Assembly (NCBI GenBank): GCA_002787815.1
Contig: PCUY01000043.1
Coordinates: 47,005-91,407 of the forward strand
Source of the DNA: Bacteroidetes bacterium CG12_big_fil_rev_8_21_14_0_65_60_17
Lineage (GTDB): Bacteria; Bacteroidota; Rhodothermia; Rhodothermales; UBA10348
Reading direction: 5' to 3'
Length of the DNA stretch: 44,403 nt
Each line of letters begins with the position of its first letter. The stretch's first letter is position 1. Below are positions 1 to 44,403 of the stretch, piece by piece. The position numbers were made by a program, and so were the translations under genes. The notes under the pieces were generated by a model, which was given only the letters and a program-made list of their open reading frames with translations, was not told the DNA's origin and did not search any database.

Positions 1-27
1 GTTCTGACACTGCCTGAATACCCACCC

Positions 28-774
28 ATGCCACGCCCCTTTCCTTCCACACAGACGCCCCCCGGACATACGCTTCTCCACGGCGCCGCTACAGGCCTGA
101 TCCTGCTGCTCCTGACAAGTGGCTGTGCGTCAACGAACCTTTCAGACCTCATCGCAGGTGCCCGACCGCTGGACCAGGAAACTGTGGCGTCCGGCCTTCG
201 GGAAGCGCTCACTGTCGGCACGGGGCGGGCGGCCGACAGGTTGTCCACTACCGATGCATTCGCGGGGGTAGCCTCCCGGCGAATAGGGTTGCCCGATGAG
301 CTGGACGGCGTGGCGCGCCGGTTGCGCCAGATCGGACTGGACGAGCAGGTCTCGAATTTCGAGTTGCGTATGAACAGGGCCGCCGAGGCGGCCATTCCCG
401 GGGCGGTTTCCATTTTTTCCGAGGCGGCCCGCACCATGACCATCCAGGATGCGTTTTCCATTCTGAATGGCCCGCCCGATGCCGCAACATCGTTTTTTGA
501 AGAGCGGACGCGCACCGCGCTTTTGGACGCATTCGGTCCGGAAGTGAACCGTGTCATGATGGAAACGGGGGTTTACCAGGTGTACACGGAGCTTTCGGGC
601 CGGTACAATGCCCTGCCCATTGCCAATGCACCAGCCGTAGACTTGACGGCGTACGTCACGGAGAAGGCCACAACTGCACTTTTTGAAGAACTGGCTGTGG
701 AGGAGGCCCGAATCCGCCAGGACCCGGCGGCGCGAACGACGGCGCTCCTGCAACGGGTTTTTGCCTCCAGGTAG
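28..774 (+). CDS. DUF4197 family lipoprotein
   Basis: The 248-residue product begins with a lipoprotein signal: a hydrophobic stretch near residues 20-31 followed by the lipobox LTSGC, with the lipidated cysteine at residue 33. The mature part matches my memory of DUF4197: an early GLREALTVGT segment, a middle MTIQDAFSILNG segment followed by a threonine/phenylalanine-rich helix, and a C-terminal helical tail. DUF4197 proteins are helical envelope proteins of unknown function. The stop lies 3 bases before the next start, so the two genes are probably co-transcribed. The first 27 bases of the window are too short to show what lies upstream. The family assignment is from motif recall; no function is implied. 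Confidence 0.85.
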   Translation: MPRPFPSTQTPPGHTLLHGAATGLILLLLTSGCASTNLSDLIAGARPLDQETVASGLREALTVGTGRAADRLSTTDAFAGVASRRIGLPDELDGVARRLRQIGLDEQVSNFELRMNRAAEAAIPGAVSIFSEAARTMTIQDAFSILNGPPDAATSFFEERTRTALLDAFGPEVNRVMMETGVYQVYTELSGRYNALPIANAPAVDLTAYVTEKATTALFEELAVEEARIRQDPAARTTALLQRVFASR

Positions 775-777
775 CCC

Positions 778-1641
778 ATGGATATACGTCGCTTTACCCA
801 CATTGGCCGTCCCGTAGACCCCGCATGGCCGACCAATCGCGCCATCGCCCTCATCACGGTCGCGACCGGGCTGATCGCCGGTGGCGTTGTCCTGGCGACA
901 GACAGCCTGAACGTAACAGATACCGCGCTTGTCTCATTCCGCACGGCTGCGGCAGTTTTTCTCGCATGGGCCATGACGAGGGAAATCGATCCGGACCACC
1001 AGGCACCGGCATTCGTGGCTGCAGGGCTGGCGCTGCTCGGAATAGTGTATGCGAACATGCCTCCTCCCGTTCTCCCCGTGGTCTGGCTGCTGCTCTGCGT
1101 GCGCATCGTCAACAGAAGCACAGGCCTCGCGCCGCGCCTGGCCGATCTGATCCTCGTATCCGGCTTGGGAATCTGGCTCGCAACGAATGGCTATCCGATG
1201 GCCGCTGCCGCGACGGGCGCTGCCATCTGGCTGAATCATCGCGTGGATGGCCGTTCGTCCCTCTGGCTACCGGGACTCGCCACAGCCCTTGTTCTGACGA
1301 CGCCCCTGGCCTGGATGTCGGACGCGGGATCTGCCGCGACCGCAGGGACAGACTGGGCACTCCTGCTCGCAGCCGTTGGTGCCAGTGCGTTGTTCGTCGC
1401 ATCTACCCGAAAAAGCGGCCCGCCACAGAGCCTGGACGATGAAGGCGTCCACCGCCTGTCGGCGCGCCGGATGCGCTACGCCCGTGCGCTCGGCCTGATC
1501 ACATGCATTCTTGTCCTATCATTCGCAGGAAATGATGGTTTTACGCCGTTTATTGCGTTCTGGGCCGCTGCCCTGGCTGTGGGTATCCGCATGCCCGGCG
1601 CCCCCGATCCTGCATCTACACAAACACACTTGAATGTCTGA
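778..1641 (+). CDS. Multi-pass membrane protein of unknown function
   Basis: The 287-residue protein is mostly hydrophobic helices, about eight by eye, for example around residues 22-42, 48-66, 75-110, 120-150, 160-178, 185-205 and two near the C-terminus (about 232-272). There are no charged catalytic motifs and no recognisable transporter signature. It starts 3 bases after the DUF4197 lipoprotein and its last 8 bases overlap the start of ettA, so it is probably translationally coupled to both. I do not recognise the family. The ORF is supported by its length, its clean fit between neighbours and its membrane-protein composition. Confidence 0.75.
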
Positions 1642-3307
1642 CCAGAAGATAATTTTCTCCATGGTTGGCGTCGGGAAGACATACCGATCGACCAACAAAC
1701 AGGTACTCAAAGACATTTACCTGTCGTTCTATCATGGAGCCAAGATTGGCGTCCTGGGGCTGAATGGCTCCGGAAAAAGTACGCTCCTGCGCATCATTGC
1801 CGGGCTCGATGAAGATTACAAGGGCCAGATCGACGCGCAAAAGGGAATCCGGTTCGGGTATCTGCCCCAGGAACCGGTGCTCGATCCGGAGAAGACGGTG
1901 CGCGACATCGTCGAGGAAGGAGCGGGAGATGCAGTACGGCTGCTTCACGCCTACAACGCCGTGAACGAGAAATTCGCGGAGCCCGATGCCGACTACGAGG
2001 CGCTCATGGCCGAGCAGGCCAAGCTCCAGGACAAAATCGATGCCACGAATGCCTGGGACCTGGAAAGCCGGCTCGAAATGGCCATGGACGCACTCCGCTG
2101 CCCGCCCGCGGAGCAGAAAACGGGTGTGCTCTCCGGCGGTGAGAAGCGCCGCGTGGCGCTCGTGCGCCTGCTGCTCCAGGAACCGGATGTGCTGTTGCTC
2201 GATGAGCCGACCAACCATCTGGACGCCGAGAGCGTGGCTTGGCTCGAACAGCACCTGGCCCGCTACAAAGGCACGGTCATTGCTGTGACGCACGACCGGT
2301 ATTTCCTGGATAACGTGGCGGGCTGGATTCTCGAACTCGACCGGGGAACGGGCATTCCGTTTGAGGGCAATTATTCATCGTGGCTCGAGCAGAAGAAAAA
2401 GCGCCTCGAAATTGAGGAAAAACAGGAATCCAAACGCCAGAAAGCACTCGAGCGCGAACTCGAGTGGGTCCGCCTCTCTCCAAAGGGCCGCCACGCCAAG
2501 AGCAAGGCCCGAATTACGTCCTACGAGAAAATGGTCGAGGACCAGCAGGAAGCCCGGAATGAGGAGATGGAAATCCCCATCCAGCCGGGGCCGCGGCTGG
2601 GCGACGTAGTCATCCAGGCCGAGAACGTAGCGAAGGGGTACGGCGACCGGCTTCTCTACGACAATCTGACATTTTCCCTTCCGCCAGGTGGAATCATTGG
2701 TGTGATTGGACCGAATGGCGCGGGCAAGACGACCCTCTTCCGCATGATTACCGGTCAGGAAACGCCCGACGAGGGCACGTTCCGGATTGGGCAGACCGTA
2801 AAACTCGGATACATTGACCAGGAGCGGCCGCTCGATTCGTCAAAAACAGTCTGGCAGGAAATTTCCGGGGGTGCCGACACGCTGCGAATCGGAAACAGGG
2901 ACATGAATTCGCGTGCCTACGTGGGTCGGTTCAATTTTGGTGGGCAGGATCAACAGAAGCTGGTAACAGAGCTGTCGGGGGGCGAGCGCAACCGCGTACA
3001 CCTGGCCAAAATGCTCAAGGAAGGTGCCAATGTCCTCCTTCTCGACGAGCCCACGAACGATCTGGACGTGAACACGCTGCGTGCACTCGAAGAGTCGCTG
3101 CAGGATTTCGCCGGATGTGCCGTTGTGATTTCGCACGACCGCTGGTTCCTGGACCGTCTGGCAACCCATATCCTGGCCTTCGAGGGCAACAGCGAGGTCG
3201 TGTGGTTCGATGGAAACTACTCGGAATATGAGAAAAACCGGAAGGAAAGGCTCGGTATCGAGGCCGACCAGCCCCACCGGATCAAGTACCGCCACCTGAC
3301 CCGATGA
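1634..3307 (+). CDS. ettA: EttA, energy-dependent translational throttle ABC-F ATPase
   Basis: A 557-residue ABC-F protein with two nucleotide-binding domains and no membrane segments, the usual length for EttA. The first domain has Walker [10 protein letters not shown] (about residues 42-50), signature [11 protein letters not shown] and Walker [12 protein letters not shown]. The second has GPNGAGKTT, signature [11 protein letters not shown] and [11 protein letters not shown]. Between them lies a charged linker rich in K, E and R (about residues 245-320), the P-site tRNA interaction region of ABC-F proteins. In E. coli EttA binds the ribosomal E site and gates the first elongation steps according to the ATP/ADP ratio. 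The start ATG overlaps the previous gene by 8 bases. The closeness to EttA rather than to Uup or antibiotic-resistance ABC-F proteins is inferred from domain lengths and the N-terminal sequence. Confidence 0.95.
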
Positions 3308-3341
3308 CGCAGACATTATAATCTCCCCGGAGGTCCGGGCA

Positions 3342-3512
3342 GTGGAAGTCGAAAGCTTCGAAGCGCCCGTTCTGGCCTCGGGAACGTACATCACGTCCTT
3401 TACGGTATCGTGGTCCGAAGCCCCGGGCGATGCCCCGGCTCTGATCTTCGAATGGGCAGACCGCCAGATACCCGTACCCGTCGTCCCCACGCGGCCTACT
3501 GGCCCGACCTGA
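3342..3512 (+). CDS. Possible small protein, GTG start (56 aa)
   Basis: An open frame of 56 codons starts with GTG at 3342 and is preceded by a strong Shine-Dalgarno-like GGAGGT at 3329-3334, which is rare in this window. The predicted peptide begins VEVESFEAPV, carries no signal peptide, and ends at TGA 3510-3512, overlapping the 3' end of the convergent zinc-ribbon gene by 17 bases. The frame stays open back to about 3303 but has no ATG. No family is recognised. It fills the only gap between ettA and the convergent gene. It may be a real small gene or a chance ORF. Confidence 0.35.
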   Translation: MEVESFEAPVLASGTYITSFTVSWSEAPGDAPALIFEWADRQIPVPVVPTRPTGPT

Positions 3513-4515
3513 GTTGTCGCAGCGCGTCCTCCGCCCGTTGATAGACCGGGCTCTCCGAATCTCCGACCAGGCGCTTCACCTTCTCGAACTGCTGGCGAGC
3601 CTGCTCCATCCGGTTGATCTGCATGAGCATGACGCCCCGGTTGAAATTGGCCTGCACATGGAGTGAGTCCTGACTCAGTACCGTATTGGTCTCCTGGATG
3701 GCCTGCATGGGATTCTCCGGGTCGTACATGTAGGCAATGGCCATATCCGTGCGCACGTCATTGTTGTCCGGATTCAGCGTCAGCGCCCGCTGGTAAGCTG
3801 AGATGGCGTCCTTCGCCCACGGCGTGCGCGTCTCGACGGGCTTTGTCTCCATCCAGTCATAGAACATGTTGCCAGCGGCCACCCAGTCCTCTTCCCTGTT
3901 TGTCAACTCGGCAATGGACCGGGTCTCCCTGGCCGCCAGATCCAGCCGGGCTGCAGACAGGTATACATCCACAAGGCGCCGATGCAGGCGCTCCCGATCC
4001 GTACTGTCGGTAGATGCAGCGAGCCGTGCACGAAGCTCCGCCTCCTGCTCGGCAAATTGGGCCGGAAGAGGGCCTTCACTGAACAGCCCTGACACCGCCG
4101 AGTCGGCCGCCGCTTCACCCGGCGACTCCGACCGCTGCTGGAGCGACATGGTGGTTATCAGATACAGCGCAACGATGACCATGATGGCAGCACCCACAAT
4201 GATGCCTATCTGCCTGCCGACCGCCGTATCGGACTTCCGGCGTACCCTGGTCTCCTCATTCCCCGACGTATCCAGCGGTACCGGTCTCCGGGGTGGGGCC
4301 ACGTCCGCTCCGGATGCAGCCACATTCCTGCCACACGCATGACAGAAACGCGCGTATTCGAGTACGCGGGTGCCACAACCAGGACAGAATCGAACGTCAT
4401 CACCCTCCCGGGACGAGGCCCGCGTGCCGGCCTCTCCGACGGGCGTACCGCACAGATCACAGTTGGAAGCATCGCCTGGAAGCGAAGCCCCACAGGACAG
4501 GCACGTCTGCTTCAT
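3496..4515 (-). CDS. Zinc-ribbon, single-span membrane protein with TPR domain
   Basis: The 339-residue protein has two N-terminal zinc ribbons, with cysteines at 5, 8, 19, 22 and at 44, 47, 58, 61. A low-complexity linker follows, then one transmembrane helix (about 103-122), then a helical C-terminal part with tetratricopeptide-like repeats (about 215-325, including AISAYQRALTLNPDN and a second unit around NFNRGVMLMQINRMEQARQ). The architecture suggests cytoplasmic metal-binding ribbons anchored in the membrane, with an external TPR scaffold. The partner is unknown. The start lies 17 bases after the HU stop, so both are probably one transcript. I cannot assign a biochemical role. Confidence 0.85.
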   Translation of the reverse strand: MKQTCLSCGASLPGDASNCDLCGTPVGEAGTRASSREGDDVRFCPGCGTRVLEYARFCHACGRNVAASGADVAPPRRPVPLDTSGNEETRVRRKSDTAVGRQIGIIVGAAIMVIVALYLITTMSLQQRSESPGEAAADSAVSGLFSEGPLPAQFAEQEAELRARLAASTDSTDRERLHRRLVDVYLSAARLDLAARETRSIAELTNREEDWVAAGNMFYDWMETKPVETRTPWAKDAISAYQRALTLNPDNNDVRTDMAIAYMYDPENPMQAIQETNTVLSQDSLHVQANFNRGVMLMQINRMEQARQQFEKVKRLVGDSESPVYQRAEDALRQLRSGQ

Positions 4516-4518
4516 GTC

Positions 4519-4550
4519 AACTCAGGTTCTTGTCAACTCAGGTTTTCGTC
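4519..4550. repeat. 16-bp tandem duplication at the HU 3' end
   Basis: Two adjacent 16-base units, 4519-4534 and 4535-4550, differ at 2 of 16 positions (unit AACTCAGGTTCTTGTC versus AACTCAGGTTTTCGTC). On the minus strand the first copy encodes the last HU codons (D-E-N-L-S-stop). The second copy lies in the spacer and ends right at the ATG of the zinc-ribbon gene. Because 16 is not a multiple of 3, the copy does not extend HU; it sets the spacing to the next start. Confidence 0.85.
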
Positions 4551-4826
4551 AACTTCCTTGCGGAATTCCTTTGAGGCTTTGAACACGGGAATGGTCGATG
4601 CCGGTACCGGAACGGGCGTGTTCGTTCTCGGGTTGCGTGCCGTCCGGGCTGCACGATGCTGCACCGTGAAGGCACCGAAACCGCGCAGGTCAACACGCCC
4701 GCCCTCCAGCAATTTTTCCTTGACCACGGAGATGAAGCCGTTCACGACGGCTTCTGTTTCGAGTTTCGTCAGACCGGTTCCAGCAGAAACCTTGTCGATA
4801 ATGTCAGCTTTTGTCACGATGATCAC
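4533..4826 (-). CDS. HU/IHF-family DNA-binding protein
   Basis: A 97-residue histone-like protein. It shows the family layout: an N-terminal helical dimerisation part (TKADIIDKV, then TGLTKLETEAVVNGF), the RVDLRGFGAFTVQHR segment, and the beta-arm with ARTARNPRTNTPVPVPA carrying the conserved RNP tip. HU proteins are dimers that bend and compact DNA. The start is ambiguous: a GTG at 4826 gives an MIIVTKAD beginning, while the in-frame GTG at 4815-4817 gives MTKAD, closer to the usual family start. Neither has a clear Shine-Dalgarno site. The gene is divergent from the acyltransferase at 4930 and is followed by the zinc-ribbon/TPR gene. Confidence 0.95.
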   Translation of the reverse strand: MIIVTKADIIDKVSAGTGLTKLETEAVVNGFISVVKEKLLEGGRVDLRGFGAFTVQHRAARTARNPRTNTPVPVPASTIPVFKASKEFRKEVDENLS

Positions 4827-4883
4827 CCATTGAATGGCTGTCTATGTAGTTGCCGAGCAACACATTACGCCATGAAGTGTGGC

Positions 4884-4909
4884 TTGATCCATTCCCGCGG
4901 GTATATTTG
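4884..4909 (+). promoter_or_regulatory. Candidate Bacteroidota-type promoter for the acyltransferase operon
   Basis: The element TATATTTG (4902-4909) matches the Bacteroidota -7 consensus TAnnTTTG, 21 bases before the start at 4930. A TTG at 4884-4886 could be the -33 box, but the 15-base spacer is shorter than usual. The site lies in the 103-base divergent gap next to the HU gene. No experimental support. Confidence 0.35.
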
Positions 4910-4929
4910 GCCACACCCATCCCGTATTC

Positions 4930-6102
4930 ATGGACACCCGATCACCGGAGAATCTGGCCAGCGCGGCAGCCGAAGTCCTGCTGCGCGCTACCGTCTGCAC
5001 CGCATCGACAGCCGCCTGGGATGTGAGCATCCGCGGATCCGACCGGCTTCCACCGGGGCCCTGCTTCATATACGGGAATCACTCGAACAATTTCGACCCG
5101 TTCATCCTGAACCGGTTTACCGAGTGGGGCCAACCTACCGCGGGAGTCATGACCATGGAATTCGCCGGCAAGGGATTCATTGGCTCCCTCTTTCGCGCAA
5201 CGGGTATCGAAGCAACGCGCAAATCGGTGCCTGAGCCGCACCTCATCCGGCGCATTTACCGCTTGCTCGAAAAAGGGCGGCGGATTGTGATTTTTCCGGA
5301 AGGGGGTCGCAGATGGGACGGACGACCCGCCCCCTGGATTGCGTCAACAGCCAAGTTGTTCTGGCGCATGGGAGTGCCTGTCCATCCCGTGCGGATCCAC
5401 GGCTCCTACGTCTCCTGGCCCAGGTGGGCACGCTGGCCGCGCCCGGCCCGCATTACGGTAGAGCCCCTTCCCGCGGTGGATTTCGCAGGGTGTCACTCGC
5501 TGGAGGCCGCCCTCACTCGGCTTAAGCGTCCTGTTTCTGCTTTTGAGGATGTCTTCGATAATGCATCCTGGCCACATTCGCGTCCTCCATGGTCTTTCCG
5601 CCCTGCCGATGGATTCAACAAACTGGCCTACCGCTGCCCGAAAACGGGTGCATTCAATGCACTTCGCAGTCCGGACGGTCGCCATGTTCTCGATGGCACC
5701 GGTAGGGTGTGCTGGCAGATGCAGCCCGACAGTACACTTGTCTCGCCGGATGGCACCCGCCACGCATCGGGCGATGTGTACGCGCGCATAAAAAGCATGG
5801 GAGACCTTTCGACGGGCAGCAGGCCCATCATCCGGCATATGGCGGAAATTCGCATCACGGCCTTTGATGACCTCGCGAATGAACCCCTTCAACGGCTCCA
5901 GGTCGCCCTCTACCCGGACCGTGTCGAGATGGGCGCCCTCACGCTGCCTGTCGACGAAATAAGGTACATGGGTCTTGAGAGGAGTGATCGAATCTGGTTG
6001 GCAGGCAGGGGAAAACAGGTATATTGCCGCTTCCCTGACACCTGCAGCACGTTGGCTTGGTATGACACGCTGCTTCGCATCAACCCGCATATCAATACCT
6101 GA
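4930..6102 (+). CDS. PlsC-type 1-acylglycerol-3-phosphate acyltransferase domain protein with extra C-terminal domain
   Basis: The 390-residue protein has an acyltransferase domain at about residues 25-215. It holds the HX4D catalytic motif in NHSNNFDPF (His51, Asp56) and a second block IFPEGGRRWDG near residue 120, typical of enzymes that acylate lysophosphatidic acid or similar lipids at the membrane. About 170 further residues follow, with a RCPKTGAF segment and several beta-rich stretches (for example QRLQVALYPDRVEMGAL), which I cannot assign. Ordinary PlsC proteins are about 240 residues, so the tail is an added domain. The gene heads a likely operon with the GltS-type symporter 17 bases downstream. 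The substrate is not predictable. Confidence 0.8.
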   Translation: MDTRSPENLASAAAEVLLRATVCTASTAAWDVSIRGSDRLPPGPCFIYGNHSNNFDPFILNRFTEWGQPTAGVMTMEFAGKGFIGSLFRATGIEATRKSVPEPHLIRRIYRLLEKGRRIVIFPEGGRRWDGRPAPWIASTAKLFWRMGVPVHPVRIHGSYVSWPRWARWPRPARITVEPLPAVDFAGCHSLEAALTRLKRPVSAFEDVFDNASWPHSRPPWSFRPADGFNKLAYRCPKTGAFNALRSPDGRHVLDGTGRVCWQMQPDSTLVSPDGTRHASGDVYARIKSMGDLSTGSRPIIRHMAEIRITAFDDLANEPLQRLQVALYPDRVEMGALTLPVDEIRYMGLERSDRIWLAGRGKQVYCRFPDTCSTLAWYDTLLRINPHINT

Positions 6103-6119
6103 AACCGGTTTCCCAGACC

Positions 6120-7490
6120 ATGGATGCCTGGACACTCGAGCTTACTGTTGGCGATCTGTTGTTGGATATTTCCATCCTCGGCGCGCTCCTTCTTCTGGGA
6201 ACGGTCCTCAGGAGACAGGTTCGCTTTTTCCAGCGATACATGGTGCCGAACAGCCTGATAGCTGGATTCATGGGTCTTTTCCTGGGATCGGAGCTTTTCA
6301 ATGTGCTTCCTCTCGACCCGGAGCGTATGGGGGCCTACGTCTATCACCTTCTGGCGGTCACATTCATCGGGATCGGGCTGTATCCCACGTCAAGCAGGCA
6401 TACCACAGGAGCCGTTCACCTGGGATTCATGCAGGTCAGCATCATGCTGATTCAGGGCATAGTGGGTGTTGGAATTGCCCTGGCAGCAACGTGGCTGGTA
6501 CTGCCCGACCTGAACCCGGCCATGGGGCTGCTGCTCCCGCTGGGCTTCGCCATGGGGCCCGGAATTGCATACTCTGTCGGTCAGTCCTGGTCGGCATTCG
6601 GATACGAAGACGGTGGTAATGCTGGTCTTTCCATTGCCGCCATTGGTTTCCTGGTCGCCTATTTCCTCGGAATGTATCTCATAAACGGGACACGGGCGCA
6701 CGCCGCGGATCCCGCCCTCCTGGACTCAGGTTTTCTGCCGGCCACCGATCGGCCGGTCGGCTCCCGACTTTCCTTTTCCGGAGCAGCCATAGAACCTCTG
6801 GCTGTACACGTCGCCCTCGTCGGAGGTATTTATTGTCTCACATACCTCCTCGTAAGCAGCCTGGCCGTGCTGTTGACCCTTGCCGGTCTGAGCCAGGAAA
6901 TTCCGGTTCTCTGGTCCTTCCACTTCATACTGGCCAACCTCATGGCTGTGGGGATGCGGCGACTTGTGCTGCGTGGCTGGGCCGGAGACTGGATAGACGA
7001 GGGAATGGTACGCCGAATGACCGGTACGTTTGCCGATTACCTGATCACCGCTTCGATCGTCGGAATCAGTCTGAGCGTATCGTGGGATTTCGTTGCCCCG
7101 ATCCTGGCCATTTCTGCAGGTGGCACGCTCGCCACGTACCTGTTCCTGAAGCTCGTTGTCCGCCGTGTTTTCGGTGCGCACGTATTGGAGCGATTCATAG
7201 CCATGTTCGCGCAGATGACCGGGACCATCAGTTCGGGTCTTGCACTGCTTCGCGTGACCGATCCGGAATATCGTACACCCGTCGCGGAAGAATTGGTTCT
7301 GGCCAGTGGAATGGCTCTCGGCATGGGATTCCCGCTGCTTCTGGCCATCAACATGCCATTCTCCCTCTTCGATGGCAGCACGCCTGGCTTTCTGATTCTC
7401 TCAGGCGTGCTTCTTGTCTACCTGGCCGTCCTTCTCGTCTGCTGGAACAGATTCGCCCGCACGAATCCGGGAACGCATACTCCGGAGTGA
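6120..7490 (+). CDS. gltS: GltS-type sodium/glutamate symporter family protein
   Basis: A 456-residue polytopic protein with roughly ten to twelve hydrophobic helices. Features recalling GltS are the N-terminal VPNSLIAGFMGL segment, the glycine-rich LLPLGFAMGPGIAYSVG stretch with GHG-like small-residue packing, and the FGYEDGGNAGLSIAAIGF segment. A second half repeats a similar pattern with TGTISSGLALLRVTD (about residues 366-380), consistent with the inverted-repeat fold of the family. Known members import glutamate with sodium across the inner membrane. The substrate here is inferred only from the family. It follows the acyltransferase by 17 bases and precedes a lipoprotein gene. Confidence 0.8.
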   Translation: MDAWTLELTVGDLLLDISILGALLLLGTVLRRQVRFFQRYMVPNSLIAGFMGLFLGSELFNVLPLDPERMGAYVYHLLAVTFIGIGLYPTSSRHTTGAVHLGFMQVSIMLIQGIVGVGIALAATWLVLPDLNPAMGLLLPLGFAMGPGIAYSVGQSWSAFGYEDGGNAGLSIAAIGFLVAYFLGMYLINGTRAHAADPALLDSGFLPATDRPVGSRLSFSGAAIEPLAVHVALVGGIYCLTYLLVSSLAVLLTLAGLSQEIPVLWSFHFILANLMAVGMRRLVLRGWAGDWIDEGMVRRMTGTFADYLITASIVGISLSVSWDFVAPILAISAGGTLATYLFLKLVVRRVFGAHVLERFIAMFAQMTGTISSGLALLRVTDPEYRTPVAEELVLASGMALGMGFPLLLAINMPFSLFDGSTPGFLILSGVLLVYLAVLLVCWNRFARTNPGTHTPE

Positions 7491-7525
7491 TCGTTGCTGT
7501 GACTCGCAACCCATCCAGTGCCTGC

Positions 7526-8299
7526 ATGTCTTCCCGCCTCGTGCTTGCCGTATTTACCGTCCTTTTCCTGCTGTCGGCCTGCACAAACGGAGCCGACGAC
7601 GAACCTGCCCGGAAAGCCGATCCCGCACAGCAGGTCATTGACCGCGCCATTGCGGCCCACGGCGGCGATACGATCAACAACAGTCGCATTACCTTCGATT
7701 TCCGTGGGTTTGAATTCGTACTGGAACGCGAAAACGGCCGTTTCCAGTACGAGCGCAGCTTCCTGAGCGATGGAGGAGCTCGAATCCGGGAAGGGCTCAG
7801 CAACGATGGATATTTCCGTTTTGTTGATGGCAAGGAGGTGCCGCCCGACTCGTTGGAGCGACGGCGAATTGGTGACAACGTCAACTCGATGGCCTATTTC
7901 ACGCTGCTTCCCGTGAACCTGAACGATCCCGCCGTCATCAAGGAATATCTCGGTGAGGTCACCATCAAAGGATCTCCGTATCATAGAATCGGCGTTACAT
8001 ACCGCTCGGAAGGGGGGGGACGTGATTACCAGGACAGATTCCTGGTCTGGATCAACGCCGAAACGTTTACCATGGACTATTATGCCTACTGGTATTTCAC
8101 CGACGAGACAGGATCACGATTTCGGAGTATGGACACCATCCACGAGGTGAGTGGTATCCGCCTCCGGGATGAGTTGAACTGGACATATGACGACCTTACT
8201 GTCAATACGATTGACCGATATGACGCGCTCTTCGACGCGGACAGCCTCCGATTGGTCTCTGAAATCCGTCTTGAGAACATCACTGTTACCCCATACTGA
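7526..8299 (+). CDS. DUF6503-like lipoprotein
   Basis: The 257-residue product starts at ATG 7526, giving a lipoprotein signal MSSRLVLAVF ending in the lipobox LLSAC with Cys19. The same frame is open far upstream inside gltS, but only this start gives a signal peptide. The mature sequence resembles DUF6503 proteins of Bacteroidota as I remember them: QQVIDRAIAAHGGD near the N-terminus, then DFRGFEFVLER, NSMAYFTLLPVNLND, EYLGEVTIKGSPYHRIGV and a C-terminal LENITV. The fold is probably a beta-rich lipid-binding-type shell (inference). Function unknown. It is followed 1 base later by the DUF2911 gene. Confidence 0.8.
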   Translation: MSSRLVLAVFTVLFLLSACTNGADDEPARKADPAQQVIDRAIAAHGGDTINNSRITFDFRGFEFVLERENGRFQYERSFLSDGGARIREGLSNDGYFRFVDGKEVPPDSLERRRIGDNVNSMAYFTLLPVNLNDPAVIKEYLGEVTIKGSPYHRIGVTYRSEGGGRDYQDRFLVWINAETFTMDYYAYWYFTDETGSRFRSMDTIHEVSGIRLRDELNWTYDDLTVNTIDRYDALFDADSLRLVSEIRLENITVTPY

Positions 8300-8300
8300 C

Positions 8301-8864
8301 ATGACGCACCTGCAACGCCCTTTTTTCCTCGCTTCACTGGTTCTCTTCTTCACGTGGTCGGCGCTCCTGCCCACCGCCAGCGCGCAGGTAGAGACCGTGG
8401 CGGCGCCTGAACCACGGGCAAGTCCCATGGCTCTGGCGTCTATATCGATTGGTGATGCCTATATCAAAGTCGTATACAGCTCACCCCGGAAACGGGATCG
8501 GGAAATTTTCGGCGGTCTGGTTCCGTTCGGTGAAACATGGCGTACAGGAGCCAATGAGGCCACGGAAGTCACGTTCACGAGCGACGTGATGTTCGGTAGC
8601 GCCCATGTCGAGGCGGGAACCTACGCTCTTTTCACGGTGCCCGGCCCCACTCAGTGGACCATCCTGCTCAACAGCGAGCTGGGAATGTGGGGAGAGTTCA
8701 GCCATGATCCCGAGAAAGACGTGCACCGGATAACGGTCCCCTCGCGAGAGACGAATACCATGCATGAGGCTTTCACGATCAGCTTCCGTGAAAACGGCAG
8801 CGGGCACGAGATGGTTTTCGCATGGGATCGTACCGAAGTGGCAGTTCCCATCATGGTGCACTGA
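8301..8864 (+). CDS. DUF2911 secreted protein
   Basis: The 187-residue protein starts at ATG 8301, which gives a Sec signal peptide (hydrophobic about residues 8-25, cleavage after TASA). The mature part has the DUF2911 hallmarks: SISIGDAYIKVVYSSPRKRDR, then IFGGLVPFGETWRTGANEAT and AGTYALFTVPG, ending in a DRTEVAVPI strand. DUF2911 proteins are small extracytoplasmic beta-sandwich-like proteins of unknown role, common in Bacteroidota. The gene follows the DUF6503-like gene by one base and ends 4 bases from the convergent gspE stop, leaving essentially no room for a terminator between them. Confidence 0.88.
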   Translation: MTHLQRPFFLASLVLFFTWSALLPTASAQVETVAAPEPRASPMALASISIGDAYIKVVYSSPRKRDREIFGGLVPFGETWRTGANEATEVTFTSDVMFGSAHVEAGTYALFTVPGPTQWTILLNSELGMWGEFSHDPEKDVHRITVPSRETNTMHEAFTISFRENGSGHEMVFAWDRTEVAVPIMVH

Positions 8865-8868
8865 GCGC

Positions 8869-10704
8869 CTACGTTCCGGTGACACGGATGGCTTCCTCGA
8901 CACTCGTTTCTCCAAGCGTTACGAGTTGGCGCGCCGCGTGATTGAGTGTCGTCATCCCATCGGCCACAGCCGCGGCGCGCAGCCGCTCCTCATCGACCAT
9001 GTCTTTTGATGCCATGATGATGGAGCGTATTTCGGGTGTAAACAACATGGTTTCAGCAATGGCCCTGCGCCCCTTGTAACCGGCCCCCTTGCAGGTGCGG
9101 CAGCTGTCATACCCGCCGGCCTGATAGAACGTGGCCCCGTAGACGTCGGATTGCTTGAATCCGATGTGTTCCAGGAACGTGAAGTCCGGGTTTGGATCGG
9201 GTATTTTGCACGCGGGACACAGCTTCCTGACCAGACGCTGGGCAACAACAATATTGATGGCATAGGCAATCAGGAACGGCTCCACGCCCATTTTGAAAAG
9301 GCGTGAAACGGCGCTCGGTGCGTCATTGGTGTGCAACGTAGAGAACGTGATATGGCCCGTGTTGGCCAACTTGATAGCGAGCTCGGCAGTCGGCCGGTCA
9401 CGCATCTCTCCCACCATGACAACATCCGGATCGTGACGCAGTATGGCGCGCAACGCACCCTCCAGATCCAATCGGGGACCGAGCTTGATCTGACGAATGC
9501 CCCGCATGAGGTATTCCACGGGATCCTCGACCGTGAGTACGTTGACCTTCGGGGTCACCACCTCGTGCAGTGCCGCAACAAGCGTCGTGCTTTTCCCCGA
9601 CCCGGTTGGTCCAGTCAGAATGACCATCCCGTGGGGTTGCCGGATGGCCTGCTGAAACCTCGCAAAGGCATCGTCCTGCAATCCAATCTGCCGCAGATCG
9701 GTCAGCACCTTGCGGTCATCCAGTACCCGGATGACCACACTCTCGGCGTGAAGTCCTTCCTGCTGGCTCGCAATGGGCAGTACGGAGACCCTGAACCGGA
9801 TGAGTGTATTGTCAATCCAGCGCTGGATGGCACCGTCCTGGGCCACATCCCGGTCAAACCGGTCCACGTTGGTCGTATTGTCCTTGACTACGGCGAGAAA
9901 CGCCTCGGGACGGATGGTACCGTCGACGTGCCACTCCTGTAATTCTCCGTCTACCCGGAGGTGTATTTCAATCCTGCCATCCGCATTGGGATATATGTGC
10001 AGGTCGGACGCACCCATTTTGACCGCATCTGTCAGGGCGGCTTCGAACAGGTTGATCAGCCGTGATCGGCTCATCTCGGCTTCCAGCGCATCCTCGTCCA
10101 GGGCACTGTGATCCTGCTCGAAGGTCGAACCCATGTCGAGCGCCCCCTCCGTATCTCCCAGTTTTTCCAGGAATTCGTTGCGACCACCGATGGTCTCACT
10201 GATCAGCCTCGCGACCACGGACTCCTCGGCGTATTGAAGCTCAAAGCGGCGCAGACGCATACTCTGGATAAGCTGATGTACTTCCGGACGCGTCGGATCG
10301 TGCGTCACGAAAATCCAGCGCGCTTCGCCAAGGATGGGATCCTTTTCGCGGGCGACGGGCATGACGAAGAGCTCGACCATGCTGTCCCAGGCATCGTCAT
10401 CGAATGTGTCTTCGTGGCGTCGGATGAACTCAATAGCCTCATCCTCCTCAACGGAGGCAAAGTCGAATGCATAGACGCGTGCCGCCTGTTCGAAGACGGT
10501 CGACGGCTCAATAAATTCGGACGTGGCCAGCACGCGCCAGAAGGGCACGTGTACGCCGCCAGATTTGAGCGATACCCACTCGCTCCAGGCCGATCTCAGG
10601 GACGCGTCTTCCACAAGACCCATCTTGCGGAGGCGCATGACGACACGGTCGCGAACGAGGGCCTGTTCGAATGTGTCGTCTGTTGTGGTTTCGAGTCGTT
10701 GCAT
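8869..10704 (-). CDS. gspE: GspE/PilB-family type II/IV secretion or pilus ATPase
   Basis: A 611-residue hexameric-type ATPase. The C-terminal two thirds have Walker A GPTGSGKSTT (about 364-373), the Asp box with VEDPVEYLMRGI, Walker B DPDVVMVGEMRD, the His box GHITFSTLHTND, and a tetracysteine zinc site formed by CPAC (about 492-495) and CRTCKGAGYKGR (about 535). The first 200 residues are an unusual acidic domain, with a DPTRPEVHQLI segment near 136-146 and little resemblance to the standard MshEN/T2SSE_N motif. Such ATPases power pilus assembly or type II secretion from the cytoplasm. No pilin, GspF, GspD or PilT gene lies in the window, so the system is unidentified. The preceding gene is a relative of its N-terminal domain. 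Confidence 0.92.
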   Translation of the reverse strand: MQRLETTTDDTFEQALVRDRVVMRLRKMGLVEDASLRSAWSEWVSLKSGGVHVPFWRVLATSEFIEPSTVFEQAARVYAFDFASVEEDEAIEFIRRHEDTFDDDAWDSMVELFVMPVAREKDPILGEARWIFVTHDPTRPEVHQLIQSMRLRRFELQYAEESVVARLISETIGGRNEFLEKLGDTEGALDMGSTFEQDHSALDEDALEAEMSRSRLINLFEAALTDAVKMGASDLHIYPNADGRIEIHLRVDGELQEWHVDGTIRPEAFLAVVKDNTTNVDRFDRDVAQDGAIQRWIDNTLIRFRVSVLPIASQQEGLHAESVVIRVLDDRKVLTDLRQIGLQDDAFARFQQAIRQPHGMVILTGPTGSGKSTTLVAALHEVVTPKVNVLTVEDPVEYLMRGIRQIKLGPRLDLEGALRAILRHDPDVVMVGEMRDRPTAELAIKLANTGHITFSTLHTNDAPSAVSRLFKMGVEPFLIAYAINIVVAQRLVRKLCPACKIPDPNPDFTFLEHIGFKQSDVYGATFYQAGGYDSCRTCKGAGYKGRRAIAETMLFTPEIRSIIMASKDMVDEERLRAAAVADGMTTLNHAARQLVTLGETSVEEAIRVTGT

Positions 10705-10733
10705 GGGGTCATTGGCCCCACGTGCGGGGCGTA

Positions 10734-11372
10734 TCAGGCTGCGCGTCCAAACCTGTTATCGGCATCAAGGCGGACTTTCTTCAGCGCGGGTCTGTGCGGT
10801 GTGGACAAGCCGCCGAGCATCGGAATACTCTTCATCATGACTCCCTGCAACGCGTGTACGATATCGAGATCGGCGTATACGAGACGGGGTTTTACGCTGC
10901 GGATCTGCTCGACAGCCGTGCGCACGTCGGGGTTTCCGGGATCGTGGGATGCGAAGGTGACCCGGCCGTCCTGTAGCGGCGTGCGTCCGTGCTCCACTAC
11001 GGGAACGATTCCAGTGCTGAAAAGCCTCTCCCACTCGTCGGAGGAGAGCCGGACCGTCAACAGGTCAGCCTGTACGACGGTGCTCATTTCACATATCATG
11101 ATTTTGCGATATCCATACGTATCCGCTGCGAGCCGGTGCAACACGTCATGAAGATCGGGATTTTCTGCTGCCGCCCGGCGCCATGAACCACCTTTCGGCA
11201 CGTGCCCCGGCTGGGCAAGACCGCTGTTGATGGCGGCGGTCAATACGCGGTCCGGCAACGTGGTTTCTCTCGATTGCCCCACCAGACGGGCAATTTCCCG
11301 CGCGTGAGCAACCGTGACGGACGCCGTTCCACCGCGACCTGTCAGTCTGGATATCGTATTGGACATTCCCAT
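10734..11372 (-). CDS. Stand-alone paralogue of the GspE N-terminal domain
   Basis: The 212-residue protein has no signal peptide, no membrane helix and no ATPase motif. By eye its residues 63-176 line up with residues 54-167 of the GspE protein 29 bases downstream. Shared positions are a W-R pair at the start, an A-A-x-x-Y core, a W followed by a hydrophobic stretch ending in PV, and SHDPGNPDV against THDPTRPEV, followed by a helix and a Y-A-x-x-x-x-V motif. The flanking residues differ: about 60 more at the N-terminus and a basic tail KKVRLDADNRFGR. It may be an adaptor that competes for or mimics the docking domain of the ATPase (inference). Its position suggests co-transcription with the ATPase. 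Starts at Met1 or Met3 are both possible. Confidence 0.7.
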   Translation of the reverse strand: MGMSNTISRLTGRGGTASVTVAHAREIARLVGQSRETTLPDRVLTAAINSGLAQPGHVPKGGSWRRAAAENPDLHDVLHRLAADTYGYRKIMICEMSTVVQADLLTVRLSSDEWERLFSTGIVPVVEHGRTPLQDGRVTFASHDPGNPDVRTAVEQIRSVKPRLVYADLDIVHALQGVMMKSIPMLGGLSTPHRPALKKVRLDADNRFGRAA

Positions 11373-11402
11373 ACCTGTGGTATCGGTCGAAATCCACAGG
11401 GG

Positions 11403-12401
11403 TTAACCCGCCGCCTCGGACGGTGAAACAATCATTCTCCCGGCGTGCCCACCGGCCAGAATGCGTTTGCAGGCCCCTTCGATGTCCCCGAAAGGCACCT
11501 CTTCCGCGAGGGAATCAAAGTCGTAGACGGAGGTCAGAACCGCTATCCGTTTCCAGACTTTGCGGCGAACAATGTTCGGACACGTGTTGGAATCAATACC
11601 CTGCAGACGAATGCCGCGAAGAATGAACGGATACACGGTCGATGAGAACTGCTCTCCTCCAACCAGTCCGCATGCGGCTACGCACCCGTGTCGCGCAGTC
11701 TGGCTGATCAGCGCCTCGAGTGTGGTACCGCCGACCGTATCGATAGCCCCCGCCCAGTGACCGGAGTCAAGCGGGCGCGCCGCCCCCGCTTCCAGAATGC
11801 TGCGATCCATTACGCGGCTTGCACCCATGCTTTCCAGATACTCTTGATTCGATGCCGAACCACTGGAGGCTACAACCCGATACCCGGCGTGGGCCAGTGC
11901 CATGACAGCAAACGTACCAACACCTCCCGAGGCGCCCGTAACCACGATATCACCGGACTCCGGCGTGATGCCTGCCTCCTCCAGAGCGATCACGGCCAGC
12001 ACCGCCGTGAAACCTGCCGTACCGGCTATCATGGCATGTTTCGACGAGAGCCCCGTGGGTAGCCGGACCAGGTGGCGAGCGTGGACCCGCTGCACGCCAC
12101 TGTATGCGCCCCACTGGGTTTCTCCAAGTCCCCAGCCAGTCTGGAGTACGCAGTCACCCGTGCGCCACTCGTCGGCACTCGTCTCCAGGATTTCACCGGA
12201 CAGATCAATTCCCGGAATGAAGGGTAAAGCTCCGCGGATTATCGGCGCATGTCCCTTTACGGCAAGGGCATCCTTGTAGTTTATACCACTCCATGCGACG
12301 CGCACCAGTGTATCACCGTCCGACGGGAGGTCGTCGGCGGAAATCCGGCGGATTCTGACGCGTGGGGCTGTATCGTGGACAAACAGGGCTGGAAACGTCA
12401 T
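11403..12401 (-). CDS. acuI: YhdH/AcuI-type quinone oxidoreductase (acryloyl-CoA reductase-like)
   Basis: A 332-residue medium-chain dehydrogenase/reductase. The N-terminal GroES-like domain has the family's WSGINYKDALAVKG and PFIPGIDLSGEI, and the Rossmann domain has VVTGASGGVGTFAV. Zinc-binding residues are absent, as in quinone oxidoreductase-type members. YhdH/AcuI proteins are cytoplasmic NADPH enzymes; characterised members reduce acryloyl-CoA to propionyl-CoA. The start overlaps the stop of the upstream lipoprotein gene by 4 bases (ATGA), implying coupling. The substrate is not certain: the AcuI name is by family similarity. Confidence 0.88.
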   Translation of the reverse strand: MTFPALFVHDTAPRVRIRRISADDLPSDGDTLVRVAWSGINYKDALAVKGHAPIIRGALPFIPGIDLSGEILETSADEWRTGDCVLQTGWGLGETQWGAYSGVQRVHARHLVRLPTGLSSKHAMIAGTAGFTAVLAVIALEEAGITPESGDIVVTGASGGVGTFAVMALAHAGYRVVASSGSASNQEYLESMGASRVMDRSILEAGAARPLDSGHWAGAIDTVGGTTLEALISQTARHGCVAACGLVGGEQFSSTVYPFILRGIRLQGIDSNTCPNIVRRKVWKRIAVLTSVYDFDSLAEEVPFGDIEGACKRILAGGHAGRMIVSPSEAAG

Positions 12402-13480
12402 CGGGTGTGCAGACTGTCAAGGAAAACGGTTGAGTCAGGCCAGGCAGAAAACCATTTCCCATGCCCTCTGGAACTGGCCCGGACGAGCCTGGCGACTCCC
12501 CGCGAGCCGTCGAAACGGATGGCAAGGCGAAGTGTCACATCCGACCAACGCCTGCGCAGGCCGTCCTGCCATTGCAACTCGATTTCGGCATCATAGGTCC
12601 GCTCGAGGGCGACGTACGACCATTCGTTGATGAAAACGAATGCGCGGCCGAGTGCCAGACGCCCTTGCAATTCGTTGAGAAGGTGACTGCCGGCAGACTC
12701 CACGAGCCGGGACAACTCTTCCTTCCGCTCCTCCACGGTTCGAGCCCGTACCATTACCGAGTCGCGGGCCAGCAGACTCCTCTGCATGGCGTTTCGCCCG
12801 TGCAGTTCAAAAACAACGAGTGTGGAATCGTTGTCCAGAAGTCCGGATTGGATGTCGTACCGGAAGTCCCGGAAACCCGGCCGACGGTCCAGGTTGACGC
12901 GGTTCATACCCGGGCGTACCGGCACGTCAATCGACGGGGAAGAACCGTCCGGTACATATACGCGCAACAACGCATCGGGAACGTATCTGGAATCCAGGGT
13001 CTTCCAAAGAGAATCGGAGTAACCCATTCGTTCGCGCCGCAAGCCAAACTGGTACCGGACCAGTCCGTATTCGGAATCGGCGATCGGATACGTCACGGCA
13101 CTCTCGACCACGGCCCGCTTGCGCGACGCACGAATACCCACCTGGTCGCATGCCGTTACACGCTTCCACTGCGCACAGACTTCCACCAGGAGACGTTCGT
13201 CGCTGAAGAGTGGTTCGTCATCGACCGTAACCGTACCGGGCTGACCGTGGAAAAGCGTATCGTAATTGGCGCGGAAGATGGTTACCGTCAAGGCGTCCCC
13301 GGGCACCGGCCTGGGTGGCCCGAACAGGGGGTCGCGCTCGAATGTGGCATCCACGATAAGGGAATCCCATGATGCGCGTTCTACCTGCAGCCGGGTCGCC
13401 TCGATGCGTGAAAATCCACTGTCGCATGCACCTGCAATCAGTCCGGCACCGAATACGAGCACGCCCACGAGCCTCATCAC
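12398..13480 (-). CDS. Lipoprotein of unknown function
   Basis: The 360-residue product has a lipoprotein signal with lipobox LIAGAC, Cys19. The mature part is polar and beta-rich, with many Trp, Arg and Asp residues; no repeats or catalytic motif stand out. Its middle carries two cysteines in VCAQWKRVTACDQVG that could form a disulfide. I do not recognise the family. It overlaps both neighbours by 4 bases, the Nudix gene upstream and acuI downstream, so the three are probably translated from one mRNA. Clade-restricted and envelope-located is the most that can be said. Confidence 0.75.
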   Translation of the reverse strand: MMRLVGVLVFGAGLIAGACDSGFSRIEATRLQVERASWDSLIVDATFERDPLFGPPRPVPGDALTVTIFRANYDTLFHGQPGTVTVDDEPLFSDERLLVEVCAQWKRVTACDQVGIRASRKRAVVESAVTYPIADSEYGLVRYQFGLRRERMGYSDSLWKTLDSRYVPDALLRVYVPDGSSPSIDVPVRPGMNRVNLDRRPGFRDFRYDIQSGLLDNDSTLVVFELHGRNAMQRSLLARDSVMVRARTVEERKEELSRLVESAGSHLLNELQGRLALGRAFVFINEWSYVALERTYDAEIELQWQDGLRRRWSDVTLRLAIRFDGSRGVARLVRASSRGHGKWFSAWPDSTVFLDSLHTR

Positions 13481-14019
13481 AGCCCCTCCGCCAATGCCTT
13501 GTAGAAGGCAGCCACATGCATTCCATGCAGTATGCGGCCGGAGGCTATGGCCTCCATCACACCATCGCGGTCGAGCAGAACTACGCGGAGATCCTCCGTG
13601 TCATCCCGTTGGAGCACACCTGTGCACGCGGCACGCCGTGCAAGAAACACGTGTCCGCTGTTGTTGTGACGGGACGGATCGGGCGCCCAGCTGCCAAGGT
13701 GGGTCCAATCGGGCGACAAAAAACCAGTCTCTTCTTCCAACTCCCGAGCGGCACCGCGCGCGGGATCCTCACCCTCTTCCAACATGCCGGAAGCAAACTC
13801 GAGTGAGAGTGTCCCCACAGCATGCCGATACTGCTCTACGAGCACGAACATGTTGTCCGTGGTCACGCAGAGTGACAGGGTCCAGTCCGGATATTCCAAT
13901 ACGTGATATTCGGGCAATATCGTCCCGTCAGGCAACGCGACTTCATCAACCCGTAATTTCATCCACCAGCGGTCCAGGACGACGCGCTGCGACAGGATTT
14001 TCCACGGTGCTGGTTTCAT
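13477..14019 (-). CDS. Nudix hydrolase, ADP-ribose pyrophosphatase-like
   Basis: The 180-residue product starts at ATG 14019 (MKPAPWKIL). The frame is open further upstream, but that part lies antisense to hppD and has no Nudix homology. The Nudix box GX5EX7REUXEEXGU is perfect at residues 78-100 (GMLEEGE...RELEEETGF), preceded by the VLVEQYRHAVG segment typical of ADP-ribose and related nucleoside-diphosphate-sugar pyrophosphatases. These enzymes hydrolyse ADP-ribose to AMP and ribose-5-phosphate using Mg2+. The exact substrate is inferred. It is the first gene of a minus-strand operon with the lipoprotein and acuI and is divergent from hppD, 99 bases away. Confidence 0.9.
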   Translation of the reverse strand: MKPAPWKILSQRVVLDRWWMKLRVDEVALPDGTILPEYHVLEYPDWTLSLCVTTDNMFVLVEQYRHAVGTLSLEFASGMLEEGEDPARGAARELEEETGFLSPDWTHLGSWAPDPSRHNNSGHVFLARRAACTGVLQRDDTEDLRVVLLDRDGVMEAIASGRILHGMHVAAFYKALAEGL

Positions 14020-14117
14020 AGTGCACTCGAACACGATCCACGGCCCACTGATCCCGCCTGTGGAACGCATGCCTACCCGTACCGTGTAAGAATCCAATAC
14101 AAAAATTTCCAGTGCAC
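14020..14117. promoter_or_regulatory. Divergent gap with paired GTGCAC palindromes
   Basis: The divergent gap between the Nudix gene and hppD contains two copies of the palindrome GTGCAC (14021-14026 and 14112-14117). Each lies one base from a start codon: ATG of the Nudix gene on the minus strand and ATG 14119 of hppD on the plus strand. The symmetry could mark an operator or be chance. I see no convincing -33/-7 or sigma70 pair. Confidence 0.25.
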
Positions 14118-14118
14118 C

Positions 14119-15216
14119 ATGACGAAAGACTTTCTCCCCATCAATGGCACGGACTACGTGGAGTTTTACGTTGGAAACGCGAAGCAGGCGGCCCACTACT
14201 ATATGTCCGCCTTCGGATTCCAACCTGTCGCCTATTCTGGACTCGAAACGGGAAACAAGGAGAAAACAAGTTATGTGGTGGGGCAGGACAAGAGCCGGTT
14301 CGTACTCACCTCTGCGCTCGTCCCGGAGTCCGACGTGGCGGCTCATGTCCGGGAGCACGGCGACGGTGTGAAGGACCTTGCCATGTGGGTAGATGACGCA
14401 CGTTCGGCCTGGGAAGAGACCACCCGGCGGGGAGCACGAAGCGTTCGTGAGCCGCGCGAAAAGAAGGATGATTACGGTACGGTCACTACGGCCAGTATTG
14501 CGACGTACGGGGAAACCATCCACACATTCGTGGAGCGCAAAGATTACCGGGGCGTATTCATGCCCGGATTCGAAGCCTGGGCCAATGATTGGTACAAGCC
14601 GGAGCCCGTCGGCCTGAAATACATAGACCACTGCGTCGGCAACGTTCATCTCGGTGACATGAACAAGTACGTTGACTTTTACTCGGACGTACTCGGTTTC
14701 CGCAATCTGCTCTCCTTTGATGACAAAGATATCTCGACCGAGTACACGGCTCTCATGTCCAAGGTGATGGCCAACGGCAACGACCGTATCAAATTTCCCA
14801 TCAACGAGCCGGCTGCAGGGAAAAAAAAGAGTCAGATTGAAGAATACCTCGACTTCTACCGGGGGGCCGGCGTGCAGCACATTGCCATGGCAACAGACAA
14901 CATCATCCAGACAGTGACGGAACTTCGTCGTCGGGGGGTCGAGTTTCTGCAGGTACCCAAGACCTACTACGACATCCTGCCGGACAGGGTTGGTGAGATC
15001 GACGAGGACATTGCGCCGCTTCGGGAGCTCGGAATACTCGTGGACCGCGACCCCGATGGATATCTGTTGCAGATCTTCACGCGTCCCGTGCAGGATCGCC
15101 CGACTGTGTTTTACGAAATCATTCAGCGAAAGGGTGCCCGCTCATTCGGCAAGGGCAACTTCAAGGCGCTCTTCGAAGCCATTGAACGTGAGCAGGAGCG
15201 CCGCGGCAACCTGTAA
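14119..15216 (+). CDS. hppD: 4-hydroxyphenylpyruvate dioxygenase
   Basis: A 365-residue Fe(II) dioxygenase of the vicinal-oxygen-chelate fold that turns 4-hydroxyphenylpyruvate, O2 and no external oxo-acid into homogentisate, the second step of tyrosine breakdown in the cytoplasm. The two half-domains begin at about residues 8 and 168. The iron ligands are readable: His171 in DHCVGNVHLGDM, His254 in GVQHIAMAT and Glu333 in FYEIIQRKG. The C-terminal helix SFGKGNFKALFEAIE is characteristic. The length is usual. It is followed 15 bases later by hmgA, the next enzyme of the pathway. Confidence 0.97.
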   Translation: MTKDFLPINGTDYVEFYVGNAKQAAHYYMSAFGFQPVAYSGLETGNKEKTSYVVGQDKSRFVLTSALVPESDVAAHVREHGDGVKDLAMWVDDARSAWEETTRRGARSVREPREKKDDYGTVTTASIATYGETIHTFVERKDYRGVFMPGFEAWANDWYKPEPVGLKYIDHCVGNVHLGDMNKYVDFYSDVLGFRNLLSFDDKDISTEYTALMSKVMANGNDRIKFPINEPAAGKKKSQIEEYLDFYRGAGVQHIAMATDNIIQTVTELRRRGVEFLQVPKTYYDILPDRVGEIDEDIAPLRELGILVDRDPDGYLLQIFTRPVQDRPTVFYEIIQRKGARSFGKGNFKALFEAIEREQERRGNL

Positions 15217-15231
15217 CAACCCACTGGAACC

Positions 15232-16386
15232 ATGCCCCATTACACGCGACTCGGACACATCCCCCACAAACGGCACACGCAGTTCCGCAAGCCTGACGGC
15301 ACGCTATACAGCGAGGAAGTGGTCGGTGCCGAAGGTTTCAGCGGCATTTCAACGATTGCCTACCATGTCCACCCACCTACCGTCGTAGAGCGCGTGGACA
15401 GTCCGCTGCCGTGGGACGTTGCGTACTCGGATCTTGATTTCCTTCGACACCGCCACGTAAAGGGTGCCGCTGTCGCGTCGTCAGGCGACTGGCTGGCCGC
15501 GCGCCGCTACATCATGGGTAATGAGGATGTCCGCCTGGCGCTGGCCTCGCCGACCGAACCCATGCCCTTCTTCTACCGCAATGCCGTCGCCGATGAAATG
15601 GTCTTCGTACATGATGGTGAAGGCGTTCTTGAGTCGCCGTTTGGCGAGGTGCCGTTCCGCCAGGGTGACTATGTCCATATCCCGCGCACCATTACGCACC
15701 GCTGGCGCGTAACAAGCACCGAGTGCCGCTTCCTCGTCATTGAATCCTTTTCTGAGATCCAGTTCCCGAAACGCTATCGCAACGCATTCGGTCAACTTCT
15801 GGAGCACAGTCCCTATTGCGAGCGTGACATCCGTCCGCCGTCAAACCTTGTAACCATCGATGAAGAGGGCGAGTTCGAAGTCCGAATTGCCAAACATGGT
15901 TACCTGCACCGGCTCATTTACCGGTACCATCCATATGACATTGTCGGGTGGGACGGCTGTATGTACCCGTACGCCACGTCCATCCACGACTTCGAACCCA
16001 TCACGGGCCGGATCCATCAACCACCACCGGTCCATCAGCACTTCGCCGGACGAAATTTCGTGATATGCTCCTTCGTGCCCCGTAAATACGATTACCATCC
16101 GGAGAGCATTCCGGCGCCGTACAACCACTCCAATATCGACTCTGATGAGGTTCTATACTATGCCGAGGGCAACTTCATGAGTCGCAAGGACATAGACCGG
16201 GGGTCATTCACGCTCCATCCTGGAGGTATTGCGCATGGTCCCCACCCGGGAACGGTCGAGGCATCCATTGGCAAGGAGGCTACCGATGAACTTGCGGTCA
16301 TGGTCGATACCTTCCGCCCGCTGCGCCTGACACAGGAAGCCCTGGACAACGAAGACCCAGACTACATGCTCTCCTGGCGCACCTGA
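15232..16386 (+). CDS. hmgA: Homogentisate 1,2-dioxygenase (short bacterial form)
   Basis: The 384-residue protein has the family start MPHYTRLGHIPHKRHTQFR and a cupin body. Likely iron ligands lie in NHSNIDSDEVLYYAEGN (His299, Glu306) and in HPGGIAHGPHPG (His335 or His338), with spacing like the H-E-H set of known homogentisate dioxygenases. It opens the ring of homogentisate with O2 to maleylacetoacetate. It is the partner step of hppD, 15 bases upstream. The maleylacetoacetate isomerase and fumarylacetoacetase are not in the window. Its last 25 bases overlap the convergent ELWxxDGT-repeat gene. Confidence 0.95.
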   Translation: MPHYTRLGHIPHKRHTQFRKPDGTLYSEEVVGAEGFSGISTIAYHVHPPTVVERVDSPLPWDVAYSDLDFLRHRHVKGAAVASSGDWLAARRYIMGNEDVRLALASPTEPMPFFYRNAVADEMVFVHDGEGVLESPFGEVPFRQGDYVHIPRTITHRWRVTSTECRFLVIESFSEIQFPKRYRNAFGQLLEHSPYCERDIRPPSNLVTIDEEGEFEVRIAKHGYLHRLIYRYHPYDIVGWDGCMYPYATSIHDFEPITGRIHQPPPVHQHFAGRNFVICSFVPRKYDYHPESIPAPYNHSNIDSDEVLYYAEGNFMSRKDIDRGSFTLHPGGIAHGPHPGTVEASIGKEATDELAVMVDTFRPLRLTQEALDNEDPDYMLSWRT

Positions 16387-17711
16387 AGGCACCAGAACTC
16401 ACGACCGTGATCGTCGTCCGATGCAGCGAAACAGAGCTGATCTCCAAGCCGATGGAAGGGCCCCGGGCTGGATCCGCCCTCGCCCGGAAACAGATCCCGG
16501 TAGAGCTCCACGCCATCGGGACTCGATTTCCAGAGCTCTGTACCGGTAGATTCCGTGCGGGCAGCGAAGAACACGGTGTCCTCGTCATACCGGAAAAAAT
16601 TGATCGGCGACGACGATGCCGAACCGGGGTTGGCGTCGACCAGCATTCGGAGTCCGTCCGAATCCAGGACCCACGGTTCCATGCCATGCTCCCCGTCGTC
16701 CGCGGAAAAATACAGCTGGTCTCCTCCCACAACGGTCAGCTGGTCCGGTGAGCTGCCTGCAGCGCCCGGGCGAATATCGGACACGAGCTCGACCCCCGTG
16801 TGATCGGACGTCGTTCGGAAGAGCTCTCGTCCCAGCGTATCCGACGCCGCAGAGAAGTAAACGTGCTCCCCGAACTGAATGAGCCCCCGGGGCGATGAAC
16901 TGGAAGGGCCCGGAGCGATGTCTGCCACCAGACGGACTTCTCCCCCATCGAATACCCAGAGCTCAATACCAGTGTCTTCCGTATACGCTGAGAAGTAGAT
17001 CCTGCCATCGACCGCCGTCAGATACTCCGGGCGTGACGACCCGGCGCCGGGATTCAGGTCCGAAACGAGCTGTACATCGCCCTGACCGTCCCACACATAC
17101 AGTTCGGAGCCCGCCTCGCGCGTCGTTGCCGCGAAATACACCGCCTCCCCGAGAACCGTAATGCTGCGAGGGTTGGAGCTGCCGCTACCAGGCTCGATAT
17201 CGGCCACCTGCCATACATCCTCTCCGTCGTAGGCCCAGAGCTCAAATCCTGTCTTGTTGTCATTGGCGGAAAAAAGCAGCAGGTCGCCAAAATTCGTCCA
17301 TCCTTTCGGATCACTTCCCCCCCGGTCTCCACCAATGTTCTCGACAAGCGTCGCACCACCGCGATCCAGCCGATACATTTCCCGGCCCTCAGGTACACGC
17401 GTTGCGGAGAAATACAGTCGGTCCTGGAAGATGTGGAACCGGTTGGGAACGGCATGCCCTCCTCCGGGCGCCACATCAGTCAACCGCTTGAGATTGCGTC
17501 CATCATAGCTCCAAACCTCCGAGCCGAATACACCGTCATTGAGGGACATGTAGAGCACATCACCCATCCGGGTGATTTCAGTCGGATTTCCAGCATCCGG
17601 ACCCTCGAGAATGTCCGCAACCATGCCATCCGGTTCCTCGACACGGCCACATGATACCAGGATCACACAACAGAGAAAAACAGTAACACGACTCATCATG
17701 GGTTTTCGCAT
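16362..17711 (-). CDS. ELWxxDGT-repeat lipoprotein
   Basis: The 449-residue product has a lipoprotein signal with lipobox VILVSC (Cys21; Met5 or Met6 are alternative starts). About nine degenerate repeats of roughly 46-48 residues follow, each with an E-[LVMPF]-W/Y/F-x-x-D-G-like core: SEVWSYDGR, REMYRLDRGG, FELWAYDGED, SELYVWDGQG, IELWVFDGGE, RELFRTTSDH, MEPWVLDSDG, TELWKSSPDG and REFWCLQV. Each repeat also contains VYFSA-type and DI-PG-SS segments, consistent with a beta-propeller. Such proteins are exported in Bacteroidota and function is unknown. It overlaps hmgA by 25 bases at the 3' ends and is divergent from the acyl-CoA ligase. Confidence 0.85.
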   Translation of the reverse strand: MRKPMMSRVTVFLCCVILVSCGRVEEPDGMVADILEGPDAGNPTEITRMGDVLYMSLNDGVFGSEVWSYDGRNLKRLTDVAPGGGHAVPNRFHIFQDRLYFSATRVPEGREMYRLDRGGATLVENIGGDRGGSDPKGWTNFGDLLLFSANDNKTGFELWAYDGEDVWQVADIEPGSGSSNPRSITVLGEAVYFAATTREAGSELYVWDGQGDVQLVSDLNPGAGSSRPEYLTAVDGRIYFSAYTEDTGIELWVFDGGEVRLVADIAPGPSSSSPRGLIQFGEHVYFSAASDTLGRELFRTTSDHTGVELVSDIRPGAAGSSPDQLTVVGGDQLYFSADDGEHGMEPWVLDSDGLRMLVDANPGSASSSPINFFRYDEDTVFFAARTESTGTELWKSSPDGVELYRDLFPGEGGSSPGPFHRLGDQLCFAASDDDHGREFWCLQVRQESM

Positions 17712-17788
17712 CTTCTTTGATTCAGGGGCCGTTCAGAACGAATTACATCGTGTAAGGTTTACGAAATCCGAACCAACCACCGTCCAAC

Positions 17789-19762
17789 ATGTCCCACACA
17801 CCCAACCCGACGTTTCCATTTGACCAGACAACAGCCTGGGAGCCGAACCCTCAATGGATACGCGACTCCAACCTGCAGTCCTTCATGGATGAACACGGTG
17901 TCGAGTCGTTAGATGCGCTCGTCGAGCGGGCCGCGGCCGACCCGACCTGGTTCTGGGATGCGGTCATCCGGGACCTCGATTTGCGATTTGAGCATCCATA
18001 CACGTCCGTCATGGATACATCGAAAGGCGTGCCATTCACGGAATGGTGCGTGGGTGGCCGGATGAACATTGTCCAGAACCTGTTGGACAGGTGGATGGAA
18101 TCCGAAGAAACACGGTCTCGGGTGGCCCTGTCCTGGGAGGGCGAAGACGGAACGACCTGCCGCTATACATATGGAGAACTCAATGAGCGCGTATGCAACG
18201 TGGCCCGACAACTTCAGTCCCTGGATATCGGACCGGGCCGCGTAGCTGGACTTTTCATGCCCATGACGCCGGAGCTCGCCATCGCTTTCCTCGCCGTGCT
18301 CAAAGTGGGCGCCATCATTCTCCCGCTGTTCTCCGGATACGGACCGTCCGCCATTGCCACCCGGCTGGAAGATGCCGGTGCGAGCGTCCTTTTTACCGCA
18401 GATGGATTCCGGCGCCGGGGGAAGATCGTTCCGATGAAGGAAACGGCCGATGAGGCGCTGGAACTGTGCCCGCATATTGAGCACGTGTTCGTGCACCGGT
18501 ATGCAGACCGTGCGGACGTTCCCATGACCGACGGGCGTGACCATGAATGGTCGGAGCTGGAGCGCGGTGACGGCAGCGACCCCGGTACGGCGACAACGTC
18601 GGCCGAAGACGTGGCCATGATCATTTACACATCGGGAACGACAGGTAAACCCAAAGGTGCCGTCCATACCCACTGTGGTTTTCCCGTCAAGGCCGCCCAG
18701 GACATGTATCATGCCATGGACGTAAAGCCTGGAGACGTCGTTTATTGGATGACCGACATGGGGTGGATGATGGGCCCGTGGCTGGTTTTCGGATCATTGG
18801 TCATCGGGTCCACCATGGTGTTCTACGACGGTGCACCGGACACACCGGATGCAGGGCGTGTCTGGCAGCTGTTGCAGCGGCACGGTGTCACTCATTTCGG
18901 GCTCTCTCCGGTGCTCGTACGCGTGCTCATGCCGAACGGACCCGCGCCCGTTGAGCGCTGCGACCTGTCGGCACTGCGCGCCGTGTGTTCCACCGGAAGT
19001 CCATGGGACCCGGAGTCCTGGAACTGGGTTTTCCGTCATGTCCTTGATGGGCGGAAACCTATTCTGAATTATTCCGGTGGCACGGAGATCAGTGGCGGTA
19101 TCGTGTGTGGCAACTTTTTCAGGCCCCTCAAGCCCTGCTCATTCTCCGGGCCGGTTCCCGGCATGGACGCTGACGTTGTAGACGAGGCCGGGCACCCGAT
19201 CCGGGAGCAGGTCGGCGAACTCATCATCAGAGGACCGTGGATCGGAATGACCCGCGGCTTCTGGAACGATAGGCAACGCTACCTGGACTCCTACTGGTCG
19301 AGGCTCGAGGGCGTCTGGATGCACGGCGACTTCGCGGCCATTGACAAGGACGGTCTGTGGTACATTCTTGGCCGCAGCGATGACACCATAAAGGTCGCAG
19401 GCAAGCGTGTGGGTCCGGCCGAAATCGAGTCCATTGTCAACGCACTCGACGACGTGCTCGAGAGTGCCGCCATTGGTATTCCGCATGATGTAAAAGGGCA
19501 GGAAATCGGCATTTACTGCGTTCCTTCCAAGGGACATGCGTCAACAGAAGCACTGCGCCGTAACATCATCGACACGGTTGCATCGGAGCTGGGGAAGCCA
19601 TTGCGTCCCCGATTCGTGAAGTTCTGCAGCCAGCTCCCGAAAACCCGCAACGCCAAGATCATGCGCCGCGTGATCAAGGCCATCCACCTCGACGAACCTC
19701 CCGGAGATGTCTCCAGTATGGAAGATCCGGCAGCCATGGACGCCATCCGGAGTGCCCATTAG
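17789..19762 (+). CDS. AMP-forming acyl-CoA synthetase (acetyl-CoA synthetase-like)
   Basis: A 657-residue adenylate-forming enzyme. Visible motifs are the P-loop-like YTSGTTGKPKGAVHTH (about residue 279), WMTDMGWMMGP, NYSGGTEISGG, GDFAAIDKDGLWYILGRSDD, IKVAGKRVGPAEIES and the catalytic Lys623 in TRNAKIMRR. It activates a carboxylate with ATP to acyl-AMP and transfers it to CoA. The N-terminal cap is of the acetyl-CoA-synthetase type. The substrate is uncertain: acetate, propionate or acetoacetate are all possible. The position after the tyrosine genes, which yield acetoacetate, is suggestive, but the two are separated by a gene on the other strand. The next gene follows after 29 bases. Confidence 0.85.
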   Translation: MSHTPNPTFPFDQTTAWEPNPQWIRDSNLQSFMDEHGVESLDALVERAAADPTWFWDAVIRDLDLRFEHPYTSVMDTSKGVPFTEWCVGGRMNIVQNLLDRWMESEETRSRVALSWEGEDGTTCRYTYGELNERVCNVARQLQSLDIGPGRVAGLFMPMTPELAIAFLAVLKVGAIILPLFSGYGPSAIATRLEDAGASVLFTADGFRRRGKIVPMKETADEALELCPHIEHVFVHRYADRADVPMTDGRDHEWSELERGDGSDPGTATTSAEDVAMIIYTSGTTGKPKGAVHTHCGFPVKAAQDMYHAMDVKPGDVVYWMTDMGWMMGPWLVFGSLVIGSTMVFYDGAPDTPDAGRVWQLLQRHGVTHFGLSPVLVRVLMPNGPAPVERCDLSALRAVCSTGSPWDPESWNWVFRHVLDGRKPILNYSGGTEISGGIVCGNFFRPLKPCSFSGPVPGMDADVVDEAGHPIREQVGELIIRGPWIGMTRGFWNDRQRYLDSYWSRLEGVWMHGDFAAIDKDGLWYILGRSDDTIKVAGKRVGPAEIESIVNALDDVLESAAIGIPHDVKGQEIGIYCVPSKGHASTEALRRNIIDTVASELGKPLRPRFVKFCSQLPKTRNAKIMRRVIKAIHLDEPPGDVSSMEDPAAMDAIRSAH

Positions 19763-19791
19763 CGTATTCCATCAACCCTTCCCCTATTACG

Positions 19792-20922
19792 ATGCACCGA
19801 AAACTGATTTTCGTACTGAGTCTGATGATCGTTGTCACCTCCCAGATCGGCATGGCGAGGCAACAGGGAGCGCCTGCCCGTCTGCAGGGTATGGTAACCG
19901 ATTCGACTACCGGCCTGCCGCTCCAGGGTGCACACGTCTTCATTGCCGGATCCATGATTGGCAGCATTACGGACAGCGAAGGCAGGTACGAGCTTGAACG
20001 TGTACCGACGGGAGCCCACCGCCTCTACGTTTCCATGCTGGGCTTCAAACCTGATTTCCGGGATATCATGCTCCGCGCACCCCGCGTGTACACGTTCGAC
20101 TTCGATCTGGCGGAAGACATCATTGAGGCGGGCCAGATCGTGGTCGAGGCCGAACGAGACGACAAATGGCTCGAACGACTCCGACGCTTCGAAGAAATGT
20201 TCATCGGGGAAACACCCAACGCCGAGGAAACTGAAATACTGAATCCTGAAGTGCTGGATTTCGAATCCAACAGGGGTACGTTTACTGCCGTCGCATCTGA
20301 ACCGCTGATCATCGAAAACCGTGCACTGGGGTATCGCATACAGTACTTCCTCCGGGACTTCCAGTCAACACCAAATCGTGTGCAATATGACGGTGAACCT
20401 CTCTACGAGGAGATGGAACCAGATTCTCCACAGCAGGCTGCAGAGTGGGACAAGAAACGCCGCGATTCATTCATGGGCTCGTTCCGGCATTTCGCCCTGG
20501 CGTTGATTGCCGGACGGACGGAGCCACAGGGATTCAAGACGTACACGCGCCCCTCGGTTCAGCGTGTGAATGGAGGAACATTCGGTGGTGGCGCCATGCA
20601 GGGGCAACAGCGTTTTCCGCTGGATCCAGCCAACATCATCCGCCCGGGCGACAATCCGAATGAGTATATCCTGGACATCGACGGTGTGGTGGAAATCGTG
20701 TACATGGGGGAAGAAGAAGACGAGGCCTTCCTGAAATGGCGGACGGGTGCCGGACGAGCCCGGCCCGGCTTCCAGACATCCTGGATCACCATGGACAACG
20801 GCCCAACCATCCTGGACTACAAGGGCGACACACTCGACCCATACGGCGTAACGTTCATGGGGTATCTTGCGTGGCAACGTGTCGCGGATGACGTGCCGAG
20901 AGAATACCGGCCGGGGCGCTGA
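19792..20922 (+). CDS. Secreted carboxypeptidase-regulatory-like domain protein
   Basis: The 376-residue protein has a signal peptide (hydrophobic about 5-20, cleavage near MARQ). A carboxypeptidase-D regulatory-like beta-sandwich follows at about residues 30-115: ARLQGMVTDSTTGLPLQGAH, IGSITDSEGRYEL and VPTGAHRLYVSMLGF. The remaining 260 residues resemble the unassigned C-terminal part found on such Bacteroidota proteins, with RIQYFLRDF and VEIVYMGEEED. There is no TonB plug or barrel. Probably periplasmic or surface; function unknown. It lies downstream of the acyl-CoA ligase and ends 10 bases from the convergent yraN. Confidence 0.8.
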   Translation: MHRKLIFVLSLMIVVTSQIGMARQQGAPARLQGMVTDSTTGLPLQGAHVFIAGSMIGSITDSEGRYELERVPTGAHRLYVSMLGFKPDFRDIMLRAPRVYTFDFDLAEDIIEAGQIVVEAERDDKWLERLRRFEEMFIGETPNAEETEILNPEVLDFESNRGTFTAVASEPLIIENRALGYRIQYFLRDFQSTPNRVQYDGEPLYEEMEPDSPQQAAEWDKKRRDSFMGSFRHFALALIAGRTEPQGFKTYTRPSVQRVNGGTFGGGAMQGQQRFPLDPANIIRPGDNPNEYILDIDGVVEIVYMGEEEDEAFLKWRTGAGRARPGFQTSWITMDNGPTILDYKGDTLDPYGVTFMGYLAWQRVADDVPREYRPGR

Positions 20923-20932
20923 CGCGGCCTTC

Positions 20933-21319
20933 TTATTCTGCCATGAATGCGTGTTCGTAGTGGCGGATATCCACATTGGGCGACTCGCCCCGTATAGCAA
21001 CAACATCAAAGCGGCACGGTGTTCCCTCGAGCTTCCGTTCATGTAGATACGCTTCGGCCGCCACCGTCAGGTTGCGGCGTTTGTCCCTGTTCACAGCCGC
21101 TTCGGGTGAACCGCTGCCACTTTGCCGGCGCCATTTGACCTCGACGAAAACCAGATCACCCCCGCGCTCGTACTCCTCTGTGGGAAGAAATGCAATCAGG
21201 TCCACCTCTGACCGCATGAACCTGTAATTGCGCTCCAGAATCACGTAGCCCTTCCGCTGCAGGAATGTGGCTGCATACTGTTCGCCTTTCTGTCCCGTCA
21301 TTTGTTTTTTGGATGGCAT
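20933..21319 (-). CDS. yraN: YraN/UPF0102 nuclease-fold protein
   Basis: A 128-residue protein with start ATG 21319 (MPSKKQMTGQKGEQYA); Met7 at 21301 is an alternative. The core matches YraN/UPF0102: GQKGEQYAATFLQRKGYVILERNYRF, SEVDLIAF and LVFVEVKWR, a PD-(D/E)xK-like E-x-D ... E-x-K arrangement of the restriction-endonuclease fold, followed by the basic AAVNRDKRRNLTVAAEAYL helix. The family is conserved in bacteria and its substrate is unsettled. It is a single minus-strand gene, divergent from the SAM adenosyltransferase. The frame is open upstream of 21319, but the extra part has no homology. Confidence 0.93.
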   Translation of the reverse strand: MPSKKQMTGQKGEQYAATFLQRKGYVILERNYRFMRSEVDLIAFLPTEEYERGGDLVFVEVKWRRQSGSGSPEAAVNRDKRRNLTVAAEAYLHERKLEGTPCRFDVVAIRGESPNVDIRHYEHAFMAE

Positions 21320-21341
21320 GGAAGAGGCGGGAAACGCGCAG

Positions 21342-21369
21342 TTGCAAAGTGTGTTCGTGGCTATCTTGC
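21342..21369 (+). promoter_or_regulatory. Candidate Bacteroidota-type promoter for the SAM adenosyltransferase
   Basis: TTG (21342-21344) is followed after exactly 17 bases by TATCTTGC (21362-21369), one mismatch from TAnnTTTG. The site lies in the 72-base divergent gap, 22 bases before the GTG start at 21392. Both the -33/-7 spacing and the distance to the start fit the Bacteroidota pattern. Confidence 0.4.
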
Positions 21370-21391
21370 ACCCATTCAACCCGAAACCCGC

Positions 21392-22207
21392 GTGCCCATA
21401 ACCTCGCGAATCATTACACTCACGACAGATTTTGGCCTCCAGGACGGCTATGTAGCCTCCATGAAAGGAGTCATGTTGAGCCTGGCGCCCGATAGTCGCC
21501 TGGTTGACGTGACACATGAAATTCCCGCGCAGGACGTAATGAGTGCAGCATTCGTCCTGAAAAGTGCCTACCGGTATTTTCCGGAAGGAACCGTTCATTT
21601 GGCCGTTGTGGATCCAGGTGTGGGTTCGTCCCGGCATGCCATTGCACTGGAGCACGAGGGACACATGTTTGTTGGCCCCGACAACGGACTGTTTTCACTT
21701 GTACTTGGAGACCAGGTGCCCCCTTCGGTCGTGCTCCTGGACCAGGTAGCAGCCTGGCGCCCTGCCCCCGTCAGCTCGACGTTCCATGGCAGGGACATAT
21801 TCGCACCTGTGGCCGCGCGGCTGGCTTCCGGGCTACCACTGGAGGATGTGGGGACACGGACCGACGGGTTCAAGCGCATGAGCTGGGCCCTGCCCATTTC
21901 CGATCCGGAAGGAATCCGGGGGTGGGTCGTACACATTGACCGGTTCGGAAACTGCATCACCAATATCACCCGCCGGGAACTGGAGCAGCACAGGGACGGT
22001 CGGGGCGTGAAGTGCTATGCCGGCAATACCGTCGTATCGCATGTCGTCAGTACCTACTCTGATGTTTCCGATGGCGAGCCTGTCATGCTGATCAACAGCG
22101 AGGAATTACTCGAGGTTGCCGTTCATGGAGGATCTGCCGAGCGCCTCCTGGGCCTTCATCGCGGTGCACCTGTGAATATTCTCTTTACCGAAGACGTTGT
22201 TGCATGA
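21392..22207 (+). CDS. SAM hydroxide adenosyltransferase (DUF62, fluorinase/chlorinase superfamily)
   Basis: The product is about 271 residues with a GTG start at 21392 (VPITSRIITLTTDFG). Upstream codons would run into the divergent yraN gene and lack homology. Family motifs are in order: TTDFGLQDGYVASMKGVM, DVTHEIPAQDV, VVDPGVGSSR, VGPDNGLFS, SSTFHGRDIFAPVAARLASG and IDRFGNCITNI. Members split S-adenosylmethionine with a water-derived hydroxide into adenosine and methionine; the halogenases differ by a loop that I do not see here. The gene ends overlapping the next start (ATGA). The physiological role of the family is poorly known. Confidence 0.93.
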   Translation: MPITSRIITLTTDFGLQDGYVASMKGVMLSLAPDSRLVDVTHEIPAQDVMSAAFVLKSAYRYFPEGTVHLAVVDPGVGSSRHAIALEHEGHMFVGPDNGLFSLVLGDQVPPSVVLLDQVAAWRPAPVSSTFHGRDIFAPVAARLASGLPLEDVGTRTDGFKRMSWALPISDPEGIRGWVVHIDRFGNCITNITRRELEQHRDGRGVKCYAGNTVVSHVVSTYSDVSDGEPVMLINSEELLEVAVHGGSAERLLGLHRGAPVNILFTEDVVA

Positions 22208-23265
22208 AGAAGGAGCCTGAAGATATCGTCCAGACCACATACGCTGCCGCCCAACTCGTCGCGGACGACCTGGATGAGGCTGCCCGCCTGGTCGAGCGCG
22301 TGTTCACCGCCCCCCAGCCTGCAACCACACAGGAAGCCTTGCATCGCCTCTCGACGCTTGCCTCGGGAATGAGTGCCCGTCGCACGGGCCTGCTCGCCGA
22401 CCGCCTGCTTCGGGAACGCCTGGACGATGTGGTGGAGCGTGCGTTGGTCGCGCTACCGGCCGAGCGTCGGCTGGCTGTCTATAATGCATTTCTCCATGCG
22501 GATGAGGAGAATCCGGAACGGACTGTGTTCCTCTATGCGGTCGAGCGTGGAATGGACCAGGGAGGATCCCCCCCCGTCTCAAGCAACTTGGTCGCAGAAG
22601 CCCTGGGGCGTACCGTTACGCGGAATGCGGAGAAGGTGCCGCCCGAACTGCGCGACGCCGTTGCGACAAGGTTGACTTCTTCCAATACGGTTGAAGAAAC
22701 GTCCGCCACGCCCCGCCGGGCCGCCTTTCGTTTTGTAACGGCCGTAGCCGTCATCGTTGCAGCATCGTTTCTCGGCATGTGGCTTGGGCGTCCTGCGCCC
22801 GTTCCTGATGCACCGGGACAGGAGTCAAAAAACCTGCTGGATCTCCTGGAAGAGAGTCTTGAACGTGCAGGAACCCCGATTTTTTCCGGCGGCAGCACAG
22901 AACAGGCGGAAACCATGCTCCAGGAACGTTTTCTGATACGCGCGTCTGTACCACGCCTGGACGGGGCCACACTCGATGCGTTGTGGAGCACACGCGTTGC
23001 CGGGATTGACATTCCGGCGCTGACCTATGCGGATGACGGAGGCCATGCCGTGCACATGTTCATCGTTTCCTACGACCTGTTGAATGCAAACCGCCGCGTA
23101 CTCCCCTTTCCAACCGATATATTGAACCAGATTGCCGCGCCGGACGGCGTCGATATTATCACGGGCGACACGACGAGCCGTGTCATCTGGCGTCATCGCG
23201 ATGACGTCTATATTGCCTATACACGTGGTGATGCCCTGTCCCTGCACCCCCGACTTACCTATTGA
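22204..23265 (+). CDS. Single-span membrane protein of unknown function
   Basis: The 353-residue protein has a helical N-terminal cytoplasmic part rich in Leu, Arg and Glu (about residues 1-168), one transmembrane helix (FVTAVAVIVAASFLGMWLG, about 174-192) and an extracytoplasmic C-terminal domain of about 160 residues. The layout resembles transmembrane regulators of the anti-sigma type, but no zinc-binding motif (HxxxCxxC) is present and no sigma factor is nearby. It is translationally coupled to the SAM adenosyltransferase by an ATGA overlap. Its 3' end overlaps the convergent histidine kinase by 11 bases. I do not recognise the family. Confidence 0.75.
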   Translation: MKKEPEDIVQTTYAAAQLVADDLDEAARLVERVFTAPQPATTQEALHRLSTLASGMSARRTGLLADRLLRERLDDVVERALVALPAERRLAVYNAFLHADEENPERTVFLYAVERGMDQGGSPPVSSNLVAEALGRTVTRNAEKVPPELRDAVATRLTSSNTVEETSATPRRAAFRFVTAVAVIVAASFLGMWLGRPAPVPDAPGQESKNLLDLLEESLERAGTPIFSGGSTEQAETMLQERFLIRASVPRLDGATLDALWSTRVAGIDIPALTYADDGGHAVHMFIVSYDLLNANRRVLPFPTDILNQIAAPDGVDIITGDTTSRVIWRHRDDVYIAYTRGDALSLHPRLTY

Positions 23266-24619
23266 CAGGTACGCGTATCCTGAATGTTGTACCCTCACCC
23301 GGGCGTGAATAGAGCAGGACAAGTTGTCCACCGTGATAGTCTTCCACAATGCGTTTGGCCAGCGACAAGCCCAGTCCCCATCCACGCTTTTTTGTCGAGT
23401 ACCCGGGCCGGAAGACGTTTTTGTGCTGGCGACGGTCAATTCCCCGTCCCGTGTCACTGACATCAATCTGTATCTGATCTCCACGCCCTGTGGCCACCAC
23501 GTCAATACGACCACGGTCCGAGTTCATGGCATCTATGGCGTTCTTGAGCAGATTCTCAATGACCCACTCGAACAGATCAGCGTTCAGCGGCGCCTGGAGC
23601 GACGGAGTAGCCGAAACGGTCATGCGCACGAGCGTACCGCGACGAGGCAACCTGCGGCGCATATACTCGATTGTGTTTTCCAGAATGGGTTTAATGGGTT
23701 GAACTTCCAGTTTGGGCAGTGAACCAATGTCCGAAAAACGACCGGTTACACGTTCCAGTCGCTGAATGTCGGCTTCAATCTCCTCCGATATCTGTTGGAT
23801 GGATCCGGACGTATCATCGTGCATCCGAAGCATTTCGAGCCAACCCATGAGCGATGAAATGGGTGTTCCCAGCTGGTGCGCAGCTTCTTTTGCCATCCCC
23901 ACCCAAAGACTGCTCTGTTCGCTCCTGCGGACATATGAAAATCCAACATATGCCACGAAGGCGAACAGCCCTACGAACACCAGTTGTACAACCGGAAACC
24001 AACGAAGATAGCGTACCATGTCCGACTCTCCGTAGTACAGTGTCTGTACCAGGCGCTGGTCAGGGAGACCCCCGAAGTCCACCACGAACTGGATGGGCTC
24101 ATACTGACTTGCCATTTCTGCCCGGATCCGCTGTAGCTTCGTCTCAAGAGCGCTGGCCTCGGAACTGTCGAGATCCACGAAGCTGTCATGTGGTACGTCA
24201 ACGTTCAGCCAGCTGTAGAACGTATTTCGCGTCGAATCGTACACGAGTGTCGGGATGCCAAATACATTGGGCTCGAGAAACGCATTGTAGATGAATTCGG
24301 GTTGGCCAGATGTCGGCATGGACATGGCCCAGACAATGGCTTGGCGCAGGCGTTCCCGCTCGTCCCTCGGGAGATTCAGCCCTGCGCCGGAACCAACAAT
24401 CCGCTCAAGCTCCTGCAGATCCTCACGATGCGGATTCATGATGTCGGCTCCCTTGGGAAGCTCGGCCAGAGCCGACGCCCAGAGCTGCGCAATCACGGTT
24501 TCACGTTCACGTAGCCGCTCGACCAGAAAATTGGTATACCACAGCGAGGCCAGGGAAATCAATACCGCAAACACGATCAGCCCAAGCTTCAGGTTGATCG
24601 ATATACGATATGCTTTCAC
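23255..24619 (-). CDS. Membrane sensor histidine kinase
   Basis: A 454-residue HPK. An N-terminal helix (about 11-31), an extracytoplasmic domain of roughly 170 residues and a second helix (about 206-226) frame the sensor. The phosphoacceptor is His248 in MAKEAAHQLGTPISSL, the Bacteroidota-style H-box. The ATPase part has the N-box WVIENLLKNAIDAM, G1 DVSDTGRGID and G2 GWGLGLSLAKRIVEDYHGG. No HAMP domain is obvious between the second helix and the H-box. No response regulator is in the window, so the partner is elsewhere. It is downstream of purA, 10 bases away on the same strand. The signal is unknown. Confidence 0.93.
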   Translation of the reverse strand: MKAYRISINLKLGLIVFAVLISLASLWYTNFLVERLRERETVIAQLWASALAELPKGADIMNPHREDLQELERIVGSGAGLNLPRDERERLRQAIVWAMSMPTSGQPEFIYNAFLEPNVFGIPTLVYDSTRNTFYSWLNVDVPHDSFVDLDSSEASALETKLQRIRAEMASQYEPIQFVVDFGGLPDQRLVQTLYYGESDMVRYLRWFPVVQLVFVGLFAFVAYVGFSYVRRSEQSSLWVGMAKEAAHQLGTPISSLMGWLEMLRMHDDTSGSIQQISEEIEADIQRLERVTGRFSDIGSLPKLEVQPIKPILENTIEYMRRRLPRRGTLVRMTVSATPSLQAPLNADLFEWVIENLLKNAIDAMNSDRGRIDVVATGRGDQIQIDVSDTGRGIDRRQHKNVFRPGYSTKKRGWGLGLSLAKRIVEDYHGGQLVLLYSRPGEGTTFRIRVPVNR

Positions 24620-24629
24620 AGGTGTTTAC

Positions 24630-25916
24630 TTACTGTGGATGCGAACGGATTATGGTTTCTTCGCGCTTCGGACCTGAAGATACAATGGACGACCGGACTC
24701 CCAGGAATTCCGAAATGAAGTCCAGGTAGGCGCGCGCCTCGGATGGCAACTTGTCGTACGAGGAAATTCCGGAAATGTCCCTCTTCCAGCCGGGAAGCGT
24801 TTCATACACCGGTACCGCACGCTGGAGAGTGTGTAGATCGCTCGGGAACCGCTGCGTACGCTTTCCATCAAGCTCATAGGCGGTGCACACTTTGATTTCC
24901 CGCAGTGAAGAGAGCACATCGAGTTTCGTGATGGCCAATTCCGTGAATCCATTGATCATGGACGTATACCGCAGTGCGACAAGGTCGAGCCATCCACAAC
25001 GCCTTGGCCGTCCGGTTGTCGCCCCGAATTCGTGCCCCGCCTTACGCAACGCCTCTCCGGCATCGTTGTCCAGTTCTGTCGGAAAAGGGCCGTTCCCCAC
25101 CCGTGTGCAATAGGCCTTCACAATGCCTATGACACGATCAATTTCCATGGGAGGTACACCCAGACCCGTGCAACAGCCACCGACCGTCGGGTGACTGCTT
25201 GTCACGAACGGATAGGTACCGAAATCCACGTCAAGCAGTGAGCCCTGGGCACCCTCTGCCAGTATACGCTTGCCATCCTTGAGCGCATGACACAGATACT
25301 GGGTCGTATCCGTAATGTATGGGTCGATCTGCTTGTCAAACTCCACATACTCTTCGATCATGGCGTCGACGTCGAGTTCGTCCGCTCCGTACACGTTTTT
25401 CAGGATGGAATTCTTCTCCTCCAGGGCAAGCTCCATCTTGTGGCGCAGAACGTCCCGGTCCAGAAGATCCACCACACGCACACCCGTCCGGGCGAATTTA
25501 TCTACGTAGGCTGGCCCAATACCACGTCCCGTTGTGCCAATGGCACCGGCATCCCTCCACCGCTCCCGGGCCTCTTCCACCTTCTTGTGGTAGGGCATGA
25601 TCATGTGGGCATTGTGCGAAATAAGCAGTCGACCTTCCACATCGTAGCCCAGGTCCTTGATCATCCTGATCTCCTCCATGACGGCGACCGGATCAATGAC
25701 AACGCCGTTTCCGATCACACACGTAACGTCCTTCTGGAATATGCCACTGGGTACCAGGTGGAGAACAAAGGTCTCGTCTCCCCAACAGATGGTATGACCG
25801 GCATTGGCACCACCCTGGTAGCGCGCCACGATATCAACGTTTTCGCTGAGAAGGTCGACGATCTTTCCCTTCCCTTCATCACCCCATTGACTGCCTATTA
25901 CGACGCTGATGGGCAT
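24630..25916 (-). CDS. purA: Adenylosuccinate synthetase
   Basis: The 428-residue enzyme starts at ATG 25916 (MPISVVIGSQWGDEGKGKIVD). A start 9 codons earlier is possible but less usual for PurA. It joins IMP and aspartate using GTP to give adenylosuccinate, the first step from IMP to AMP, in the cytoplasm. Readable motifs are the GDEGKGK P-loop, GGANAGHT, the GTTGRGIGPAYVDK switch segment and CTAYELDGK near the C-terminus. The length is normal. It precedes a histidine kinase gene on the same strand by 10 bases and follows a strong hairpin terminator of the preceding sec/STAS operon. Confidence 0.97.
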   Translation of the reverse strand: MPISVVIGSQWGDEGKGKIVDLLSENVDIVARYQGGANAGHTICWGDETFVLHLVPSGIFQKDVTCVIGNGVVIDPVAVMEEIRMIKDLGYDVEGRLLISHNAHMIMPYHKKVEEARERWRDAGAIGTTGRGIGPAYVDKFARTGVRVVDLLDRDVLRHKMELALEEKNSILKNVYGADELDVDAMIEEYVEFDKQIDPYITDTTQYLCHALKDGKRILAEGAQGSLLDVDFGTYPFVTSSHPTVGGCCTGLGVPPMEIDRVIGIVKAYCTRVGNGPFPTELDNDAGEALRKAGHEFGATTGRPRRCGWLDLVALRYTSMINGFTELAITKLDVLSSLREIKVCTAYELDGKRTQRFPSDLHTLQRAVPVYETLPGWKRDISGISSYDKLPSEARAYLDFISEFLGVRSSIVSSGPKREETIIRSHPQ

Positions 25917-25945
25917 ATAGAGTACCTGTAAACAATGAAACACAA

Positions 25946-25978
25946 GAAAGGCGGCGGATGGTACATCCGCCGCCTTTC
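25946..25978 (-). terminator. Strong hairpin after the sec/STAS operon
   Basis: A perfect 15-bp inverted repeat (25946-25960 and 25964-25978; arm GAAAGGCGGCGGATG) has a 3-base loop, GTA. It lies between the STAS stop (26001) and the purA start (25916). On the minus strand it is followed by a short T-rich run (TTGTGTTT). It most likely terminates the secD-secF-STAS transcript before purA. Confidence 0.8.
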
Positions 25979-26000
25979 CCCATGGTTATGCAGCGATCTG

Positions 26001-26342
26001 CTACGCTTCGAAGCTCTTGGCCGCTTCATCCACAGACGGGAAGTGCTTGAACACGGTTATCAGCTTGGTCACCACAAGCAACGACTGTATCCTGTCAGCA
26101 ACGTTGGCCAGACGCAGGTCACCACCCGCGTTGCGCATTGTCGTCATAGCACTGATGAGCATACCGAGACCGCTCGAATTCATGAACTTCACCTTGGACA
26201 GATCAACCACAACATTGGTTTTTCCAGCCTCCTTGAGTTCATGCAACTTGTCGTGAAGTTTGGACCCGTCCGGGCCACCCATCACATTTCCTTTGAGTGT
26301 AATGACGACGCTGTTGTAGCGTTCGTCCAGATTGAAATTCAT
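26001..26342 (-). CDS. STAS-domain anti-sigma factor antagonist
   Basis: A 113-residue single STAS domain like SpoIIAA/RsbV. It has the GNVMGGPDGSKLHDKL opening segment, TNVVVDLSKVKFMNSSGLGML with the likely phosphorylatable serine (Ser56 or Ser57), and a C-terminal TVFKHFPSVDEAAKSF helix. These proteins bind an anti-sigma kinase and are switched off by serine phosphorylation. The partner kinase and sigma factor are not in the window. It is the last gene of the secD-secF operon, 15 bases after secF, and is followed by a hairpin terminator. Linking it to protein export is only positional. Confidence 0.92.
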   Translation of the reverse strand: MNFNLDERYNSVVITLKGNVMGGPDGSKLHDKLHELKEAGKTNVVVDLSKVKFMNSSGLGMLISAMTTMRNAGGDLRLANVADRIQSLLVVTKLITVFKHFPSVDEAAKSFEA

Positions 26343-26357
26343 GCTTCCTCCAATATA

Positions 26358-27260
26358 TCAGATGGTTCGCTGGCGCAGGGCCAAAACGACGGGTGACGCC
26401 ACAAAAACCGAGGAGTAGGTACCGATTACTATGCCTACCATCAGCGCAAACGCAAATCCGCGCAGGACCTCGCCGCCGAATATAAACAGGATAAGCACCA
26501 CGATCAAGGTCGTGCCTGACGTTATGACTGTACGGCTGAGCGTATTGTTGACGGAACGGTTGACGACGGTGGCGTATTTCTCCGCTTTGAAGAGCCCTGT
26601 GTATTCCCGGATTCGGTCAAACACCACCACCGTGTCATTCAGTGAATACCCTACGATGGTCAGGAATGCCGCAATGATCGTCTGGTCCACCTGCAACGAA
26701 AACGGTACAATGAACCGCAGAAGAGAGAACACGCCCAGCGTGATGAGCACGTCGTGGAAGAGCGCCGCCACCGCACCGACTCCGAAGCGCCACTCGAAAC
26801 GGATCAGGATATAGACAAAGATCACGAGCAACGATCCAAGGATGGAGTAGATGGCACCCTGTTGCAGGTCCTTTGCGAACCGGGGACCCACAATGTCCGT
26901 TTTGAGGATCTCTGGATTGGAACCAGGGAACGCCTGTTCGATGGTGGCCACGATCAGAGCCTGGACCTCACGCATCTCCCGTGTATCGGCGGTTCTGATA
27001 AGCAGGTCATTCGGGGATCCGAACGTTTTCACCTCCGGCTCCTGATCCAGAACGTCGGCAAGGACAGAGCGAATCTCGGTTGCCGAGTGGACCTCGTCAA
27101 GCTCCACAATGAATTCCATACCCCCCCGGAAATCAATGCCGAGTTCGAGGCCGTTGAAAACGAGGGAAAACAGACTCACGATGAGCAACACGCCGGATAT
27201 GATGTACCCGATTTTACGGCTGCCTATGAGGTCATAATTGGCATTTTCAAATATTCTCAT
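26358..27260 (-). CDS. secF: SecF, protein translocase subunit
   Basis: A 300-residue membrane protein with six predicted helices and the SecF signatures: ELGIDFRGGMEFIVELDE in the first periplasmic segment, IVGYSLNDTVVVFDRIRE in the fourth helix region, and SVNNTLSRTVITSGTTLIVVL. Together with SecD it uses the proton motive force to help preproteins leave the SecYEG channel on the periplasmic side. The length is normal. It follows secD by 17 bases and precedes the STAS gene by 15 bases. Confidence 0.96.
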   Translation of the reverse strand: MRIFENANYDLIGSRKIGYIISGVLLIVSLFSLVFNGLELGIDFRGGMEFIVELDEVHSATEIRSVLADVLDQEPEVKTFGSPNDLLIRTADTREMREVQALIVATIEQAFPGSNPEILKTDIVGPRFAKDLQQGAIYSILGSLLVIFVYILIRFEWRFGVGAVAALFHDVLITLGVFSLLRFIVPFSLQVDQTIIAAFLTIVGYSLNDTVVVFDRIREYTGLFKAEKYATVVNRSVNNTLSRTVITSGTTLIVVLILFIFGGEVLRGFAFALMVGIVIGTYSSVFVASPVVLALRQRTI

Positions 27261-27277
27261 GATGTATTCCGTATGGA

Positions 27278-29152
27278 TCAGCCGAAGGAGACCGTCATGC
27301 GACGTTCGGCGATCATGTAATCAAAAATGATACGGGTAAAGACGATAGCCGTGAACATGGAGGACAGAATACCTGCCATGAGCGTGACGGCGAAGCCCTG
27401 GATGGGTCCAAGACCGAACGAGTAAAGAATGACACCCACAAAGAAGGTGGTGATATTGGCATCGAAGATGGCAGACAGTGCTTTCCCGTATCCACCCTCA
27501 ATGGCTGCCTTGAGTGTCTTTCCCGTCGACTGTTCCTCCCGGATGCGTTCAAAAATCAGTACGTTCGCATCTACCGCCATACCGATGGTAAGCACAATAC
27601 CGGCAATACCGGGCAGCGTCAGCGTGGCCTGGAAGCCCGACAGGATTCCCAGGATGAATATCAGGTTCAGCACGAGTGCCAGGTTGGCAACGGCTCCACC
27701 CGTACGGTAATAGAACATCATGAACAGCGCCACGAGGACCAGGCCGAGCAGAACGGAATTCAAACCGGACCGGATGGAGCGGGCTCCGAGGCTGGGACCG
27801 ACCGTCCGCTCCTGGACAATTTCCACCGGAGCGGGCAATGCACCTGACTTCAGCACCGTCACGATATCGGACGCCTCCTCCCGTGAGTCGAGCCCGGTGA
27901 TATTGGTCCGACCTCCCGAAATACGTTCCTGGATGACGGGATAGGAGTAGACCACGCCATCAAGGACAACAGCAACGGACTTGCCCACGTTGGCACCCGT
28001 GAGGCGGGCCCACGTGCGGGCGCCTTCCGAATTCATGGTCATGGACACTTCCGGAACGTTGGTGAACGGGTCGAACTCGACGCGGGCATCGGTCACGACT
28101 TCTCCCGTGATTTCTTCCGTATCACGGACCCCGAGCAGATAGAATATCTCCCGGCCGTCCGACGTCGTTCCCACCGGGCTGGCCGTATACATCAGTTCCA
28201 CGCCAGGAGGAAGCAGTTCCTTCGCGCCAGGACGCCTGAGCAGTGCATTTACACGGGCCGTGTCCTGAACGGCCGCCGAACCGAAAATGACCCCTTGGCC
28301 GATCGGCTGGAATACATCCAGGAATTCATTGCCGGAACCCGCATTGTCCCCCTCAAGCAGGGCGTTGATGTCAAACGTCGTGTCGGGTTCAGCCGCCGCA
28401 TTGCCCAGCGAATCCGCATCGACCGAGTCCGGTTCGGACGTCTCGTAGAACTCGATCATGCGCTGCAGTGCCCGGGTCAGATCGGTCGGTTCTGCCATCA
28501 GGCGGAATTCGAGCCGTGCCGTACCCCTGAGCAACCCCCGGACACGTTCTTCGTCGTCCACACCCGGAAGCTCCACGACAACCCGACGGCTTCCCTGTCG
28601 CTGGATGGCCGGCTCCGTAACACCATACCGGTCAACACGGTCGCGAATGATTTCAATGGCCCGGAGAACGGCTTCGTCCGCTTCGGTTCGGAGATAGGCT
28701 GCGACCTCGTCATTGGATGAGCGCCGCGTAATACCGGCCGCCTCGTTACGAAAATAGCGTGACAGGAGCGCGTTCGGGTCCCGTTCCTCAAAGGCGTTGA
28801 CGAAGGCATCGATGGCCGACACATCCGAATCGAAAGCCGCTGCCTGGGCTTCTGCCAATACCTCCTCGAATATGTCGTCCGTATCGACAGCCAGCGCACG
28901 GATCAGGGCGTCGACCCGGATTTCAAGCGTAGCGTGCATTCCGCCCTGAAGGTCGAGTCCCAGTTTCAGGGAGCGCTCCCGCACGGAGTTGATTTTGGCC
29001 GCATTCTCGGACTCATATTCCGACCGCTCTTCGGCGGTCATGGAATTGAGGTTGGAATTAATGAAGTACCACTGGATGGTAGGGTAGAGATAATACGCGG
29101 TCAGCACAAAGAAGAATGCGACCAGGAATATCTTGAATCCGTTTTTTTGCAT
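27278..29152 (-). CDS. secD: SecD, protein translocase subunit
   Basis: About 624 residues from ATG 29152 (MQKNGFKIFLVAF), which gives an N-terminal helix directly, as in related SecD proteins. A start 9 codons upstream at 29179 is also open, but it falls in the loop of a 7-bp inverted repeat. Visible motifs are LGLDLQGGMHATLEI, then a large periplasmic domain with DRVDRYGVTEPAIQRQG, and a C-terminal block of five helices with AGIVLTIGMAVDANVLIFERI. It works with SecF and SecYEG in export. The proton-conducting aspartate region is in GMAVDANV. The periplasmic part carries a long acidic insertion near residues 250-290. Confidence 0.95.
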   Translation of the reverse strand: MQKNGFKIFLVAFFFVLTAYYLYPTIQWYFINSNLNSMTAEERSEYESENAAKINSVRERSLKLGLDLQGGMHATLEIRVDALIRALAVDTDDIFEEVLAEAQAAAFDSDVSAIDAFVNAFEERDPNALLSRYFRNEAAGITRRSSNDEVAAYLRTEADEAVLRAIEIIRDRVDRYGVTEPAIQRQGSRRVVVELPGVDDEERVRGLLRGTARLEFRLMAEPTDLTRALQRMIEFYETSEPDSVDADSLGNAAAEPDTTFDINALLEGDNAGSGNEFLDVFQPIGQGVIFGSAAVQDTARVNALLRRPGAKELLPPGVELMYTASPVGTTSDGREIFYLLGVRDTEEITGEVVTDARVEFDPFTNVPEVSMTMNSEGARTWARLTGANVGKSVAVVLDGVVYSYPVIQERISGGRTNITGLDSREEASDIVTVLKSGALPAPVEIVQERTVGPSLGARSIRSGLNSVLLGLVLVALFMMFYYRTGGAVANLALVLNLIFILGILSGFQATLTLPGIAGIVLTIGMAVDANVLIFERIREEQSTGKTLKAAIEGGYGKALSAIFDANITTFFVGVILYSFGLGPIQGFAVTLMAGILSSMFTAIVFTRIIFDYMIAERRMTVSFG

Positions 29153-29168
29153 GATGGATACGCGTTTT

Positions 29169-29186
29169 GTCCCTGCCATCAGGGAC
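29169..29186 (-). other. Inverted repeat around the alternative secD start
   Basis: GTCCCTG (29169-29175), a 4-base loop and CAGGGAC (29180-29186) form a perfect 7-bp stem. The alternative ATG of secD (29177-29179) lies mostly in the loop. It could affect translation initiation or be chance. No T-run follows, so it is not a terminator. Confidence 0.4.
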
Positions 29187-29264
29187 GCGATGATGATATC
29201 GGATGTTCGGGAGATTCCCGTCTGGGCAGACCCGAAGACGCCGGGTCTGGACTGGATACGAAGA

Positions 29265-29732
29265 CTAGGGTCCTTTGGGCTGCAACGTCAGAAGAAAGAC
29301 CGGGAACGGCAGTGTGCCCACGGCATCCACGCGGCGGCCTGGCGTGGTACGCGCCGACGCCAGGCGATCCTGCAGTATTGAATCCAGTACGGATACGCGC
29401 AGCGATGACAGGCCGGGAGCACTCCCGGCTACAAGTACCGGTTGCACCAGAAGGTTTGACAAGTCCGACGTGGACTGCATGCCTCCATCCTGAACGGGCT
29501 CGCGGCTTGTCGACCCATCCATGAAATGCTGCACCCACCCACCGGTATCGGACGACGTTGAAGCGGCAAAAGCCTGTGGGACAATGAGCCAAAGAACGGC
29601 GCCCACAAGCAGCGCAGAGCTGCAGATGCGCACGATCCAGATATGTCTGAACAGGGTCAACCGGGTGTCGGGCTGTGAATTGTGTCTCCAGCCCACGAAT
29701 ATACGCCATGCGGGTACTGCATTCCACTCCAC
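29265..29732 (-). CDS. Hypothetical secreted or membrane-anchored protein
   Basis: A 155-residue ORF. After a basic N-terminal part, a hydrophobic helix (about residues 35-57, ICSSALLVGAVLWLIV) ends in PQAFA/AS, resembling a signal-peptide cleavage site. The remaining 100 residues are polar with a Leu/Val-rich middle. It fills most of the gap between ctaA and secD on the minus strand, 112 bases before the secD start, so it may head the sec operon. No family is recognised. A later start that shortens the N-terminus is possible. The alternative is that the region is non-coding. Confidence 0.5.
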   Translation of the reverse strand: MEWNAVPAWRIFVGWRHNSQPDTRLTLFRHIWIVRICSSALLVGAVLWLIVPQAFAASTSSDTGGWVQHFMDGSTSREPVQDGGMQSTSDLSNLLVQPVLVAGSAPGLSSLRVSVLDSILQDRLASARTTPGRRVDAVGTLPFPVFLLTLQPKGP

Positions 29733-29781
29733 ATGGGAGCGGGATCATTTCGCACGCTCTTGATATTTTCTGAAGAACGAA

Positions 29782-30720
29782 ATGATTACCGAGCGGGTTG
29801 TTCTGCCCATGAAACGCCGCAACCGTTTTACCGTCTCCACGTGGTGCGTAGCCATCGTGCTCCTGACATGGGGTGCGTTCGTAACGAGTATAAACGCAGG
29901 CATGTCCGTTCCCGACTGGCCGTCGTCCTTCAACTCATACGATCCATTCAACCCGTGGCCCAACTGGTGGACGGTCACACCGGTTCTTGCCGAACACGGT
30001 CACCGTCTGGTTGGGGCGCTTGTGGGTATGATGACCCTCGTTCTGGCCGTCTGGACGTGGTTCGCAGACAGCCGGCGCTGGATGAAGTGGACATCACTCG
30101 CGGCACTCGTCCTGGTCTCACTCCAGGGTATCCTGGGGGGGTTGCGCGTCGTGTTCGTATCGCTCGACCTCGCGATTGTGCACGCCGGCACGGCTCAGTT
30201 GTATTTTGCGCTTCTGACGGCCATGATCGTATTCACGTCTTCGTCCTGGTTTTCGAGGCCCGTCTTCCCGCTGACCGCTGGTATGGAGCGCGAAATGGAG
30301 CTCCGGCCACTTCTGCTCTTCGCACCCGCGGCCCTCTACGTCCAGATCCTGCTGGGGGCCCTCCTGCGTCACCCGGGTGCGGGAATCAACGCGTTCCTGG
30401 TAGCGCTCCACATGGCCTGGGCGTTTTTTGTGACCGTTCTGATTGTGCTCCTGGCAACACGCGTTCGGAGTCTGTTCAAAAAGGGCATCGCCGCATCGAA
30501 TTGGGCTGGAATCGTCCTGACCGTCGTCACCGTGCAGATATTACTCGGCATTTTGGCCTACTTTGTGACGTTGAATGAAGACGGTTGGCTTGTACCAAGC
30601 AACTTCCAAATCGTCATTAATACGGCGCACATGGTTGTTGGCGCCCTCCTATTCGCCGGCGTAGTTACCGTTTGCATCCAGGCAGCTCGCACCCTTCATA
30701 CTGCTCACACCACGACCTGA
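29782..30720 (+). CDS. ctaA: Heme A synthase (COX15/CtaA family)
   Basis: A 312-residue polytopic protein with eight helices in two similar halves. Conserved heme-binding histidines are in AEHGHRLVGALVG (the first two), IVHAGTAQLYFAL, LVALHMAWAF and NTAHMVVGA. The MSVPDWPSSFNSY segment is typical of the family. It oxidises the C8 methyl of heme O to give heme A for the aa3-type cytochrome oxidase in the inner membrane. Met10 at 29809 is an alternative start. The stop overlaps the ctaB start by one base (TGATG), so they form one operon. Confidence 0.95.
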   Translation: MITERVVLPMKRRNRFTVSTWCVAIVLLTWGAFVTSINAGMSVPDWPSSFNSYDPFNPWPNWWTVTPVLAEHGHRLVGALVGMMTLVLAVWTWFADSRRWMKWTSLAALVLVSLQGILGGLRVVFVSLDLAIVHAGTAQLYFALLTAMIVFTSSSWFSRPVFPLTAGMEREMELRPLLLFAPAALYVQILLGALLRHPGAGINAFLVALHMAWAFFVTVLIVLLATRVRSLFKKGIAASNWAGIVLTVVTVQILLGILAYFVTLNEDGWLVPSNFQIVINTAHMVVGALLFAGVVTVCIQAARTLHTAHTTT

Positions 30721-31631
30721 TGCGGCATCACTTACATACCACCGTCACGACAGCGAGCCTGACGAGCGGGACGACATCGCTGAAGGACTGGCTCACGCTG
30801 ACCAAACCGGAAATCACATTTCTCGTGACGATTTCTGCGTTGGCCGGGTTCATCATGGCCTCCCCCGGCGCAATCGAGGGATGGACACTCCTATGGGCGC
30901 TGGTAGGGATTTCCATGGCTTCCGCGGGTGGGTGTGCGCTCAACCACTTTCTGGAGCGCGATCTGGACGGTCACATGAAGCGGACCGCGAACCGTCCGAT
31001 TCCGTCGGGCAGAATATCTTCCCGGGCTGCCATGTGGTTCGGGATCGTGCTGGTGGGGGCTGGTGTGGGCATTCTCTGTCCGCTGACAAATCCACTCACG
31101 GGCGTTCTGGCGGCAGGAACCGTACTGCTCTACCTGTTTGTCTATACACCCATGAAGCGCCTCACCCCGTTGAATACGCTCATGGGTACCATCCCCGGCG
31201 CTCTTCCGGCACTTGGAGGATGGACGGCGGCGTCTGGCGCATTCGGAATGGGAGGCTGGGTGCTTTTTGGCGTTCTGCTGTGTTGGCAAATGCCCCACTT
31301 CTACTCACTGGCGTGGATGTATCGGAAGGACTATGCGCGGGCCGGCTACGCCATGAAAACCGTCACGGACACGTCCGGCACATCCACAGCCAATCAGATG
31401 ATTGTCTGGACCGTGGGGATGATCCTGTTCAGCCTGGCCCCCGTTGGTCTCGGTCTTCTCGGGTTGTGGTACGGTGCGGCTGCGCTGGTGCTTGGACTGT
31501 GGTTCATGCGGCGCGTCCTTCGCTTTCATGGCAGCCGCTCGTCGGAAGACGCCCGGCGTGTCCTCAAGGTCAGTGTATACTACATCCCTCTGCTGCTGGC
31601 CATCATTGTACTCGACCGGCTCCTTTCCTGA
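30720..31631 (+). CDS. ctaB: Protoheme IX farnesyltransferase (heme O synthase)
   Basis: A 303-residue UbiA-family prenyltransferase with about nine helices. It starts at ATG 30720, overlapping the ctaA stop. The prenyl-diphosphate motif is NHFLERDLDGHMKRTANRP (N-x-x-x-D type), and the second loop has YTPMKRLTPLNTLMGTIPGALP and DYARAGYAMKTVTDTSG. It transfers a farnesyl group to heme B to give heme O, which CtaA then converts to heme A. The tight coupling with ctaA indicates a dedicated heme A module. It is followed 6 bases later by rlmN. Confidence 0.96.
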   Translation: MRHHLHTTVTTASLTSGTTSLKDWLTLTKPEITFLVTISALAGFIMASPGAIEGWTLLWALVGISMASAGGCALNHFLERDLDGHMKRTANRPIPSGRISSRAAMWFGIVLVGAGVGILCPLTNPLTGVLAAGTVLLYLFVYTPMKRLTPLNTLMGTIPGALPALGGWTAASGAFGMGGWVLFGVLLCWQMPHFYSLAWMYRKDYARAGYAMKTVTDTSGTSTANQMIVWTVGMILFSLAPVGLGLLGLWYGAAALVLGLWFMRRVLRFHGSRSSEDARRVLKVSVYYIPLLLAIIVLDRLLS

Positions 31632-31637
31632 AAGCGC

Positions 31638-32714
31638 ATGTCTTCCGCGTCTGAATTGACGTCCCTTTCCCGCGCGGCCCTTACTCAGGCCGTATCGAAG
31701 CATTCCCCGGCCTGGCGCGCTTCACAGATATACCGGTGGCTGTATCATCACGGTGTCAGGTCATGGAATGACATGACGAACGTTCCTGGTGCGCTCAGAA
31801 CGTCTCTCTCAAACGAATATGCACTCCATCCGCCACGGCTCGTGGCCGAGCAGCAGTCCCGCGACAAGACCATCAAGATGCTGTTCGAGTTGCCGTCGGG
31901 CAACCGGTATGAGACCGTGCTCATACCGGATTTCCATGACGACGGCGCGCCGCGAAGAATGACCGTCTGCGTATCATCGCAGGTCGGTTGTGCCATGGGC
32001 TGTACTTTCTGCGCCACAGGCAGGATGGGCTTCAGGGAGAACCTCTCGAGCGGTGATATTTTCGACCAGGTATGGCATTGCGGAGTCAAAGCCAAGGACC
32101 ATTATGGAATGGGAGTCACCAACGTCGTGTTCATGGGTATGGGAGAGCCTCTTCTGAACACGGCCAGTGTCCTGGATGCCATCGAAAAAATGACGTCGGA
32201 AGATGGCCTGGGGCTCGGTGCGCGTCGTATCACGTTGTCGACCGTTGGCCTGGCCGGGCGGATCCGCTCCCTCGCCGACGCCGGCTTTCGCTCGCGACTG
32301 GCAGTTTCGTTGCACGCCGCCACCGGGGAGAAGCGCTCGGCCATCATGCCTGTGAACCGGAGCGAGCGGACCGACCTCGACGCGCTGGTCGAAGCCATCG
32401 TGTATTTCACGGACAGGACAGGGGGACGTGTTACGTATGAGTACTGCATGTTCCATGGACACAACGACTCCCTGGAAGACGCAGATGCCCTGGCGGCCAT
32501 CTGCGCCAGGGCACCGTCCAAGGTAAACCTGATCATGTACAACCCCGTGGAGGGACTCGGGTTTGACCGCACGCCGGAGCCTCAGCTGCATGCTTTCATT
32601 GAACGACTTGTCTCGCTCGGCGTTACCGTCACCGTGCGTCGCAGTCGCGGACAGGATATAGACGCCGCGTGCGGACAACTCGCCATCAGGAACAAGCAGG
32701 CATCACCCTCATGA
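31638..32714 (+). CDS. rlmN: RlmN, dual-specificity rRNA/tRNA adenine-C2 methyltransferase
   Basis: A 358-residue radical-SAM enzyme. The iron-sulfur cysteines are Cys118, Cys122 and Cys125 in GCAMGCTFCATG. The C-terminal catalytic cysteine is in RSRGQDIDAACGQLA, and the N-terminal RAS-x-IYRWLYHHG segment is typical. It methylates C2 of A2503 in 23S rRNA and A37 in some tRNAs. The length is normal. It lies 6 bases after ctaB, and its stop overlaps the next start by 4 bases (ATGA), so it is part of the cta operon. Confidence 0.97.
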   Translation: MSSASELTSLSRAALTQAVSKHSPAWRASQIYRWLYHHGVRSWNDMTNVPGALRTSLSNEYALHPPRLVAEQQSRDKTIKMLFELPSGNRYETVLIPDFHDDGAPRRMTVCVSSQVGCAMGCTFCATGRMGFRENLSSGDIFDQVWHCGVKAKDHYGMGVTNVVFMGMGEPLLNTASVLDAIEKMTSEDGLGLGARRITLSTVGLAGRIRSLADAGFRSRLAVSLHAATGEKRSAIMPVNRSERTDLDALVEAIVYFTDRTGGRVTYEYCMFHGHNDSLEDADALAAICARAPSKVNLIMYNPVEGLGFDRTPEPQLHAFIERLVSLGVTVTVRRSRGQDIDAACGQLAIRNKQASPS

Positions 32715-32929
32715 AAAACAGATCCGTCAACAGTCCTCTGGTCCAGTCCGTGGCCGGCTTCCTCGCTGCACTCGTGATTGGTGCCCTTGTACCACGTACG
32801 TTCACCTTTCTCGTGCGCCGTATTTTTACGCGCACGGTGCGCGAGGTACTTGTCGTCGTTGCAGCCACTTGGCTGACGGAGCGCCTGGCCCACTGGATCG
32901 TGTCCCCGGAACTCGACGAAAACGAATAA
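32711..32929 (+). CDS. Small membrane protein (72 aa)
   Basis: Starts at ATG 32711, overlapping the rlmN stop by 4 bases. Two hydrophobic stretches (about residues 11-31 and 44-62) flank an arginine-rich loop (FLVRRIFTRTVREV), and the tail is acidic (SPELDENE). No family is recognised. The tight overlap with rlmN and the 12-base gap to the MscS-type gene suggest that it is translated and belongs to the operon. A partner role for the channel next door is speculation. Confidence 0.7.
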   Translation: MKNRSVNSPLVQSVAGFLAALVIGALVPRTFTFLVRRIFTRTVREVLVVVAATWLTERLAHWIVSPELDENE

Positions 32930-32941
32930 ACACCCACACTC

Positions 32942-33748
32942 ATGGATCTTTCGAATATCGATGAATCACTTCTCGCGCTACTGACGGAATTTGTGCCCAG
33001 GGTAGCCGGTGTCATTGCACTGCTCATTCTGGCTTGGATTGTCTCCGGATGGCTGGGGCGCAGTGTGAGCCGGGCCATAGGAGCCCGCATTGATCAGACG
33101 ATTGCCAATTTTTTCGGCAGTCTGGCCAAATACGGCGTGCTGGTCATGGCCGTACTCAGTGTGTTGCAGATTTTTGGCGTTGGTACTACCAGTTTTGCTG
33201 CCCTGATCGGTGCCGCTGGTCTTGCCATTGGTTTCGCCGTGCAGGGCACGCTCGGGAATTTCTCCTCGGGCATCATGCTACTTGCGTTCCGCCCCTTCAA
33301 GGTCGGTGATGTCGTAAGCTCAGGGGGTGTCACGGGCAAAGTAGCTGAAATAGGCCTTTTCAGTACTGAAATAGACACATTTGACAACCGTCGTTTTACG
33401 GTACCCAACGGTTCCATCTACGGATCTACCATCGAGAATATTTCCTACCACCCCACGCGGCGCGTGGATGTCGTTGTGGGCACCGAATACCCCGCAAGCA
33501 TTGCCGATACACGAGAGGTATTGCTCGGTGCCGTCGCAGACGTGGACAACGTACTGAGCGAGCCGGCACCCGCTGCCGTGCTGACCGGACTGGGCGACTC
33601 ATCCATCGATTGGGTGGTTCGCGCATGGGTCAATTCGGAGAACTTCTGGCTCGTCAAGGAAGCCCTCACGCAACGGGTCAAGGAGCGCCTGGATGAAGCG
33701 GGAATCGGTATCCCCTATCCACAGATGGATGTGCATCTGGACAAATAG
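32942..33748 (+). CDS. mscS: Small-conductance mechanosensitive channel (MscS family)
   Basis: A 268-residue protein of the short MscS type: three helices, with the pore-lining helix in AALIGAAGLAIGFAVQGTLG followed by NFSSGIMLLAFRPFKVGDVV, and a cytoplasmic beta/alpha domain with the RRFTVPNGSIYGSTIEN and GIPYPQMDVHL segments. It forms heptameric channels that release solutes after hypo-osmotic shock. Length and order fit E. coli MscS (286 residues). It closes the cta-rlmN operon and ends 11 bases from the convergent MFS gene. Confidence 0.95.
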   Translation: MDLSNIDESLLALLTEFVPRVAGVIALLILAWIVSGWLGRSVSRAIGARIDQTIANFFGSLAKYGVLVMAVLSVLQIFGVGTTSFAALIGAAGLAIGFAVQGTLGNFSSGIMLLAFRPFKVGDVVSSGGVTGKVAEIGLFSTEIDTFDNRRFTVPNGSIYGSTIENISYHPTRRVDVVVGTEYPASIADTREVLLGAVADVDNVLSEPAPAAVLTGLGDSSIDWVVRAWVNSENFWLVKEALTQRVKERLDEAGIGIPYPQMDVHLDK

Positions 33749-33759
33749 ACCAGACGTAC

Positions 33760-35103
33760 TCAATCATTGCTGTAGCGGTGAAGGCCGGCCCGTTCGGCCG
33801 GCGCATTCTTGAGCAGCAGCCCGATGCCGGCCATAAAAAGCGTCAGGGCACCTATGCCGGCAAATGCCGTCGTGTATCCGAGTACGGGATCGGACGTCGA
33901 GGCGGCGATGGCGCCGACGGCCGTACCCGTAAGGAGCTGGCCAACAGAAATGAACAGTGTTATAAGCCCTTGGGACACAGCACGTTCTGCCTTGCGTGCT
34001 TCGTGAATCAGGATATAACTGAGAGCGGAGCCCATAAGTCCGGCCAGCCCCAGACCAATCATGACGCTTCCACCGTAGAACCAGACTGCATGGTCGGGGG
34101 CAAACGACACGCTGAACATGCCCCCGGCCAGTACCGCATTACAGGCAATCACGACACGACGCGATCCCCACACGTCGAGCAGCCGACCTGCAAGCGGTGA
34201 ACCGAGCGCGACGGCCAGCATGAGCGGCAACAACATGAACGATGCGGCCGATTTGGTCACACCGAAAGCCAGCACCGCCAATGTCGGGAAATAGATGAAT
34301 GCTGCTTCGCTGATCCCGGCGCCCACGGCCTGAATGCATGCAATGGATACCTGCCGGTTCTTGAGCAGTCCGAGCCGCAGTATGACATCGTGGCCGAGGC
34401 GCTCACCGCGCCGCTCTGCAAATACGAAGAGCAGCAGGAATGCCAATGCCATGGCAATGAGCAAAGGCACTTCGAGTGATATTCCGGCAGCCAGCGATAC
34501 CAGGGCCAGGGCCAGCGTCACGAGCCCGGCCGCATCGAACGTTTTCCTGTCGGGGCGTATCCCTGTTTTCGGCAAATTCCGCATACCGAACCAGGCAATG
34601 AGCAGCGAGACGGGCACGAAAACGGCGTATACCCATCGCCATCCGACAAGAAGCAACATACCGGCGGCAATGGGACCGATAATGAAGGCCACACCGAACA
34701 CGGAACCCAGCACACCGAATGCCCTGCCCCGCCGCTCCGGAGGAAAACTGTCGCCAACAAATGCACCCGCCACAGGAAAGAGGCCTGACACAGCCAGTCC
34801 CTGAATGGCCCTGCCAACCAGCAATACAGGAAACGACCAGGACAGGGCAACCATACCGGCTCCCAATCCGAAAAGCCCGATATCCATCAGGTAAATGCGC
34901 TTGCGACCGAAACTGTCCGCGAGCTTCGACATGACCGGCACGCCTACGAGGTTGGCCAGCACCCAGATCGTGAATACCCATGAAACCCCCCGCTCACCGA
35001 GATCATAGGCTTCCCGTATCGCCGGAATGACGGGACCCAGGATGGCAATATCCAACGCCGCCATGAGAACCCCCAGAAACAGAACAGTCAAAATGCGTTT
35101 CAC
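33760..35103 (-). CDS. MFS transporter, multidrug efflux-like
   Basis: A 447-residue major facilitator protein with about 12 helices. Motifs are the N-terminal AALDIAILGPVIPAI stretch, motif A MSKLADSFGRKRIYL in loop 2-3, and motif C-like GSVFGVAFIIGPIAAG in helix 5, typical of drug/proton antiporters (DHA). The substrate is not predictable. It is divergent from the GH3/beta-lactamase fusion (82-base gap) and convergent with mscS. A hairpin (33784-33802) lies inside its 3' end. Confidence 0.9.
   Translation of the reverse strand: MKRILTVLFLGVLMAALDIAILGPVIPAIREAYDLGERGVSWVFTIWVLANLVGVPVMSKLADSFGRKRIYLMDIGLFGLGAGMVALSWSFPVLLVGRAIQGLAVSGLFPVAGAFVGDSFPPERRGRAFGVLGSVFGVAFIIGPIAAGMLLLVGWRWVYAVFVPVSLLIAWFGMRNLPKTGIRPDRKTFDAAGLVTLALALVSLAAGISLEVPLLIAMALAFLLLFVFAERRGERLGHDVILRLGLLKNRQVSIACIQAVGAGISEAAFIYFPTLAVLAFGVTKSAASFMLLPLMLAVALGSPLAGRLLDVWGSRRVVIACNAVLAGGMFSVSFAPDHAVWFYGGSVMIGLGLAGLMGSALSYILIHEARKAERAVSQGLITLFISVGQLLTGTAVGAIAASTSDPVLGYTTAFAGIGALTLFMAGIGLLLKNAPAERAGLHRYSND
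33784..33802 (+). terminator. Weak hairpin downstream of mscS
   Basis: GCCGGCC (33784-33790), loop CGTTC and GGCCGGC (33796-33802) form a perfect 7-bp GC stem 35 bases after the mscS stop, followed by GCATTCTT. It sits inside the 3' end of the convergent MFS gene. It might end mscS transcription, but the T-run is poor. Confidence 0.3.
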
Positions 35104-35185
35104 AGCAAATCAGGGATTGGATGGCATGACGTTCAGATACCGGAGGAACAGCGCGGGTTTACACGTTGAAACCTATTTTGTCCCT

Positions 35186-38110
35186 ATGAACACCCCGACT
35201 TCTCCCGCGTTTCGAGTGGCCGCAATGCTGTCGCTTCTCGCCCTTTTTTCGGGTGGATGCGACCGCCCCGCCGACGAACACCGCGCCGAACAGCCTTCCC
35301 TGCTGGAAGAAATCTCAGGCCACTCTCTCGTCCGACGGGCCTCCTCCCTCTTCATGATCCCCATCCCGGCCAACATGGACATCCGGTCCGAGGACGACCG
35401 AATGCGCCTTCAGCGGGACGTGCTCGATTTTGGTGCCGGAGGCATTGTGCTCTTCCAGGGAGATCCGCTGAAACAGGCGGCAATCGTGGCCTGGCTGCAG
35501 GCGAAGTCAACCGAGCCGCTGCTCGTGGCGGTGGACGCCGAATGGGGTGCAGGAATGCGCATGGACGGCATGCCCGTATTTCCACGGGCAATGGGTATTT
35601 CGGCCACCTGGGACCATGACCTGGCCTACGCCCTCGGGCGGCGAACAGGCCTCGATGCCCGGGCAGCCGGCGTCAACATGGTGTTCGCACCTGTTGCCGA
35701 CGTCAACTCCGAATCGCGAAACCCGGTCATCGGGACGCGCGCCTGGTCTGATGATCCCGACACGACGGGCCACTACGCCACAGCATTCATGAGAGGACTC
35801 ACCGACGCGGGCGTACTGGCCGTCCCGAAACATTTTCCCGGTCATGGTTCCACCACGACCGATTCCCATTCCGGCATCACACGTGCTGAAATCGGCCTGC
35901 GGGACCTGCTCCCGTTTCGCCGGCTTGCAGAAGCGGGGGCACCGGCCATGATGAGTGGTCATATCGTGTGGTCCGACTCACTACCCGCTTCCCTCTCGCA
36001 CCGCGTATCGACTGCCGTTCTGAGAGACTCCCTCCACTTTCAAGGCCTGCTTGTCACGGATGCGCTTAATATGGTGGGCGCCACCGCCTTCGGATCACCA
36101 CCCGACGTGGCACTCGCGGCCGTGCGCGCCGGTGCGGACTTGCTGCTGATGTCGCCACGCCCGGAGGCCGCCCGCGCACGACTCGTGCAGGCCGTCCGCG
36201 ATTCGACGCTTCGTCCCGAGCGCCTCAATGAGGGGGCGGCGCGCGTGCTGAAGGCACGGCGCGCGGCGGGCCGCGTCATGCCTGAGATGGGACTGCTCGC
36301 CAGACGGATGACGGAAACGGACCTGGAGGCCGCGGACGCCGCGCGTCGCGCCGTGACACTCGTCACGGCGCCCGCGCCGCCCCCTCACGCCCTTCCCATC
36401 CGCCTCGAGGGACGTCCCGTCGTGCTTGTGCAGACCGACTTCCGGCTGCAACCCGTTGCGCCCTCATCCGTCGCCGATCCGGCGACTGTACTGCAGCGCG
36501 AGCTACAGCGGGAGACGAAGAGAGACGTACGCATTGTGCGCGTGTCGGCGCGTGACTGGGCGCGCGGCCTGGCGAATGCCCGAGGGGATATCGAGCGCGC
36601 TGGAACCGTCATCTGGATCGATGCCGTGGGAACCGTACCCGTTGCCGGGTGGGACGGAGAAGTGTTTTCACGCCGTCTTGCAGATCTCGTACGGTCTGCA
36701 GATTCCATACCCCCGCAACGCAGCCTGACAGGCATTGCCCTCGAAAACCCCTGGCTGTCCGCCAGCATGGCAGCCCACCTGCCCACTGTACTCGTCGCCT
36801 ATGACCGGCACGAACCCACTCTTGTCGCGCTCGCGGAAGTTCTGACGGGGCGTTCGGGCACCACCGGGCGCTTGCCTGTCCATGTCTCGACCACCCTTCC
36901 CCGGGGTACGGGACATGTTCTCAAGGCATCGCGCCCCCACGTGGGCCCTGCTGAATCGGTGGGTATGGACGCAGCCGCTTTGGATAACGTTCTCAACATC
37001 CTGCGCGAAGCCCGGGCAGACAGCGCGTTCCCTGCCGCCACGGTAGCCATTGGCCGCCACGGCACCGTGGTACTTTCCGAAGCGGTAGGTACCCCATCCT
37101 GGGTGACGGACAGACGCGTTACGACACGCGACATATTCGACCTCGCCTCCATGACGAAGGTCGTCGCCACCACCACACTGGCCATGCTCCTCGTCGAAGA
37201 GGGGCGGCTGGAACTGGACAGGCCCGTTGCCGAGTACCTGCCTGCGTTCGGAGCGGCCGGCAAAGGCCTGGTCACCGTACGGGATCTCCTGGCCCATCAC
37301 TCCGGCCTTGTCCCATTCATCCCATTTCATGCACAAGGCGTGCGTACTGCGGCAGGCGTGCGCGCACGCATTCTCGCGGACAGCCTGGTCTATGCCCCGG
37401 GCGATGATGTGCGCTACTCGGACTTCGGCCCCATCACGCTGGCCTGGGTCATGGAAGAGATCACCGGCAAACCCTTTGACGTACTCGCCAGGGAACGGGT
37501 TTTTGAACCGCTGGGCATGCTCCATACCGGGTTTCGGCCGAACAGACCCTCGAACCGCCCCGATATCGTGCCGACTGAACTGGACGACTACTTCCGTCGT
37601 CGCCTGCTCCGCGGCGAAGTGCACGATGAGAATGCCTGGATCCTGGGAGGCACCGCCGGTCACGCCGGCCTGTTTTCAACCGTCGAGGATCTGGCCATTT
37701 TCGCATCGATGATGGTAAATGAGGGCAGAACAGGGGCCCACCAATTCCTGAAACCCGAAACCATAAGGTCCTTCACGACCCGCATCAATCCGAGCGGGCC
37801 CGGGACGCGTGCGCTTGGTTGGGACACACGAAGCCTTTCCGGGTACTCTTCCGCGGGTGCGCATTTCGGGCCGCGCGCCTACGGTCATACAGGATATACG
37901 GGAACATCCATGTGGATCGACCCCGACCAGGGACTCTATGTGATTCTGCTGACCAACCGGGTGCACCCGACCCGAAACAACAGTCGCCTTGTCCCGGTGC
38001 GCCCGGCCGTCGCCGACGCCGCCTTTCTTGGCCTTGTTGATCGCGACCACCGGGGAAATGAACAGCGGCAATCTGAATGTTCCGAGGAGACAGGAACCGG
38101 CACGTGCTGA
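35186..38110 (+). CDS. GH3 beta-N-acetylglucosaminidase fused to a beta-lactamase-family serine hydrolase, lipoprotein
   Basis: About 974 residues from ATG 35186, which gives a lipoprotein signal with lipobox SGGC (Cys25). The frame is open upstream but lacks a signal peptide. The N-terminal half is NagZ-like GH3: KHFPGHGSTTTDSHSG near residue 214 and the probable nucleophile Asp292 in LLVTDALNM. A GH3 C-terminal domain follows (about 380-580). The last 350 residues are a class C/S12 serine hydrolase: SxxK Ser655 in ASMTK, YSDFG with Tyr744, and HTG at 901-903. The architecture is known from Bacteroidota and probably acts on peptidoglycan fragments in the periplasm. It is followed 53 bases later by the FmdB-like gene. 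Confidence 0.93.
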   Translation: MNTPTSPAFRVAAMLSLLALFSGGCDRPADEHRAEQPSLLEEISGHSLVRRASSLFMIPIPANMDIRSEDDRMRLQRDVLDFGAGGIVLFQGDPLKQAAIVAWLQAKSTEPLLVAVDAEWGAGMRMDGMPVFPRAMGISATWDHDLAYALGRRTGLDARAAGVNMVFAPVADVNSESRNPVIGTRAWSDDPDTTGHYATAFMRGLTDAGVLAVPKHFPGHGSTTTDSHSGITRAEIGLRDLLPFRRLAEAGAPAMMSGHIVWSDSLPASLSHRVSTAVLRDSLHFQGLLVTDALNMVGATAFGSPPDVALAAVRAGADLLLMSPRPEAARARLVQAVRDSTLRPERLNEGAARVLKARRAAGRVMPEMGLLARRMTETDLEAADAARRAVTLVTAPAPPPHALPIRLEGRPVVLVQTDFRLQPVAPSSVADPATVLQRELQRETKRDVRIVRVSARDWARGLANARGDIERAGTVIWIDAVGTVPVAGWDGEVFSRRLADLVRSADSIPPQRSLTGIALENPWLSASMAAHLPTVLVAYDRHEPTLVALAEVLTGRSGTTGRLPVHVSTTLPRGTGHVLKASRPHVGPAESVGMDAAALDNVLNILREARADSAFPAATVAIGRHGTVVLSEAVGTPSWVTDRRVTTRDIFDLASMTKVVATTTLAMLLVEEGRLELDRPVAEYLPAFGAAGKGLVTVRDLLAHHSGLVPFIPFHAQGVRTAAGVRARILADSLVYAPGDDVRYSDFGPITLAWVMEEITGKPFDVLARERVFEPLGMLHTGFRPNRPSNRPDIVPTELDDYFRRRLLRGEVHDENAWILGGTAGHAGLFSTVEDLAIFASMMVNEGRTGAHQFLKPETIRSFTTRINPSGPGTRALGWDTRSLSGYSSAGAHFGPRAYGHTGYTGTSMWIDPDQGLYVILLTNRVHPTRNNSRLVPVRPAVADAAFLGLVDRDHRGNEQRQSECSEETGTGTC

Positions 38111-38163
38111 CGGGACTTGAACGCAGGGTTCCATCAACCGCGGCCCTGCGCCGTGCCTGCACA

Positions 38164-38430
38164 ATGCCTACCTATACGTACCGAAGGAAAGACGGCACGA
38201 CGTTCGACATCGAACAGCGGATCACGGACGATCGCCTCACCACGTGCCCCACGACCGGGCAACCCGTAGAGCGTCTCATTTCCGGAGGCGGCGGCCTCGT
38301 TTTCAAAGGGTCCGGCTTCTATCAGACCGACTACGTCCGCTCGGGTCAGAAGAGCCATTCTGACGAAAAGGCCGACAACGCGTCCTCCAGCGACAAAAGC
38401 GCTACGCCCGCATTGCCGCCCGCACAATAG
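38164..38430 (+). CDS. FmdB-family regulator-like protein lacking zinc cysteines
   Basis: Starts at ATG 38164, giving 88 residues. The family start MPTYTYRRKDGTTFDIEQ and the RLISGGGG...FKGSGFYQTDY block match FmdB/putative regulatory proteins. In standard members the first part has CxxCG (YRCxxCG) and the second CPxCG. Here the first becomes YRRKDG and the second TCPTTGQ, leaving a single cysteine, so no zinc knuckle is possible. I recall the same loss in relatives of this clade. A serine-rich tail follows. It overlaps the convergent tpiA by 29 bases. Confidence 0.85.
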   Translation: MPTYTYRRKDGTTFDIEQRITDDRLTTCPTTGQPVERLISGGGGLVFKGSGFYQTDYVRSGQKSHSDEKADNASSSDKSATPALPPAQ

Positions 38431-39154
38431 CCAGGAACGATTCGGCCTGCAGGCTCGCGCCCCCGATAAGGCCACCGTCAATGTCCGGCTCTGAAAGCAG
38501 GGCATCGGCATTTTCCGGTTTCATGCTTCCGCCATACAGGATGTTGATGTGCGCCGCATCTCCCGCATTGAACAGCGTCGCCAGTTCAGAGCGGATATGT
38601 GCATGGATGGCCTGCGCCTCACCCGGACTCGCTGTTCTTCCGGTACCGATAGCCCATACCGGTTCGTACGCCACGACGAGCCGCCCCTTTCCCGGATATT
38701 CAATACCTTCGAGGGCGCCGCGGATCTGGTCGCTCACCACCTTCTCCGCACGACCGGCATCGCGCTCCTTGAGCGACTCGCCGACACACACCACAGGGAC
38801 AAGCCCGTGACGAAGAGCCTGCGCCACCTTGTCTCGAACCGACGCGTCGGTCTCGCCGAAGTACTGGCGCCGCTCCGAATGACCCAGGATGACGTGTGAG
38901 CAGCCCACTGACCGGAGCATGGAGGCCGATATTTCACCCGTGAAGGCGCCGGATTCCTCGGCGTGCATGTTCTGCGCCCCCACGGAGACGGGAGATCCAT
39001 GCACGAGTCCGTACACGGCATCCAGATAGGCAAAAGGCGGACAGAGGACGACCTGTACCTGCCCGGGGTCTTCCAGATTATTCCGGATGGAACCCGCCAA
39101 CTGGCGCGCGGCGGGCATGTCCAGGTTCATTTTCCAGTTTCCGGCAATCAACAT
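38402..39154 (-). CDS. tpiA: Triosephosphate isomerase
   Basis: A 250-residue TIM-barrel enzyme that interconverts dihydroxyacetone phosphate and glyceraldehyde-3-phosphate. Catalytic parts are readable: Lys8 in GNWKMN, the His in ILGHSERRQYFGE, the catalytic Glu in VAYEPVWAIGTGRTAS and the phosphate loop LYGGSMKPENA. The length is normal. It starts 4 bases after the stop of the thioredoxin-fold lipoprotein gene on the same strand and overlaps the convergent FmdB-like gene by 29 bases. Confidence 0.97.
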   Translation of the reverse strand: MLIAGNWKMNLDMPAARQLAGSIRNNLEDPGQVQVVLCPPFAYLDAVYGLVHGSPVSVGAQNMHAEESGAFTGEISASMLRSVGCSHVILGHSERRQYFGETDASVRDKVAQALRHGLVPVVCVGESLKERDAGRAEKVVSDQIRGALEGIEYPGKGRLVVAYEPVWAIGTGRTASPGEAQAIHAHIRSELATLFNAGDAAHINILYGGSMKPENADALLSEPDIDGGLIGGASLQAESFLAIVRAAMRA

Positions 39155-39158
39155 GGCA

Positions 39159-40544
39159 CTATTCGCCCCCGGCGAGTTCGTTCAGACGCGTTACAATGGA
39201 AATCAGATCGTTCTGGAGCTCGTTCAGTGTGCGCCCCACGTACTTCGACACAATACGCCCGTCCGGATCGATCAGAAAGCGCGTGGACGTGGCATGCACG
39301 TTGTATGCGGAAACCACCGGGCTGTCTTTACCCGACGGTAGCCAGACGAAGGTTCCCGGATGACTTTCCCCGCCATCAAACAGGGCTTCGTTCACATCCT
39401 CGTCCGGCTCAAGAGAGACCGAAACCACACGGAAGACATTGTCCTGGAGCGCGCCGAACAGGCCGTCCCTCATGGGCATGTCCTGCCGGAACGCGGTGTC
39501 CCATGGATCGAAAAACTCCAGTATCACGAATACACCGCGCATTTCTTCGAGTACGACCCGCTCACCCGTCCGGGAAGTCACATCAAACGTCGGAGCAAGC
39601 ATTCCGGGTTGCAGGTTCTCGAGATCATAACTCGCACGCGAAGCCCAGTCCGCCCATGACGACCCAGGATACGTACTCCTGAGGAGCGATGCCGTCTCGA
39701 GGGCCTTTTCCACGTCACCACTGTCCGAATAGGCCACCACCAATTCAGACATCAGGCCTGCTTTCTGCTCATCCCGCGAGACGCGCTCCAGATACGTTTC
39801 CACGACGTCAAGGGCTGCATCCTGGCCCCGTTCGCGAGCTACTGCCCGACGAGCCGCACGGATGACCTCGGTAATACTCGGATTGTCCAGGCCGATCTCC
39901 GTGTACCGGGCTACCACGAGGGAATCGTTCCATCCTTCCACCATGAGGACCGATTCAGCGCGGGCTATACGTGCGCCCATGGTCTGCGGGTAGGTATCTC
40001 CGATCCCCCACAGGATGGATGCCGTCTGCTCGACCTGGGCGCGGACGGCGACGGGCTCCGGATTTCCGTCGGAGGCCAGTGCGGACAGGCGCTCGCTGTG
40101 TACAGCTTTGGTATTCCGGTACGCCGACCACGATGCATTCTCCGGCGAGCGGATGATCAGTGGCCGGTTTCCGAGTGGATAGGTTCCAGAGATGCGGATC
40201 GAATCGCCATCGACAATAACCAGCTGGTCGAGCGACATCTGCTCACCCGATCTTTCCACAACGAGCGGGTAAATTCCTGACTCGGGAGCACGTACCTGCA
40301 TGGAAAAGAATCCGCTTGCGTCCGTTTCTGCCGTTGCCAGTGTGTCCACATCTCCTTCCACCTGGTTGAGCACCGATACCAGGAAACCCCTGTAATCTCC
40401 TGTCTCGTCCACGTTCCCCCGGACGCGGAGCGTGCCCTCGACGTAACTGCTGACGGGTGGCTCTGACTGGCCACATGCCATCATGGTGTGGGCGAGTAGA
40501 ATGACCAGTACGGGGAACAAGCGGCTCAAAGAGGGTACATACAT
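39159..40544 (-). CDS. TlpA-like thioredoxin-fold lipoprotein without redox cysteines
   Basis: A 461-residue lipoprotein (lipobox TMMAC, Cys24). An N-terminal DUF4369-like beta domain (about 35-135) is followed by a helical middle (150-300) and a C-terminal AhpC/TlpA thioredoxin fold (about 312-457). The usual WCxxC is replaced by WDTAF (348-352) in FVILEFFDPWDTAFRQDMP. The cis-proline position before the last strands reads STRFLID, so proline is absent too. It cannot act as a dithiol oxidoreductase. It may be a binding or structural relative of the family. It precedes tpiA by 4 bases. Confidence 0.85.
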   Translation of the reverse strand: MYVPSLSRLFPVLVILLAHTMMACGQSEPPVSSYVEGTLRVRGNVDETGDYRGFLVSVLNQVEGDVDTLATAETDASGFFSMQVRAPESGIYPLVVERSGEQMSLDQLVIVDGDSIRISGTYPLGNRPLIIRSPENASWSAYRNTKAVHSERLSALASDGNPEPVAVRAQVEQTASILWGIGDTYPQTMGARIARAESVLMVEGWNDSLVVARYTEIGLDNPSITEVIRAARRAVARERGQDAALDVVETYLERVSRDEQKAGLMSELVVAYSDSGDVEKALETASLLRSTYPGSSWADWASRASYDLENLQPGMLAPTFDVTSRTGERVVLEEMRGVFVILEFFDPWDTAFRQDMPMRDGLFGALQDNVFRVVSVSLEPDEDVNEALFDGGESHPGTFVWLPSGKDSPVVSAYNVHATSTRFLIDPDGRIVSKYVGRTLNELQNDLISIVTRLNELAGGE

Positions 40545-40665
40545 ATTGATGTGATTTGCGTAATTGTCAGCGGCGCGTGTACCCGGCAGCGGGCGAACTG
40601 ATCCTCACAGGGCTCTCGCTGCAGACATGACCGGCACGACCCGACCACATCGTACGGGTCCCGTG

Positions 40666-42642
40666 TTACCATGCCACGAGCCGTTCCAGGGACCCGGCTA
40701 CGCGCGACTCGGCCGAGTATATATCCTTTTCCAGCGCTGCGGAGAAAGGTACCGGCATGTGTTCGGCACCCAATCGGACCGGCGGCGCATCCAGGTGCTC
40801 GAACGCTATCTCGGCAATTTCAGCGGCAATCTCCGCCCCGAAACCACCCGTCCGCGACGCCTCGTGGACCACCATCAGGCGGTGCGTCCGGCGGACCGAA
40901 GCCAGGACCGTTTCACGGTCCCACGGAACGAGTGTGCCCAGATCCACCACGTCTACATCCAACCCGGTCTCCTCCGCCGCCGCCTCGGCCCACCACCGGG
41001 CCACGCCCCATGTTACGATCGTCGCCCTGTTCCCCCGCCGCACGAACCGCGCACGGCCGAGTGGCATTCTTTCCGGAGCATCGGTCACCGGGGCCTTGAT
41101 GGACCTGTAAAGCTTCTTGTGTTCGAGGAACAGCACGGGATTCGGATCGTCGAGCGCTGAAAGCAGCAACCCCTTCGCACTTTCGGGGTCGGATGGAAAG
41201 ACGACCTTGAGTCCCGGAACGTGGCAGAACCAGGCCTCCATGCTCTGGCTGTGGAACGGCCCGGCACCAATGCCACCGCCAATCGGCGCGCGAAGCGTCA
41301 CATTCAGGGGAGCCCCCCACCGGTAGTGGGTCGTTGCCAGATTGTTGACGATCTGGTTGAACCCACAGGTAATGAAGTCGAAATACTGTATTTCCAGAAC
41401 CGTCCGGTATCCGCCCAGAGCAAGTCCCATGGCGGCTCCCACGGCACCGCTTTCGATAATGGGTGTATTGCGCACGCGCTCCGGCCCGAAGGCCTCCAGA
41501 AATCCCGATGTGACCTTGAAAACCCCTCCGTATTCTGCAATATCCTGGCCCATGAGCACGGTCCTCTCGTCCTCTTCCATTGCCGTTCGGAGTCCGTCCG
41601 TAATGGCGTCAATGAACCGCTTCTCACTCGAGGTCGCCACGGCCCCGCCGCTGATCGGAGCGGCCCGATCCGGGTCGCTGTCCCTCGACACGGCGAACAC
41701 ATCCTTGCGCTCGGCCTCTGAGGTGCTCGTCACATGCGGTTGCGTGAGTGCCCACTCGGCCACATCATCCACTTCGCGGGTTATTTCTTCACGGATCCGC
41801 TCGCGCAGACCCGGTGATAGGTTGGAGCCTGGTCCTGCCTCAAAACGTTCAATCGGGTCTTTCTGGGCCCAGGAATCCATGAGTTCCGCGGGAACATACT
41901 TCGTTCCGGACGCCTCCTCATGTCCACGCATCCGGAACGTTTCCAGGTCCAGCAGTGTCGGTCCATCGCCACGTACGCCCCGTTCGCGGGCCCGCCGCAC
42001 GGCCGCACGCACCGCCTCGAGGTCATTCCCGTTCACACGTTCGGAGGCCATTCCGTAGGCCGGACCACTGAGACTCACATCCCGCTCTGGCAGCGCCTGC
42101 CGCGTCGGTGTACTGAGCCCGTACCCATTGTTTTCCACGATAAATATGACGGGTAACTTCCACAACGAGGCCAGACTGAGCGCCTCGTGGAAATCTCCTT
42201 CGCGTGTAGCCCCCTCCCCCACGAATGCCGCAGCAACGCGCAACCGTCCATCCAGATGCGATGCCAGGGCAAGCCCGTTGGCGACCGGCAACATCGCGGC
42301 CAGGTGCGAGATCATGCCCACCAGATGGTGTGAAGGCAACCCGAAATGGAACGTCCGGTCCCGCCCTTTCGTGAATCCGCCTTCCCGACCCATGAGTTGA
42401 CAGAAAAGGGGCCGCAGGGGAACGCCACGCGTCGTCCAGACACCCACGTTCCGGTGCATGGGAAGCACCCAGTCTTCGTCATCCAACTCCCATGTGACCC
42501 CCACCGCAATAGCTTCCTGTCCGTAGCCACTGAACCACTTCGATATCCGGCCCTGCCGAATGAGACGCAACATTTTTTCCTCGATCAGTCGAGGCGTGAG
42601 GAGCGCCCGGTACAACTTCTCGAGATCCTGTTCTCTGGTCAC
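40666..42642 (-). CDS. 2-oxo-acid dehydrogenase E1, alpha and beta fused
   Basis: A 658-residue protein with a GTG start at 42642. Residues 1-310 are the E1-alpha half with a thiamine-diphosphate motif GEGATREGDFHEAL (142-155) and NNGYGLSTP (171-179). The GEG rather than GDG form and the overall fit suggest the branched-chain type. Residues from about 335 are the E1-beta half: DIAEYGGVF, NTPIIESGAVGAAMGLAL, GGGIGAGPFHSQSMEAWF and VPSDPE-like FPSDPESAKG. It would decarboxylate 2-oxo acids and pass the acyl group to a lipoyl E2. E2 and E3 are not in the window. The start overlaps the sugar-transferase stop (GTGA). Confidence 0.93.
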   Translation of the reverse strand: MTREQDLEKLYRALLTPRLIEEKMLRLIRQGRISKWFSGYGQEAIAVGVTWELDDEDWVLPMHRNVGVWTTRGVPLRPLFCQLMGREGGFTKGRDRTFHFGLPSHHLVGMISHLAAMLPVANGLALASHLDGRLRVAAAFVGEGATREGDFHEALSLASLWKLPVIFIVENNGYGLSTPTRQALPERDVSLSGPAYGMASERVNGNDLEAVRAAVRRARERGVRGDGPTLLDLETFRMRGHEEASGTKYVPAELMDSWAQKDPIERFEAGPGSNLSPGLRERIREEITREVDDVAEWALTQPHVTSTSEAERKDVFAVSRDSDPDRAAPISGGAVATSSEKRFIDAITDGLRTAMEEDERTVLMGQDIAEYGGVFKVTSGFLEAFGPERVRNTPIIESGAVGAAMGLALGGYRTVLEIQYFDFITCGFNQIVNNLATTHYRWGAPLNVTLRAPIGGGIGAGPFHSQSMEAWFCHVPGLKVVFPSDPESAKGLLLSALDDPNPVLFLEHKKLYRSIKAPVTDAPERMPLGRARFVRRGNRATIVTWGVARWWAEAAAEETGLDVDVVDLGTLVPWDRETVLASVRRTHRLMVVHEASRTGGFGAEIAAEIAEIAFEHLDAPPVRLGAEHMPVPFSAALEKDIYSAESRVAGSLERLVAW

Positions 42643-44096
42643 TGTCCACTACCCCTCAGGGCCGTATAAATCGTTCTGAAGAGAATCTGGAAGTCTCTCT
42701 TCAGGCTCATGTTCTCAATGTAGAAAAGGTCGTATTTCACCTTCTGGCGCACATCCTCGAGGCTTGTATCGTACTTCCACTTGACCTGGGCCCACCCCGT
42801 GATACCCGGCTTTACCCTGTGCCGACGGTTGTAAAGGGGAATGTCCCGCGCCAACTTCTCGACAAAATACGGACGTTCGGGCCGTGGACCAACGAGCGAC
42901 ATGTCTCCGCGCAGCACGTTCACGAACTGGGGGATTTCGTCGAGACGCGTACGGCGAAGCCAGCGGCCCAGCGCGGTATAGCGCGGATCGTTCGCCTGTG
43001 CCCATACGGGGCCCGTACCCGCTTCAGCGTTGTTCTTCATGGTCCGGAATTTATACATGGTAAACGGCTTCCCATGCCTTCCAATACGCTTCTGCCGGTA
43101 AATGGCCGGTCCGTGACTCGTGACGCGGACGAGGAGCCCGATGACGATCCAGAGCGGCAGGCCAATGAGCAGCACCACGAGCGATACCACAACATCCAGG
43201 AGTCGCTTCACGACGTACTCCCAGACCTGCATGGGTTCGGGCTGCACTTCAATGAGCGGCAGTCCGTACATATGCTCCGTGCGCGCCATCCCACCGATGA
43301 TGCTGTAAAAATCCGGCACCAATTTCAGGTGCACATTCTTTCCGTCGCAGAGCGTGAGCACTTTCATGAGGGCCTCCCCGTCGCTCGACCCGAGGGCAAT
43401 CAGAACGTCCTGGATATCGAGCCGGTCAATGAGATGCGGCAGGTCCTCGATGTCGTGAAACGGCACAGGCGCTTCCCGGCCGCCGTGCTCCGGAGCCAAT
43501 CCGTCGTCCTCTCGAAGCACATCGGCAGCGCTTTCCGGCCCATCTTCCAAGCCGGTACCGAGCCGTACCGCCCCCACAATATCCAGACCGGCTTCCGGGT
43601 AACGGGCCACTTCCTCATGCAGCGCATAGAGCGCATTGCTCCAGCCTACAATCAGCGCCCTGTGGAGGCCTTTTCCCTGCAGGATGAGCACTTTCTGCAG
43701 GGAGCGGACCACGATCCGGCCGAAGGACACGAAGACCACGATGGCCAGCCAGTATGCAGCCAGGTTCGTTCGCGCCCCCAGCGCATCGAGGCTCTCAATG
43801 AAGAGCACGAAAAACAATACCAGGATGCCAAGCGTGGCGGCCTGCAGAATGGACACGAACTCATCGAATCGGGATCCGGCGTAGCGCTCCCGGTACAGTC
43901 CCAGAAACAGAAAGAACAGCAGCCAGAACACCGTAAGCAGGGCAATCACGAGCCACGCAATGCCCGCTTCCGGCCGAAACACCGGTGCAGGCAGCCATCC
44001 CCAGTCGAAGCGCGCCTTGTACCATAGCGCATTGGCCAATGCCACGGCAATGGCGTCGACAAACAGCAGGGCCAGCAGTTCTACGCGTCTACTCAC
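42639..44096 (-). CDS. Polyprenyl-phosphate sugar-1-phosphate transferase (WbaP/WcaJ type)
   Basis: The 485-residue protein has four N-terminal helices (to about residue 125), a Rossmann-like CoA-binding_3 domain (about 130-270), a further helix (about 293-313) and the bacterial sugar transferase domain: KRLLDVVVSLVVLLIGLP, YRQKRIGRHGKPFTMYKFRTM, RRTRLDEIPQFVNVLRGDMS, VGPRPERPYFVEK and VKPGITGWAQV. It starts exopolysaccharide or O-antigen synthesis by placing a hexose-1-phosphate on undecaprenyl phosphate. No other polysaccharide gene is in the window. It overlaps the downstream E1 gene by 4 bases and is divergent from the gene at 44239. Confidence 0.93.
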   Translation of the reverse strand: MSRRVELLALLFVDAIAVALANALWYKARFDWGWLPAPVFRPEAGIAWLVIALLTVFWLLFFLFLGLYRERYAGSRFDEFVSILQAATLGILVLFFVLFIESLDALGARTNLAAYWLAIVVFVSFGRIVVRSLQKVLILQGKGLHRALIVGWSNALYALHEEVARYPEAGLDIVGAVRLGTGLEDGPESAADVLREDDGLAPEHGGREAPVPFHDIEDLPHLIDRLDIQDVLIALGSSDGEALMKVLTLCDGKNVHLKLVPDFYSIIGGMARTEHMYGLPLIEVQPEPMQVWEYVVKRLLDVVVSLVVLLIGLPLWIVIGLLVRVTSHGPAIYRQKRIGRHGKPFTMYKFRTMKNNAEAGTGPVWAQANDPRYTALGRWLRRTRLDEIPQFVNVLRGDMSLVGPRPERPYFVEKLARDIPLYNRRHRVKPGITGWAQVKWKYDTSLEDVRQKVKYDLFYIENMSLKRDFQILFRTIYTALRGSGQ

Positions 44097-44238
44097 GCAG
44101 TGTGGGGATGGATGTGAAAAAGCAATATCCGAACAACGATCCTGACAAACCGGAGATGCGTGGCTACGTTCCTGTCTCTACCTTACACGGCCGCAACCTG
44201 CTGCAGGACCACGTTCAACGATCCCTTCATCAGAGCAC

Positions 44239-44403
44239 ATGCTTTTCAACACGCGCCACGTCCCGTTCACGCCGGGTATGATCCTGCTCTTCGCCGTGTT
44301 CGCATCGTATTTTCCGGTGGATGCGTCCGCCCAAGACGCGCCACCGCCGAAAGACGACCGCACGGAAAGGGCCCCTGCAATGCAGCCCGGATTGGCTTCG
44401 GCC
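44239..44403 (+). CDS. Secreted protein, truncated at the window edge
   Basis: An open frame of 55 codons starts at ATG 44239 and runs off the right edge. The translation begins MLFNTRHVPF, then a hydrophobic core (GMILLFAVFASYF) and a likely signal-peptidase site after DASA, followed by a Pro/Ala/Lys/Asp-rich polar part. It is 142 bases from the divergent sugar-transferase start. The family cannot be judged from 55 residues. Confidence 0.7.
   Translation, partial: MLFNTRHVPFTPGMILLFAVFASYFPVDASAQDAPPPKDDRTERAPAMQPGLASA

Follow-up and report, generated by a model that had tools for sequence, protein, structure and literature searches.

A CxxC-less branch of the TlpA/ResA-like fold encoded next to tpiA in the Rhodothermia

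The locus and its product

The window, a stretch of 44,403 nucleotides from the genome of Bacteroidetes bacterium CG12_big_fil_rev_8_21_14_0_65_60_17 (class Rhodothermia, order Rhodothermales; contig PCUY01000043.1), contains on its minus strand a gene (39159..40544) for a TlpA/ResA-like, lipoprotein-like protein of 461 aa without a CxxC motif, identified from its open reading frame and translation, Pfam and phmmer. The protein is probably secreted and lipid-anchored and has three parts, all encoded on the same strand. By reading, the signal-peptide region (40464..40544) carries a lipobox-like MMAC with C24 (residue numbers count Met1), the sole cysteine of the protein. The N-terminal part (about residues 28–150; 40095..40463) is beta-rich, with approximate boundaries and a low-confidence model; the middle region (about residues 151–305; 39630..40094) is helical by the modelled secondary structure, whose confidence is low as far as about residue 219; and a thioredoxin-fold domain (about residues 306–455; 39180..39629) is recognized from Pfam and from ResA structures. 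Among the 137 full-length orthologues described below, the C24 column is a cysteine in 127, and a simple lipobox pattern matches 110, excluding the window protein, whose MMAC is atypical. We infer an envelope location for the window protein.

The tpiA gene (38402..39154, minus strand) starts at 39154, 4 nt downstream. On the other side is a 658-aa minus-strand ORF (40666–42642) in which E1 dehydrogenase alpha-like and transketolase-type beta-like halves are fused (PF00676, PF02779, PF02780). Elsewhere in the window, a 1027-aa plus-strand ORF (35027–38110) combines a glycosyl hydrolase family 3 domain with a serine beta-lactamase-like domain.

Pfam AhpC-TSA matches residues 314–432 with 29.7 bits against a gathering score of 26, and among PDB sequences ResA chains match best (4nmu, 1.5e-11). 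In a structure model built with five sequences only, pLDDT is mostly 70–87 in the thioredoxin part and below 50 over most of residues 18–219. The thioredoxin part compares with Z scores of 17.9 to 3fw2 and 3gl3, 17.7 to 4nmu, 17.1 to the ResA variant 2h1a and 16.6 to 4grf, and it bears out the sequence-only reading that the fold around the motif is preserved. That reading had also noted WDTAF at residues 348–352 (39489..39503, minus strand) where WCxxC is expected, and the 461-aa ORF reads just so; phmmer alignments against ResA chains place WDTAF onto the WCxxC position and S420 onto the proline of the PT pair.

The likeness to ResA, TlpA and DsbE proteins (4nmu, 1st9, 3gl3) consists of the thioredoxin fold over about 134–138 residues at 21–25% identity, whereas the window protein lacks the CxxC and has two extra parts in front. 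It also lacks the cis-proline (Ser420), and its NCBIfam scores are 45.8 for ResA (cut-off 170) and 20.3 for TlpA (cut-off 230). Multi-domain thiol-disulfide oxidoreductases of Bacteroides (3fw2, 4grf) resemble it in their thioredoxin domains, but CxxC is carried at 17 of the 20 TlpA-like paralogue places taken from inside and outside the class, and DUF4369 is found in only one of 39 family members, weakly (E 0.068); CarboxypepD_reg is found in 10 of the 39, at best with E 0.001. For the AhpC/TSA peroxiredoxins, the Pfam score is above gathering and the peroxidatic cysteine is absent. By membership, the window protein is not a thiol-disulfide oxidoreductase but a real CxxC-less branch of the TlpA/ResA-like fold, and with no cysteines in the domain, CxxC chemistry would, judged from the sequence, be impossible for it.

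Distribution, motif and selection

Of the 114 genomes of the order, 89 have a match at an E value of 1e-8, as do 62 of the 77 that are near-complete; in four of the 89 the match consists of fragments or a paralogue alone. The 85 order orthologues aligned here come from 98 loci, 94 of them with a match, after nine rows were dropped: copies of L006 and L007 (L035, L036), Bacillus-type ResA (L037, L038), partial sequences (L094–L096) and paralogues (L097, L098). A profile of 39 order sequences (the window protein and 38 of the other 84) finds a match in 210 of 244 class genomes, and 52 orthologues outside the order were chosen among the matches listed. Within the order, identity to the window protein goes down to 30%; in the 52 others it is 20–32%. 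A phylum-wide profile search (394 genomes) gave outside the class, among the matches listed, only the thioredoxin domain or part of the helical region with it, and among the titles and abstract starts listed in a literature search, none describes the family.

In the order-wide search there is no match in genomes of f2, f9, f12 and f15, among others. Twenty-six genomes, 25 without a match and one (G060) whose match is a paralogue, were searched with tpiA; 20 yielded a locus, and ORFs of at least 110 aa on the tpiA strand were read within up to 1.5 kb upstream (only about 0.5 kb in L117). A hidden CxxC-bearing orthologue was sought in these 20 loci, and no ORF of matching architecture was seen. 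A gatB-like ORF, named by reading, ends 51–97 nt before tpiA in four loci (L099–L102) and about 500 nt before it in two (L104, L105), and a peroxiredoxin-like ORF, likewise named by reading, is upstream of tpiA in six (L103, L107, L108, L110, L112, L116). With some genomes lacking a match and gatB-like and tpiA genes adjacent in L099–L102, the protein is not indispensable throughout the order.

The loss of the cysteines is old and class-wide. CxxC is absent from all 137 full-length orthologues (85 from the order and 52 from elsewhere in the class), and within residues 330–445 only two orthologues (L089, L090) have any cysteine, one each, near the end and off the motif, which is more than chance would give. 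At the first cysteine position (349) 118 orthologues have D, N, E or S, a constraint on part of the old loop, and at the second (352) 134 have Y, F or W. P347 does not vary among the 85 order sequences but does among the other 52. Residues 348–351, the old active-site loop, average 2.95 bits of variability against a domain mean of 2.32; the frame around the loop and the N-terminal part are conserved, and the loop itself is variable. Among the 20 paralogue places, L220 and L226 also have no CxxC and L228 has CxxS, and the loss of cysteines thus recurs.

The history of the cis-proline is different. The sequence-only reading described the loss of both cysteines and of the proline, and this holds for the window protein (WDTAF, and S420 followed by TRFLID) but not for the family, in which 134 of 137 orthologues keep the proline; the exceptions are the window protein (Ser) and the two distantly related f21 proteins (Leu, Ile). 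At codon 420 (39285..39287, minus strand) the window has TCC where the same-genus L006 and L007 have CCC, one base apart; Ser420 is private to the window genome and the proline loss there is recent. Since the proline is kept in 134 orthologues and CxxC in none, the cysteine loss and the proline loss are not one event.

The window gene is under purifying selection. Comparison with the two same-genus genes gives dN/dS of 0.04–0.08 in the N-terminal, helical and thioredoxin parts alike, unlike a decaying gene, these values being rough because dS exceeds 1.3. In the N-terminal part D67, T68, G78, D114 and S133 are identical in all 137 orthologues, and the most conserved sites of the thioredoxin domain are E343, N415, R422, G429 and Y435; no cysteine or histidine is among the thioredoxin-domain sites conserved in at least 90% of the 137. 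E343, six residues before the first cysteine position, is present in 136 orthologues (D in one), and R422, two residues after the cis-proline site and missing from the aligned paralogues, in 130, with W in the remaining seven. These seven are f13 sequences (L085, L086, L089–L093) that retain E343. The R422 site presumably neighbours the E343 site in the thioredoxin fold, and the two residues may pair in the core. According to PMC3961690, the position six before the first cysteine is occupied by a buried acid, Asp-26 in thioredoxin and Glu in some other thioredoxin-fold proteins. The proposal of selection for a non-redox role is thus upheld in part: the cysteine loss is kept under purifying selection, but the variable loop does not indicate a conserved new function at the old active-site surface. 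The window protein looks like an ancient non-redox protein that has been maintained, and not like a broken enzyme.

Gene order and the f21 tandem paralogue

The tight linkage to tpiA noted for the window is old. In 133 of 137 loci (81 of 85 in the order and 52 of 52 in the rest of the class) the gene is followed on its own strand by tpiA, within 120 nt in 105 of the 133, and the four order loci without it end at a contig edge within 772 nt. Within the order the gap reaches at most 3.5 kb (L051). A methyltransferase-like ORF sits between the CxxC-less gene and tpiA in two f13 loci (L053, at 6775–7398, and L082; Pfam was run on L053 only). Upstream, a gatB match is found in 117 of 137 loci (65 of 85, and 52 of 52), and an E1 dehydrogenase gene is within 400 nt in 17 loci of the order, as in the window. 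With gatB and tpiA so distributed, the order gatB, CxxC-less gene, tpiA is probably ancestral.

The two genomes of one family, f21 (L149, L150), have a second full-length gene between the CxxC-less gene and tpiA. Its product has its own WCQPC and cis-proline, is homologous to the adjacent CxxC-less protein along most of its length (29% identity across 397 alignment columns), and has front and helical parts that score 72–78 bits with the family profile, the next best paralogue among the ORFs tested scoring 20. In L149 the frames of the two genes overlap by a few bases. Among the matches listed from the 244 class genomes searched, no full-length CxxC-bearing relative of this copy was found outside f21, and CxxC paralogues of similar length are present in the class.

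Trees were built with the motif columns dropped and on chosen subsets, namely 79 rows for the thioredoxin domain, 50 rows in a further tree, and 42 for the full length (eight paralogue rows of the 50 omitted). The CxxC-less proteins form one clade in the full-length tree (UFBoot/SH-aLRT 100/99) and one side of a branch in the thioredoxin-domain tree (SH-aLRT 94), a single origin on the tree. The f21 CxxC pair is sister to the CxxC-less clade in the full-length tree (94/83, not starred) and is placed among other CxxC proteins in the thioredoxin-only tree; a constraint grouping the four f21 copies is disfavoured at full length (p-AU 0.039). The trees and the f21 pair fit a tandem duplication that preceded the radiation of the class, the redox copy being lost later elsewhere; it is also possible that the f21 CxxC copy arrived independently beside the CxxC-less gene.

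Possible roles of the CxxC-less protein

We consider the best explanation, and one that is reasonably probable, to be a non-redox, envelope-anchored binding or scaffold protein of a family with a single old loss of the cysteines. Both catalytic cysteines would have been lost a single time, no later than the base of the class, and probably following a tandem duplication, in the gatB–tpiA neighbourhood, of a TlpA-like gene that carried CxxC; the thioredoxin domain would survive as a folded binding or scaffold module, in which the acid E343 is kept, the cis-proline is kept in the family, R422 and the aromatic residue at 352 are present, and the old loop varies. More tentatively, the protein may bind envelope clients or help to assemble them. 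Calsequestrin and the b and b' domains of protein disulfide isomerase have binding roles. They share with the window protein a thioredoxin fold without CxxC function, as described for calsequestrin in PMC7949104 and for b/b', called inactive, in PMC9352907, and as eukaryotic proteins of other architectures they serve as an analogy only.

Other explanations have to be weighed against this binding or scaffold role. That the cysteines are missing through faulty sequencing, or because the gene is decaying in the window genome, is barely credible: the frames are open, and the 137 orthologues without CxxC together with the dN/dS values rule this out as the cause of the CxxC loss. Only at Ser420, which is private to a genome of 90 contigs and differs by a single base from the codon of the sister species, is an error or polymorphism possible. 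It is unlikely that the protein forms a complex with a CxxC-bearing TlpA-like protein in which it is itself the inactive half, presenting clients or setting specificity, the partner being the tandem neighbour in f21 and an unlinked paralogue elsewhere. Such a complex is suggested by the adjacent full-length paralogue in both f21 genomes, with overlapping frames in L149, and by the at least four unlinked WCxxC TlpA-like proteins of the window genome, but the listed matches from the class include no such relative of the f21 copy outside f21, and the old active-site loop, where a partner would be likely to make contact, is variable. Nor was a partner oxidoreductase found in the window, where an AhpC-TSA search of its own genome places no other member; an adjacent CxxC paralogue is seen only in the two f21 genomes. 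Nine AhpC/TSA-type places are found in the window genome, among which the window protein scores lowest; when the others were scanned for motifs, four showed WCxxC and one a peroxiredoxin-like motif. These other genes can supply redox TlpA-like functions.

The strong conservation of E343, N415, R422, G429 and Y435 would also suit a catalyst independent of cysteine, or a carrier of a small ligand or metal, acting for example through E343, R422 and N415. This we regard as very unlikely, given the lack of cysteine and histidine among the well-conserved sites of the domain and the location of the conserved sites on strands or turns, where they would be expected to be structural. The gene might instead be retained mainly through its operon with tpiA and gatB, its own role being minor or dispensable, and here the near-complete genomes without a match and the four loci in which a gatB-like ORF and tpiA are adjacent without it are pertinent; its retention over at least two orders under strong purifying selection makes this quite unlikely.

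Because Pfam AhpC-TSA accepts the protein, automatic annotation could name it a thiol-disulfide oxidoreductase or peroxiredoxin, and with no cysteines in its thioredoxin domain it is neither by cysteine chemistry. The family offers a single-origin case of a bacterial thioredoxin-fold enzyme becoming a non-enzyme; because two genomes have a possible relative of the redox parent next to it, the change of function can be tested. A speculative history, which we put forward with considerable doubt, is that of a class-wide pseudo-thioredoxin arising by tandem duplication, in which one copy lost both cysteines, kept the buried acid (perhaps now in a pair with a new arginine) and took on a maintained envelope task, so making the redox parent dispensable in every lineage seen but one. 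If the tandem duplication is correct, the f21 genomes would preserve the redox and non-redox members of the pair side by side.
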